From assembly GCA_011319805.1 (NCBI GenBank), contig SJRY01000250.1, forward strand, positions 620,001 to 684,000: a stretch of 64,000 nucleotides of DNA, given 5' to 3'. The position numbers were made by a program, and so were the translations under genes. The notes beneath the pieces are model-generated. The model ran no database searches. It saw only the letters and a program-made list of their open reading frames with translations, and was not told the origin of the DNA. This stretch comes from Macrocybe gigantea. Its lineage: Eukaryota; Basidiomycota; Agaricomycetes; Agaricales; Callistosporiaceae. Positions 1-64,000 of this stretch are shown here, in pieces. Each line of letters starts with the position of its first letter. The stretch's first letter is position 1.

Positions 1-2198
1 ACTCCTCCAGCGAATGTCAAGCTGAGCGGATCGAATCAACTGAATGACTACTCAAATAGATGAAATTCAACGCACAGGTTACCATAAACTCCCACATTGG
101 GTCCTTTGATGTTGTTCCTGAACCAGCGTTCCGGATTGAAGATGTTGGCGTCTTCACCAAAGACATCCGTATTCCTGCGTAGATTTGGTCAAATTTTTCC
201 GGGATGCACTCCGATTTCCCTCTCACCTATGGTAGCCTGCTATGGAGGCTATGACTTTGATGCCCTTTGGAACCGGTAACTCGCTGATCATTTCACCGTT
301 CGTCGTCCTGATGGGCTTCGACAAAGGAATCACGTCATCATAAGCGGCCCGCCGATAGTTCTGGTACAGTGCCGGGTGAAAACGCATGGCCTCCTGTAAA
401 ATGGTCAGGATAAACGCTCGGTCCAACCACAGATCGTATACCTTGAGAACGGCAGCGAGGTAGGGCATGCCCTCCATGTCAGCAGCAGTAAAGTCTCGCG
501 TGCCGATGCTCTGTTTCGTCTCTCGGATTTCATCTCGTAGTTTCCTCTGCACATCAGGGTGACGTGCGACTTCCAAAAGCACCCAGCACAGTGTGGTCGC
601 GCTGGTTTCATGGCCTGCAAGCAATATCGTTCTTCGCCGAGATGTCAGCCTGAAACATGGCCATGGCCTTCCCCATCCAAACCTCTCACCGCATCTGAGC
701 CAACATTTCCTCCTCTGTCAAGCCCGTTGCAGGATTTTCCGACGCATTAGCCTTGACTGCCGTCCATATACGTTCTTAATATATTCAGGGGAGAGAACAG
801 GCGATGTAGACTGACCTAGAAGCGTGAGGATATCTTTGTTGCCTTTGCCTTGAAGTAGTGCATCCGCCTTGGAGTTAACGAGTTCTCTAGTTATCGCGTT
901 TGCAAGCTCGGCTGTGTGGCGAGCGTGGGCAAGATTTCGACGCTGAGAATACTTTGACATGAGCTGGAGGACCCAGATCGGCAACACTGTCTGCATGAAT
1001 ATGGACGAATTGGATGGCGAGCCCAGTGTATCATTCCTTCAAATACAGTTCAGATCGAGAGGGGTAACAGTAGGCAGGTTGAATGTTCACATCAAACCGA
1101 AATAAGCTTGCATGAATGGGTTATCTGCTTTGGCTAATGCTCCAAAATGGTAATCAAAGGCAGCTAGATTGTTTTCGTCAAAAACTCGCTGCAAGAACCG
1201 ATGCAAAAGCAACCCACCTTCGCCTATAGAATCCATAGTCGCACGAGACAGCCAAGAGGCCACATTCAGTACAACCGATTGGTCAGAAGAGCTGGCAAGC
1301 ATATCGGCCCACTGTGATGTTAACTGCAGATGGCATGAGCGTTTGCTGTGCTGGAGAAACTTTACAACACCTCAGGAATCAGCGTACATTTGCACCAATC
1401 TTTCTGAATATAGGAACGAATGCCTTTGATTCCGGCGCTGCGGCATGGATAGTCAGTCACTGATGTTGTGTACTAATAGTGTATTTCACCTCCAAATCCA
1501 GGCAGCATGACCTTGCGCTGCCGCTTATGAATTTCACCTAGAACGCAGGTCAATATGGTATAAATGTGCCCAGAGGAAAATGAGAATCCTACCATCTGCC
1601 CAGAGAAGTCCTCTACCCATGAGGACACGAGAGATTTCTGTCCTCTCAGGCCACTTGAGATATCCATAGCCTGTTGGATAGTTGGATCAGCAGAAATTCG
1701 GACAGGCATGAGTGATAATACCCGAAGTATGGAAGATATGCTGGAGAGCTTTAGGGTCTGAAATCAGCAACCTATCTTCCTACATATTACGGAATATGGA
1801 ATTAATCGATCAAGAAGACGAGCGACTATGAGGCATACACCAAACGGTCCTTTGATGCGGACTACGTCGCCGTACAGTTGCTGATATTTGAAGTCGGGCA
1901 CTCCTGCCTGACTCTGGAATATCTCCGGCAGGTTTCCTAGGAAACAGCGCATGAGGAACTGTCATTGAACCTCTTGAGCAAAAAAGACCTTTACCCAACC
2001 AATACGATTCGGGAGCTGGGCCTGGTATGTTAGCAACGGAAATCCTGGTGTAGCGACGATAGAAAAGATAAACAGCCACGAGGCATGCTGCAATGACAGA
2101 AGATTGCGGCGTCTAAACGGATTCAGCGGCGTTGTCAATTTTGGTGGGCGTCTGAAAAACGGAAAACGTACAGATAGCGACTTGTACAAGTTATCCAT
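1..2198 (-). CDS. Cytochrome P450 monooxygenase, 3' end cut by window
   Basis: This is a microsomal heme-thiolate monooxygenase of unknown substrate. The start is placed at the ATG at 2198: a short first exon (MDNLYKSLS), a 59-nt intron, then a frame reading SSVIAACLVAVYLFYRRYT, a typical N-terminal membrane anchor, followed by the proline-rich hinge IPGPAPESYWLG. Later exons give NLPEIFQSQAG and LYGDVVRIKGPFG (around 1850-1950), KRQRKVMLPGFG (C-helix region, around 1500), the I-helix AGHETSATTLCW (around 600), and the ExxR K-helix EAMRFHPA (around 390). ANIFNPERWF lies near 140. The Cys heme-ligand loop would lie before base 1 and is not visible, so function cannot be confirmed here. Basidiomycetes carry large P450 families and I cannot name the CYP family. 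At least six introns are needed. Confidence 0.93.
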
Positions 2199-2818
2199 TG
2201 CAAAGTGGCTGAACTGGATGACGGTGAGTGAGGGAACACCTGGAAGGAGCAAGGCGGCATCAGCGGAATCACCGCTAGGTGGTAATATGGCTGGCAGACG
2301 TCTAAACGTTCATCCGTTGCATCACTTCATGTGACTAGCCTGGGAGGATGGGGACAGCGTTGTGCACCTGTCCCAGGAGTGAGGGCATTTTAGGGGCGTC
2401 CGAGTGAACAGATTATCCACGACTCATGCAGTGCGGGGTAATGGAGGCGCGGTGGAGATTTCCAACGGAAACATGCAATATAGCTAAGCCCCTCGGCCGC
2501 CGTAAGAATTATTTTATATCATTGGCCATGTGAGATTCCTTACCCCCTCCATGTGAGGTGTTTTTCGCATTGTGGAAAAAAAAAAAAAAAAAAAAAACTC
2601 CATTACGTAATCAAGTGATCCCTACGAAGAAAGATGATTTTTCACACTTCAGACATAGATATATCGGATATGTAAAAAAACATCTTAAACGTTAAGAATA
2701 TTCAGGTTTTCAATCCAGCACTAGTTGAATTGCTCAGTAAAAGCAGCCCATTGCCGAACGTGTGATCTTGACCACATATGACAGTGCACGTGACCATTTC
2801 TGCCATTCCTTCACACTC
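2199..2818. other. Intergenic region between P450 and the DMAC1-like gene
   Basis: About 620 bp with no coding sequence that I can support. It should hold the divergent promoters of the P450 (-) and of the small + gene starting at 2819. The only notable element is a long A homopolymer at 2576-2597. Short open frames crossing the region show no protein-like composition. Confidence 0.6.
2576..2597. repeat. A22 homopolymer
   Basis: An uninterrupted run of about 22 A residues in the intergenic region upstream of the P450. Similar runs occur at 38277-38294 and 46396-46412. They could be simple slippage repeats or nucleosome-excluding promoter tracts. The true length should be treated with caution because sequencing of homopolymers is error-prone. 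Confidence 0.85.
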
Positions 2819-3081
2819 ATGACGGATCGAACACCTCCTCCTGCGCAATACAAAGACTGCTTGTCCTGTCGTATCATCGGCACAGGAACATTCGGTGCTG
2901 TTGGGTCATATGCTCTCTGGCAATCGCGAGCCGCCGCGCCAGGCAGCCCAATGCAGAAGAGGCTCATCGCAGGACTTGGTGTGGGTCTGTGTCATTCATA
3001 GACGACCGTCTGAAATGTCTGTTCACTGACGATCCAATATATAGCTCTGTTAGCCGGGGGGTCGTGAGGTGGCTTCAATAG
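2819..3081 (+). CDS. DMAC1-like (DUF4536) small mitochondrial membrane protein
   Basis: A 68-residue protein from two exons, 2819-2988 and 3045-3081, joined across a 55-nt GT-AG intron. The first exon reads MTDRTPPPAQYKDCLSCRII and continues GTGTFGAVGSYALWQSR. The splice gives GLGVGLSVSRGVVRWLQ and a stop. The CxxC motif (DCLSCR) followed by a Gly/Ala-rich hydrophobic segment, a short basic loop and a second hydrophobic segment is the layout of the DUF4536/DMAC1-like family. In animals DMAC1 helps assemble the distal membrane arm of respiratory complex I. A mitochondrial inner-membrane role is inferred from the family. The exon join was chosen because it restores the aromatic, basic C-terminus expected in the family. 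The intron-read-through frame stops at 2998. Confidence 0.75.
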
Positions 3082-3150
3082 AATTTTATTTAGACGAGCA
3101 TTAGGATTGCATGGATTCTATTCTAGGAAGTTCAAACCCTGCTTGCCAAT

Positions 3151-4348
3151 TCATGAGTGAGTGAAATTTGCCTTTCTCTTCTCCGCGAAGGCAGCCATGC
3201 CTGAACATGGACCACATCAGCCCAACTCAACGTATAACAATCAGACGACGTGCCTTCTTTCTGATCCTTTGTGGCAAACAGTCCATGGAAGATTCGCCGT
3301 TCGAACCGCAGTCCCTCAGCGAGTGTCAGCTCGTAAGCTAAGAGAGACCGGCTTAGAACTCCACTATAGCCACGAAAGACGAAATCGGGATGACACACCA
3401 GCATTGACAACTTCCTTGCCAGCTTGCACGGCGATCTGGCTCTTGCTGGCAATCTCCTTTGCCATTGCGATAGCTTCTTTGACGACCTGCCCCTCGCCTT
3501 CACCGACAATGCGACTGATCATACCCCAATTTTCGGCTTCTTGGGCGGTGATCTGGCGGCCGGTCAGAACCAACTCCATTGCACGCGATTTTCCAACGAG
3601 CTGTGCCAATCGTTGTGAGCCTCCTCCGCCAGGAATGACACCGAGGTTGATCTCGGGTTGGCCAAACTTGGCAGTGGGCGACGCGAGGATGATATCACAC
3701 ATGAGCGCCAGTTCACATCCACCGCCCAGCTATAGTTCAACGGCGAAGTTAGCGAGATCCAGCATCCTTCAAGGGTCAACACATACCGCATATCCGCTTA
3801 CCGCTGCAATGATGGGCTTGCGAACGCGGGTCATATTGGCCCAATCCTCTAAGAAACGATTTCTGTAAACGTCGGCATCTACGGTGGTGCATGAGATCCT
3901 TCGGAACCATACATCTAGTTGTGTTGCTTACATTCCTTGTCCTTCATTTCCTTTATGTCGGCACCAGCTGGACGGATGCTTTGCTTAACAGAGTGCGGTT
4001 GGCAATGAGAATACAACGCAAACCTGCGAATGCTCTCTCAGAGCCAGTCAACACGATGGCACCGACAGAGGCGTCATTGTCGGCTTCCAGGAATGCCTTG
4101 TTAAGTTCCGCAAACAAGGGCGAGCTCAGAGCATTCAAAGCCTTTGGTCTGTTGAGGGTTACGAGCGCAACGGAAGGTTCCGGGCGCGATGTGAGAATGA
4201 ATTCATACTGGGTCTGCGCTGATGACGACATGAGCCGGGTTGCTGGTGTAGATGCAAAGAGGAATAGGCGTTTGCGGGCTGGAATGGATTGGCCGATGGA
4301 GGTGAGCCTCAGGTGGTTATAAAGCGACCGGTAGACGGTGTGGGACAT
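3151..4348 (-). CDS. ECHS1: Mitochondrial enoyl-CoA hydratase (crotonase family)
   Basis: Hydrates 2-enoyl-CoA to 3-hydroxyacyl-CoA in fatty-acid and branched-chain amino-acid breakdown. Six exons fit the family: 4348-4024, 3967-3932, 3878-3787, 3729-3399, 3337-3254 and 3200-3151. The N-terminus [19 protein letters not shown] is basic and hydroxylated, consistent with a mitochondrial presequence. A 36-nt mini-exon supplies [12 protein letters not shown], part of the oxyanion-hole region. [16 protein letters not shown] and [12 protein letters not shown] follow, with the catalytic-glutamate region at [13 protein letters not shown]. The protein ends [14 protein letters not shown]. About 305 residues, normal for the family. 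The last intron (3253-3201) must use a GC donor (GAAG|GCACGT) to give KEGMAAF. The assumed start is the first ATG in frame; the longer open frame has only a GTG upstream. Confidence 0.95.
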
Positions 4349-4545
4349 GATGAACAAGAGGAGATCCACTTCAAACTCAGTGATGGGTGAATGAAGACGA
4401 CGAAGCGGAGTCTCGGACTCCGGACAATGTCGACAATCACGGACTCGGTCGTCAGGGTTGTCCCCACGACATTAGGTAGATGAAACATACAATGTATCTT
4501 GTTACTCTAGATACATGCCACGAATGCTTTACAATATACTCGCTA

Positions 4546-5059
4546 TCAGGGTATCGGTGTTGCGGGTATGAGGGGCAGAATCACCACTCTATCTCGGTCC
4601 CACTGAAACAAGTCAAAGGTCCATCAGCATCCAAAAGCCTGAATGTTGAATGTGGGGCAGATGCCATACCACACCATCCGTCCAATAGACATCGCTTTCT
4701 ACTTGCTGTCGCACGCTGAGTATACGTTTAGTATTGACATTCCCGAGTCGATGAGTTTCTCGAATCACGCTTACTCTTCGATGCTGGCTGCCTTGCAAAT
4801 GAAGACCGAGCCTACCATTTTCTTGTCCTGTGACGCGAGCGATTCAGGCGACATCAGCGCACCACCGATGCCTGATCAAAATCATGTCAGATCGGTGCTG
4901 GCAACGCGGAGCGCAGACAGCGTTACGAATGAATCCGTTCTCGATGCGCTCCTTTGCAGTTACAAGATGGGTGTCTCTGACCGAGAGACGCTTCTGAAAG
5001 GTTCCTTCCTCGGTTTTGTCTGGCGCGTAGACTAGGAACGTGAAAACTTGTGCTTCCAT
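4546..5059 (-). CDS. YCII-related domain protein
   Basis: A small single-domain protein of the YCII (YciI-like) ferredoxin-fold family. Its cellular role is unknown; relatives are proposed to be small-molecule enzymes or regulators. Exon 1 begins MEAQVFTFLVYAPDKTEEGT and continues RLSVRDTHLVTAKERIENGFI. A short intron leads to GGALMSPESLASQDKKMVGS and VFICKAASIEE, then VRQQVESDVYWTDGV, then WDRDRVVILPLIPATPIP and a stop. The pattern RLxVRxxHL...G.I..GGAL....MVGS.FI.....E.VR..VESD.Y...GVWD matches the family along its whole length. Four exons and three introns of about 55 nt. The competing + strand frame at 4643-5035 runs through these introns and lacks family character. Confidence 0.88.
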
Positions 5060-5161
5060 CGAGGAAAAGACGAACTGTGTATATTATCACAATAAATTAG
5101 GATATCTCAAAGGCAATGAGTGATCGCGCAACTCCGGGCCGCTCAGGCCCGGACAAGTCCG

Positions 5162-8100
5162 TTACCCCTTCTTGACTTTTGTAGCTTTGGGTCCCGGTTT
5201 ACTCTTAACCTTCCTCCGCGACTGTCGAATGGGGTACGGCCCTTCGATGATCTCGATCTCGTCGTCACTAATTACTCCTATCTCCAATTTTCGCTTGCCA
5301 CCTCTGGAAGATGACGTGCTGGTAACGCTCTCTACTTCAAATGGCTCATTCACGTTTGTATTCGATCCGCGATTGCTGCCCTGCGCTGGGCTCTGCCGGC
5401 TCCAGCCAATGGATGTCCGAATTGATGAGCGCGAGACAATGGAAGAGGCCGGTGAGGCTCTCGATGCCAGTCGTTTGTCCATCTTTGAGTTCCCCAATGC
5501 CTCTCCCGTCAAATCGTCTCGGCGAGGGTAGGAGGTCTGATGAGCAGCGTTATCTACTCTTGTTTCCCGCCAGTCCCGCTTGAACACGTTGTCTGCAGAC
5601 AGGCCATCTTCCAGGCAACGTAAATTGCCTTCTAAATTGGAGCCGCCTTCACACTGGGGATTTCGCAAGATCCCGTCCCCAGTGACACGCGACGCGAAGA
5701 CATCCAAAGGTAAAGACGTAGAGTTCTTCACCGAGTACTTTGGGTCTGCCGCTCTCTCCTTTGAATCAGGCGTGGCCGCGTCCCCCAGATGCTCGATCCA
5801 TTCCCAGGGTCGATTCACCACCGCACCCGTATAGGTTGCATTGCCGGCGGCATCTCGGGATGAATGAACCAGATCCGAGACGGAGTCAATGTGAGGCGTG
5901 TATGGAAGAAGCGCGATGAGGCGTTTACGGTGATCCGTTGGCAGGTCCGAAGGAAGATCCGTCGCAGGCATCTGAGGATAGTTGCGGAAAGGGTCGAAGG
6001 GTATCGTTCTGATGTCCAGAGGCTTTTCTATCCGCCGAGTCAGCTACACGAATCGTAAAGAAAAAAGGGAGAAAACCAACCATCGCAAACATAACAAAGC
6101 GTATCGATAATGATAGAAAAGACTGACGCGTCATATGCGTCTGAAGAGCCAACATTCTATTTCTTCGAGTCAAACCTTGATTCTGACACACGAAGAAATG
6201 CACCTACTAGAGCCAAACTGAGTAAAGATGACGTAATCACCTCACATGACTCGGATGTTTTCGCTGTCCAGACACGTTGGAAGCGCAATTCAAACTGCAG
6301 GAGTCTGCAGCAGAGTATGACAATCCCCGCGATTTGGTGTTCTTCATGGCTTAAGCTCTCCGATGATGCCACGGTGGATGCAACACGTTGAATTTTTCCG
6401 CAAAGATTTGTGAGAAACTCTTCTTGCACAGATGATTCGAGGCCCAATGTTGTACTATCGCTTCCGATAGGATCTGCCACCGAAACAAGCACCCGAAGAA
6501 GTTCACTGATTTGCCGAAGAGGGCGAGGCAGGGCATCGTTCTCGAGCAATGTGAAGTTTTCGGTGATGCACCGAAAACCTATATTGATGAACTGGAGAAA
6601 ATAAATCAGGAATACTTAATGCTTATCTCGCAACGACGTACTCTCTGCGCTACTTCTTTGTTCACATTGCGTGTCATTTCGCTGATATAATAAGCTTCCT
6701 CAGATGACATGGAATGGTGCAAGAACTTGAGGACCAAGTGGTCTAGATTGGAAATAGCTGTTTGACGGGTATCACCGTCAGCCAGGTCGCGTGCCAGCTG
6801 CTTGAACACAAGGCGCATTTGGACCATTGTGGCGGACATGTTCCATGGGCTGAGGAGCGAGGCAGCGGTTGGCCATTCGGAAAGTTCTGGGTAGTCGTTC
6901 ATGAGCTGGTGAGTAAACTAATTGAACTGCGGCTCACCATCGAACGTGTCACACAGCAACATGCGAAGTCCATCCACCATGTAGCGACTCATGTCTCCAT
7001 CGAGCTCACCAGCGAATTCCAAAGGCTGTTCGAAAGCATCTCGAATTGTATCTAGATGTCTATAGGCACCCTGGCGGAAATAATTATCGCGGCATAAGCC
7101 ATGTCGAAGTGAAATTGAATCACTTCGCGACGCATCGCTCAGGTTCGCATTATGCTCTATCAGAACAAGCAGCGGGACACTAGAAGCGAGGAGGGGGAAG
7201 TGGGTTGTCGAGTACGCATATTGTCGCCGTGTTTGTATGCGCTGAATGTCATAGACTTCTGTCAAAATACTTGCCTCGTCGCCGGCTTCAGGCAAGAGAA
7301 GCAACCTGCAAAGAGTGTTGGCTGCACACAGAAATGTATCCACCGACCCGTCCCGCCCATCGGAGGTATATGAAGCCGCTAAATGCCAAGCAGGATAGAT
7401 AAGGCCTTCTAAGATAGTTGTTGTTTTTAACGAGCCATGCGCTATCAGAAAGATCAGTGTGACAATGAAGGCGTCCCAAACATCTGCGTGCAGTACAACC
7501 AGCTCGCTCTTGCCAAGACCAAGCAACCAACGCAGTACCTCGGCATCTAAACCTGTGGCTAGATGCTGGTCAATGTGCCATAGAAACGTCGCGTATCGTA
7601 AAGCACAAGCTCTACGACCTTCGAGGTCCCCGGTCATTGCAGGAATCTGGCGCAGACTGGCAAAGGTGTTGTCCCAGACTTTCCATGCCCAGTCGAAAGA
7701 CATTCGGTATTTAATCCACAAACTATTTGCCAGTATTGACGGCGCGTCTTCATTAGGATCACCAGCAAGGAGTAGAATTTCTGTTAAAACGTCCGGTACG
7801 TCTGTCGGATGTTCAGTGAAGGGTTGAAGGGCCTGTAAAAGGGTGTAGGTGACGAAAAATACCACTCAAAGGGTCGTCTTACAATAGTAAAAGCAGAGAT
7901 ATCGGCATTGACGCGCTCCCGAGACTGGGGAGCTAGATATCTTGAATTGTCTAATTCGAGTAAGAGCGAGAGCAAAGGACGGGATTGTACTCCTCGTGCT
8001 TTCCATACTTGATGAGCGGTGTCGAGGGCAGCGACGACGCGACCAGTGGAATCCATACAAGCCCAGATCGTAGCAAATCGATGCAATGTGTCAATCACCG

Positions 8101-10873
8101 TGATCAGAACATCGATAGAAGCGCTATGCTCTAGGAAATACAAAGTAAGCTGGAAGCACCGTTTTTAGATTCCGTGTACGAAGGATATCTTCGGATCGTA
8201 CCTCAAGTATGGCATCAAAACAAGTGATGCGATTCATGACTTCGACCGCAACGCAGTAAGACTTGATCGGCATCGCGTGAATTTCTTGCATTTCAAGTCT
8301 GGGAAACACGAATAAGGAACAGTTCTCTCAAGATCAGAGCTCTTACTCGGAGATGCGATTTTGAAGAATTGGGAGAAGCCATTCCTCGATAGTTCTCACT
8401 TGCTCAAAACGCGTGGACGATAATGTGTGGACTAGACACATCGGCAACTCTTGCAAAGACACCGTGGATGGTCCACCTGGGAGAGAATATCACCGAGGGC
8501 ACAATATGTCAATGATTTTCGCTATACCATTGAAAAATTCTGGCAAGACAGAGCGAATCTCACGACGTAGCTCCCGCTCATTCGCATCTTCCGGAATCTC
8601 ACGGATACGAACACCGTAAAGAACAACTTTGCGCTGATTGATCAGCGATAAAGTCGTTCTATGTAGAGGAATATGCTGGAGGAATTTCCGGTGACGAGAT
8701 TTCGACTGCTGAAAAGGAAGGAAACATAGGCCTAATGGACTGTGCGCAAGAGAATAGAATCTCACGTCTGCAACCGATAATCCACTTTCCCCGCGAGCTA
8801 TCAAACGTTGAAGGTAGGCAGAATATGAGAACAGTTCCTGCTTAACAAGCCTCCCATATAACAGGGTGACTGCACCCAAGTTCTTGATATCTCCGGCAAT
8901 CTCCGACGAATCTAGCCAGTCGAAAAGGGCGTCCTGAAGCATTTCATCCGGAGGGTGTAGATGTCTTCGCACCGCACGATCACCTGTCTTTTCACGCCAA
9001 TAACGCAGGAGGGTCACAGCGGCATATGGTCTGTGTTTTCCGTACTGAGACTGTGTAACAGCCCAAGTCAGTAGTAGGTCAAGCTTTTCACTGAAAGCCG
9101 ATGGTATATCTGTTGCCAAGTCGGTAAAAAAGTCAAGAGCCCGAAGATCCGTATTGGTGGATATGGAATTGAGAAGCTGCAAGGTTGGCCCAAATCGTTA
9201 GGATGCTTTTTTCCCGGGAAAAAAAGGGGAAAATCACTTTAATGTCTGTCAATGCAGAATCCAGTCTATTCGATGCCTGAAAGGGCATATTTTGAAAAAG
9301 CATGGTTTCGTTTCGTCGTCTGATATCATGGAACAAATCCGAGATTATACGGTGGAGGTCATTGGAGGACCCTTCGTTCCAGCGAAGGTTGGGAGAATCG
9401 CCCAAGATATCGTTGGTCAGGATCTCTTCTATGAGGTTTGAGTATGATAGCCACATCCTTGGGCTTATGAAGGAGTCTGGAGAAGATATGCAAAGTCGCT
9501 TTCTGACATGTCAGTCCGCAATTCAAGAGATAAATTTTCTGGTCTGACTCAACTTGTAGGAGTGTCTTGAGCAGTCTTTGTGTGTCGACGAGACTCTGTT
9601 GGGCAGATGTCATACGGATCTAGAAGTCGATGAGTTAGGGCATGTGTTGATGGAGTGAGGTTTCACGGCACCTCGTTTAGTTTGGACAAGCATGCATCGA
9701 CGAAAGGGCGCGAGAGGGCCAGGCAGTTTGTCATGCTGTCAAGGTATTCATCTGCTAAGTATGTAACAAAACTGGCCTGTGCCAAGTTACAGTTTCCCAT
9801 TTGTTGGACCAGCCAAGTCAGAAAAGTACGGTGGTCCACTAGGCCTTCACTGAAAAATGCCCGCAAGAGCTTTAAACTAATGGTGTTGAAGCATGAGAAA
9901 CATGGAGATAAGATGTAAGGAAGCTTTTGTATACCAGTAGATGAAGCGAGAAACCCAACGCTCCCGAGTGTCTTTGTCCATCAGAACTCCCTTGAAATTG
10001 TGCTTGACATTTAAGCCAGGCCGTGGTGCACTAGGAAGAGCTATATCTGAAAGCTGTTTCTTCATGTATCCAGTAACAATGTTTGCCCAGTCGATACTAT
10101 ACTGATTGGGATTATACGTCGGCTTGTTTCTGAGGCCAGCCTGAAGAATAGTCAGTGGTACCCAATTTCGGGAAGTTTACGAACACACTGTTTCGTTCGC
10201 GCCGAACACCCTTAGAAACCATACTGCTCTCGGTATGGCGACGTTGTTCACATGTAAAAGATCAAGAAGGTCATGTCCCTTGGCACCATGGGGAACGCTT
10301 TTACCCAACTTTTGGAGCGGGACGTCGGGATTGGCAAGGTCTGCGAACCACGCTGAGCGCTTGGAATCGTTTAAAGTTACTCTTGGAGGTATTCGGAACG
10401 TTGATTGCCTTGAAAAGAGTAAGCTACAAGATGATTGGGAATAAGCGGTGGCCTTACGGAACAGAAGGCAGGCTACTAGCCCTTCGATTAAATACTTCGT
10501 CCATGAGCGCCTCAAGCATAGACAAAGCATCGGCCGATTGGGATTCATCATTCATAAGCGTTTGCGCGCTGAAGTGCTCTGCCTAGTAACTTGATGAACG
10601 AACATGGTCCGTTCGAGGAAATGGGACACTCACAGCAATTTGTTGACCAAGGACAAACCCATTTTTGATGTTCCCTTCCGACAGAATATCCTCATCTTGA
10701 CCAGGACGTGGTGGATAAAATCCGGCGTAACCTATCTCATCGAGGTCATGCCAGGATACAATAAAAGCTGAACGCAGAAGCAAAGATATACCAAGGTCGG
10801 CGGATACATGGATTTTTGGCAGCCAGGCTGGAGGATGCAGTTTATAAGGACGCGGGATACTATCGTCTGACAT
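5162..10873 (-). CDS. MED12: Mediator complex subunit 12 (Med12/Srb8)
   Basis: Scaffold subunit of the Mediator kinase module (with Med13, Cdk8 and cyclin C), acting in the nucleus on RNA polymerase II transcription. The start at 10873 gives MSDDSIPRPYKLHPPAWLP, then FYPPRPGQDEDILSEGNIKN, a conserved N-terminal signature. The Med12 Pfam region follows as RVTLNDSKRSAWFADLANPD and VPLQKLGKSVPHGAKGHDLL, with AIPRAVWFLRVFGANET (about 10.2-10.5 kb) and MKKQLSDIALPSAPRPGLN (about 10.0 kb). A long alpha-helical body runs through 9.5-6.2 kb. The 3' exon (5971-5162) is Ser/Thr-rich and ends in a basic tail, KSKPGPKATKVKKG. Many introns of about 50-60 nt are needed. It is head-to-head with DAD2. Confidence 0.9.
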
Positions 10874-11028
10874 TATGGACGAAATGAGAAGGTTGAGGAT
10901 CTTTCAGCAGAGTAGGCTACCACGTCGCCATCTAGGCGGGCGAGGCACCGAGGCAGCTCTTGAAGCAAATGATCGTGTGGCGATCCGTGACTTGTGACAT
11001 CGCGTCACTTGCACAGAAGACGCTAACC
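10874..11028. promoter_or_regulatory. Bidirectional promoter, MED12 / DAD2
   Basis: The start codons of MED12 (-) and DAD2 (+) are separated by only 155 bp, so both promoters and 5' leaders must share this interval. No specific transcription-factor site can be assigned by eye. Confidence 0.6.
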
Positions 11029-11508
11029 ATGCGCCAGTCCACGCTTCCTCCCCGCAGCTCGTACATCTCCGCCTCCGTATCGCAGGCTAACTCTAGCGCT
11101 GCACTCGCCAAGCTTTCGGAGAAAAAGAAGGAATATCATGCGGTGTCTGCTTTGGAAAGGGCAAGCTCCCTCTACTTGGAAAGGATTGAAGGTTTGGGAG
11201 AAGATTTTGATATCATGGCCAATGCGGGTCAAAGTAGCATTCAGCCTTTTGTCGAACTGTCTACTCCTACACTGACCGATATAGTACACGGGCAGGTTCT
11301 CGAACAGTGGCCAAACATGTTTCGCCTTCTCAATCTCTTTCGTGAGCGTGTATGCACTTTCCCATTCTTGCAATACCTTTATCAATCGCCCCCAGTGTCT
11401 TCGACTACGAGACATCAAGAACCTACTGCCAACGACCCATCAGATGTCCATGCCTCGCCAGCGGAAGGCGAGAGACTGGTTCGGATACCCATTGAGGAGT
11501 TGCAATAA
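11029..11508 (+). CDS. DAD2: DASH complex subunit Dad2
   Basis: Component of the fungal DASH/Dam1 ring that couples kinetochores to spindle microtubules. The ATG at 11029 gives MRQSTLPPRSSYISASVSQA. The family core follows: KLSEKKKEYHAVSALERASS, LYLERIEGLGEDFDIMANAG, and after an intron of about 50 nt beginning near 11232, IHGQVLEQWPNMFRLLNLF. A second intron of 54 nt (starting near 11341) removes an otherwise open stretch. The tail ends RLVRIPIEELQ, as in other fungal Dad2 proteins. Roughly 123 residues, fitting for a basidiomycete Dad2. The open frame upstream of 11029 is not needed. The coiled-coil core with the invariant EQWPNMFR motif makes the call firm. Confidence 0.93.
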   Translation: MRQSTLPPRSSYISASVSQANSSAALAKLSEKKKEYHAVSALERASSLYLERIEGLGEDFDIMANAGQSSIQPFVELSTPTLTDIVHGQVLEQWPNMFRLLNLFRERVCTFPFLQYLYQSPPVSSTTRHQEPTANDPSDVHASPAEGERLVRIPIEELQ

Positions 11509-11728
11509 CGCCGCGAGGTGGACCTGCTACCTGTCAACCACACCTATCACGTCTGGTTCTGCTTTGAACAAGACTTGTATATTATGTAATGTAGAAGTGA
11601 AGGACAACGCCGAGAGAGCGACTAAATCATGCAACGTTCATCATGACCGTGCAGCACTCTTTTTTTGCTCTTTCAGAAGCGCAATTCGCTGAAAATCCCA
11701 TGTAAATGCATGAAAGCAAGTATTCTCT

Positions 11729-14700
11729 TTATATTCGCACCTGTTTCCGCTCTTCCTTTCGCCTGAGCATTTCAGCAGCCCGCTCTTCCTTTGTAGGAGG
11801 TGCTGCGGGTTCACGTAAATGAACGGGCAGCCCGCTGTCTTTTACAGTAATACTACTTTGCGGTCCGGCAGATGTCGTTGATTTGGATGCCGCTGGTGAG
11901 CGAGGCCGAGTAATAGATGCCGGAGTAGATGAAGATATGGAGAGTGAGAGAAGCGGTGGAGGTGATTTGTTGACATCTGAGTGGACGTTCCTATGTTTTG
12001 GAGAAGGAGCGGTCTCGAAGGCACCTGAAATAATGAGTTTTTTAATAACAAACCAACATGCTATCACATACTCCAGTCATCTTGATCAGCATTAATGTCT
12101 ATGAGCTCGTCATTCCCCCAGAGATTCCCATGTTGTTCATCTTCAACTAGCTCATTGATGATGTTGTCGGCCACAAACGAGCTGGCAAACGAAGACGGAG
12201 TTCTACTGTAACCCAGTTGCATGCCCTTCGGTTTTGTGGAGAATGAAGATTGAAGAGGGGTGTTAGCTTCCGATATTGCCCTGGCCAGCGTCGACCCAGG
12301 GTTCAGCCCATTCAGGCCATTGTCACCGAAGCCTAGAGGGGGTGCCGAGATAGGACGCTCAAGTGTTGTGATGCCTCCCGTATCACCTATCGATGATTGC
12401 AGCTCCGAACTTACAAGCTAAGGACAGTGAATTCCCTGATGACGCGTATGTACAACAGCATGCCTTACCCTCTTTCCAAGAGAGGAAATAGCCCAACTGG
12501 CAAGGGTAGTTGCCGCACCGGCGGCGGTGTTCACCAGAGTTGTTTCATCGCTGTTCGGCAACGGCAAGTCTGCTTTAGAGGTAAGTTCCGTCTCAGGCTG
12601 TAGAAATAATTGTCGATTAGCAACACAGATATGCCAATAAAACATACCATAGTGGACGAATGTGACTCAAGCTTCTTGACAAACAGATCGATTGCTTTGA
12701 ATGCCTGCTCTCTAACCAATCTACATATTTGTCAGTTATCAACTTTCGAAAAGAAAAGTTTGGGAATACAGGAGCGTACCTGTCCTTGTCTATCATAGCA
12801 ATTGAGATACTAGGGATGACTTTGGTTGCCATGTCCTCAGCTTCAAAACATTCTATTGTTGCCATGAATGCCATAAGCCCAGCAACCCGAGCATGCACAA
12901 AAGGATCTCTAATTGCCCGCGCAAATGCTGGAACAAGGACTTTCCGCTTGGTGTGGTAGCCTAAGGAAGGTCCAAGACGGCCGATCAAGATGCATGTATT
13001 TGTTCGAATCGATGCCTCGGGATCAGATTGCAGTTTTGCTAGAGCCCGCAATAAGTCATTATTAAGGATACGGTCGTTCAGCTATTGAAACGAAGATCAG
13101 AAGAAAACAATGCATCTATCAATCACACCTTCAGACCTTGGAGGCTAGTAGGCTGAACGATTTCAAGGTGGCCTCCCGTATTATGGCCACCGTATCGGTA
13201 AAGCCAGTTTGCTGTGCAGAATATTTAATGACCGCGAAGTCAAAATACCGGAGTCAACTTGCCAGGTGAGGGAAAATCTTTTCTGAGACAGTCTTTTTGT
13301 CTAAGCGTTCTGCGTATTCACTCAGGCTGTCCAATAGGACCATTCGTGTACTGCGATCGGGGCTGGCAAAAAGTTTCACGACTGGATCTAGTACAACGCG
13401 GGAGTATTGATCTGCCCCGAGCGATGCCCCAAGCTGTAGAATAAGTGGTAGGATAGAAGCCACAGAAGAGCCCCCGAACTCCAGTGCCGATGCAAGAGAT
13501 GGAAGAACGCGATCTGTCGCAAATTCGGATGGAAACGACGAAGCGGAAGATTTCAGGTTCCTGGGCGAGACAACGTAAAGCCTCAGTACACTAAAAATAT
13601 GTGACCCTACCGGAGAAAGGCAACTCGGTCAGCTTCGGAGGATAATGCAAAGTTGTCCAAGCCGATGCAGGCCTGAACTAATTTATTGATTGCGAAAAAG
13701 CCAGTTTCCGCCATGCCTATCTCAAGAAAAGTCTTCGGTGTCATCCGAGCCTTTGGACTTGGGTTCAAAAGCTTTTTGAACGAAGGGAATATTGACGTCG
13801 GAATAGCCCCACGGGACGCCTGAGTAGGCGGTGGATACGGTGGTTGGGCTGCAGCAGGAGGTGGCTGTAGAGGGTTAAATAGCGAATGTAACAACAATCC
13901 TAGAGCGTAACCATCGGCGGATGCGGGGTCGGCCCTTGAAGGAAGTGAGGAAGAGGTAATGTCAACAAACGAAATCGAGAAGTTACTGTTTCAGTATCGC
14001 CCAGCCGTCTTTCTTCACTTCTGGTGGGCCGCATGCCATTGAACTTGGATAAAGCCCTCCTAACGTCTAGCGAACACCTCTTTTGAATTAGAAGGGGGAA
14101 AAGAAGGGGTGTGCATACGTATAGAACGGGCATCTCGTCTTTTGAATTACTGAGGAGTTCAAATCCGCCCAGCTTCCATTCGCCAGACGAGGAAACGAAT
14201 ATCGAGCTAACTGATAATTTGCCATACGTCGACGAGCAAGAATCATTGAGAAAAGCTAGTGCCACCTGGGTCGTCAAGTTATAGAGAATGAAGATGTGAA
14301 GAGTATTTACATACCGATATCCGCTGCAATCCCCATATAAGCCAGTCATCACGCTCCGAAGACGCACGATTTGACCACGAATCCAGGACAGGTTGCAATG
14401 GTCGCACTCGCTCAGTCATTATATATAAAACTGTATCAGTCTCCACCGCGTCGAGAAACTTCAGAATATCGGGGTGTCGAGTTGATCGCAGTTTTCGCAT
14501 AGCATTCGTCGCGAACTGTTTGATGTTTTTCTTGGAGGAATCACTGAGATCATACTCGAAAACAGAGATAGAGCTTCCATCATCCTAAAAAATGGTCTTC
14601 AATGGCATTGCAAAATAAATGGACACCGCACACCCTTTTGATGCCGTCGTAGAGGCTATATGTGTTATCGACTATTGTGACTTTGCTCCCTAGAGAGAAT

Positions 14701-14771
14701 GGGAGATTAAATCCAGACTTCTGCACCAGGCTAGAGACGGCCGCTGATCCTAGATTCTTCAAGTACTCCAT
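11729..14771 (-). CDS. SCYL1: SCY1-like pseudokinase with HEAT repeats (Scyl1/Cex1)
   Basis: The family works in COPI/Golgi trafficking and in nuclear tRNA export. The start at 14771 gives MEYLKNLGSAAVSSLVQKSG, then the degenerate kinase N-lobe (DGSSISVFEYDLSDSSKKNI, FATNAMRKLRSTRHPDILKF, VETDTVLYIMTERVRPL). GEWKLGGFELLS replaces the DFG motif, so catalysis is unlikely. FPSFKKLLNPSPKARMTPKT and FLEIGMAETGFFAINKLVQA precede HEAT-type helices (PVVKLFASPDRSTRMVLLDS, SDPEASIRTNTCILIGRLGP, KVLVPAFARAIRDPFVHARV). The C-terminus is disordered and ends EEERAAEMLRRKEERKQ-type charged sequence (stop near 11729). About eight introns are needed. It is divergent from MED14. Confidence 0.9.
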
Positions 14772-14944
14772 TTAGCGTGATCTATGCTCAGAACGTCGTG
14801 GAATGGTATATTGGCTCAAGAGAGGAATCGTGGCATATTGTTTGTGGCTGTGCTCGGCAATCTAGCGACCTTATTCGTTCCGCAAGGGCAATCCTGGTTG
14901 CCTTTATGACCTGACCTTCATGCTGGACGTATTTCCTTTCCTAG
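14772..14944. promoter_or_regulatory. Bidirectional promoter, SCY1-like / MED14
   Basis: 173 bp separate the two divergent start codons. The interval must contain both promoters. No recognisable motif beyond general composition. Confidence 0.55.
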
Positions 14945-17900
14945 ATGCATCAAACTCTTCATGAAACTGCACAGTCCGTCGAAGGCTTTCAGCCAACAAT
15001 AAATCCCGGCAGCACTCCTGACGCAGCGAATCCCCCAAGATCAGCCAATGGCAATTCCGAGCCGCCTCTGGGGGAATTGGAACGCGAACTTCCAGTGGTT
15101 TACGATGGTCAAATCCCTTTGGGGGACTTGATCTCAAGAGTAGTTCAAGCTATATACGCAGAACTGACAGAAATGGCGGAAACGTAGGGCTCATACTGTC
15201 TTGTTTAGTGACTTGGCTTATTGTATGTCTTTCAGCATGCCGAACATGTCCGATAGTGCGCGAAAGCGCGTGCTTGCTGATTGGGTAGTGAAGACGAAGA
15301 AGCAAGTTGTGAAGCTTTATGCTATTGCTAAATGGTCTAGAGATGCAGATGCAGTTCAGAAATGCATGGTGTGCCCATTTCACTCGTACTGTCTTACTCT
15401 ACCAAACTGGCTCTGCAGAACATCACTGCGTTTCTCATGACCCAGAACCAGCAATTTGAAGGTGCAATCACTGGTCTCAAATATGCCAGAGATAGTCTAG
15501 ATCCCGCAAGGTTCGTCTACCAGTGCATCCGTTCTTCTGTTTCCTCTGACCGTGTATCAGGCTTCGGAATCACGATTTGCTTACATCATTGGACGTTTTA
15601 ACGACAGGAACGTATCTTAGGCTGCCTTCATGTATCAAGGTAATTTCGCACTTTGACACTAGACAGGGACCAAATACTTATTCGCGTATCAGAAGTCCAT
15701 CATTCCACCAATTCCACTGACCGATTCGGACATTGCGAAGACACTATCAGGCATGGAAAATACGATTCGGTATCGTCTCCGTATGTCGGAATTTATTCCT
15801 GTGCAGATGTCCAAACATCGAATAGGTGAATAGCCATACCTCTTAATATAAGCCGGTTTTGACCTGTATGAAGCGGACGGTCGCGTCTTCTTCACGGTGC
15901 CAAAATTGTTTGAAACTTCGTTGTCCCTTCGTGGCGCGGAATGTGACCAAGGGTGGTTTTTCGTACATGTTGAATTCCTGATAAATATTGGAGGCGATTT
16001 AGATGGCCTGCAAGGTGATATTTCTTCTTGCTGTCTGGACCGTCGCACTTGTCCTCACGAAATGTCTAGAATTTCCACGTGTTCCCTCAGGCATCATGAA
16101 GCGACATATCACGGACGAAGCGGATGCAAGGCTGGCCTTTTATCTGCCTTTACCCCAGGAAGCGAATCAGCCACCTAGACCTCGTCTTTCAGAGGGTGTC
16201 GTGGATGCGCCCCTCGTGCGATTATACAATTTCCTGCGTGAGCGTACAATGAGTCTCCTGTCCCCCAACTGTCTGACAAATGAGCTTATTAGAGTTGATG
16301 TCGCTGTCATATCAACTAGAGATACTGCGCTTCCAGGTTCTTCACTCGTTATCAATGTTGCCGATGATGCATTTAACAGGTTATTTAGGCAGAACGTATG
16401 CGCTCCTTAGGATGGGCAGACTATCTTGCCGTAGTCATGAGCCCAGACCGCAAAACTTTGACAGCATCATATTGGATGTGCGAATTTGACCAAATTTTCC
16501 TTGATCGTCGCTCAATGGGTGATTAGGCGCCCTTCGACGTCTCTACCCCCGAATCGCCAACGGCCCAGACTTCCTTCGTCGGGTGGCACCCTTACCATTT
16601 CGATGATTGGTACTGGGCCGGAATCGGCTCCTAATTTTCAATCATACAAATTCGATGTTAGCAAGCTGCAGCAGAAGTCGAAGATCGGTGGTGCGACGCT
16701 CTCAGACGAGGTAGAAACTCTCAGACTTGTGGTACATTGGCAACCGGCAAATGGAACCCTCGGAGTCAACGTACCATTGAATGAATTTGCTCCTTTTCAG
16801 AACGCCCTATTCATCGTAAGGTATCATGCCTTTCATGCCCTTCCTACTGACGAAAAATTACAGGACGCCAATAATTTGGACTTTGAGGCGTTGTTGCTGA
16901 GGATTATCCGGAAGCATATCAATATCATCTTGAAGTTTTATCAGTTCCAGCTGCTAAATGGCCCAACGAAGAAGGTTTTTGTATCCGCTCAAGCTGCTGC
17001 TATGATAAAGGACGGTGGGTTAAAATTGTTACTTAAAATCACTCGTTTGTTCAATCGTACCACAGGCGACCATGAAGCTATCGACGTACACCTATATGCG
17101 GATGAATATGTGGTCCTGAGCATCGATGCTCGAACGGGACGCATGAACTTGCGGGATACTGGTGGCTTCGCTGCTCCTGGTCGAGGACCTCGCTTCTCAG
17201 TTCTCTCTGACCGTTTGAATGAAACTCCTATGTTTATCTTTGACACTTTGGTCCGTCTGCGCCTCAATGTATGTCTTTCATCTCAATATCATTGGTATAA
17301 CGACTCAATTCGGCGCTTTTCAGACTATTACTGATATGGTCGAGCAAAAAGCGAAGTATTTGGGTCTGGAAACGTTCCGACGGCGTAATTTTCCCAAAGA
17401 AGGTATTTGAAAACTATCGTTCTGAAATATTGTGAAACCTTTCGCTCATTCCCATCGACGTATAGAACTTGTCAAGCTAGGCCCCTCAGCTTGGGGTACT
17501 TTGTATATTCAACTGACCAACTTCCCAAATCATTACCTTGTCTTAGTAATCAGGGATGACGAGTTTCGTTATGCTTTGATCACAACGAAGGTTCTGACGG
17601 ATTCCGTGTACCAAAGCATGGTTATGGAAGATATTGCATGGCTGGACATTGACAGGATGCACAAGACCGAATTTAATATGTCCAGACATAGTCATCACCC
17701 ATCCCCAAATGACGGAAATAACACAAGGCAAGACACACCCGGAAGTTCGTCTGGGTGAGTTGCCCAACATGTGCCGAATTCCGAGATGTAACCACATTAT
17801 CAGCTTTCAACTCAATACGCCAGTTTTGCGTGACTTATACAGCTACTGCTGGTGCGTATCAATCTCGCTCATAAAATGTATCACAGCAATTTCACATGAA

Positions 17901-19341
17901 CAGTGCTCGAGTTGCCTACATGAACGTGGAACGTCAGCTCAAGCTTCGCGGCATTCCATTCACACATGTCAATCCCGGAAGCGAGAAAAAGAGCATACCG
18001 ATGGAGCTGGCATATAGTCAGTCGTCCTTGGTTCGATCCATACCTGCGCTTTGTGTGGAATCGAAAGATATCTTGGCTGGGGCTCCTGCGGCTGAGGCAG
18101 CAATGCCAAACATCCGCATCGTGCCTTTGCATTGGTGGTCCAATAAGACTGCTCAGGTATGCTGTAGCCAGGAAGCGCCGTTGCGTTCTGATCCGTCGTT
18201 TGCAATAGGTCGTAACATCTGTCAAACTGAAATATGTTCAGCAGCCTATGGGTAAGAAAGCTGGAACGAGCACCGTCATCAGACCATCGAAGAGCATCAT
18301 TTACGATACCACGGAGGCTGTGGTTTCTTTCCTCTCGGAAGATGTTAACTCCTGTGTAGATGAATTCTTTGAGGAATGGGCCCGTGTGTCTAAGATGGTC
18401 GTCATCGCTCGGGAAGGTTAGCGTGGACCAGAATCCCTCACAAAATTTTTCTGACGTCGCCAGTAGTTGCCCAGATGACGAAGGATCAGAACAGGCAAGA
18501 CATGCGTTTACTCTGTTTTGACTTGCAGACCGTGGAATTTGTTTACGCCCTCGTGCGTCTCCATTGTGCTGTGCTATGGATTTATGATATAAGCTTAGAT
18601 TTCACGCGTGTGCCTTTCAAACCTAGGATTACACCGTATCGATAACCTGCATGGATCAACTATCTCCGACCGGAGGAAAATTTGATCTTCAATTCTCGCG
18701 TTGTTCTTCGCATGACTCCACCTCTGCCAAAAGTGGAGATCTGCACAATCCTCATGAAGCCGCGGAACTGTTCTTTCAAGACATCCTTCGACAAGGGCAG
18801 AACCGCCTTTCGCAGTCAATCCAACAGCTGGTCTTGCTGTTGAGGGATACCCTTCCAATCGTGATGGAGCTTGAAGAGATACGGCTGAAGATCAAAGATG
18901 GCCAGAATGTGGACATATACGCCAAGGGCGTTGAGTGGTATAGAATACTTTATAGGGATTTCAGGTGATTTTGCTCTTCGGTCAGCATGTTGACTCACGG
19001 CGGTCTGAATAAGTGAAACTAAACGCTGCAGATACGCGCTGGATTTTCGTCTGATGGCGGATCGACGGGTAGCGATCATGGACGGGTCATGGATCCACTC
19101 GAGTTCGCAATCGACGGAATCAGGATGGAGCAGAAATGCCGTTGGAGACGATATCGGCCTGCGACCGATGCCAGAATTTCAAAAGCTCGCTGGCCAAGCG
19201 ATCGCTAGCGCGAATATCCTATCCGGGGTTTCCTCGCGCAAGCTTTCCGTGCTTGATGTGGGCATAATTTGCGATAAAGATCTAATCGCAAACCTGGGTA
19301 GAAACATACACGCAAAAATACTTGAACGGCAACAACCGTGA
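14945..19341 (+). CDS. MED14: Mediator complex subunit 14 (Med14/Rgr1)
   Basis: Central scaffold subunit linking the Mediator head, middle and tail modules. The start at 14945 gives MHQTLHETAQSVEGFQPTIN. The Med14 N-terminal domain follows as LERELPVVYDGQIPLGDLIS, RVVQAIYAELTEMAET, LPNMSDSARKRVLADWVVKT and VKLYAIAKWSRDADAVQKCM, then FLMTQNQQFEGAITGLKYAR. Later exons read VEFLINIGGD (15.97 kb), KRHITDEADARLAFYLPLPQ (16.1 kb), GWADYLAVVMSPDRKTLT (16.4 kb), GTSTVIRPSKSIIYDTTEAV (18.27 kb) and GKFDLQFSRCSSHD (18.68 kb). The last exon ends NIHAKILERQQP. Frames shift at many short introns, so the gene has a dozen or more exons. The protein is roughly 1,200 residues, normal for fungal Med14. Confidence 0.9.
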
Positions 19342-19472
19342 GGTCGTAATCGATAAACACCTATTTATGCAATTGTATCATATCACCGCTATTGCGACTT
19401 GCTCCATAATACATTACTGTTACATGTAGCGTTACATTCCATCAGGTTTCGAGATCGTCATAAGCACATCAG

Positions 19473-20991
19473 TCAGTCCTCGTCCGTCGAACTCACATCC
19501 AGATCAAAGGACTCTCCTTCACTGGAGGATGTACCATCATGGGCTGGTCGTGTGCTTATATTTCTTTTGACTGGTCTACCGTCCAAACCGTCATCTGTCG
19601 AACTCAGAAAGAATTCTCCTTCACTTAAGACATCGTCAAGCACGGGTCTGCCGGTTTTATTTCTGCCACCCGCCTTGTTATCCGTGCGCTTACTTGAGGT
19701 GTTTAAACCCGATGGTTGTTTAGACCGGGCCCGTTTCGGGGGCTCTTGCTCTTCTGAAATGGTGGACTCTCCCTTGAATCGGCGGTAACAGCCGCGCACG
19801 ACGTCGCCCCAAAGAACATAGGACTGACAAGCCAAGCATGTCCCCCCTCGGGGCAGAAAATCAGATGCCTTGTTTTCCGGACCGAGGAAGTGCTGTGCGA
19901 GGCATTTCAGGTGCGATACGGTTGAACAGTTAGGTGCAGGACATAGCGCAGTCGTTAGATGGTTCTAAACAAAATATAAATCCAGACGACGAGACAGACA
20001 CGTTTGGCGCACATACTGAGGCATAGTCCAGAACTGCACCTCGGCAGACCGAACAAATCATATCGAGACTTTGACCAAGGAGTGTGGTGTTTTTCGCCAG
20101 ATGGGTGGATGTGAAGGTTTCTATCAAAGACTGCAATAGGCCAGAGGGATTTATTTGACGTAAGGGAATCTTACGGTCGTTGACTAGGATGGGGCCTTGA
20201 CGCCCTGAGCCTGCTTTCCCCGATTTTCCGTCCACGCCTTCCAACTCCACGCTGCAACTTAAACCCTGAGGCAACAAAGGAATCTGTGGGTTCTTTTCGC
20301 ATGCGCTCCAGACGCGAACGGCCTCTTCGGTGAAGAGCTTGACATGTAGAGGCCATTTGTGATAAGGATGCGTCGCTAGCATAACGCGGACCGCTCTAAC
20401 AGCACCAGTGAACATCAAAGGGGGGAATAGAAAGTCGTGGCACACGAACTCGATTCTCAACTTGACGTACGTCGCGTTGCGGGCGGACCTGAACATGGGT
20501 GTGCCATCGGGATCGCGTAGATGGCGAGATAGATTAGGATGTTGCCACGCCCATTCAAACTGCAGAGCGGCCTTGTATTGTACTTGAGATGCGCAACCGC
20601 AGAGGGAAGAGGGAGATAACCGACGAGTTTGGAGGGAAAACCGTGGACTATCATCTGCATGACCCACGGTCTGCCATGCTTTGTCTTCCATGCGCCTTGC
20701 GTGAGTTCGCCATTGTGTTGGCTGGAATTGATTGAATGGCAGTCAAGTAGGAGAACACTTGATATCGGATGGACGTACCGTATCCGGCGAGGAGGACTGG
20801 GAGTGCTTCCAACGTAGGTACTGTTCTTTCAAGTTTAGCCACTGGGACATATGATGGGACCATGAGTACTGCACTGACGCCCTTGACTGCGCTGTTTTCG
20901 CCGACTTGAGGAGATAACAGGCATAGAATGCCGGGAACGAATGGGAACGAAGAGAGGACCTGGAGCTCGGAGGTTTGGAAGACGCGGACAT
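19473..20991 (-). CDS. SLX1: Structure-specific endonuclease subunit SLX1
   Basis: GIY-YIG nuclease subunit that works with SLX4 to cut Holliday junctions and flaps in the nucleus. The start at 20991 gives [19 protein letters not shown], then FYACYLLKS, and after an intron [14 protein letters not shown], then after another intron [20 protein letters not shown] and [29 protein letters not shown]. This is the complete GIY-YIG domain including the catalytic Tyr/Arg region and the Glu of QFEWAWQ. The C-terminal zinc-binding domain reads [36 protein letters not shown] and [21 protein letters not shown] Ser/Asp/Glu-rich tail ends at 19473. Lengths and order match fungal SLX1. Confidence 0.95.
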
Positions 20992-21052
20992 GAGGTTGGT
21001 CGCGACGGAGTCACGTGCGCGAGCAAGAAGGGGCTTTATATTAGGAGACGCG

Positions 21053-21722
21053 CTAATTATACAACAAAGAACCGCCGACGATATAGGCATCTCGGGACCC
21101 GTAAATACATTGCCGGTAAAGGTTGGGTATAATGTCGGAGGATATCAGAAGCCCCACCCGTTCATAAAATTTCAACGCTGATATGTTCGACGCTGCGACG
21201 GTCGCCTGCACAGAAACACCATCCGCCGCTTGGGCGAACGTTTTTCGGAAATGGCGACAGACGCATTGGATAAGATGGCTTGCCAGGCCGCGATGCCGGT
21301 ACGCCGGCGATACGCCGAGGGTAAGGATTTCGATACGCGATTGGGCGCGTTTGTGAGAAGGTGAAGTCAACGTTGACAGAGGTGGCGCGAGCGCTGATTG
21401 CGTAAATGCTGCAGAAACGAAGGCGATGGGCATCTCGTTGTCGTACGCCACGAAGCAAACACGGTTGGGCATAATAAGGAGCTGCAGGAAAAAAGACGTC
21501 GGGTACCCTATGGGCAGAACCAGAGACTTGGATAGGACACGGCGGTCAGTGAAAACATATGGGGCGGCGTGAGTAAAAAAAAAAGCAAAAAAGATAAAAA
21601 CATACGTGCAGTGCACGCACACGAGCGATTGCCGAGGACTCGAGGTGCCTCACCACGAATTCCGGTGAGCTTACGGGGACCATGAATTCGAGAGATATGA
21701 GCCATGGTTGTCCGTCCGCCAT
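21053..21722 (-). CDS. GNAT N-acetyltransferase (NAA50/NAA60-like)
   Basis: A probable N-alpha-acetyltransferase using acetyl-CoA. The start chosen, ATG at 21722, gives MADGQPWLISLEFMVPVSSP and AIARVRALH. A phase-0 intron (about 21608-21521) leads to SLVLPIGYPTSFFLQLLIM. The GNAT core then shows IEILTLGVSPAYRHRGLASH, with R/Q-x-x-G-x-A in RHRGLA for acetyl-CoA binding, and ATVAASNISALKFYERVGL, the conserved strand/helix with N and the aromatic YER. The VLPxxYPxxFF pattern after an xRALH motif is typical of the NAA50/NAA60 group. The same frame stays open upstream to 22208, so a longer N-terminus is possible, but that stretch lacks family similarity and reads like leader sequence. Confidence 0.82.
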
Positions 21723-22299
21723 TTTAACATTGCCACAAAGAGGCTCGAGCACGCGACAGAAGTGGCAGCGTCGAGTCGGCCGAGACTTGTAAAGATGGCT
21801 GGATGCCGGAGAGCCGTCGGAAGACGTGGATCTTCGGAGTTGAGGCCTTGGGCTAGCTGTCAAAAAGGACGCTAAGATGGCAGTGAGTGGATCGGTGTAG
21901 ACTTTCTGAATTAGGCGAATGCCATGTGAGGGCGGCTGGACCCATCGTGGCAGACGTAAGACTTTGTCGCAGAGCAACTCACGCCCGACTGTCGACGCTG
22001 CTGTGTTATCGGAAGACCCTTTATCCGTCTTGTCGGGACAGGAAAGATCGGGTGAAACCGGTGAGCACGCTCGAACAGCAGACTGTGATTTGAGCTGGAT
22101 AACATTGTACTGAGAGACTGGGATCCGCCCGGAAGATTGTGGGATGCGGAATGCTATAAAGTTGTGCAGGACATTGACTTGTAAAAGTATACTGCATTCC
22201 GGTGTCACGGGACGGATCTTCCTCCGTCGGACCTCCTCCTATAAAAACACGCTCAGTTCTGACACAGCACAACAACTTCATTTGATCAATTTTCGCAGA
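21723..22299. other. Intergenic region, GNAT / PEPCK
   Basis: About 577 bp between divergent genes. A minus-strand frame (to 22208) is open and continuous with the GNAT first exon, but I could not recognise conserved sequence in it. The part nearest 22300 should hold the PEP carboxykinase promoter, a gene expected to be carbon-source regulated. No operator can be named. Confidence 0.5.
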
Positions 22300-24348
22300 A
22301 TGGTCCTCCCTCATCACACCCCCTACGTTACTCCTCAGATCCTTCACAAACACTATGCTCAGTCTTACGATTCCGACCAATCTGGCGGCCGTTCGTTCAT
22401 TCGCTAGTTCTTGTCCCTGATCTGCACCGATGCTCATCGCCTTTCTTCTGTTTCAGTCATCGGTCGCGACCTCGAGTACTTCTCGCAGGCCGGCTTCGAC
22501 ATGGACAAGATCACCTTGAAGCGCAACGCCGCCATTGCGCAACTCTATGAAGACGCGATCCGCAACGAGGGCGCCGTCCTTTCCTCCTCTGGTGCCTTGA
22601 TCAACTTTTCCGGTAAAAAGACAGGACGAAGCCCCAAAGACAAGCGCATCGTCTACGAGGACACGAGCAAGGATGATATCTGGTGGGGGTCCGTGAACAT
22701 CAAGATGGACGAACGTCAGTCGTCTGCCTTTGCCCTTCCAACTGTCGGCTGCTGACTCTCATCATGGACAGACACCTTCGAAATCAATCGTGAACGCGCC
22801 ATCGATTATCTCAACACACGTGAGAACGTGTACGTCTTTGACGGCTATGCTGGAGTAAGTCGTTGTCTGGTCTCAGCGATCGCAGAGAGTAAGACATCGA
22901 TTTCTACAGTGGGATCCTCGCTACAGGATCAAGGTCCGGGTCATCTGTGCGAGAGCGTACCACGCGCTCTTCATGGTGAGACCCCGTGTCAGGCTGCCGA
23001 TTTGTTACTGTCCTAAATCTGTGCACAGCACAACATGTTGATCAGACCGACGCCTGAACAACTGGCGGATTTTGGAGAGCCGATTTCATCATCTACAACG
23101 CTGGCCAGTTCCCGGCCAACCGCTTCACGAAGGGCATGAGCTCGACGACGTCGGTCGAGATCAATTTTAAACGAATGGAGATGGTCATACTCGGTACAGA
23201 ATACGCTGGCGAGATGAAGAAGGGCGTCTTTTCGGTGATGCACTACCTCCAGCCAATCAAATTCGGCCAATTGTCTCTCCACTCCTCCGCCAACGTCGGC
23301 AAGGAAAAAGGTGATGTCACCCTTTTCTTCGGCCTTTCCGGCACTGGCAAGACCACACTCTCTGCCGACCCTAACCGTCTCCTCATCGGCGACGACGAGC
23401 ACGTCTGGTCCGACTCTGGCGTCTTCAACATCGAGGGTGGCTGCTACGCTAAATGCATTAACCTCTCCGCCGAAAAGGAGCCCGACATCTTCAACGCCAT
23501 CCGCTTCGGCAGTATCCTCGAGAACGTCGTCTACAGCCCCGCCACCCGCGAGCCTGATTATGACGACGTCAGCATCACCGAGAACACTCGCTGCGCCTAC
23601 CCCATCGAGCACATCCCCGATGCTCAGATTCCATGCGTAGTCAACCGCCAGCCCTCCAACATCATCATGCTGACCTGCGATGCCTTTGGTGTGCTTCCCC
23701 CCGTCAGCAAGCTCAGCCCCGAACAGGCCAGCTACCATTTCTTGGCCGGCTACACTTCGTAAGCCGCTTGCACCTTTTTGTCGCCTTCAACTTGTACAGA
23801 CCACTGACATACTGCTCAACAGCAAGACTCCAGGAACCGAGGACGGTGTTCTCGAGCCCATTCCTACTTTCTCGACCTGCTACAGTGCACCGTTCATCGT
23901 CCTCCATGTACGTTTACGTTCCAACTTGGTCTCGCTGCTCCTCGCGAACTCACGTTCTTTCGCAGCCTGGCCGATATGCTGAGATGTTGGCGAGCGCATG
24001 GCTAAACACAATGTCGACTGCTGGTTGATCAACACTGGTTGGACAGGAGGCAAATTCGGCAGCGGCAAGCGCTGCCCGCTCAAATTCACACGCCGCATCG
24101 TCGACGCTGTGCACTCGGGCGAACTCGCCAAGGCCGAATATGAGAACTTTGGTACGTTCAACCTCTCGATACCCACGAAATTGGAAGGCGTGCCGCGCGA
24201 GCTGCTCAATCCAGAACTCGCCTGGTCCGACAAGGCAGCCTTCCAGAAGGAAGTGAGAAAGTTGGGCGTCATGTTCCAGAAGGCTTTCGCTCTGTATGAA
24301 CCGGATGTCGCACCTCAGGTCAGGATGGCGGGTCCTCAGCTGGATTAA
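22300..24348 (+). CDS. PCK1: Phosphoenolpyruvate carboxykinase (ATP)
   Basis: Converts oxaloacetate and ATP to PEP, CO2 and ADP, the first committed step of gluconeogenesis in the cytosol. The first exon starts [20 protein letters not shown]. After an intron ending at the TTTCAG near 22456 come [20 protein letters not shown] and [17 protein letters not shown] (substrate-binding Arg). Then [37 protein letters not shown], the P-loop [36 protein letters not shown] (metal-binding region), and [15 protein letters not shown]. The C-terminal half has [20 protein letters not shown]. Ends [12 protein letters not shown]. The family is normally about 530-550 residues and this matches. Codon use is strongly biased to C-ending codons, as expected of a highly expressed gene. 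The exact donor of intron 1 is uncertain. Confidence 0.96.
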
Positions 24349-24689
24349 TTTTATTGTCTCTTTCATCATTCATAGAACACGAAGGCATGTGTAATGGTAG
24401 CTCAGTGTCGTTGAAAAAGAACACCTTGTATTAGAGTATATATGCCAACCTTTTGGTTAAAGTCGTCGTTACAATAGCAGTTTTCTTGAGATCACATGCC
24501 TGACAGACTACGCGCCCGATCATCAGAAGAGTTGCCGCGTGCCTCAGAACATCGCAATGTCTGAAGGATTGCAATTTGAAGAGATGGTTATTCACTAGCA
24601 ACTAACGAATAGATAGAAACAAAGGGTGCAACTGGTCTAGACAACCTTAGTGGATGAGGCAAAGCCGCAGACATGGGCTCAGGCTACCG
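24349..24689. other. Convergent 3' region, PEPCK / PHD-finger gene
   Basis: About 340 bp between two converging genes. It must contain both 3' UTRs and polyadenylation signals. I see no further gene or repeat. Confidence 0.5.
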
Positions 24690-25221
24690 CTAGAATGCTT
24701 TGCATGTCCGCTTCTTTCTCGGTTGCCCACGCCGCAAAGACAAAGTTGAATACCTGGGCTGGCGGCGAGGCTCGGCTGGAACCTGTAAGATAAACTTTCG
24801 CTTCCTTCTCACGGGCTTTTGGTCTTCGGGAATCGAGGTACGATTCTTGTCATCGTGTGTGCCCCAGGACGGAGCTAGATTGTATTTAGCCCACAGAGTG
24901 ACGTGATGAATGGTCATGGGGTTGGCATCAGCGGCAGGAATGGGACGAGGCTGTACAGCCTTCAGACACCTGCGGCACTTCCAAGCGTGTATATCGTTGT
25001 CGCGATCGCCGGCAGTGAAGGCGTGTATTCGCGATATGAGCTCCTGATCGGAGACAGGGGGCAGATGACAGGCTGGAGACGTAAAAGTAGGTGAGGATGC
25101 GCCCTGGAGCGCCGACTGCGGTGTACGCACTGTGATGCCATGACCTGCGACAGCGAGCACAGGCGACGAGGAAGGAATTGGGGTTACTGTGCGACAGGGA
25201 ACACCGTACGCACTGAGCCAT
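24690..25221 (-). CDS. PHD-type zinc-finger protein
   Basis: A small nuclear protein, probably a chromatin reader or adaptor. The start at 25221 gives MAQCVRCSLSHSNPNSFLVA and CARCRRSWHH. A phase-1 intron of about 58 nt joins this to TCHLPPVSDQELISRIHAF, completing W-H-H-T-C-H. WKCRRC follows after ITAGDRDNDIH-type linker sequence. The ligand pattern C-x2-C...C-x2-C...H-x2-C...C-x2-C is that of a PHD finger, and the splice is what restores the His-x2-Cys ligands. After the finger the protein is basic, ending SLRRGQPRKKRTCKAF, which resembles a nuclear localisation signal. About 155-160 residues. The paralogue or complex is unknown. It lies head-to-head, 131 bp from the next gene. Confidence 0.75.
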
Positions 25222-25352
25222 AGATCCAAGTGTAGTCACGTGCTGCGTGACGCAAAGTTGAATTGGAGTGATCACGTGCAGGGAATGATGTCACCCTATA
25301 TCAACTGCCTCATTGCATGCCTTCTGTCTCTTGTCCCCCTCATCCCACCACC

Positions 25353-26442
25353 ATGGCAGACCCTTCTTGGAAAGACGGTATTCTTCTCAAGGTATCTCTC
25401 ACTCGCCCTCCTGTCGTTCTTCAGCCTTCCTCACCACCAGTCATACAGCTCGCCAACATTCTAGTTACATCTTTTTCCTCGGTTCCAACATCTACACCGT
25501 AGCGGGACCGTCCGATGTCTATTACACCGGGAAAGAAACTTATGTTACGCCGGCGCCTTGGGCGTTCCTTATATGGTGTGTCCTCGCAGCATTGGCTACT
25601 CACCAGACTGAAACATTTTATTTTATAGGTCTCTAATCCACCTCCTCCTTCTAGGAACTGTTGTCTACCAGTTCTTCCCCGCTGGCAAAGCTGTAATCAT
25701 CGATGGTATTTCCTGGCGCTTCCCGCTTCTTGGAGTATTAAACGCAATCTACGTCAATGTCTGGGCTAGCCATCATTACTATTTGGGTGCGGTCATGCAT
25801 TGTTGATCCCACGGTGTCAATTGAAACTTCTTGTTTGCAGCGTTCCTCTTTGTATTGCTTGTCAGCTCCACCGTCACTGTAAGTTTCTTTTTAAAATCAG
25901 CTAAGTAAATTATTCAACCCGTACACAGCACATCTACTACATCGTCAAAAAGTTCCACATTCCTCAAAACGTGAATGACGAACTCTTCGTCCACCTTCCT
26001 TTCTCGCTCTATCACGGATGGACAACCGTCCTCGTTGTCTTAACTGCATTTGAAGCGTTTGGTGTTGATGCGCTCAAACATCGAGCAGGAATCTGGACCA
26101 AAGTCTTCGTTTTCTTGGCCCTGTCAGTTCCCGTTTGAAACTGATGAAAACGTCCAAGATTTCTCATGCTTTCGCTCCTAGGTTCTTTTTGGATGGCACC
26201 GCTGCTACCTACGCCTTCTCGACCCCTGAAGGTGACCTTCCTGCATCATTGCTATTGCTTGGTCACTGTGGGCCATCTTCGCTCACCAGACGAGCTCCAA
26301 ATTCGTTCATTGGAGTGCCTTGGCGTTTTCCATTCTTTCGCTCGTCTGGGTCGCTAAAGGTGCTTATGGCCTCTTCCAGCGAGGACGTGGCGGAATGGTT
26401 GCGCTATCGGACGAAGAACGCGCTCCGCTTGTTGGATCATAG
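25353..26442 (+). CDS. Polytopic membrane protein, TspO/MBR-related in layout
   Basis: An integral membrane protein of about 270-280 residues with roughly eight hydrophobic helices. The start ATG at 25353 gives [13 protein letters not shown]. After introns the sequence reads [124 protein letters not shown] and [20 protein letters not shown], ending [11 protein letters not shown] at 26442. Trp-rich, conserved loop spacing resembles fungal proteins loosely grouped with the TspO/MBR tryptophan-rich family. That placement is from general appearance, not a decisive motif. At least six introns of about 50-60 nt. Function unknown. Confidence 0.65.
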
Positions 26443-26620
26443 GCGAAAACGGCAAGCGCACTGGCGCTGGTTGCAATCTCACGACTATTCTCTTCAGTTG
26501 ATGTTAGTTCGAGGCCACGTTGTGACAAAATCACATGTTGTGACGTTTGATTCACGTGTCTAAGTACGAGTAATGTACCGATATTTGCAATCGATTCTTG
26601 TTTTTCTTCGTCTCGTCGCC

Positions 26621-28220
26621 ATGGAGCTTGACAATGTCGACCCATCCTCCCAGGTTGGTGCAGCGGGTAGAGACCGTGTAGACACTCTGTTGAACCCCTT
26701 CGTAGAAGTGATGCTCACCTTCTACCGTCGGTTATACCCTTTCAAGTCTATATTCCACTGGCTCAATCACGAACACGCGCCGACGCGTCTCTTCACGCAC
26801 CGGGAGTTCGCGTTCACGCTCCAAGGCGATATTTACCTGCGGTATAATTGCTTTGTGAACGCGGATGAGCTCAAGAAGCAGGTCTGCCTGCAGAACCCAA
26901 CGCGTTTCGAAATCGGACCAGTCTACTCTGCACGGGTGAGTTGGACACACGGCACTCCTTCGCTGTGCATTCGAGGACATGATCCAACGCACTTTTTTTC
27001 TCTGCACTAGCCAAAGGACAGGAAGACCCTACGCCCAGGCGTTTTCAAGCCTGTCCTTCGCGAACTCGTATTTGATATCGATCTGACAGACTACGACTCG
27101 ATCCGCACCTGCTGTTCAGCCGCTGATATCTGCAAGCGTTGTTGGCGATTCGTTTCTGCCGCAGTCAGAGTCCTTGACAACGCGATACGCGACCAATTCG
27201 GATACGAAGATTTGCTGTGGGTGTATTCCGGTCGGCGGGGTATACATTTGTGGGTATCCGACAAGGAAGCTATGGAGCTTACGGATGATCAGCGTGCAGC
27301 CCTCGTCGGCTGGTTGACGGTTCATTCCGGAGGTACAGAGGCCGGTAAAAAGCTCAACGTGCGCCTTGCCTCGCGCTCACTTCCTTACTCGTTGCAGTGC
27401 GTGCTCTTATTTGAAGATCCCCACACCTTTCATAATTCTTTGCCTCTCGGTCATTCAGAAGAGCCATCAAGCGTCTTTCCCCTATTTTTATAGACCTTAT
27501 TCTAGCAGATCAGGACTGCTTTGCCTCGAAAGAGGGATATGAGGCGTTGCTTGAGATGATACCTGACGCCGCAGCCGTAGAAAAGCTTCGCGCTACATGG
27601 ACCAAATATCCTCAGCGATCATCAGAGGAGAGATGGTCTGATCTGAAAAATGTCGTTTCAAAATATGAAAAGGGTTCTCCTCAGCGGGTGCGTGGCTTCA
27701 TAACGTATTATTGACCCATGGGACATTAACTCGTCTTCCCGAATGCAGGCCGCCTTGATGCATGCATTAGAAGACATTGTCCTTTATTACACGTATCCTC
27801 GCCTCGATGCCGAAGTTTCAAAGCATCGAAACCATCTCCTGAAAGCACCCTTTTGTGTTCATCCGAAAACAGGTCGAATTTGCGTGCCAGTCAATCCGAA
27901 ACCATCGATGATTTTGATCCCGAGAAGGTTCCGACGGTTGGTCAGCTTTTGAAGGAGCTGGACTCGGTTGCTCCCCCCACGGGTGAAATCATGGAACACC
28001 ATTCTGGTATGTGATTTTTGACTATGAAATTGTGATGGCTAAAGCACCTCAGACTGGGAGAAAACCTCATTGAAGCCATACGTTGACATGTTGGACCGAC
28101 ATGCTTCAAGGTTAATGGAAAAAGTCAGACGGTCCAAACGTGGTTCAGGTCTGTTGCTATGTCGTGACGGTGTGGTCCTCGGCTCACTGAACAAAAGACA
28201 AGGCCGATTTGGTTTGGTAG
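26621..28220 (+). CDS. PRI1: DNA primase small (catalytic) subunit
   Basis: Catalytic primase subunit of the DNA polymerase alpha-primase complex; makes RNA primers for lagging-strand synthesis. The start at 26621 gives [20 protein letters not shown]; an ATG at 26573 is in frame but adds an atypical hydrophobic leader. The sequence then reads [19 protein letters not shown], a catalytic core [16 protein letters not shown] with the metal-binding Dx[15 protein letters not shown] (zinc ligands), and [20 protein letters not shown] (SGRRGxH signature). Later exons give [20 protein letters not shown] and [20 protein letters not shown], then [20 protein letters not shown]. The best end uses an intron before DKADLVW and a stop at 28218-28220. 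Without that intron the frame runs to 28369. Confidence 0.93.
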
Positions 28221-28560
28221 GCACACCCACCGGACAGCACAAGCTGTCGCGCCCAGCTGGTCGCAATATGGCATGGCTGTCACATACGCGATCCCGCAGC
28301 GCCCACAAAGATTCTTTCGATTTGCTCGTCCCAGAGTCAGAAAAGGACTTTCTGCTGAACTCATTGTAACATTTGCACGTAATATCTCAAACACAGTAGA
28401 GAACAGAGAAAGGCGATAAAAAGAATAAACATAAAGTCGCAAAACAACAATCCGACTTCAGCGGTTGTTATAGACATATAGAGTTACAGACATGAGAAAG
28501 AAAAGGCACAGGTTAAGAACGGACTGGCTTTTTCAAGGTCCGGCATAGGCCAAACTTAGC

Positions 28561-30207
28561 CTAGAAGTCACCCATGTCAGCAAGTTCCATTTCCAGCCAT
28601 CTACAAACAACGGCATGGGTGTTTGGGTGAACACGCAGGATTTGCAACACCTGGCCTGCAACCACGGTTGCGCATTCCTCGGCGCACCCAAAACCAATCA
28701 AACATTCCTTTCGAAAGTCCTCTTCGGACAATCCGAGTGCTTGAGCCACAGACATGGGTGCAGATCCACAGTATGCGTGCATTTGCAAGACGACCGGAAG
28801 GGCGATCAGCAGTGGCACGGCCGTGGTGAGGGACTCGAGCTGTTGCGCCATTTGCTGATGGTCTCCTTTCTGAGTTGCGAATGCGAGGACAATGTCCAAC
28901 AGAGGCGCAAGTGCCTTTAAGCCTTCGAACGCGTCGTCGACAGCTTCCTGAGCGAGCTTGGTGCCTTGTACATCAACCGTCGGGCGAGGTAGGAGGTTGA
29001 GCAACTCATATAGTGCTCTGGCATCTGCGGCTGCCGTCGCCGAAGCGACCAAGGGCGGAGGAGACGGCGGTCGGGAAGGTGGCAATTTAATCGTAAACTT
29101 GCTGGGGGGAGGCGTTGCGGGGGTGTCGTTGACCCAATGCTCTTTTTCAACGATGTTTGGCTTGGAGACGCAGGAGGCGTCGCAGAGAAGTACGGTCGGT
29201 GAGCTATAGCAACCAAGCCCCGCCAGACGACCGATATCAAGAAGGTGGCGAGGGTGGCCTGAGACACCGCTGATGCCGTGTATCTCTGCAGGGCCTTGGC
29301 ATAGACCGGCATTACCGTTTGCAAGGCTAATATGGATGGATGATAGGTGACGAAAGCCTTGGAACCCTGTGACGCTCTAATATTTGAAGTTGGCACTTCG
29401 AGGGACTCCAAAAGAGGCATCAACTCGTTACGGATGCCATTCACCAAGGGGCTGACAACCCTGTTGACAATGGAAACGAGACCCTCTCGGATGAGTTTGA
29501 GTCCGTCACCTCGGGGATCGGCATCCAATCCCAGATCGAATTCATCAAACGTGTCCAGCAACTCGCTAGCAAGGCCTGCGACTCCAAGCGCGTGGAGTTG
29601 GGTTGGATTAGGATTCGGCTGCTGAAGAGTTGGAGCAGGTGGCGACAGGAACTCTGACGACGAAAGCAAAGGCAAAAGGCGGGCAGACAAATTGCTGAGG
29701 AGGACAGAGAGCGGACGATGGAGAGAGCGGAGCAACGCCCTACGCAAGTAAGGGCTTTGTTGAGTTGCCTTGAGCTCACTGTAGGAAGCAGGGATATGAG
29801 CGATCGGCAGATGCAAAGCATTGGCAACACACTTACGAAGCGATGAGTGCGCCTAGCGCATGTCCACGACCCTGAGGGATGGGCCGCTTGCCGGATACCT
29901 GCTCGGTAGAGGCTGCAGAGCTGGTGGGCTGCACCAATGCCTTGGATACCGCTTCGCTCAACTTGAGGCTCAGCATTTCCATGTATGATGCATCGTGAAC
30001 GAGAGGCATCGGTGCCGACGACACCGGAGAGGTGGGTGCAGAAGTACGCTTGAAGTTGCCGAATGACAACTTGTTGAGCGAACGAGACGCTCTGTCCGGA
30101 CCGGGGTAGGTGTCGGCGCGGGAGGGGATGGTCTGGGTCACGGGCGCAGGAGATGATGGTCGGCTTGCTGGACGAAAAAAAGAGGGGTTCCTAAGTACGT
30201 TCATCAT
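28561..30207 (-). CDS. Conserved hypothetical protein, alpha-helical with Pro-rich linker
   Basis: I do not recognise this protein. The start ATG at 30207 gives MNVLRNPSFFRPASRPSSPA, a Ser/Pro-rich head. An intron near 29830 leads to a long helical region (LKATQQSPYLRRALLRSLHR, LASELLDTFDEFDLGLDADP, ISVVWRGLVAIAHR). A frame change near 29200 requires a second intron, after which VNDTPATPPPSKFTIKLPPS opens a Pro-rich linker. The C-terminal half is helical again (LTTAVPLLIALPVVLQMHAY, SEEDFRKECLIGFGCAEECA) and ends LEMELADMGDF. No transmembrane segment or catalytic motif stands out. A cytosolic scaffold role would be only a guess. Confidence 0.72.
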
Positions 30208-30833
30208 TGTCTTTTTTTTTTGTGATGTTCAATTGCGAAATTGTAAGACGGGGATGCGGATGTGTTCACGGATGTGTGTTCCAAGAGGTCTAGGTCTAGA
30301 TGTCTATACCGCAGAAATCCAACCTTCCAAATGAATGCGAGAAAGAGAGAGAATTTATCCCATTAGTTGAGAATACGAGAGAAGACGGACGGCAGATGGG
30401 GTTGGAACAGGTGAAAAGGTTGAGACGCTAAGGGGGGCGGTCTGTGTCGACGAGGAGGAAAGCAAGCGGGCCGCGAACTATGGTTGTTGTGTTCTTGTGT
30501 GTCAGGCTGATAAAGACGGGGGATTAGCGAGCACGGCGGTCGAGGAGAAAGCAATATAACGCACCAGAGAGGAGAGAGAATCATAGATTGACCGATCAAG
30601 AGGCTCGTCAATGGCAAGGTTGCCTAATAAAAAAAATAAAGAAAAAAAAGAGAGACTCCCACGATTAATGACTAAGCAACTTCTTCACTTTTTCGCCGCC
30701 TTCATTCAGTTCACTTCGCATCCGCCACAGACACCCGTCCTCGTCCATCTCACGCAGTCGCAGCGCAACCAGTCCCCCGTCCTGCCAACGTAGCACCACT
30801 TTCACGTCTCCTGTGAGTGTCCGTCAGCCCACA
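30208..30833. other. Intergenic region
   Basis: About 625 bp. It contains the upstream sequence of the 28.5-30.2 kb gene and the 3' end of the AP-4-like gene. Several C/T-rich and A-rich stretches (30611-30660) are present. Short open frames on both strands look random. Nothing further supported. Confidence 0.45.
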
Positions 30834-33800
30834 TCATGTTGGGACGTCTGTCACCCCACCTTTGAACGGCTCAGCGTTTGCTTCCGTCATGCGGATATCA
30901 ACTCCTTCCGACTGTTGCACACCAGAAATTAATTCCCCGACCGACATGTCGCACCAACCTCTCGATCCATTCGCCTCTTCCATTGAGTTCCATAGGCTTT
31001 CGAAATCCACCTCTTTTGTCCTTTCATGAATTATATCATATGATTCATTCACAAAGGGAGTGTCAAACGCAATGAGGTCTGCACGAGGTTCCTGGTTCAC
31101 TCTCATGAGTTTTTATGTCAGATGAACTGCCGAACAGTCGCACCAGCTCCAGTTGCTGGCTTGAGTCAGTCTCCGTCAAGGCGCTAGCTTCACCCTCATC
31201 CTGCGCAAATACACACAATAAATGTTCCTGTGCTTAACAGAAAGTGCATGTCCGACTCACCAGCTTCACCTCATCCATACCAGCAACAAGCGTGAGCGTT
31301 CCTGCGGACGGCACTTGATCAAACGTTTTTGTCAAACGCTCCGATCGCGTCGAACTCGACCGACCGTCTTGAATATCATTCGCTGCCTGTGATCGCGCGT
31401 CTTTGTCTTTCAGGGCGCGTAACGACGCCGTCGGCGCTGGCGGTTCATATGGTGCATATCTAAGCTGGCTTTTGGCCAAACCCTGTGATCCTGAAAGGTC
31501 AAAATGCTCCGCAGATGGCGGGCGTTCCTTAGACAATGATTCCAGAAAGTCCGGCAGCTGATCAAACTTGTGTAAGAACAATGCGCGAAACAAACGCCTA
31601 CGACCTACGCTAGATGATCGGGCTTCGCGTGCAATGTCCTTCAGCACCCGCTGCTGGCCGCTTAGACTGATGAATTGTTCGCATCGCTGATCGAAAGGGA
31701 GTAGAGCATGAATGCTCCGTTCTGTCATTCGCAGATTGCACTCACGCGTTGGATGTATCTCCCAGCGCGTTCTTTGACCTTCCGAACGGTGTCGATGACA
31801 CTCGTCGGTACCGATTCGCAATCTGCTACTAATCGTAACATGGCCACCAAGCACGCATCTTGAACTGAACCTGTTCCTGCGTCGTTTGAGGGTTTCACTG
31901 CTCTGCCACCAGGACTCACGGATGTAGAAAGGAAGCCTGTGCCCGAGTGCGACCAAAGTCACTTGCGGCGAGATGGACAGCTTTCCACAATATTCCGCCG
32001 CGACAGCCACGATGACGACTAACAGAGTAGAGCACACCGCAACATCGGAATCCAACGCAAACGAAATCAGAGTCGTCGCACAGGCAAGACGGAAATCCAG
32101 ATCACCTGAAGCAAGTGTTGACCACACCACATGGAAGAGGAGAAGAGGAAACACATACGACTTGAGATATAGCGCATGATCATCTCAACAGCTGTTTCCA
32201 ATACAAGCGGTTTCTCAGGGCATGCTTCTTCTACACGTTCAAGCAAGGCCTTGAGCTCTCGTGCATACGCCTCCCCGTCGTGTCCACACTGCACTTCCGC
32301 CATCTCGAGAAGTCGTTCGGCATATTCACTCGCAGCCCGAGTGGACAAACCGGGCAGCATCGATTGAAGGACATCGGCGTAATACGAACTGATGATGTTT
32401 GAATCGACTTTGTTCAGAATTTTGAGAGTCTGTCTCTAACGAGTGAATTCTGAGCGGTTCGGAAGCGAGTTAAGCTGTACCGACCAGGCGGCGAAGCAGG
32501 CTGTCCCTGGAGTCCACCATCTGCATGACTCGCTCAACTTCCCATCCTTCCAAGGCACCTGGTACATCAGAGGTAACACCTGCCCAAAGGCTAGGATCCA
32601 AGTCACTGAGGCACAGAAGAAAGAGATAATGATCATTGACGTCGCGGGAGGCTATGAGGTCCCGGATGTCCTGGATGGGTGATCTTGACTTGACAAGACC
32701 TTTCAAGCATTCTGTGTCTGCAGATGATAGCAATGCGAAGCATTCTCGCACAACCGCTGATGTCAATGGTAAGTGGCATCCGAATGATATTTAAGAACAC
32801 GCGTACAAACGTCACCAGACCGACTGGACAATCTGATCAGATCAAAAACGGTCGACAACTCTTCTCTAGACAACCTGAACAGAAAAGCATGTTACATTAT
32901 AAATAGGTCTAGTAAGTCGCAACACTTGCCATTGAGGACGCAGGACACAGAGTGTGCAAAGAAGAAGGGGATTTCTTACAAACACCTGCTCTCTTGTGGT
33001 GCGCGTGACTGTCCTGAAGAGTTCAACGAGTCCTCTCCGTATCTCCGATCCGTTGGACAATTTCTAGCGGTGCTGGTCAGCGAGGGAACCGGGGTCTGAC
33101 TTTAGACAAGCTTCGCACCATTTGGGCATGTGCACTGAAGAGTACAGCAGCAATTGCTACACTTGATGATGAATCACGCAGTCGCGGTGTGATAGAAGAA
33201 ACGATTGTGCCCAATAGCTCTGGCTTCAGGGTGCACAAAGAGCGGAAGGCCAGTAAGCTCCGACGCCGAACATGCGGCCTGGTAAAAGCGAAAGGTCGCT
33301 GAAGATGTAGGTTGCCAAGTGTGATATACTTACGAGCTGTGAGAAAGAAGATCGTGCAGACGTGGCTCGACGGCGGGTACCAGATCATCATACGCGGATG
33401 TGATGATGGTATCCAAAGCTAAGCATATTCGTGGTGTGCTGTCGCAATCCAGATCCTATGACTTCGCGTTCCAGAACGGACTGCAGAATGAGCAGACGGA
33501 CGCAGACCTTGCGCAGTGTGTTCACCAACATCAAACGGAGATCACTGTCTGTAGGCATGAGCTCGGAGCAGAACAGGTACCCTGGATGTTACGGAATGAG
33601 ATTTCTATCTAACGCGAAATGACACGAATACCTGTTCTTTTGTATCTTAATTCATGTCCGGCTTCGGCAAGAGTCAATGCGTGTGGCAACGCAAAATCGA
33701 AAACCTCGCGCGGGAGAACACCCGGTGAAGCATTCGCGAAGCAGTATAGAAGAATGATAAGACACTGTCTGGACCTGTCCTGTGCGTTGGCAGTCGGCGT

Positions 33801-33994
33801 CAGTCAGGCGGTGCATCATGTACTCGAATACTGACTATGCTGAGCTTGCGATTCCTGAACTGGTCGTGTATTGATTCGAATTCTGCAAACAGTGCATGAT
33901 CCGCGGACTGGATGGAGTCGGCCAGCTCGACTTTCTGAACGAGAGAATAGTGAACTCTGCTGAGTGCACCGGAGGAGGAATAAGGAACCTGCAT
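30834..33994 (-). CDS. Adaptor-complex large subunit, AP-4 epsilon-like adaptin
   Basis: A large adaptin chain of a heterotetrameric vesicle-coat adaptor, acting at the trans-Golgi or endosome. The first exon starts at 33994 (MQVPYSSSGALSRVHYSLVQ, FAEFESIHDQFRNRKLS). The armadillo-like N-terminal trunk follows: GYLFCSELMPTDSDLRLMLV, NTLRKDLERPEAPHICFALD, HDLLSHSSPHVRRRSLLAFR, and PRLRDSSSSVAIAAV. The order RIGYL-like / LxxNTLxKDL / LLSHxxxxVRRxxLLA is that of adaptin trunks, and the wording is closest to AP-4 epsilon, though AP-1 gamma or AP-3 delta cannot be excluded. RGLVELFRTVTRTTREQ, DVNDHYLFLLCLSDLDPSLW and LAKSQLRYAPYEPPAP follow, ending in an acidic tail (QDEGEASALTETDSSQQLEL). About ten introns. 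Head-to-head with BUB2. Confidence 0.78.
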
Positions 33995-34042
33995 GAGTGC
34001 TGAAGCTGTTAAACTGCCTAATTTGGTAGACGATGCTCTGCC
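33995..34042. promoter_or_regulatory. 48-bp spacer between divergent start codons, AP-4-like / BUB2
   Basis: Only 48 bp separate the ATG of the adaptin gene (-) from the ATG of BUB2 (+). Either the transcripts overlap at their 5' ends or both leaders are very short. No TATA-like element is visible in the spacer. Confidence 0.6.
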
Positions 34043-35319
34043 ATGTCTTCTTCTCCGTCCGCTCAAGCCGTTGCTACAGCCCACTCCTTTAACAAGATCC
34101 TGAATCAGCCGAGGGTTTCGTCCAAGGCTCGCTCCTCGGGTGATCACGATGACGGCACTAAAAAGCTGCGGCGACTTATCCTGGTCGAGGGGATACCCGC
34201 CTCTGTGGTTCGTAACGTTCTCATGACTATCTTACGACGTGCATGTACAGTGTTAGTGAACAGGATCCAACGCTCCGACCGCGGATATGGAAAATTCTCC
34301 TTCGCGTGACTGATATCTCTGCGGAAACCTTTCTCGAGTTCGTGTCGCGTGGACCATGTGAAGTCCGCGAAAAGATACGGAACGATACTTTTCGGTAAAG
34401 ACACAGTTTACACCTCTCGTTCTCTCGCCTCATACAGCTCCAGGACCTTGGCTACAGATCGAGGATTCAAGGAACGCGTGCGTGAAGACATGCTTGTTCG
34501 ATTGTTGGACGCATTTGTATGGAAGAATCATGGTGCGCCTACCATGTTTCATTGTCGTCTTCACACCTTTACACTTCTTTTCCCGTCCAAAGACCGACAA
34601 GAAACCCAGCAGCTAGGTTTCACCTACGTGCAAGGAATGAATGTCCTGGCAGCCCCTTTCCTGTATACGATGCCATCCGAGCTCGAGGCATTTTACTGCT
34701 TTTCCAAATTCATCGAGGAAGCTTGTCCACTATATGTCCAGCCCACATTAGAGGGCGTCCATCGAGGCCTCAAGGTAAAGTCTGCCGGATTTCCTTGCCG
34801 AGATCAGGAGCTCATTATTGTCAGCTACTCGACCGCTGCCTTAAAATCGTCGATCCCGAACTATATGCTCATTTGCGGTCTAAAAACCTTTCGGCGGAGA
34901 TCTACGCCTTTCCATGCAAGTCCCACAGTTGACTGGCTGTTTTGTTACTAACCCCATTCATTTTAGCCGTTCTCACTCTGTGTGCTTGTACGCCGCCTTT
35001 ACATCAGGTTCTGCAGCTCTGGGACTTCCTTCTCGCATTTGGCGTGCACCTCAATGTCCTGTGCGTAATTGCTCAGCTTCTTCTTATGAGAGACGAGGTC
35101 ATGAAATCTTCGAGGTTGTCGGCATCTATATCGTTTGCCTATTCGTGTTCACCAGTCGAACTCTTCCACTGCTTTGATCTAGTCCGATGCGTCTACTTCG
35201 AACTTTCCAGACCTTGAAGCACTGCCTGTGATAGGCATAGCAGTCACTCTCGTCAGAGACATCCCGCGGATCTCTACGATGAACTCGTTCGACATCCATT
35301 CGAGATTCAGAACAGTTGA
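34043..35319 (+). CDS. BUB2: Mitotic exit / spindle checkpoint GAP Bub2 (TBC domain)
   Basis: GTPase-activating protein (with Bfa1/Byr4) for the mitotic exit or septation GTPase, located at spindle pole bodies. The start at 34043 gives MSSSPSAQAVATAHSFNKIL and KKLRRLILVEGIPAS. After an intron the TBC domain reads DPTLRPRIWKILLRVTDISA, FVSRGPCEVREKIRNDTFR and TLATDRGFKERVREDMLVRL, then RQETQQLGFTYVQGMNVLAA (the Q-finger YVQGMN), FYCFSKFIEEACPLYVQPTL and HLRSKNLSAEIYAFP. The last exons give QVLQLWDFLLAFGVHLNVLC and DELVRHPFEIQNS with stop at 35317. The catalytic arginine falls in the IWK-containing region (RPRIWK), and the Q of YVQGM is present. Five or more short introns. Confidence 0.94.
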
Positions 35320-35664
35320 CTTCATCTTATCACCGAGCCGCCATGTTTTCATTAGCGCGGCAATCTACAACATAGCAACTTCTGTCAGAATCTTGACGCT
35401 TAATTCTTTCATCGTTGTACTCTTTCACTCCCTGCTACTCGTTGCATTGTTTTCCAGATGTGCTGTCGTAATGTATAATCCCCAGAAAACCGACATGTAA
35501 CTATACTATTATTGCAATCTTGTATACCGTATATTTCCCCAACAAGCCTATACAGAGATAATACAACCGTCCAGAAATCGAAAAGAGCTACAATGGCGTA
35601 TGCAGAGGGGCAGGCATAAGGGATGGACAGGAGAACCATATTAAAACCATCAGAATCTAAACAC
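35320..35664. other. Convergent 3' region, BUB2 / bZIP
   Basis: 345 bp between converging genes, AT-rich around 35480-35560 as expected of polyadenylation regions. No gene seen. Confidence 0.45.
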
Positions 35665-36426
35665 TTAACATGGTGCTGGGCGTCGCTCCAGCGCATTGGC
35701 CAAAGATGTGGATCGCAAACGGGAGGTACGAGATGAAATACTATTGTCCATCTCTTCCTCCGTCTCAACAAGATCGCGACAATCGAGGAATCCTCCACAA
35801 CAATCTGATTCAGGCGTCGGAGCGCGAGTAGATGGCATAGCGCGCTGCGGCATGGCAGGAGCATCGGGCGAATTTTCTCTGAACAATCTCTTGTGCCCCG
35901 TCGAGTGCATAGTCGCATCGTATGGGACTGAGGTCGAAGGTGAGGGGGACGGTGAAGGAAATGAAGCAGGACGAAAGCCGGTGCTGGACGTCGTAACGGG
36001 CCTAGTTGGTTGAGGAGACGAAGCTCCACATGCGCTTGTGTCTTTATAATGCAAAGCGCTTGCAGGTTCGGAATGCTGGGAAACCGCCATTTCCTGAAAA
36101 CGTGTGAGAGATGCAGAGGCAAGCGCAAGATTGTGCATCAGTTCCGACGAAGCTTGGAGCTTCAAGATCATGTTCGTGTGTTTAGTATCCGGCCGCGAAA
36201 CAGGGATGAGAGCGTACCGCGTACGGGTTAGAGAACAACGCTGGTGTCTGGGCATTTCGAAGGCTTCAACTTCTTTTCGCAACTGGGCATTCTCTTCTTC
36301 GGCTTTGCGACACCGTTCCTCGAGGCCGGCCACATAATGGGCACGCCTGGCTCGATAGTCTCGTTGCTGGATGAGGGCACGCGTCGGGGGTATTGTCAGG
36401 TCCTTCTTGCGTCCCCTGGCCATCAT
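35665..36426 (-). CDS. Atypical bZIP transcription factor
   Basis: Probable DNA-binding regulator. The start ATG at 36426 (or the adjacent one at 36423) gives MMARGRKKDLTIPPTRALIQ, QRDYRARRAHYVAGLEERCR and KAEEENAQLRKEVEAF, a basic region joined to a heptad coiled coil. The YRARRAHYVAGLE spacing fits bZIP, but Ala occupies the position of the nearly invariant Asn, eight residues before the conserved Arg of DYR. The rest is Ser/Pro-rich and disordered (SPSPSPSTSVPYDATMHSTG), with a Cys pair in ESDCCGGFLDCRD near the C-terminus. The end is ALERRPAPC. The frame is open across 35665-36561, but the Met-rich stretch upstream of 36426 is probably leader. An intron after VEAF is likely but not resolved. 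Confidence 0.72.
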   Translation of the reverse strand: MMARGRKKDLTIPPTRALIQQRDYRARRAHYVAGLEERCRKAEEENAQLRKEVEAFEMPRHQRCSLTRTRYALIPVSRPDTKHTNMILKLQASSELMHNLALASASLTRFQEMAVSQHSEPASALHYKDTSACGASSPQPTRPVTTSSTGFRPASFPSPSPSPSTSVPYDATMHSTGHKRLFRENSPDAPAMPQRAMPSTRAPTPESDCCGGFLDCRDLVETEEEMDNSISSRTSRLRSTSLANALERRPAPC

Positions 36427-36557
36427 GTAAGAAGAACAACACACAGCGAGAGGTGCCAGATGATTAAATAGGATTAACGAAGGCTGTAAGATAAGGTCTA
36501 AAATTCTCTGAATTGCGCGACATATTGCGATACAAGTTCTCACGTGCCAGATAACGG

Positions 36558-38229
36558 TCAAAAGGTTGTAACCACTTCATCTGCATTCTGTACGCCCCAA
36601 ACGCGTTCTAGTAAAAGGGACAAGAGCACGGTTGGCCCGGGCGTCCCAACTATACATGAGACTCCAGATCCCATGTGGAGGGCATCTGCAGCACTTTCTA
36701 TTTCCACCTGAGCCGGATAGCTATGTGCCTCGTGTGCCTCCGAGACTGACTTTTCCAGTGTTGCCTGGACGAAAGCACGATTTGCACCTGGTGCATATGC
36801 TGACTCGTCCTGCCGCCTGTCTACGACGACCATCCCACGAGTGACTTCCCCAAACCTGTGGGAGATCACGAGCTGAAAATCCAACATGTAAGTGGCGCAC
36901 ACCTTTCAATATCAAAAACCTTTGTCTCCATGTGCCATCCACTCGTCAAGGTCAAAGAACAGCTCGGCGGGTTTTCGATGGCGCACCACATCGCCACTAT
37001 GTCGTGGAGCTCGACCGCGTCCTTGCCGAACTGTAACATCACTTCTCGCGTTCTTTCCAAGAATGCGCTAGTGAAGTGAACCAGGGACGATTTGTCCTTC
37101 GCCCGAGATGGGGATGCGCTAGAGTGAAACGATGGGTCAACCTGCCGTTGATAGACGGAGAAGGGTAGTTCATGGGGTGTCGTGATATCTAAGGGAAGTA
37201 GGACAAAACGATCGAACGGCAGACCGGACGATGGGTGTGGAGGCAAGAGCAACTCTTTGGCAGCGAACGGATCCGCAAAAAAATTGACTGGCACTGTGTC
37301 AGTGGAGCCCAGAAAGACACCAACATTCAAACACCCACACTCTGCAACAGGACTGGTATTGCCAGGGACATCCAGTGCACCTCCCATGGAGACAATTCTG
37401 CCTATTCGACTTCTGATCATCTCTCCATCCCGTCTGAACATGTACGCAAGATTAGTGAGGGGACCCAGAGCAACATAAGTTATGGATCTGGGGGGGTAAG
37501 AGCGTATCAGCTCCAGGGCAACATCCACTCCCGCCTTAGTCGTCAAATTCAGGTATGGATGGTTAGTCAAGTCTGGATCGATTGGGGAAATTTTTATGTC
37601 TGGGTGACGTTCACTGATCCCCCCCAGACCGTCTCTGATTTGAATCCGCCAATCAGCAGACTGCCGTCGGCACGGGCAAGGACTGGGGATCGGACCTGCC
37701 ATGGAAATACTGAGCGCTGTGTAATTCGCCCATTATCGGTCCTGAGGAACCTTTCGCAAGAATAGGCTTCACTGGACCCGCAAAGTTGGGAAATCGAGCA
37801 CGATGGGTGGGGTGTCGCTCGAGGTAGCTGGAAATCACTTGGTATGTCTTGAGAATATTAATGCTATTTGTAGCAGGCGTTGGTGAGCATCATCTAAGAA
37901 GAAAATCTCAACACCGACTGTGAAGATTCTACATCAGTGTTTCCTGAAAATTTCAACGGCCGCAGTAAGCAGATCGGTTTGTCTATCGAAGCTGGTTGCA
38001 CTCGAACCGAATGAAACAATATAAGCCAATATTTCTAGTTCTGGGGAAGCGATGGCTAACAGTCTGCCCGTGATTCGTAAAGATCCCCTCAGATGAAAGG
38101 GCGTCAGACGAACATTGCAAGAGTATCATCGACGCCAGGATCCGTATCAACTACGTCGGGATGAATGATAATTGAAGTTCACATGCTTGGAAGGGGCATA
38201 CTGATGACTGGCGTTCTTCTATTGGCCAT
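36558..38229 (-). CDS. Inosine-uridine preferring nucleoside hydrolase
   Basis: Hydrolyses ribonucleosides to base and ribose for salvage. The start at 38229 gives MANRRTPVI, and a splice of about 50 nt restores IDTDPGVDD, the Ca-binding signature of the family. LLAIASPELEILAYIVSFGN and TDVESSHINILKTYQVISSY follow across further short introns. Then KPILAKGSSGPIMGELHSAQ, YFHGRDGLGGISERHPDI, YVALGPLTNLAYMFR, IVSMGGALDVPGNTSPVAEF and NFFADPFAAKELL (substrate-binding Asn/Asp). The C-terminal Asp motif is ELHDIVAMWCAIENPP, then RGMVVVDRRQDESAYAPGAN. The 5' leader appears to contain an intron (38547-38381) carrying a U24 snoRNA. Transcription is divergent from RACK1. Related in pathway to the nucleoside transporter at 62 kb. 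Confidence 0.93.
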
Positions 38230-38276
38230 AGGGAGGCAGTTTAGTAGGAGGAAACGTATTGAGCAGGCACGGGTTC

Positions 38277-38294
38277 AAAAAAAAAAAAAAAAAG
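38277..38294. repeat. A18 run (T18 on the minus strand) in the hydrolase leader
   Basis: About 18 consecutive A residues on the + strand. It lies downstream of U24 copy B in its transcription direction, where it reads as a T run, in the predicted 5' leader of the nucleoside hydrolase. It could be a simple repeat. A polymerase III terminator is formally possible but not needed if the snoRNA is intronic. Confidence 0.6.
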
Positions 38295-38380
38295 TCGAAG
38301 CAGGAAGACAGACAGGAGGTACACGAGCCTCAGATATCGTTTCCAGTATAAATATGCGTCTGAAGGTCGATAGGGCAATC

Positions 38381-38547
38381 CTAATGGAGTAAAGAAGGAC
38401 GTCAGTAAGTATAAAGCATGGACCAGTGCAGTATGATTCAGAGATCTTGGTGGAAAATGTGGTCTCATTGGGTGTAACCCTCCGAAGTAGCAAATATTGG
38501 ATGATAGCATCATTATGGCAGGGAGAAACGAGAATACAAGGACTTAC
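38381..38547 (-). other. Predicted 5'-leader intron hosting U24 copy B
   Basis: On the minus strand a consensus donor GTAAGT begins at 38547. A branch-point match TACTGAC lies at 38407-38401, followed by a pyrimidine-rich tract and the acceptor CCATTAG ending at 38381. The 167-nt length is close to that of the RACK1 intron (179 nt) that holds the other U24. Because the nucleoside hydrolase ATG is at 38229 on the same strand, this is best read as an intron in its 5' untranslated leader. No transcript evidence is available here. Confidence 0.65.
38436..38516 (-). ncRNA. U24: C/D-box snoRNA U24 (snR24), copy B
   Basis: Read on the minus strand: a C box ATGATGC (38513-38507), the antisense element ATATTTGCTACTT, a D'-like CGGA, an internal ATGAGAC (C'-like), then ACCAAGATCT immediately before the D box CTGA (38441-38438). 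The two antisense elements are those of U24, which guides 2'-O-methylation at neighbouring sites of the large-subunit rRNA (yeast snR24). In this copy the D-box guide extends as AGATCTTGGTGG complementarity, longer than in copy A. The terminal stem is weak. It lies about 57 nt upstream of the predicted 3' splice site, a spacing usual for intronic C/D snoRNAs. Exact ends are approximate. Confidence 0.82.
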
Positions 38548-38701
38548 AGTTGGCTTGAGATCCATGCACATAGGCAAGTCGCCGCCAGCCGCTTTAAGCA
38601 ACAAAAACTGTACAGTCACGTCACGGTGGCTTGAGCGTGACGTGACACTCGGTCTTCTCTCAAACTTGCGTTTCCGCTGAGGCCTGCATCCAGTGAACAC
38701 C
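38548..38701. promoter_or_regulatory. Compact bidirectional promoter, nucleoside hydrolase / RACK1
   Basis: The interval between the predicted leader intron of the hydrolase (-) and the RACK1 ATG (+) is only about 154 bp and must contain both transcription starts. It includes two closely spaced CGTGACGT-like and GTCACG-like motifs (38615-38645), which resemble CRE/ATF-type palindromic half sites; their use is inference. Confidence 0.45.
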
Positions 38702-39993
38702 ATGTCCGAATCTCTGCGTTTCCTCGGCTCCCTCGAAGGCCACAAAGGATGGGTTACCGCCATCGCTACGTCCTCTGAAAATCCCGACATGATCTTGACC
38801 GCCTCTCGAGGTATTCCTTTCTCAGGCCGCAACCCGGACTCGCAACTTCTAATAACCATGTATTCCAGATAAAACCATCATCGTCTGGCAATTGACTCGC
38901 GACGAGGACTCTTACGGATACCCAAAACGAATCCTACACGGCCACAATCACTTTGTATCTGACGTCGTTATCTCCTCTGACGGCCAATTCGCCCTTTCTT
39001 CGTCCTGGGACCATACATTGCGCCTTTGGGACCTCAACACTGGATTGACAACTCGTCGCTTCGTCGGACACACGTCCGATGTTTTGTCTGTCAGCTTCAG
39101 CGCTGATAACCGGCAAATTGTTTCTGGCTCCCGCGACCGGACAATCAAGCTCTGGAACACGCTCGGTGAATGCAAGTATGATATCAAGGAGGATGGTCAC
39201 ACCGAGTGGTGCGTGGGTAGTTTACAGTGGTTCCAAAGCGCGACTGAATATATCTCGTTCAGGGTATCCTGCGTTAGATTTAGCCCTAATGCAATGAACC
39301 CTGTGATTGTCTCGTGTGGGTGGGACAAAGTTGTGAAGGTGGGTTGTCGAAATCCAATGCCTCTTTCCAATGCCACTTCCCTTTCACATGATGTTGCCTT
39401 ATTATATTTGCTACTTCAGAGGGATTCGTCCCCATGAGACTACATTTTCCTCCAAGATCTCTGATCCCCTGTCCTCTCCGTCCACTTCTGTTATCTATAT
39501 TCTTACAAATCTACTAGGTTTGGGAACTTTCCAAGTTCAAGCTCAAGACCAACCACTATGGCCACACTGGCTACATCAATACTGTCTCCGTCTCTCCTGA
39601 TGGTTCATTGGCCGCGTCTGGTGGCAAAGATGGCATCACGATGCTGTGGGATCTCAACGAGGGCAAACACCTCTATTCCCTTGAGGCTGGTGATGTCGTC
39701 AACGCCCTTGTTTTTCACCCAATCGCTATGGCTGTGTGCTGCCACAGCAAGCTGCGTCAAAATCTTCGACTTGGAGAGCAAGTGAGTCTCGGTCCTGAAA
39801 TGAGTCACTGTGTTATTCTAACTAAACTCTGGTCCTTAGGTCCATCGTTGATGAGCTCAAACCCGCTTACACCGACGTTCGTGAGGACGCAAGACAACCG
39901 GAATGTGTATCTATCGCCTGGTCTGCAGATGGCCAAACACTGTTTGCAGGATTCACTGACAATGCACTTCGTGTCTGGACCGTGGTGTCATAA
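38702..39993 (+). CDS. RACK1: RACK1 / guanine nucleotide-binding protein beta-like (Asc1, Cpc2)
   Basis: Seven-bladed WD40 protein bound to the head of the 40S ribosomal subunit; links translation to signalling. The start at 38702 gives [20 protein letters not shown] and [16 protein letters not shown], then DKTIIVWQL after intron 1. WD repeats follow: [123 protein letters not shown] and [20 protein letters not shown]. The stop is at 39991-39993. Five introns, four of about 55 nt and one of 179 nt (39339-39517) that carries U24 copy A. The ratio of conserved repeats and the roughly 315-residue length match the family exactly. Confidence 0.97.
39384..39468 (+). ncRNA. U24: C/D-box snoRNA U24 (snR24), copy A, in RACK1 intron
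   Basis: Inside the 179-nt RACK1 intron: C box ATGATGT (39388-39394), the antisense element TATTTGCTACTT followed by CAGA (D'-like), internal ATGAGAC (C'-like), then CCAAGATCT directly before the D box CTGA (39461-39464). These blocks are those of U24/snR24, whose two guides pair with adjacent segments of 25S/28S rRNA (AGTAGCAAATAT and AGATCTTGG) to direct 2'-O-methylation. In budding yeast snR24 also lies in an intron of ASC1, the RACK1 orthologue, so the host gene is conserved. The D box ends 53 nt before the 3' splice site. Ends are approximate. Confidence 0.9.
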
Positions 39994-40107
39994 AAGCACC
40001 TTGTCGAACTGGCTAGTTGCAGGTCGCAGCTGTGTGCAACTTTCTGGCTTGATAGCTACGGCGTGTATTCAAAAGTGTACGTGTGCTCTATACGGCAAGC
40101 ATAATCT

Positions 40108-41114
40108 TCATAAGACGTGAGCTTCATTGAGGTTACGGCGCCTTTCGTCATAGTCCCATCTATCCAACCCTCCAAAATTAATTGACATGCCCATGAACGT
40201 CATGTTGAATTGTAGCTCAGGTACATGGGTCACTTTGGCGCGCCAACTGTCACCACTGTCCCATATATGAGTAATCGGTGCGGAATACAGAATCGCAGGA
40301 CATACGTGGCGGTCCCGTAAATGTCTCCTGCTGAATGAACCAAACGAGCACACTGGTCAGCATTGGATTTTGAATCGTATATCCAGATCGTTTTTCCGGC
40401 GTAGATTTCTTGCCATCCCTTCTGGTCTATGAGAGGGTTTGGCGCGCTGATTCGAGGTGTCCCTGCGACTGGTGCGGGAGATGGGCGGACATCCACATCG
40501 TTGAAGAGGCGAAGGATTTTTAAATTTGACGCGTTGTTGTAGACGGCCTGCTGCTCTGACGAAGCCGCACTGATTATTTTAACGAGAGGGAACGGCTGAT
40601 CATCCGTGGACATATCCGATTCCGATTCACCGTCAGAGCTTTTTCCATCCTCCATGTCGACGTTGGCCTGTGTGATATCGCTTGGGTCGGGTTTGAGTGT
40701 TTCAGCCAATTCGTTTTCGGATAGCGTGAGCTGGTCACAGAACGCTTGCCAAGCCTGCTCGTCGCTATAATCTGTACGAACAAGGATGCCAGACTCTGAG
40801 CCATCGAGCAGAGCGTCGAGGGGATCAGGATCCAGAAAATTATCCTCCTGTGATAATTTCCAGCCGCTTCGGTTTGGAGCAGACGTCAACCATGGACTCA
40901 CCGAAACGGGTGGGGGCAGCTTTAAGCTTTCGTCGTTGTGATGACACCAAAACTCCTGAAGGATGCGCAGATGCCACTTGCGTCGGCCTTCTGCCGGAAA
41001 TCGGGCTTTGATCGTCGCATATCTCTCCTACGTCTACAGTCATATTTCCACAAGAAAAAGGCTTGGAACGATATCGTGACTGACCGCCAAAAAACTGAGA
41101 AATTTCTCGTTCAT
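40108..41114 (-). CDS. Conserved hypothetical protein with acidic, disordered middle
   Basis: I do not recognise this family. A model starting at 41114 gives [10 protein letters not shown], then after a GT-AG intron of about 57 nt [40 protein letters not shown] and [20 protein letters not shown]. The middle is acidic ([20 protein letters not shown]). The C-terminal part reads [20 protein letters not shown], then after another intron [20 protein letters not shown] and ends NLNEAHVL at 40108. Conserved-looking W/F-rich blocks at both ends suggest a folded N-terminal helical segment and a C-terminal beta-rich segment. The longer frame starting near 41130 uses a non-ATG start and misses the conserved block, so I prefer the spliced model. 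Tail-to-tail with RACK1. Confidence 0.68.
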
Positions 41115-41300
41115 CAATGTGAGGAGCCAAAGTCCGACATTACAACAAATTTATTCAACATCCACCACAAACAGGTCGCGTTCGTTCAGGTCGCCCGATT
41201 CGCATTTAAAGCCGGGTGAACTTCGCATTCATGGATTATCGATTAATCTTGGACCTGAACACGACAGTCCTCTACATGCCATGAATAAATACTGCCAACG

Positions 41301-41942
41301 TTACACCACAGACGTCCGCGAGCCTGCTATGCGATCCACCACCTAGACATACGAGTGGGTAAAAAAAAAATAGGGCAGTCTGGGTGGCTAAAGATGTGCT
41401 TACCGTTCGGATATATGGCAAGGAGAGCAGAGTGCCAATGAAAGGCAATTGCCTCAAAAATGTGACCACCACAGGGAAAAAGTCCCTACAACCATGGTGA
41501 ATACGGACGCAATGCACTGTCGTTCGGACGAAGCTCACCCAAAGAGATTCAAGAACCCAAACGTCTCAATAATCATTCCAATGAAAGGCCATTTCAGGAA
41601 AACAAGAATGATTCCGCCCAGGAAACATACGGTCCCTCGTATCTTTTGCTTCCGCGCGAAAAAGTAGAAAGTCTTCTGCGGACCGATGATCAACGTCAGG
41701 CCTGAAATGAAGAGGATCTGAATTGTAAATAAGCGACTGACAATCGAACTTAAAACTAGGATAAGGAACGAACATTGCCCAAGGCCAAGAGCGCGCCGTC
41801 GAAAAATAACATTACTCCTAGGAGCATGAAGAGGCCCCCAAACGTGGTTAGGGCGACACCGATTTCTGTTGAACGCTAGTCAGTACCGCGGACAACAAGG
41901 AAGTTCTATGTCTGACGAACTCTGTGCATCTGATAGCCACAT
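41301..41942 (-). CDS. GOT1: Golgi transport protein Got1
   Basis: Small tetraspan membrane protein of the ER-Golgi pathway, linked to vesicle fusion at the cis-Golgi. The start at 41942 gives MWLSDAQK, spliced to IGVALTTFGGLFMLLGVMLF and FDGALLALGN. Then ILFISGLTLIIGPQKTFYFF, ARKQKIRGTVCFLGGIILVF and LKWPFIGMIIETFGFLNLF. FFPVVVTFLRQLPFIGTLLS and LPYIRT follow, and the last exon adds VVDRIAGSRTSVV with a stop at 41301-41303. Four hydrophobic helices and the conserved GxxLFFD, FLGGI and WPxIGM motifs identify the family. Four short introns. Length about 140 residues, as expected. Confidence 0.93.
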
Positions 41943-42190
41943 TCTGTCGACGTTGGGGGAACGGGTATGGTGTAACGTGGAATGCGTTGGCACCTTCAGG
42001 CGCGTAAGTACTTGATCTGGCAGTCAGGTGACACCACATCTGTAGGATTACAACCTTGCAATAAGTACACGGAAAATAAATCAGAGAACGTCCTATGCGC
42101 ATAGACACTGTCCGGTAATATAGATATGCTTTAATCACTACTCTTTAACAACATCAAGCCGCTGAGGCCGACCACGGTCGTCCCGACTCA

Positions 42191-43614
42191 TCATGCGCGC
42201 ATTTGCTTCGCCCTCATAACCCTATCGAACGACTCCCTGATCGGAGTGTGGCGTGCTAGTACGGTCAAATGATTGTTAAGGTAGGGCGAGGGTAGAAGCG
42301 GGTGAATGCCTTCAATGTTCGCGTGAGGATTCACTGGTGGGAAGAATGAGATAGGCTGAGGCGATGGAGGGCGAGTGACGACAGGAAGATGAACCAACGA
42401 CGACAGGGCAGCAGAGGAGGATGAATGTGAGATGGTGGACGTTGTTCGCTTACGGTCGCTGAAACTCCAACTTGACTCTCGCACAGTAGAATGTGCGGGA
42501 AGGGTGGCGACGGAGCGGGCAGAAGAGATCGAAGTGCGGCGTTGTTGCTGAGATGCGGATGCTGAGTTGGAAGACGTCGGAGATTCACCGACAGTCCTGA
42601 GGCTGGAGGTGGGTGAGGTGGACAACTGGTGATACGGATCATCGGCTAGAGTATGCAATTCGGAGGACACTGTGGAGGCATCTGAGATAACGGTGAGAGG
42701 CGCAAGGGGGACGGGCTTTGGGGGTTGGATGTGACCGAAGGAATGGCCACGTATCAAAGGATGAGGGCGCAAGGCATGGTCGCTCCTTCCACCAATGGAG
42801 TGCATGGAGGGTGGGCGGTTTGTTCTGGGTCTGCTCGGATGGCTTGAAGACGCCTTACTAGGTGGTCTTGAGGGGACGTCCTGCGTCGGTATAGCGGCGC
42901 TAGGATCGGTCGTCTGTTGAGGTTGCAGGGGTAAGCTGTTCTCCATGGCAGGAGGAAGACTAGACGTTCTCGCTTGCGCGTTACCGAGGTTGACAGCGGC
43001 ATTATAATCCGAAGGGCGTGCTGTGTCGACACGAGGAAGACGAGGAGCTTCTTGCAGTGCATCTTGGCCAGGGTGAGAAGCCTCGTTTGGGTGTTGAAGC
43101 GACAGATGAAGGGGCGGCTGGTCGACGTGTGGATGCGCATCTAAATCGTCGTCAGTGTCGCTATCGTCGTTGTGGCCCGGGGTTGCAGCGCCGCTCTCGG
43201 TGGAGACCCATTCATCGTCGTCATCGTCACCGGGACTGGCTATCGTGAAACCCGCTTTGGGTTTCGCACCGTTCGGCTTGTAATCAGGATGTGACGCTCG
43301 CTTGGCGACGAGAGGTTGGACGTGTTCCTTGGAGTGGATACGCTGGGCACTGTTCACTCGTCCGAAAGCGTTCGCGCCCTTGGGATGCGTCTGAAGGGGC
43401 AGCGAAAACATGGGATTGAGTTGACAGGCTATCGGGGCGATTAAGGAGGCAATACTTCATGGTTGTAACCGTTCTTCTTGGATTTCTCCACATGTTTGGG
43501 AGGTGGAGGCTCTCTCTGCGTTATCTGCAGGTTTGCCTGCAATCTTGTAGAAGAAGAAGATCGAGAATGGGTGCGGACGAGCCCGGAGGAGGCCGTTCTG
43601 TGTCCCTTTGGCAT
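42191..43614 (-). CDS. Disordered Ser/Pro-rich protein with acidic cluster
   Basis: Unrecognised, probably regulatory. The likely start at 43614 gives MPKGHRTASSGLVRTHSRSS and ANLQITQREPPPPKHVEKSK. An intron around 43420 joins to a long exon running down to 42191. That exon has AGFTIASPGDDDDDEWVSTE, an acidic motif seen in fungal proteins annotated with nitrogen-regulator-associated domains, but the match is weak. The remainder is low-complexity Ser/Pro/His (SLPLQPQQTTDPSAAIPTQD, RPPSKASSSHPSRPRTNRPP), and the C-terminus has a conserved-looking block (IRESFDRVMRAKQMRA). The long uninterrupted exon and non-random amino-acid use support coding. The alternative start upstream at 43763 would add a small different N-terminus. 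Confidence 0.62.
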
Positions 43615-43715
43615 GGTTTGAGGGCAAGGTTTGACGACATCTCCGACTCGGCTGCAAACAGCTGCTTCATACTTACCGGCCCGTCTTTTTCATCCGCATC
43701 CATCATCGTCAAACC

Positions 43716-45981
43716 ATGGAGCGCGTCCAATTCGAGCAGGAGCAGGAGAGTTTCTCCCCGCATATCTTGACGAGCCGGCGTATTTACACTCCTTTAGATG
43801 CTCGATGAGCTCAAGGACCTTGTCCAGAAAAAAATTTTCACCGAGGCATGTTGTCTTTTCGTTCCTTCACTTTTTATTTTATTTTATTTTGCGCGTCGGC
43901 TTATGAATGGCATATAGAAAGAAACCAAAGAAATCCTGAAGAAGAGAACTGCATTTGAATCTGCTCTCGTCCGTCGCGTTGCCAAAAAATCCGACTATCT
44001 ACGCTACATTTCATATGAGATGAACTTGGAGCAATTGCGCAAGAAGAGGGTGCAAAGACTAAGTATGCCCTTGCCACCGTCTTCGCGTGTATCGTCTAAA
44101 CACGCTGGAAATAGATATAGAACGGGCGCCAGCCACAGTTTCCGACTATGCGCTCGTCCGACGTCAGTTCAATCTATTCGAACGCGCTCTAAAGAAATTC
44201 AAGTCCGATGTTGGACTCTGGATTCAGTACATTGAAGCGGCAAAACGCAACGGCGCACGCACTCTTGTCGGAAGGATCACTGCCAGGTGAGGACTCAACA
44301 GGTTGAGCATCCATTTCTTTTGAGGTCACTGAGAAGATGGCAAGGGCTCTTCAGCTGCATCCAAACAACTCTGCGTTCTATATACTGGCCGCGTCGCACG
44401 AGCTAGACCACTTGTCCCCTTCTACTGCTCGTTCTCTTCTTCAACGCGGGCTTCGTCTCAATTCAAAGGATACTAAGCTCTGGCGAGAATACATGAAAAT
44501 GGAGCTCGGTTTCGTGGAGAGCTTACGAAGGCGATGGGATGTTCTTGGGATCAAGTCGACGACTCAAGATACGAAAGGAAAGGAGAAGGACGACGACTTT
44601 ATGACGCCCAACGTCATCGACGACGACATTGGCGGAAATCTACGGGTAGATGACTTGGCACTAGAGGATGAGGACGCCCGAAAGGCTATCCTGGCTGGAG
44701 CCATCGTCAAATCGGTCATTGACAACGCGGTGGAATGTACGTATTGGCTTCATCGGCATTCGACGGCGTGCTGAAAAAGAAACATGCTCTGTTTTGACAG
44801 CTATACCCAGTTATGAGCTTTTTGAAGGGCTAAACAGCACATTGATGGATTATCCAGGCGACAGCGGCCTAAGGCAGGGTCTGCTGGACTACTTGCATGG
44901 CTTGGTGAAGAGCCATCTACCGAATGACGGACGAGCGATGAAGCTGCTGGCGAGCAGATTTCTGACGGCCGAAATTCACAGCGAAGAATTCGTGCAAGGG
45001 TTACAGCGTGCCAATGAAGAGATGATGCAGACGGTCAGCACAAGCGACGAAGAAAGTGTGTCTGGAACGTATGCTTCGTTTGTGGAAGAATGGTGTGATG
45101 CTTCCATTGATGAAAATTTGGTGAGTGCTGGCGATGTCGGTGCCGAGGAGGAAAGCTCATATCATGCCATTATCCAGAAATATTATCTCGTGTCATCGTT
45201 GAAGTCGTGCATTGCTCGCCTAAGACAAAAATCGCCTATTTTACTATCAGCACATCTGAGATTGCTGGTCCGGTTTGTCAATGCCGATTGGGTAAAGGCA
45301 GGTCGGACATTGCGAACCGCAGAAAAATACACAGCCGAAACTCCGAACTCGGCGCAGGTCTGGTTAGCACGATTGATGGCCATCAATGCGTGCCATGCAG
45401 ACGCAAGCCAGGCATGGAGAGAGGCACGACGCTGTGTAAGGGGCTCAGAGGAGGAGATGGAGAAAGTATGGACATGGGGATTGTCTGCAGAAATGACGGT
45501 GGAGGAGAGACGGAAAGCGCACGAGGTGAGCGCGAGAGCGCGACAGGGCATAAAAAAAGCAGATACTGACTGGACACGGCGTGTGCAGGTACTTTTAAGG
45601 GAAAGCATGGGTGATGCTTCTTTGCATGGGTTGCACGAGCGGCTGTTGATGGGCTACGTGCGGTCTGAGCTGACATCGGATCAGGTGAACGATTCGGCGA
45701 CCTGGTTGGATTTAATTCGCCACATGGGCGGTGCTTATCTCACGACCGGTAGGGTGTGGCAGATGATGTTTGTTACGATAGCCAAAGGGGGTGCGCCACG
45801 GGTTGTTTTGGAGGAAGCGTTTCGCAAGTGGAGCAGGGTGGACGAGAGGGAAGCACGGCTGGAGTGGGCGAGGTGGTTGCTGAGGAATGGGCAGGGAAAG
45901 GAAGCAAGCGAAGTGGTTGGAGGTGGAGGGGCTGAACTGGAGCGACGCTGGCTGGGAATTCTCGGGAATGGAACAATTTGA
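43716..45981 (+). CDS. UTP6: U3 snoRNA-associated protein Utp6 (SSU processome)
   Basis: HAT-repeat component of the UTPB subcomplex of the small-subunit processome, acting in 18S rRNA maturation in the nucleolus. Exon 1 (43716-43745) encodes MERVQFEQEQ, exon 2 (43798-43845) MLDELKDLVQKKIFTE, exon 3 starts KETKEILKKRTAFESALVRR. Then VAKKSDYLRYISYEMNLEQL, SDYALVRRQFNLFERALKKF, KSDVGLWIQYIEAAKRNGAR and ILAASHELDHLSPSTARSLL (HAT repeats). The last exon ends RRWLGILGNGTI at 45981. To join exon 1 to exon 2 as in homologues, intron 1 must start GAGAGT (GA donor). Intron 2 must use a GC donor (GAG|GCATGT). Both are unusual. If intron 1 is not removed, translation could begin at the ATG at 43798. Confidence 0.9.
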
Positions 45982-46704
45982 TATGTTGATGCAGGGGTGA
46001 TCAAGGAGCCATATGCTTGCATGCTGTGCGTGCTGCGGTTAGTTGGGAATAGCGAACGTTCGGTGAAGTCGTTTGATGGACCATCTTGGGCTTTGGAAGG
46101 CAACAAACGAGTTCGGGGTAACTTGGGAGGAGGACGACGACGAGAAGGAGAAACTGGTATTTTTGTGCGTGTGTAAGAGAGGACGCGTGGTCGGGAAGCA
46201 TCTCGAGCACATGCTCACTGCTGCATGACAGCAACAAGTCCCCTTTTTTTATTTTATTTTCTTCTTTTTCTATCTCTTCCTTCCCTTCCTCGTTCTTCTA
46301 CCACATCGTTCTAGTCGTCGTCCTGTAGAATCGTAAGTTTATTCTCGTCCATCGTCAGAGTCCCGTACGCGTGCCAGAGTGCTCGCTTAAACCGGAAAAA
46401 AAAAAAAAAAAACATAACGAGTCCTCGTTGCTGCGACTATTTATCACCCGCCGTCATGTTCAGATGCTGATTCAAGCCCCGCCTCTTCTCTTCCTACTTC
46501 CATCATCCAGCTTTCCTCCCCTCAGGCCAACGAACATCTCACCCGACGTCGACGGGACCTTGGTTCCTTTCCCCGTTGCGGAGGAGATTTCGCTCCAGCT
46601 GCATGCCCGCAGCACCGACCAGCTCAGACATCCAGCCGGTCTCGTCTGAACGGACTTGTAGCCTCATCGTCTTTGCTTGACTAGACCAGCGTTCGATACG
46701 ACTC
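45982..46704. other. Intergenic region upstream of kinase gene
   Basis: About 720 bp. T-rich tracts at 46245-46300 and an A17 run at 46396-46412. It holds the UTP6 terminator and the promoter and leader of the kinase gene. Short open frames look random. Confidence 0.45.
46396..46412. repeat. A17 homopolymer
   Basis: Run of about 17 A residues in the region between UTP6 and the kinase gene. Exact length uncertain, as for other homopolymers here. Confidence 0.75.
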
Positions 46705-49700
46705 ATGTTGCAGTATCCCGTCCAGCTACCACCGCTTTCCCTCTCGTCGTCCCCGAAGAATGCATCTCGTAAAGACAACAGTGACTATGTTCGCCCTAAT
46801 GATCCCTCAGGTCGCCCGCCCCCTGCTTCCCTGACCACCAAACGTATTCATAAAGACAGCATCTCCTCTCGTTCCGCTTTTTCTGCTTTCCACCCTCCCC
46901 CTGCAATACCAATTTTCCCCTCCGCTAATCTCAACGCTCCTCCTTCTCCTTCTCATCCCCAATCAAGGTTTTCTCGCCCAGCACCCCCTCTCCAAGCCCC
47001 GTTACGATCCCTGATGCCTATGTCCCAGCTTCCGCAAAGTCTGCCTCCTCTATCGCCTCTTCCGCCATCGAAGACGTCCTCGCTCCCGGAGACGTCGTCG
47101 CCGAAGGTGGGACCCTACAAGGCGAGACCATCAGCCTTGTCTCCATCCGCTCTCCCCGCCAGTCGTCTGCCGTCCTCGACTACCAGGAGCCCGCAAGCGA
47201 GTTCGAGGTCAAGCGCCGCCTGGGTCACGGCAGCTACGCCGTCGTCTACCTCGTCCAAGAGGTCCTCTACCGTCCTCCTCCTTCGGACGACGGACACATG
47301 TCCACCATCGGTTCTATGGAGCTCGACGCTCCCCCGACCCAGCGTGACATCATATACGGGCGCGAGTACGCAATAAAGTGCTTATCCAAGGCCAACCTTG
47401 ACGAGGAGGATTTGGCTGCGCAGTTGTCGGAGGCAAGTCTTACCTCGCCCTGCCCTTCTTTCCCTCCCTCACAACGTATCTGACAGGTCACCATTCACCA
47501 ATCGCTGCCCTTGCATCCTAACATTGTAACTCTTCATCGGACATTAGAGACTCCTTCCTTTCTTTTGCTTCTTCTCGAGTATGTTCCAGGCGAGGATCTT
47601 TTCTACTTCCTGGAACAGGCTCGAGATCATTATGATCCTGAAACGCCCAATGCTGTTGATTCTTCTGCACGCACTCCTCCTACTCCCAGCCTCTTGTCCA
47701 ACCTGCATCCTTCGCAGTTGCTCTCTCGTTCACGTCTCCGTCTCATTTCTTCCATGTTCTCACAGATGTGCGACGCTGTGGCAGCTTGTCACACTCAACA
47801 GGTCTTTCACCGCGACATCAAGCCGGAGAATTTCATCGTCACCGATGGCTGGATTCCGTCGACGGATGGTCGTCAAGAACGCAAGGTCGTTGTCAAGCTC
47901 ACCGACTTTGGTCTTTCGACTACAGATGCTGCATCGTCCGACATGGACTGTGGCAGCGCTCCCTACATGAGCTATGGTACGCATCTGGCTCTCCAATTTT
48001 TTTTTGTCTATGACCCTCGGTTTTCTGATCGCGTCCTGAAGAATGCAGGAATAATGTTGCCCCAACGTATCGCCCTAGAGCTGCTGACGTTTGGTCACTT
48101 GGCATCGTGCTGATCAACATGTGAGTGAATTCAACCCATATGCGGCAACCTTCCCGTTTGACAATAACCTCCGTGAAGGCTTTACCATTTCAATCCATGG
48201 ACCGATACAGCGCAGGGTGCTTGTTCTTCCTTCGCTCTTTTCCGCAGAGATCCAATCGCCTTCTTCATGACCCGGTTTCCCGGAATGACTCGTCCTGTCG
48301 CCGAATTTCTGGCTGGCAAGGTGTTCTGCGTACTTGATAATGCAGAGGACGACTCGACTCGTGTTACGGCGAGTGAGTTTGGTGCGTGGGTTCGAAACCT
48401 GCCGACGCTGCTGGGCGGTCACGGCGTGCATCGCACGATCTCCGCCAGCTCAACGCAAGGTCATCCCATCGCGTCGTCCACCCCCGCCTCTCACCGTCCT
48501 TCGTCCAGACACCCGTCTGGCAGCACCTCTGTCGGACGCGCCCCCGCTGCCCCCTCACGGTCTCTTTCGCGCGCTCCCTCGCTTGTTCCTCCCTTTGAGA
48601 GACCAGAGCCTTCTGATCTTTCTACCGTCTATGACCAGGAGATTGAGGAGCAGGAACGGGAGCCTGACGAGTCTCGTGATGCAGATCTTGAGCGCAAACG
48701 CTCGCGCTCAACGTCGACCAACAGGCGCCGCAAGAGGGGCACCCGCAAGGGCAAAGGCGGCAGCGCTCAGGCATCCACGACGCCCGTACACGACACGCTG
48801 GCTACGCTGGCGGATGCCTCGCAGTCGCTTGCTCGAGAAATCAGCAGAGCCTCGAGGTCATCATCGGCGAACAGATCCGTCTCGACCAAGGCCTCGACTT
48901 CTTCGAGTCGGAAGGGTCAACCGTTTGAACCTGTGTCCATCTTCGCCGTGCCCTCAGCGCTCCTTGTCCCGCCTCGTGCCGTCCCTTCGCCTCCATCGCC
49001 TGTGGCAGCCCCTGTGCCGGTCGCCAAGAAGCCGTCCAAGTGGAAGCTGAGAATCGGAAAGGCCAGCGCGACACCTCCGATGACCTCTCCGACGGAGGAC
49101 GTGTCTCCACCAGCTTCGACGGTAAACCTTACCGGTTCGCCTCCCATGTCTACAACTGCACAGAATGTCACAAATCTCATCAAGGGATTAGATGCGTACT
49201 CCCCTCTACCACCTTCAATGGTATCTGGCGACACCGTGTCCACCTGGAGCAGAGGCCGCTCAAGCCGCCATCACTACGAGTCATCCAATAAATCCCAACC
49301 TTCTCTCGTCTCGCGGAGTCCCGACTCATATGCTGAGCATTGGTCATTCTCCGACAAACGGTCCGATCGTGCTGTCTCGCCGCACAGCGTCCGTAGCGGC
49401 CGTCCCGTGGCGTCGAGCGCTAGTTCAATGGTCTCTGGCAACTGGAGAAGCTCCATGAGCACGACATCCAGCGCAGGGACGTCCACTTCAGCATTCACTC
49501 GGTACAGCAATGCCAGCACTCGGAGTATCTCTACCGCGGCGACCAGCGTCTCCTCCACGAGCTGGCGCTCAGGCGCAAAGTCTGCCCATTCGTCTACCAA
49601 CAACTCCACCTACACCACCCTGCCCAAGAATATCAAGAGTGAGTTTTCATTCTCCCCCGAGCTGCCGATCCCGCTTGCTCATCACCGAGCCGCCCTAGTC

Positions 49701-50006
49701 ATGAACGGCGTTCCATGGGAGCTCGACCAACTGCCCCGCGGTCAGCACCCGAACCCCGTGGGCGACATCTTTGGCTCCCCTCCTGCTCGGAAACAACGTA
49801 CGCGGAAGTTGAAGGACGCCAAGCTCGACACCATCAACGAGCGCCCTCAGACATCCAAGCTCGAATCACAGCGACGAGACGCTTCCACAAGCACTACCGA
49901 TTTGAGTGGCTTGGCGAACGGAAAGGATGATGGTGATAGCGTCAAGAAAGTTCAGAGAGGACAGATCAACGCCTTGGCGAAGATGCTGTCAGCCCTGCGC
50001 CGATGA
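46705..50006 (+). CDS. Ran1/Pat1-type Ser/Thr protein kinase with long disordered tail
   Basis: A serine/threonine kinase close to the Ran1/Sks1/Vhs1 group that controls nutrient response or meiotic entry in yeasts. The kinase domain reads FEVKRRLGHGSYAVVYLVQE (Gly-rich loop), YAIKCLSKA (catalytic Lys), NIVTLHRTLETPSFLLLLLE, HRDIKPENFIVTDGWIP (catalytic loop), KLTDFGLSTTDAASSDMDCG (DFG) and GSAPYMSYEC after splicing. AADVWSLGIVLINM and FNPWTDTAQGA with the PxxWTDT motif follow. A long exon (48267-50006) encodes a Ser/Arg-rich disordered tail ending INALAKMLSALRR. A Ser/Pro-rich N-terminus from 46705 is in a different frame from the kinase exon, so at least one N-terminal intron is needed. Its borders, and so the true start, are uncertain. 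Confidence 0.85.
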
Positions 50007-50394
50007 GCATTATCAATGGACATGGCGGGTCCGTCCATGGAAAGGGACGCGGAACGGATCTGGCATATCGTGTCGCGTTGTATTTTCGGTAACGTAGCTA
50101 TTGAGTGCCACCGCCCGAAACAGGCAATGTTCCCTTCGAGCGAAGGTCGGTTCATTATCGTCTATCCGATGTTATCCATCACACACTCTTGGACTTGTTG
50201 GTACTGTACACTTTGTTTTGTTGCGATGTCTGTCCTTGTCATAAAGTCCACCCCCTTCACTCTGTTCGGCCCTCTGCAATAGTTTGTGCTTTTACTCATA
50301 CAAAATAGTTATCTCTAGCAGTATTTAATGTCCCCAACCCAGTCTTCAAAAGCAAGAAAAAAATAGTGCCCACGTATTGTACCAAACACTCGAA
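50007..50394. other. Convergent 3' region, kinase / cyclin
   Basis: 388 bp between converging genes. AT-rich around 50290-50370. No gene recognised. Confidence 0.45.
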
Positions 50395-51540
50395 TCAGCC
50401 AATGTTCCCTCTATCCACGTTGATGTCAAGGTTTTGCGATTGCTGAAGAGACGCGAATACGATGTTTTGCTCAACCGTAGGACGACGTGAGACTTCCTGG
50501 GGAAGCGGCTCAATCAGGACAGTAGACGGTTCATGTAAAGATGGATGCGGGCGATGAGTGCGCATCCGAGGTGCGGAATCGGTGGGGGAAGGAGGACGAG
50601 ATCGGCTAGCCATCTCGATGTCACGATCTGTAGGCAATTCCGGTTGCTCCGGCTCGGCACCAGGGATGAAGAATTTTCCCGTGCTGTTTGTCCGGACGAG
50701 ATTGACGTAGTAGTCCTGAAGGATTTCGCGAGTGCACTAGCAGAATGAACTTTGTATGAGGACGAGATTCATCTCTACTATTATTATTATTTTTTTTTTT
50801 GGGGGGGGGGGAAGAGGAGAAAATGCCATGATGGGTGATATGCGACTCGGGGCACGACAGTGGAATGCATGCGGAAAAGGTGAGAAGAAAAAATTGCTAA
50901 CCGTCAATCGCCAGTCCATCAAAGAGAGAAACTCGCGTTCTAAGATGTTCAGTTCGGCCACAGATATACCACCCACTTTGGCGTAGAGGCTATTCGTACA
51001 AAAGGTATCGCAGAGTCCTTTGCTTGAAACGGCGATGGACGCAATGACGAAACGGTGGCAAGTGAGCGACGACAGAGTGAAGAGCGGTATACGTGAGCAG
51101 ATCTGATCAATGTAATGGAGTATGAGCAAGAGACAAGACTTCTGGTGCAGATGAAGACGTTCAGCAAGTGTCACGAGAACATAGCAATGACAAACAACCT
51201 CTACGTTTGTATATTTCACGATGCGTCGAAGGTAGTCCAACACGGTAATAGAAGGGGTCGATCGTGAGTGAAAACGGGTAAGACTCTCACTGGGGACCGG
51301 CAACGGTGTAAGAATACGAATGGAACTGAAGAAGAGGAAGGAAAACGTGGACAGACGGTAAAAGGGGTATCCTGTCATTATGTGCCATGAGACGCTGGAG
51401 CATATCAGCTGGCAGGAGGTAAGCAGGATCGCATCAAAAGGAGGAATAATCGCGATACCTATAAGTTGTACGAGCACATCTATGTCTGCATGCTGAAAAG
51501 CTACGGGTAGTTCGACCCTTCCTGAGGTGGAGGGTTCCAT
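50395..51540 (-). CDS. Pho80/Pcl-type cyclin
   Basis: Regulatory partner of a Pho85-class CDK, acting in phosphate and nutrient signalling. The start at 51540 gives MEPSTSGRVELPVAFQHADI, DVLVQLI. The cyclin core reads PSESLTRFHSRSTPSITVLD, YLRRIVKYTNVE, KSCLLLILHYIDQICSRIPL, FTLSSLTCHRFVIASIAVSS, KGLCDTFCTNSLYAKVGGIS, VAELNILEREFLSLMDWRLT, and after an intron TREILQDYYVNLVRT. This order, with FHS..P.I.V.DYL.RI..Y and AKVGGI..AELN.LE.EFL, is diagnostic of the Pho80 family. The C-terminal exon is Pro/Ser-rich and ends NLDINVDRGNIG at 50395. The longer frame to 51642 adds a leader without similarity. The intron before TREIL contains a simple repeat. Confidence 0.9.
50779..50811. repeat. Compound simple repeat (ATT)n-T10-G11 in cyclin intron
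   Basis: Trinucleotide ATT repeats pass into about 10 T and then 11 G on the + strand (read as C11A10(AAT)n in the transcript direction). It lies inside the intron of the Pho80-type cyclin. A G11 run is unusual for this otherwise mixed-composition genome; length may be affected by sequencing error. Confidence 0.8.
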
Positions 51541-51776
51541 GAATCCATCGCCCACTGGACGCCGGTGAGGCTTGAGAAAGGAAAAGTGGATCAACGAAGC
51601 CGCACAAAGCGGTTGTTTGGCTGAATATAATGTTCCCGGCATAACACAATACTACCAAACAATAGATCGAGATCTACTATACAGTTGCCGTGGCGGAGTT
51701 TGAACTCTAATCCCTACCGTGCCACAGGCGCGAATCACCAGTCCATCCAGCCGCAAGTGCGCAAAGACGATCTCTA

Positions 51777-52500
51777 ATGGCACCGAAACTCGTACGCATC
51801 CAGCTCGTTCGTGGTATTCCACCTTGCTCATATATACCCCGTCCTATATCAGGACCCGAACGAAATCAAAATTATCTACCTCCGCGCCACTGGTGGTGAA
51901 GTTGGTGCCTCTTCAGCTTTGGCTCCAAAAATCGGGCCCCTCGGTCTTGTGAGCATAGCACCACTCGTTTCTGGACGAGCCATTGCAGTTATTTCGATGC
52001 TGACCGCTGCCATCTTGCATCGCTTTCCAAAACCGTCCGTGAAACGATGCGTAGTCGCCCAAAAAAGTCGGTGAAGATATCGCAAAGGCGACATCGCAGT
52101 GGAAGGGTCTCCGTGTCACCGTACAGCTTACAATTCAAAATCGCCAAGCCGCTGTGACAGTCGTACCTTCGGCGTCATCATTGGTTATTCGCGCACTCAA
52201 GGGCAAGCATCATCCACTTGTACGGCTGCCTTGGTGTCTTATGCGATTGCCTTCTTGATAGAGCCCCCACGAGACCGGAAGAAGGAAAAGAACATCAAAC
52301 ACAATGGCAATCTCACGCTGGACGAAATCGTCGACATTGCACGGACGATGAAAACAAAATCATTAGCGAAGGAGTTGTCGGGTTGCGTGAAGGAGATCCT
52401 TGGCACGGCGCAGAGCATTGGGTGCACAGTCGACGGGCAACCACCCCACGACGTTATTGATGGCATCAACTCTGGGGAGGTTGAAATCCCCGATGAGTAG
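51777..52500 (+). CDS. RPL12: 60S ribosomal protein L12 (uL11)
   Basis: Component of the large-subunit stalk base that contacts elongation factors. Exon 1 (51777-51791) encodes MAPKL. Exon 2 reads [20 protein letters not shown] and [11 protein letters not shown]. An intron of about 106 nt follows, then [40 protein letters not shown] and SSLVIRALK. The last intron (52202-52260) uses a GC donor (AAGG|GCAAGC), giving [20 protein letters not shown]. The protein ends [10 protein letters not shown] at 52500. Reading the third intron with a nearby GT donor would break the highly conserved [11 protein letters not shown] sequence, so the GC donor is well supported. About 165 residues, as in all eukaryotes. 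Confidence 0.97.
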
Positions 52501-52599
52501 ACAAGTCTCATTTTTGTATCCCCCTTTCTTCTTCGTCGATGCATCATGAAAAACGTCAATCGGGGGAGGGCACGCTAAGCGTTCTATTTATGTCATGAT

Positions 52600-54956
52600 T
52601 TACAGTGACACCCGGGTACTAGCCCAGACTCTCCCTGGTAAGCTCAATATTCCGCCCCGTCTGCAGATTTCTTCCAACGTTTCCGACTTGAGGTCTGCGC
52701 CCATCGCCCCCGTGACGTTGACACAAACCCCTCGGGGCCTGGTCTCGTCTAAAGTCACCGAAATTTCCACTAGGCCCGATATAGGCGGCCGTTCGGGTGA
52801 ACTCATCACGATCCTAGGTCGAGGAGGTAATGAGAGCTCGAGCTCCGCCGCCTCGAAAAGAGTCATGCCAGATGGCGGAAGATATACATTCACAGGAATT
52901 TTGATCGGGGTAATTGTGCCTACGGTGCAAAAGTCATCAAAGATGTGTTCCTCATTTGAAGCACGACGCACCATTCAGAACGGCTTGCAGCTCTTCTTGA
53001 GTGGCTTCAGCTTCTTCTGCAGGGATGTTTCCATCTATATGAGGACTCTCCGGTACCCACTGTAAGCCACATAGAGTTTCGTTCAACCAGCACTGCTCCC
53101 GGACGATCTGCTGGCATATCCATAACCCCCCCAGAAAGACGTGCAAGCGACAATCACTTACCTCTATAACGCCCCATACCTCTTTCAAACTCTGGACAGG
53201 CACGCGTTCAAGTCGGAAACCAGGTTCATCGGGAGCAGTTAGTCGCAATTGCAAAGGTGGATGCACAGAGGTTGGCGAGATCTGATCCTTGTCAGAAACA
53301 GGCTAGACAGGACCGGCTGGAAATCTTACATAGATCGTAGTGTATCTTTCAGACGAAACCGTCTCATCTGGATTGAGCTTGTATGGCAACGTATCAGTTC
53401 ATTTCAAGTCAATATCAAAGGCGAGGCCAGACGAACGAGTAAATCCACCCAGCTACTCAGGCCAAAGGACATAAGATTGGCGGTGTCCAGAGCGTTTACA
53501 CCGCCAAATGGGTTCACGATAAGTTCGATGTCCCGCAGGCGGCTCTGACTCAGGACAATGCCCGCACATTCCCCTCCTTCCGTGAAGTCCAAGAACCACG
53601 AATAACGAGGTTGGTCAGTGCTCATATTAGCCAGGGGGTCCGATTTTGGAAAGACGTGATCGGGATCCATGCCACCCGGCACCAATGAAAACATCGGACG
53701 AGCGCTTAAAGAAGGCATGGAAACTGAAAGAGGGAATATGGGGGGCTCCGCCTGAGCGATGAGCGTCAAGGTTGCAACTGTCACGCCTTGCCGATGCGAT
53801 ATCAGAAAAGAGCGTAACACTGAGACTGCAATGTCTGGCCGCGAATCATCGCGAGAGTTGCTTGACTCTGAAGTTCCTGATGCCTTTTTAAGGGTCAGAT
53901 AGGCAAGCGGCGAAAGATGAAGGAGAAACGATAGGGATGGGGATGACAGATATGGCAGCGGGAAACCATGCGAACGGAGAAGGAAGATATCAAGAGGCGC
54001 AGTGCGGACCGATAAAGACCTGGTAAGGTACAAATGAACGAAACAAGATGGAGATGAGCGCATGAAAACATACGAAGCAACTGCCCGACTTTCTGCTTTC
54101 GCGAGTCTTTCTAGTGTGGGACACAGACGGTCTGTCTCCAAAAACCACCTTTGATCTTCCTTCGCTTCGCCAGCCGCTAGTTTGTCAAGAGTGATCAGAT
54201 ACTTCAGGCGATTAACGATAGTCGACCGTAGCGTGGCCGCCTCGTCAGGATCTCGAAGTTCTCCCGGTTTTTGAACTTCGGCGCAAAAGCGCTGTAGGTC
54301 ATTGAGCAGAAAGGTATCGAGCGACACCGAACCGCCAGCATTCGAGTTTCCGTTCGTGATCGCGTAGGAAGTCTTTACGTTAGAGGCCATGACTCTAGGA
54401 TTGCCTGGACTGCTCCTATCCGTTGTGAAATCGACATCGACAACGAGTACCTTTCCGCCTAATACCACAGTTGTGACTCCTTCACGGCCATCGTCTTTGA
54501 ATGTTTCCATCCCGAGCGACGCACCCCATACTTCGAGCCGATCAATACACCATTTGGCGACCAATGTCGGTTCAAGAGGTATATCTTCGCCATATTGCGT
54601 GTCGGCACGTTTACGAAGAGCTTCGGTGGTCTGACGCGCGTTTTGCTCCGACTAGCTTAAGGTGTCTCAGCGGCATGTCTCTTGAGAGGAGAAGATCGGT
54701 ATCTAACGGCATGTAAAGCATGACTGATGGGGACTTGCTGCCGCAGAAGAGATACCAGTTTCGAGTTCGCGAAGGGTACGGATGTATAGATGTTAAGAGA
54801 TGCAGCGACTTGGTCGACCGTCTGGATCAAATCTCGTAGATTTGCACAGGACTTCTCGACAGACAAGGCGAAAGGATGGGTGGTGTGTGAGTCGAGGACA
54901 TCATGGCGTTGAAACTGTTGCAGCGACGAGAGCAAGGTCGGCGAGTCGGTCATCAT
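52600..54956 (-). CDS. MED1: Mediator complex subunit 1 (Med1)
   Basis: Middle-module Mediator subunit that contacts activators. Exon 1 starts at 54956 (MMTDSPTLLSSLQQFQRHDV, and near its end LLRQQVPISHALHAV). Then WGASLGMETFKDDGREGVTT, VVLGGKVLVVDVDFTTDRSS, SNVKTSYAITNGN, LVNDLQRFCAEVQ-like sequence and YLITLDKLAAGEAKEDQRWF. The domain continues IFLLRSHGFPLPYLSSPSLS, FLLHLSPLAYLTL, PMFSLVPGGMDPDHVFPKSD, SWFLDFTEGGECAGIVLSQS, RLRDIELIVNPFGGV, and PPLQLRLTAPDEPGFRLERV, PVQSLKEVWGVIEV, REQCWLNETLCGLQWVPES. It ends VWASTRVSL at 52600. The block order matches fungal Med1. Convergent with RPL12 with 99 bp between stops. Confidence 0.88.
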
Positions 54957-55137
54957 GGACGCATTGGTCGAAGTAGAATTCCCAAAAAGAGACCGTTAGC
55001 TTATACGCAGAACGTTCGTACAATACATTCTGAGTCATAAAATCATATGTTCCTGCATAGATACATACATGCCGCAGGATTTTCTTTGGGGCGAGGTACT
55101 AGGTATGAATAAGTTAGAGAACGGTAGTTATCGCACA
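54957..55137. other. Short intergenic region upstream of MED1
   Basis: 181 bp between the MED1 start and the end of the next gene, both on the minus strand, so it holds the MED1 promoter and the terminator of the upstream gene. No motif assigned. Confidence 0.4.
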
Positions 55138-58100
55138 TCATGTGGGTGGCCATGAAGACACCGACTCGATGTCATTGCTGCCCCATATTTCCCAGAAGAG
55201 ATACTCTTGGTACTTGGAGGCAAGAAGTGACAGCTTCTCGATAGGCCCAGTAACGCTATCAACAGTTACATCGTCAGAGGTCCAGCTTGTCGCATCGGCT
55301 CGTTGGGTATGTGGTCTAGAGGTATAAAGATGAAGATCCGGGTAAAATGGGTCGTAATATGTTGTGAGGAATAGATGTTTCGCCTGTGAAAGTGAAAATC
55401 TGTCAGGGTCATTAGCATCGGTTCCAAGGTCCCCGTCACAATCACACAACTGACCGATACATGATGAAAAATGCGAAAAGCTGCAAAGACAGGACACACA
55501 GCCAGATCCGGAATCTAGAAGTCCGTCGCTCCCTGGGCGGATTGACCTGTGCGCATGTCAATGACTTTGCGTTGCTAAAAAGCCGTTGTCCATACCGTAG
55601 AAGTGGCTCCCTCCTTTTTCGGCAGACCCTCTATCGTCTTTCGAATGTCCATTCTGACCGAACGGATCGACTCAGACAAGCGCCTCCTTACTTCTCTTGC
55701 CGTATGAGAGGCATTGTCGAGTTCTTTAAGTCGCGACATGTCATTTTGGCGACCAGGCTCTCTGTACAAGATCAGATACAGGTCGAAGCACTTCCGGGAA
55801 ATGGACGATACCTGTCAAGGTCTTCTAAATCCTTCACGAGGTCCTGAAGTCCTTGCCTAACCTGTGTTAGAGCCTTTTGTCGAGTTACCGTCTCCACTAC
55901 CACCCTTGGTTCTGTGGCAGGCTTATCTTCAACGCGGTCCAACTCCCTGCCCATGGCGTCGACGATGTTGATTTTTGTTTCGGTTTTGGCGGTTTGTGAC
56001 GGATCAGCTCGAGCCATCTGCTCTCTTCCAAAGGCATCGACAAAACGGATATTCGGCGACTTACGTGGATTGGGCTCTGTCAGCAGTGATGATGAATCGT
56101 CAGCCTTAAGAACTGGATCTGCTTTCGTATCGGTGTGTCCCATATCGTCAGAGCTTTGTTTATCCAACATAATATTGGAATCATCTGGTCTGAGGGATTC
56201 CAGTGTCCCCGAATTGCCCAGGGGCTGCTCTGGGCTGTCAAATCTGACCTTTAGGGCACTCTTCCGAGCTGTAGGTGTCTTGACCCACGCTCCAGGTGGG
56301 GCAGGGGTCCGTATGGTGGACATGTTGGTGCGATTCGGCAGGAACGATGTCGATGCGTCCGTACCGCCAGTCAGGCGGTACTCAGTAAGGTCCTGAGCAG
56401 ACATTGTCACAGGAGTATCGGCCCACGCGCCGGGAGGCCTTGGAGTTTTTGCAAAATCGCGGCGGCCTCTGCGCGTCGGGGTTCGTTGGAAATTTTCATC
56501 GTCAGGAAGCGGAGCATCAGGAAGAGGGGGTAATTCTTTCGGAGGGGAAGGTGTATGTAATTCTGGCTTTGGGCTGCGGAATGACCTTGATTTTTGCGGC
56601 GTGGATAGAACTGAATCCACGTCGCGGTCTGGAGTTTGCCCGCCATCCGAGGGAAGAGAGGATGATGAAGGCTTGAAAGAGGGCGAGCCTCTGGCGTCCG
56701 TAGATTCTAAAGCAATCGTTTGTGGTAGTGTTTCGATCGTATCGCTTCCGACCGTCAACGGCAAGGAATCGTTACGTGGATGTGAGGAGTGATCTTTCGC
56801 CAAAGACCGTGATGGTTCAACAGACGCGATTGCTTTGGATGATTCGGAGTGAATCCGTTCTGCGGAGGAGTCATTTGAGCTGATCAATGAATCAGGTGAA
56901 AAGCACGTACTCTGTAACCGATTTTCATCGGAATGTGGATTGTTAGGTCGGACCGGGTCATCAAAGGAAGTGGAAGACCCGGCATCCGTTGTGACGATGA
57001 GTTTCACAGGAATAGCTTTATTTTGAGAGGGGATCGAGTTCGGGGTTTGTTGGAATGATGCAGGGGAGGACCGCGTTCTGATACGCGGGGAAGGCGAAGT
57101 AGCAACCGAACGCATAGGAGATTGGGGGAAGTGAGATAGCCGTTTTGGTTGTGGGCTGTGAGAAGACACGGGGATTTTGGAATGTTGAAGGACTGGCATT
57201 GATATGGTTCGTTGCACTTTGTTCTCCTCTTCATCGGCCATAACTTGAAATGAGGGGACCTCACATCCTGAGGATGAGCCAACGCTGTCCTGATGAGGCA
57301 GATTGCGTTGTTCATTCGGAGATGAGTTCGGATAATCAGGCGCTGGTGCATGGAACTGGGCTTGCAAAGGTGAGCCCGAACTCCCGCCGTATCGACGTCG
57401 CCATTTCGGCCGGGGGGCGTTCCAGTTTCGTTCCCGTTCGTGATTAACTTCTTCCTGCTCCGATTCTTCCCACTTGTCACTATTGGAAAGCAATGATCCT
57501 GCGGGAGAACTCGCCCTCGAAGGTGTTGAAAATGAACCATGTCGAAATGACGGCTGACCAGGGGAGTTCGGCGAGATGGACATGTTTGATCCAGATCCAG
57601 ATGTCATGCTTTGAGCCCGCACGCGGTCAGGCGTTCCAGGCATCCCGGATGTGAGTGGAGAGTGGAAGCTGAGGCTCGATGATGGGCGTGAACGCTTCGT
57701 AGATGGCCTGTTCCATTCTCTCTCTCTTTCCTGATTACGCTCACGTTCAAGATCTCTAATGCGCTCCCGATCTGAAGATACAGAGGTGAGGTATCTATAT
57801 CACAAGACTGAACAATGAAGCGTACATTCAGCTTGGGATAGAGAGCTGCCGCGTGAAGATGTTCCTTCTCGACTATACATCGACACTGAGCTCAAACGCC
57901 GTCTCGATTTGGCATCGTCTTTGTGGACGGTAGGTGACTCGCTTCCAACAGAACGCGGATGGCCAGGGGTTGGTGGGTTTACAGTCCTATCTGCATTCAG
58001 ATCATCGTCAGGCTCCATTCGAATGGCTGATTTTGGGTCCATTATCACACTTGAACAAACAAGTCTTTAGCTATAACGCACTGGAATGGGATTGGGCATG

Positions 58101-59319
58101 TTCATGCGCGATCGGAGTGTCAACTACTTTTGGATGCGGCAATGATATCGTCTCTTCAGAAATGAGCATGGATTCTGGCGGGGAAGGTTTTGGAAACGGC
58201 ACTGTTTTTGTAGCTATAAAGACAGCAGGAGTGACAGCAGCTTAGCAACTTACCAAGATTTTGTGGCAGGGCACTCTCGGAATCATCGATAGTTATATCT
58301 TTCATAACTCGATCCATTTCCGAGTCGTGGCCAAGGAGATCTTATCGACAATCAACCAGAATGAAATAGACATTGGGAGAAGGGAATCGTTACTGGATTG
58401 CAATGCAGACTGTGAACCGATTGACATGCGCAATGACTCATGTGGAGTGCTAGTTACGAAGGGAGGTGTTATTTCCCCTGCGTTCGACTTATTCGAGAAT
58501 GTGTGCGGTTCGTACGCGTCGTCTGAAGTTATGTCTGTGGAGCATGTTGCGTCAGTAACGGGCATAGTGTCGAAGAGACCGATCTTACCGTCAAAATCGG
58601 ACAAATGCTGGTTCTTGATTTGCGAACGAGAGGTTGAGAGCTGTTTCCTCAACAGTTCGAATGTGGTGCTCGAGGAGTCTCTAGATCGGAAGCTACGATG
58701 CGGCGACGGCTCTATAAGCGTGGATGAAAATCTGTATGCGTCAAAGGGGAGGAAAAGACGCACTAATGTCGATCTCTTCATCACTCATGCTTCTCCGTTT
58801 TCCTTTGAACTTGGACAGTGTGCCGTTGGCATCTGGACTCTTCTCGACTTCGCTGCCGTCGATGCTATTTCGTCTCGGTCTGCCCTTGCCCTTGATTGGG
58901 GTGTCTCCGGGTTCGCGCAAAGCATGAGAGAAAATGTCTCTGATGCTCGAATGAGCAAGGCTCGTAGTTCGGGGAGGGGCTTCGCTGGGAGAATCGAGGT
59001 CGGAGTCAACAATAGAGGTAGCGCGGGAAGTCACGCGTTCTGTGCTGGGTGATTTTGACTTGACGGGAACGCGCGAAAGCAGGGCACGCAGGCGTGCCGC
59101 TGGAGTATCCAATGGATCAGCGGGAACTGCGGCGGACGACATTCTGGGGGTAGACTGCTCCTCTGTGTCGTCGTCGTCCCGGTTGAGATCGACGGTCGCA
59201 TCCACGGAGGTTGACCTTGTAAATTCAGGATAGGACGACCCGGCGAGGTCATTGGGATACAGCGAGGCTTGTCGTGACAGCCTGAGACGAGGAATGGTAA
59301 CCGGCGAAAGGCTCTCCAT
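55138..59319 (-). CDS. Very large disordered protein with C-terminal membrane anchor and PPGAW repeats
   Basis: Unrecognised; the evidence suggests one gene. The start at 59319 gives MESLSPVTIPRLRLSRQASL. Long disordered exons follow (SRVPVKSKSPSTERVTSRAT, SFRSRDSSSTTFELLRKQLS, MDPKSAIRMEPDDDLNADRT, a charged RERIRDLERERNQERE coil). The 57.6-55.8 kb exon carries FAKTPRPPGAWADTPV and RTPAPPGAWVKTPT, two copies of a TPxPPGAWxxTP motif, and the paired RFVDAFGREQ / NIVDAMGRELDR. A coiled-coil (RLSESIRSVRMDIRKTIEGL) precedes one hydrophobic segment, IWLCVLSLQLFAFFIMYR. After an intron comes a tail of about 70 residues, AKHLFLTTYYDPFYPDLHLY, ending IESVSSWPPT. A tail of this type with a single membrane span suits a nuclear-envelope or spindle-pole protein, but that is inference. 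Confidence 0.7.
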
Positions 59320-59393
59320 CACGGCTCAGGTGTCTCCACCTTCGCGTTGTCAACGGTTTGCCCGAAAGTCACGTGATATTCCAAACAACGCGC

Positions 59394-60546
59394 TCATCCT
59401 ACATACTGCCGAACCAGGCGCTCCCAGCACGTCGCAATTTGCATGTGCTCTCCTACGCAACTTTCAAAGATGACACCTCCTCTCTCGTCAAGCGCACGAA
59501 GGCCAATCCAGTCCTCTAGGTATAGCGGCTGCAGTCGCATGGGGGTGACGGATCTCACGCTCACAGGCTCGACGGACAACACTCTTTGAGCGTTCGCACT
59601 TTCCACCTCCTCCGAGCCGAACCAGGCGCTTTCTTTCGGAATGACCGTCTTGTCTTCCGTAAATATGACAAGAACAAATCTATTGAGAGAACTCAGCATC
59701 CCGGCATAACTTGCATTGCGCCTCTCGGCGACTTCGTTGTTGATGTCCGCCAAGAAATGATTCGCGGACAGGTATGTCTCTAGATTTGCTGGATCCCGAT
59801 AGTATTGCGCCTAGGATACCTATCTGTCTCTGCCAGAACGGCTAATGAAAAAAATGGAGGACAGACCTGAATAAGATTCTCTTGTGCCCACTCGCTGTAT
59901 ATCGCACCTTTGGCTGCACGCCGCGCTACTTGACACAAAACATCCCAAAACCGACATCCAGGAATATCCGAAATACCCATGTGTTGTGATCCAAACGTGA
60001 TAAGGTTATGGACGGGAGGAAAATTATAGCGCTCAACATAAGCGCGGAGGAATTGGCCACCTGAAGGAGTTTCAGCAGAGTCCAAGATATTGCGCACAAC
60101 CGTTGACGGACCTTGAGAAAAGCCGATGGCATCGAAGCCATCTTTCAGCTCTGGAATGTCCCGTATCTGTTGAGCCACTAGTTCTAGTTGGTCATTCACT
60201 TTCCCGTACTGAAAAAGATACTAAGATGGTGAGCAGTTGAAATCAATGCAAGCGCACAAATCCCGCTTGTCTGTCCTTTTCTGGATCCTTGTCCACGTAG
60301 ATTGAGTGTATGAAAATCCCTGGATAGATGTCTTGGACGAGAGACGCGAACTCCAGCATCCCTGGAGAAGAGTGAGTGTCGCCTGTATTCGATGAGCACT
60401 ACTGGTCGTGCGACAGCAACGTAGCAGATCAGACAACCTAATCCATGCCATACCACAAGCGCTGTCGGGGGGTGGGTTGGCGCAGCAACTGCATGAGAAA
60501 CGAAGAGAAAGAGCACAAATGACCACAAGCCACACAGGACGAGCAT
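59394..60546 (-). CDS. PPT1: Palmitoyl-protein thioesterase (PPT1)
   Basis: Lysosomal/vacuolar lipase that removes S-linked fatty acids from proteins. The start at 60546 gives a signal peptide, MLVLCGLWSFVLFLFVSHAV, followed by PTHPPTALVVWHGLG. After introns, VNDQLELVAQQIRDIPELKD is followed by GFDAIGFSQG, the nucleophile elbow GxSxG, and GQFLRAYVERYNFPPVHNLI, TFGSQHMGISDIPGCR. The last exon has ASYAGMLSSLNRFVLVIFTE, DKTVIPKESAWFG (catalytic Asp region) and FESCVGEHMQIATCWERLVR (catalytic His region), with a stop at 59394. An in-frame ATG at 60663 would place the signal peptide too far in. The next gene (minus) starts only 74 nt downstream. Confidence 0.92.
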
Positions 60547-60698
60547 GAAGGGATGTGCACAAGGAATTAGTGTCATGTGATTCATTCGACGCTCCGCAAG
60601 CCCATAAAGCAGGAGATGGGACTTTCCACTGAGCACTCGTCTGCGCATCGTAACTCGAGACATTATCCTCAGACTTCAGCAAGTCTCGAGTTTACAAC

Positions 60699-61421
60699 AT
60701 GACATCTTCAGCTCAGTTCCGAGTCGAGCGCGGTCTTTATCCATGGGTCATCTCTGAGGTATCGCCAGGTATCGCGCGACGTCTGTAAGTTTCACCACCT
60801 ATCCACTTGGCATGATTCTTATTGCATTCCAGGTCGAAGCACAGGCAGACTAAGCTAACCATCCCGGAAAAGATGTTTATGATCGAGCATGCTTTCCCTT
60901 CAGATCCACTGGCAGATAGGAGGACAAGGTCAGGCCAGTAGAGCTCGAGGAGCCGCCGCCGAACAGAGCCTTTGCACTAGTTTTGTTCAAAGACGCTCGC
61001 GTCAACGCCCACCACTCAGACTGCCGCCTGTCTCCAGAGACGATGATCCACACAACGCACCACCTCCGGACAGAAATAGAGTTTGCCCATGCAATCGAAC
61101 AAACAATTTCGCCTCTAGAAAGGTCAAGGACAGCAAACGGCGGAACTTACATATAGTGAAATGGGAATATCGAGCAGGGACGGTAGCGTCTTGCGGCTAA
61201 ATGACGGTGCGCTTTGCTCTCGCCGGTGTAGTATTTCGTCGTGTTCACGGATTCTCTCCACTGTTCATGCAGACAGATTCACTAGTCATTGTGGAGTGAA
61301 CTGGTTATCAGATGTCACCGAAATGTTCTTTGGTAGTTTTCTTCGAGGATATGAGAGCACTAGGAGAGCACTCGACTCTTGGAGGCACCGCTTCTCGAGT
61401 CCCCTTGGAGGACGGTTGTAG
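60699..61421 (+). CDS. Hypothetical protein, exon structure unresolved
   Basis: Probable small gene, not recognised. The first exon reads MTSSAQFRVERGLYPWVISE with VSPGIARRL, then an intron of about 45 nt, then SKHRQTKLTIPEKMFMIEHA and FPSDPLADRRT. Beyond about 60920 three frames stay open. One reads DKVRPVELEEPPPNRAFALV and LFKDARVNAHHSD; another runs through an Arg/Pro-rich stretch to about 61200, and a further frame covers 61161-61421 (FTSHCGVNWLSDVTEMFFGS). I cannot decide the joins, so the end is provisional. It is divergent from PPT1, with the start codons 152 bp apart. Confidence is low because no conserved domain is visible. Confidence 0.4.
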
Positions 61422-62071
61422 AAAATCACCGTGCCGATTTGTCACGTTTCATTGTCCGCCTTATCGTTGATCTCGGATTCCTGCACTGGCCGGCCTTCAG
61501 TAAGTATAAGTATGTCTCTTAGGAGAGATATAGCAATGTTGCCGCTTATCACGGAGCCTACAATCGCAACGAGCAGGTGGTCTCATCCGCTCTCGCTTGC
61601 ATTCCGTGGGCTGAGGGTTGAAAGATCTGACCTAGTCGGGTGATAATGCATAATACCATCAACCTCAGTACAGATCCTAAACCTTCCAAAACTTGCGATA
61701 AACCCTGTATGTCATGACAGTAATCGTGGCAGAAATCTAAGGATGGAGACCTGTTGATGTGGATCATTGAACACATCTGCACTGTTCCATCCTGCACTTA
61801 TCCTAGGAACCGACCGTAGCCACATGGCCCTTTTGTCACGTATACGTTCATCATTTTAATATGTAGCCCGATCAAGTGATGAAGTATGCTGTATGGGATT
61901 GAACACTTCCTGCAGGCGCGGCGTGCGGTGCTTCCGACGTTTTGGGCAACGAGAGCACATGGGCATGTCCATATCTCGGTTCAAGGGGTTGCAAAGGCGA
62001 GTTAAGTAGGCCCTCAAACACCACGGTATCGGCTTTCGTGTTTTCTCCCTTAGAGCTGCACCGTCCTTCCG
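61422..62071. other. Intergenic region upstream of nucleoside transporter
   Basis: About 650 bp. Several short open frames on both strands (61431-61643 +, 61558-61797 -, 61856-62149 -) have no recognisable similarity and overlap. It should hold the transporter promoter. No repeat or RNA gene was seen. Confidence 0.4.
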
Positions 62072-64000
62072 ATGTCGCTCATCCACAACGAGAGGGAGGA
62101 TTATATTACCACAACGTCTGGCGCCGCTGTACATACTGGCCATCCCCAACCCATGCAGCGCACGTCCTCCGAGTCCTTCTCTAGGGAAAAGACTCGATCA
62201 GATAGCGGAGCCATCCACGTTGCAGACCCAGACCCAGAGTACTTTGCTGCGAAAGAGGAAGAGGAGATTGACCATGAGAAGGCAGTATGGCATGCCTTCT
62301 ATCTCAATTACCGTCCATACGTCCTCACAGGCGTCGCATTGGCTATCTTGGGCTGGTGGATCAGTGCAACAGTTTTGGAGGCTACCAGGCATCGATGGCA
62401 TGTAGTTCTTCTTTCCGACCTTCTGCAAATTGTTCACGAACCCTAAAGGATAGTGCAAACAATTTTTGCCTGGGCATTCATTTTGTGAGCTTTTTGCCTC
62501 AACAGTTGCCCTATGGCTTATTTTTCTTTCATGACCATGCACTCAAGTATCATAGCTTTCCGGTTCATACCTAATTCTGTAGTCACACGACCAGTCGGCG
62601 CTGTTTGGGGACCACTGGTTCAAGAGCCATGGTACCGCATGCCTTATAACTTGAGGCTTACGATTGGATGGTTATGTCTTCTGGGTATTGCATTTGGTTC
62701 TGCGTTCGGCTTCAAACTGCAAGAGGTTCGAGTCACTTACCCCTACTCACGGGCTCTCTGAATGCTTATTTCTGGACACAGGGAACGACGTACGGCGACA
62801 GGGCTATCTCCGTGCTTGGGCTCGCCGTTTTTCAGTTTTGCTTCTGGCTCACATCATCAAACCGCAAGGAGATCCCATGGTAATGAAATCGTAAATAAAG
62901 AATGATTAGGGCACGCTGACGAGCTGTTTATAGGCCCACCGTCATTGTTGGATTATTTTTGCAACAAGCCATTGCGCTCTTCGTTTTGAAGACCGATGCT
63001 GGCTTTTCCATTTTTAAATGGATAGCGACTCTTGCGGGCGATTTCCTTAATGAAGCCACTTCCGGGGCAAGTTTTTTCTTCGACACCGAGACTATCGCAA
63101 AACATTGGTTCTTTGTCAACACCGTGCGCTTGCTTATTATCTGTTCAGCTTTGATACCGCCTTACGTGGCCGTAGCTTTCCTCCATCATCTTCTTCATAG
63201 CGTGTGTCCAAATGATGTATTATCTTGGTGTCATGCAATGGATCATCAAGAACTTGTGCGTACCCGTCACATTCAACGGTGCTGGAAACAGCAAGCTCAC
63301 ACCGTTGACCAAGCGCTTGGTTCTTTTTTAAACTTATGAATGTGTCGGGCGCGGAAGCAGTAGTAGCGGCCGCTTCGCCTTGGATTGGACAAGGTGTCGT
63401 GCACCCGTTTCATAGTGGCAAAACACTAACTATTGAGAAGGTGAATCCGCGTGTCTTGTGCGTCCTTACGTTGATCGTACGCCATTGTCCCTTCGCCACG
63501 TTTCGACGCGCTGACCCCTGTTTGCATAGTCATGACCGAGTCCGAACTTCGTGAGTGTACAATGAACAGACTTCTCGCTCGGCATCGAACTTTGTTTTGA
63601 AGACGTCACCATGACTTCTGGCTTTTCAACAATCGCGGGATCCGTCCTTGCGGCTTACATCAACCTCGGCGTTCCTGCTCAAAATTTGGTCACCTCTTCT
63701 GTCATGAGCATACCTGCATCGATTGCGATCAGCAAGATGCGGCTTCCGGAGACGGAAGAACCTGTCACGCGAGGGCACGTTACTGTGGATCGAGGAGAAA
63801 GCAAAGCAAAGGCTCCCGTAAGACTGGCCCTGTCCTATCGTCCTATTCATTTTACTCACTTTATCTAGGCAAACGCTCTTCATGCATTCAGTCAGGGTGC
63901 CGTTTTTGGTCTTATCGTCGCGGGTCAAATCCTGTGAGTCAGTCGTGCGATTTAAATGGTTCCAATACTCATGGAGTGCCATAGGACCAATGTATTGACT
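62072..64000 (+). CDS. Concentrative nucleoside transporter (CNT family), 3' end beyond window
   Basis: Ion-coupled nucleoside importer of the plasma membrane. The start at 62072 gives [20 protein letters not shown]. Then [25 protein letters not shown] after a GC-AG intron (62398-62448), and [16 protein letters not shown]. The core reads [109 protein letters not shown] and [21 protein letters not shown] and [13 protein letters not shown] are signature sequences of the CNT family. The C-terminal part, [15 protein letters not shown], continues past the window. Many short introns. Pairs functionally with the nucleoside hydrolase at 36.5 kb. Confidence 0.93.

Follow-up and report, generated by a model that had tools for sequence, protein, structure and literature searches.

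An inverted pair of U24 snoRNAs in the introns of two divergent genes of Macrocybe gigantea

Introduction

The snoRNA considered here is U24, a box C/D snoRNA also named snR24 or SNORD24. In yeast, snR24 (U24) lies in an intron of ASC1 and reportedly methylates, as a guide, positions 1437, 1449 and 1450 of 25S rRNA (PMC4848094, excerpts), and the portions of PMC2780460 drawn on here describe a single, dual-guide U24 for this organism. The same portions describe pairs of U24-type RNAs that cover the two 25S sites with one site per RNA, namely U24/U24b in S. pombe, CD50/CD51 in Neurospora crassa and U24/U76 in animals; CD50 and CD51 lie on I (intergenic) and VII (intron). Furthermore, the mobility of snoRNAs into new host introns (PMC3511168) and the snoRNA-associated gain and loss of introns in fungi (PMC3596301) have been described, according to excerpts of both papers.

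Here, we analyzed a 64,000-nt stretch of Macrocybe gigantea DNA (the window, taken at its whole length), in which two U24 snoRNAs, copies A and B, lie on opposite strands in predicted introns of two divergent genes. Protein similarity agrees with an agaricomycete source. Copy A has the same U24 guide pair and the same RACK1 host as the yeast snR24/ASC1 system (PMC4848094, excerpts), but unlike in the account of yeast a second copy is present in the divergent neighbour gene. Like the pairs of S. pombe, N. crassa and animals, A and B are two RNAs of U24 type for the two 25S sites; in contrast to what is described of those pairs, each has one weak spot but has retained both guides, and in contrast to CD50 and CD51 they are adjacent (PMC2780460, excerpts). 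The locus resembles the mobility cases in that a snoRNA occupies a second intron away from the old one, and differs from them, as far as the excerpted parts of PMC3511168 and PMC3596301 go, in that the snoRNA's presumed new intron lies in the leader of a neighbour that would share the promoter, in inverse orientation. Copying of snoRNAs between introns is an ordinary and already known process, whereas the divergent-neighbour layout is unusual. No title on such a U24 pair was present among the literature matches listed, whose coverage stopped short of the fungal snoRNAome survey PMC5824354, where an earlier record would most likely be. Judging from the sequence, the locus very probably holds two functional intronic U24 genes, with A as the old occupant of RACK1 and B as a paralogue in a 5′UTR intron of a nucleoside hydrolase gene.

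Results

Two U24 snoRNAs on opposite strands

The two copies and their elements are as follows, in coordinates of the window:

39388-39464, plus strand: U24 snoRNA copy A, in RACK1 intron 3
39388-39394, plus strand: C box of A, ATGATGT
39404-39415, plus strand: D′ guide of A
39417-39420, plus strand: D′ box of A, CAGA
39435-39440, plus strand: C′ box of A, TGAGAC
39452-39460, plus strand: D guide of A
39461-39464, plus strand: D box of A, CTGA
38438-38513, minus strand: U24 snoRNA copy B, in the predicted 5′UTR intron of the nucleoside hydrolase gene
38513-38507, minus strand: C box of B, ATGATGC
38498-38486, minus strand: D′ guide of B
38484-38481, minus strand: D′ box of B, CGGA
38467-38462, minus strand: C′ box of B, TGAGAC
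38453-38442, minus strand: D guide of B
38441-38438, minus strand: D box of B, CTGA

The inverted U24 pair in predicted introns of two divergent genes is real. An earlier note on this DNA had proposed two U24 snoRNAs on opposite strands, and the boxes, the guides, the Rfam match of B and the homology between A and B confirm them. Its spacing of about 0.9 kb fits the 874 nt between the C-box ends of the two copies, the identical guide blocks that it named are present in both, and the D boxes lie 53 nt (A) and 57 nt (B) from the 3′ splice sites, as it had claimed. All four boxes (C, D′, C′ and D) are present in order in A as well as in B, where the D′ box is off consensus (CGGA, versus CAGA in A). 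Measured against the C box consensus RUGAUGA, both copies deviate at the last base. Inspection by eye revealed no clear terminal stem beside boxes C and D in either copy, and Rfam flagged one pair of the end stem as non-standard in A and in B.

A and B each have a pair of guides that fit the U24 sites in the fungus's own 25S rRNA. The target, AGATCTTGGTGGTAGTAGCAAATATTC, occurs exactly at two loci of the genome, both of them within matches to the Rfam eukaryotic LSU rRNA model. Counted upstream from the box, the fifth nucleotide lies opposite the C of AGATCTTGG for box D and opposite the A of GTAGCAAAT for box D′, in A as well as in B (computed on L006). These two sites are 12 nt apart in the 25S rRNA, the same as the spacing of the yeast snR24 targets (PMC4848094, excerpts). 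Copy A pairs with 25S in Watson–Crick runs of 9 (D) and 12 (D′), the D run being ended by a mismatch at the tenth guide position, and copy B in runs of 12 (D) and 13 (D′).

Covariance and genome-wide searches

In a search of 3 kb with the Rfam SNORD24 model (RF00069, E ≤ 10), copy B was matched at 38434-38515 on the minus strand with 36.3 bits (E 0.00088) and copy A at 39383-39465 on the plus strand with 22.2 bits (E 2), so that both miss the gathering score of 41 bits. No Rfam match reached its gathering score anywhere in the 64,000-nt window, and a search of the whole window at E ≤ 3 listed copy B alone (E 0.019). The covariance search that the earlier note had called for therefore found B and missed A at E ≤ 3, an outcome that the note had named as counting against the pair, with A appearing weakly in the 3 kb. 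Taken alone, the covariance test would not admit A, given its 22.2 bits, its E of 2 and its absence from the window search. A is secured by the genome match to B's intron, by the fit to 25S and by the presence of U24 at the same RACK1 junction elsewhere. A survey of Pleurotus ostreatus based on Rfam reports seven snoRNAs, one of which is SNORD24 (PMC5040776, excerpts); since A and B both lie below the gathering score, that single SNORD24 is compatible with a second copy there.

When the intron of B was compared with the 41.2-Mb genome, the sole other match reported was copy A (87% identity over 61 nt, E 1.9e-12), and A and B were also the only places in the genome that matched a two-guide pattern. 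No third U24 copy was found in the genome by scans with the two-guide and single-guide patterns. With one mismatch allowed, the D′ single-guide pattern matched 17 places (reversed control pattern, 30) and the D pattern 7 (control, 0). After A, B and, for D′, two places on the complement of rRNA genes had been set aside, 13 D′ and 5 D places were left. No snoRNA was seen by eye around the nine D′ places inspected (all but C262:616017, C265:145708, C318:43508 and C318:121064) or around any of the five D places. The scan of bacterial and archaeal genomes gave one place, in an actinobacterium. In the collections scanned, a looser pattern matched at least 120 stretches. In viral contigs, 20 places that matched the two-guide pattern plus a D box were judged on inspection to be chance occurrences and not snoRNAs, and no relative of RACK1 was found there.

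The RACK1 gene hosting copy A

The plus-strand host and its introns are:

38702-39993, plus strand: RACK1 (Asc1/Cpc2/Gib2) gene, the sole strong match in the genome
38811-38868, plus strand: RACK1 intron 1
39209-39262, plus strand: RACK1 intron 2
39339-39517, plus strand: RACK1 intron 3, 179 nt, phase 0 after codon 175 (between KVVK and VW), hosting copy A

The gene model places copy A inside a 179-nt RACK1 intron, which bears out the host that had been proposed for it. For intron 2, four alternatives were open and the one that fitted the homologues was chosen. The yeast ASC1 intron presumably lies at the same codon as intron 3. The gene product has matches to Gib2 and further RACK1 structures. 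The genome search turned up no second RACK1: beyond the four pieces in the window, all other matches were much weaker (best 34% identity, E 4.1e-15), and we take them to be other WD40 proteins. Relative to the homologues, the reading frame shifts within exon 4 (about 39708-39742). Because of this change of frame, either the host gene or the assembly is faulty, and the change could be an assembly error or a real defect.

The nucleoside hydrolase leader hosting copy B

The minus-strand host and the region between the two genes comprise:

36558-38229, minus strand: IUNH-type nucleoside hydrolase gene (PF01156), start codon at 38229, 3′ end approximate
38381-38547, minus strand: predicted 5′UTR intron hosting copy B, 167 nt, GTAAGT ... 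CTTAC/CTGAC ... TTAG
38548-38701, no strand: putative shared divergent promoter region with both leader starts, 154 bp
38615-38646, no strand: inverted repeat GTCACGTCACG/CGTGACGTGAC, 11-bp perfect arms, 10-nt spacer

The predicted 167-nt intron in the hydrolase leader, claimed previously as the host of copy B, held up as a prediction and precedes the start codon at 38229. Once a short first intron is removed, the hydrolase starts there with MANRRTPVIIDTDPGVDD. Joined by hand from its exons, it aligned over 93–100% of its length with the 120 homologues listed, the best of which was from Lyophyllum shimeji (71% identity), and it had one match in the genome. Its start lies within a few residues of those of nine out of ten chosen aligned homologues, the tenth being longer. 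Seven residues precede the VIIDTDPG(-like) motif here, compared to at most 15 in 91 of the 120 listed homologues and more in three (the exact motif used left 26 unmatched). As the hydrolase starts at 38229 with a short N-terminus like that of its homologues, the intron of B precedes the coding sequence and lies in the 5′UTR. Splice signals like those of B (donor within 60 nt, branch site and acceptor within 80 nt of a 79-nt core) occurred at 556 of 127,200 window positions with a strict donor, real introns included, and at 1,616 of 127,200 with a loose one. U24-like peptides were present in none of the 120 hydrolase proteins fetched, which is neutral on whether copy B is conserved, because a UTR intron is rarely translated. 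At about 38277-38293, the predicted 5′UTR also has a stretch of A only (T on the minus strand).

The RACK1 ATG and the splice donor of B's intron are separated by only 154 bp, and with this spacing the starts of both pre-mRNAs are expected in a single divergent promoter. The inverted repeat in this region occurs at one exact place in the genome, and its symmetry would suit a factor acting in both directions. In the working that we propose, the shared 154-bp promoter would drive both pre-mRNAs, each intron would be spliced out, debranched and trimmed to its snoRNA, and each U24 would guide 2′-O-methylation of 25S at the C in AGATCTTGG and the A in GTAGCAAAT. A second copy under the same promoter could increase the supply of U24 or, if the small flaws matter, mark the start of a division of sites. 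The loss of one D-guide pair in A and the off-consensus D′ box in B hint at an early division of labour, and the locus may illustrate a possible route from one dual-guide snoRNA to two: a copy is placed in an intron of the gene divergent to the host, and a split of tasks may follow. That the pair is in the course of dividing its jobs appears doubtful. In that reading, B with its full 12-bp D guide and weak D′ box would take the C site and A with its good D′ box and broken D guide the A site, in a repetition of the U24/U24b and U24/U76 splits, and transcription of the two hosts from the one 154-bp promoter would keep them in balance. A and B each keep both guides instead of one working guide per copy.

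It is also unlikely that the host of B is a distinct non-coding RNA transcribed from the divergent RACK1 promoter and not the hydrolase mRNA leader. Splicing would then serve the snoRNA alone, an arrangement compatible with a functional B and with the non-coding snoRNA hosts known in fungi from excerpts of PMC2780460 and PMC3596301. Against such a transcript, only 151 nt separate the intron from the hydrolase start codon, both on one strand, and no conserved gene was identified between the two.

Comparison of the two copies

From C box to D box, A and B were identical in 62 of 77 aligned columns, and their local alignment score of 80 compares to a maximum of 24 in 1000 shuffles. The likeness is confined to the snoRNA: the flanks of ∼200 nt on each side, which cover the intron ends and neighbouring sequence, were no closer than shuffles (562 and 465 of 1000 shuffles were at least as good). 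Three of 46 positions differ in boxes and guides as opposed to 12 of 31 elsewhere (Fisher p 0.0008), an argument for selection drawn from this one pair of sequences. Between D′ and C′, a hairpin is predicted in both copies (GGGA-UUCG-UCCC in A, GGGU-UAC-ACCC in B), its fourth pair being altered on both sides, with folds about one standard deviation better than those of shuffles (28/200 and 33/200 shuffles at least as good).

Because the changes avoid boxes and guides and the hairpin pair is changed on both sides, copy B does not look dead on these comparisons. A decaying pseudocopy of A that landed by chance in the hydrolase leader and gives no working snoRNA could account for the CGGA D′ box, the C box ending in C, the unclear terminal stem and a host that is not a ribosomal gene. 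We nevertheless consider this quite unlikely, as all 25 guide-run positions of B (12 + 13) pair with the organism's own 25S, more than those of A, the splice signals are in place, and the pattern of changes just described points the same way.

Origin of the second copy

Translated U24 inserts were present between KVVK and VW in 4 of 120 fetched RACK1 proteins (7,277 matches overall), namely P0124 (Infundibulicybe gibba), P0126 (Lentinula lateritia), P0167 (Leucosporidium creatinivorum) and P0178, which are apparently gene models reading through the U24 intron. Such mis-annotated host proteins preserve translated snoRNAs in databases and offer a cheap way of mapping hosts where genomes are absent. 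Since U24 peptides stand at the same RACK1 junction in all four, the site of A is old; by parsimony, U24 would have resided in this intron since before the split between Agaricomycetes and Leucosporidium, whose relative placement we assume. With the site of A being old, B is most simply a later copy of A and thus the likely newcomer. A region search with the P0124 insert matched only P0124 itself, and no relative of copy B was found in a search whose only fungal genome was that of M. gigantea.

The earlier note had suggested an inverted duplication or host switching. Duplication of the snoRNA stands, although no inverted segment is visible: given the flanks, a segmental inverted duplication was not shown. 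Host switching lacks support, A being still in place at the RACK1 junction where other basidiomycetes have U24, and the origin was likely duplication. The scores of the read-through peptides against A and B do not separate the two (46/45 for P0124, 56/54 for P0126, 39/40 for P0178 and 42/36 for P0167). That U24 moved between hosts, leaving A as a remnant or a newcomer, is very unlikely, even though snoRNAs do move between introns (PMC3511168 and PMC3596301, excerpts) and the RACK1-hosted U24 of Infundibulicybe (P0124) is B-like at two positions where A and B differ, since the four proteins make A's site old and the whole P0124 peptide fits both copies about equally. Under duplication from A to B, the B-like reading of P0124 at these two sites (N for H and T for S) suggests that A has changed there, its D guide included.
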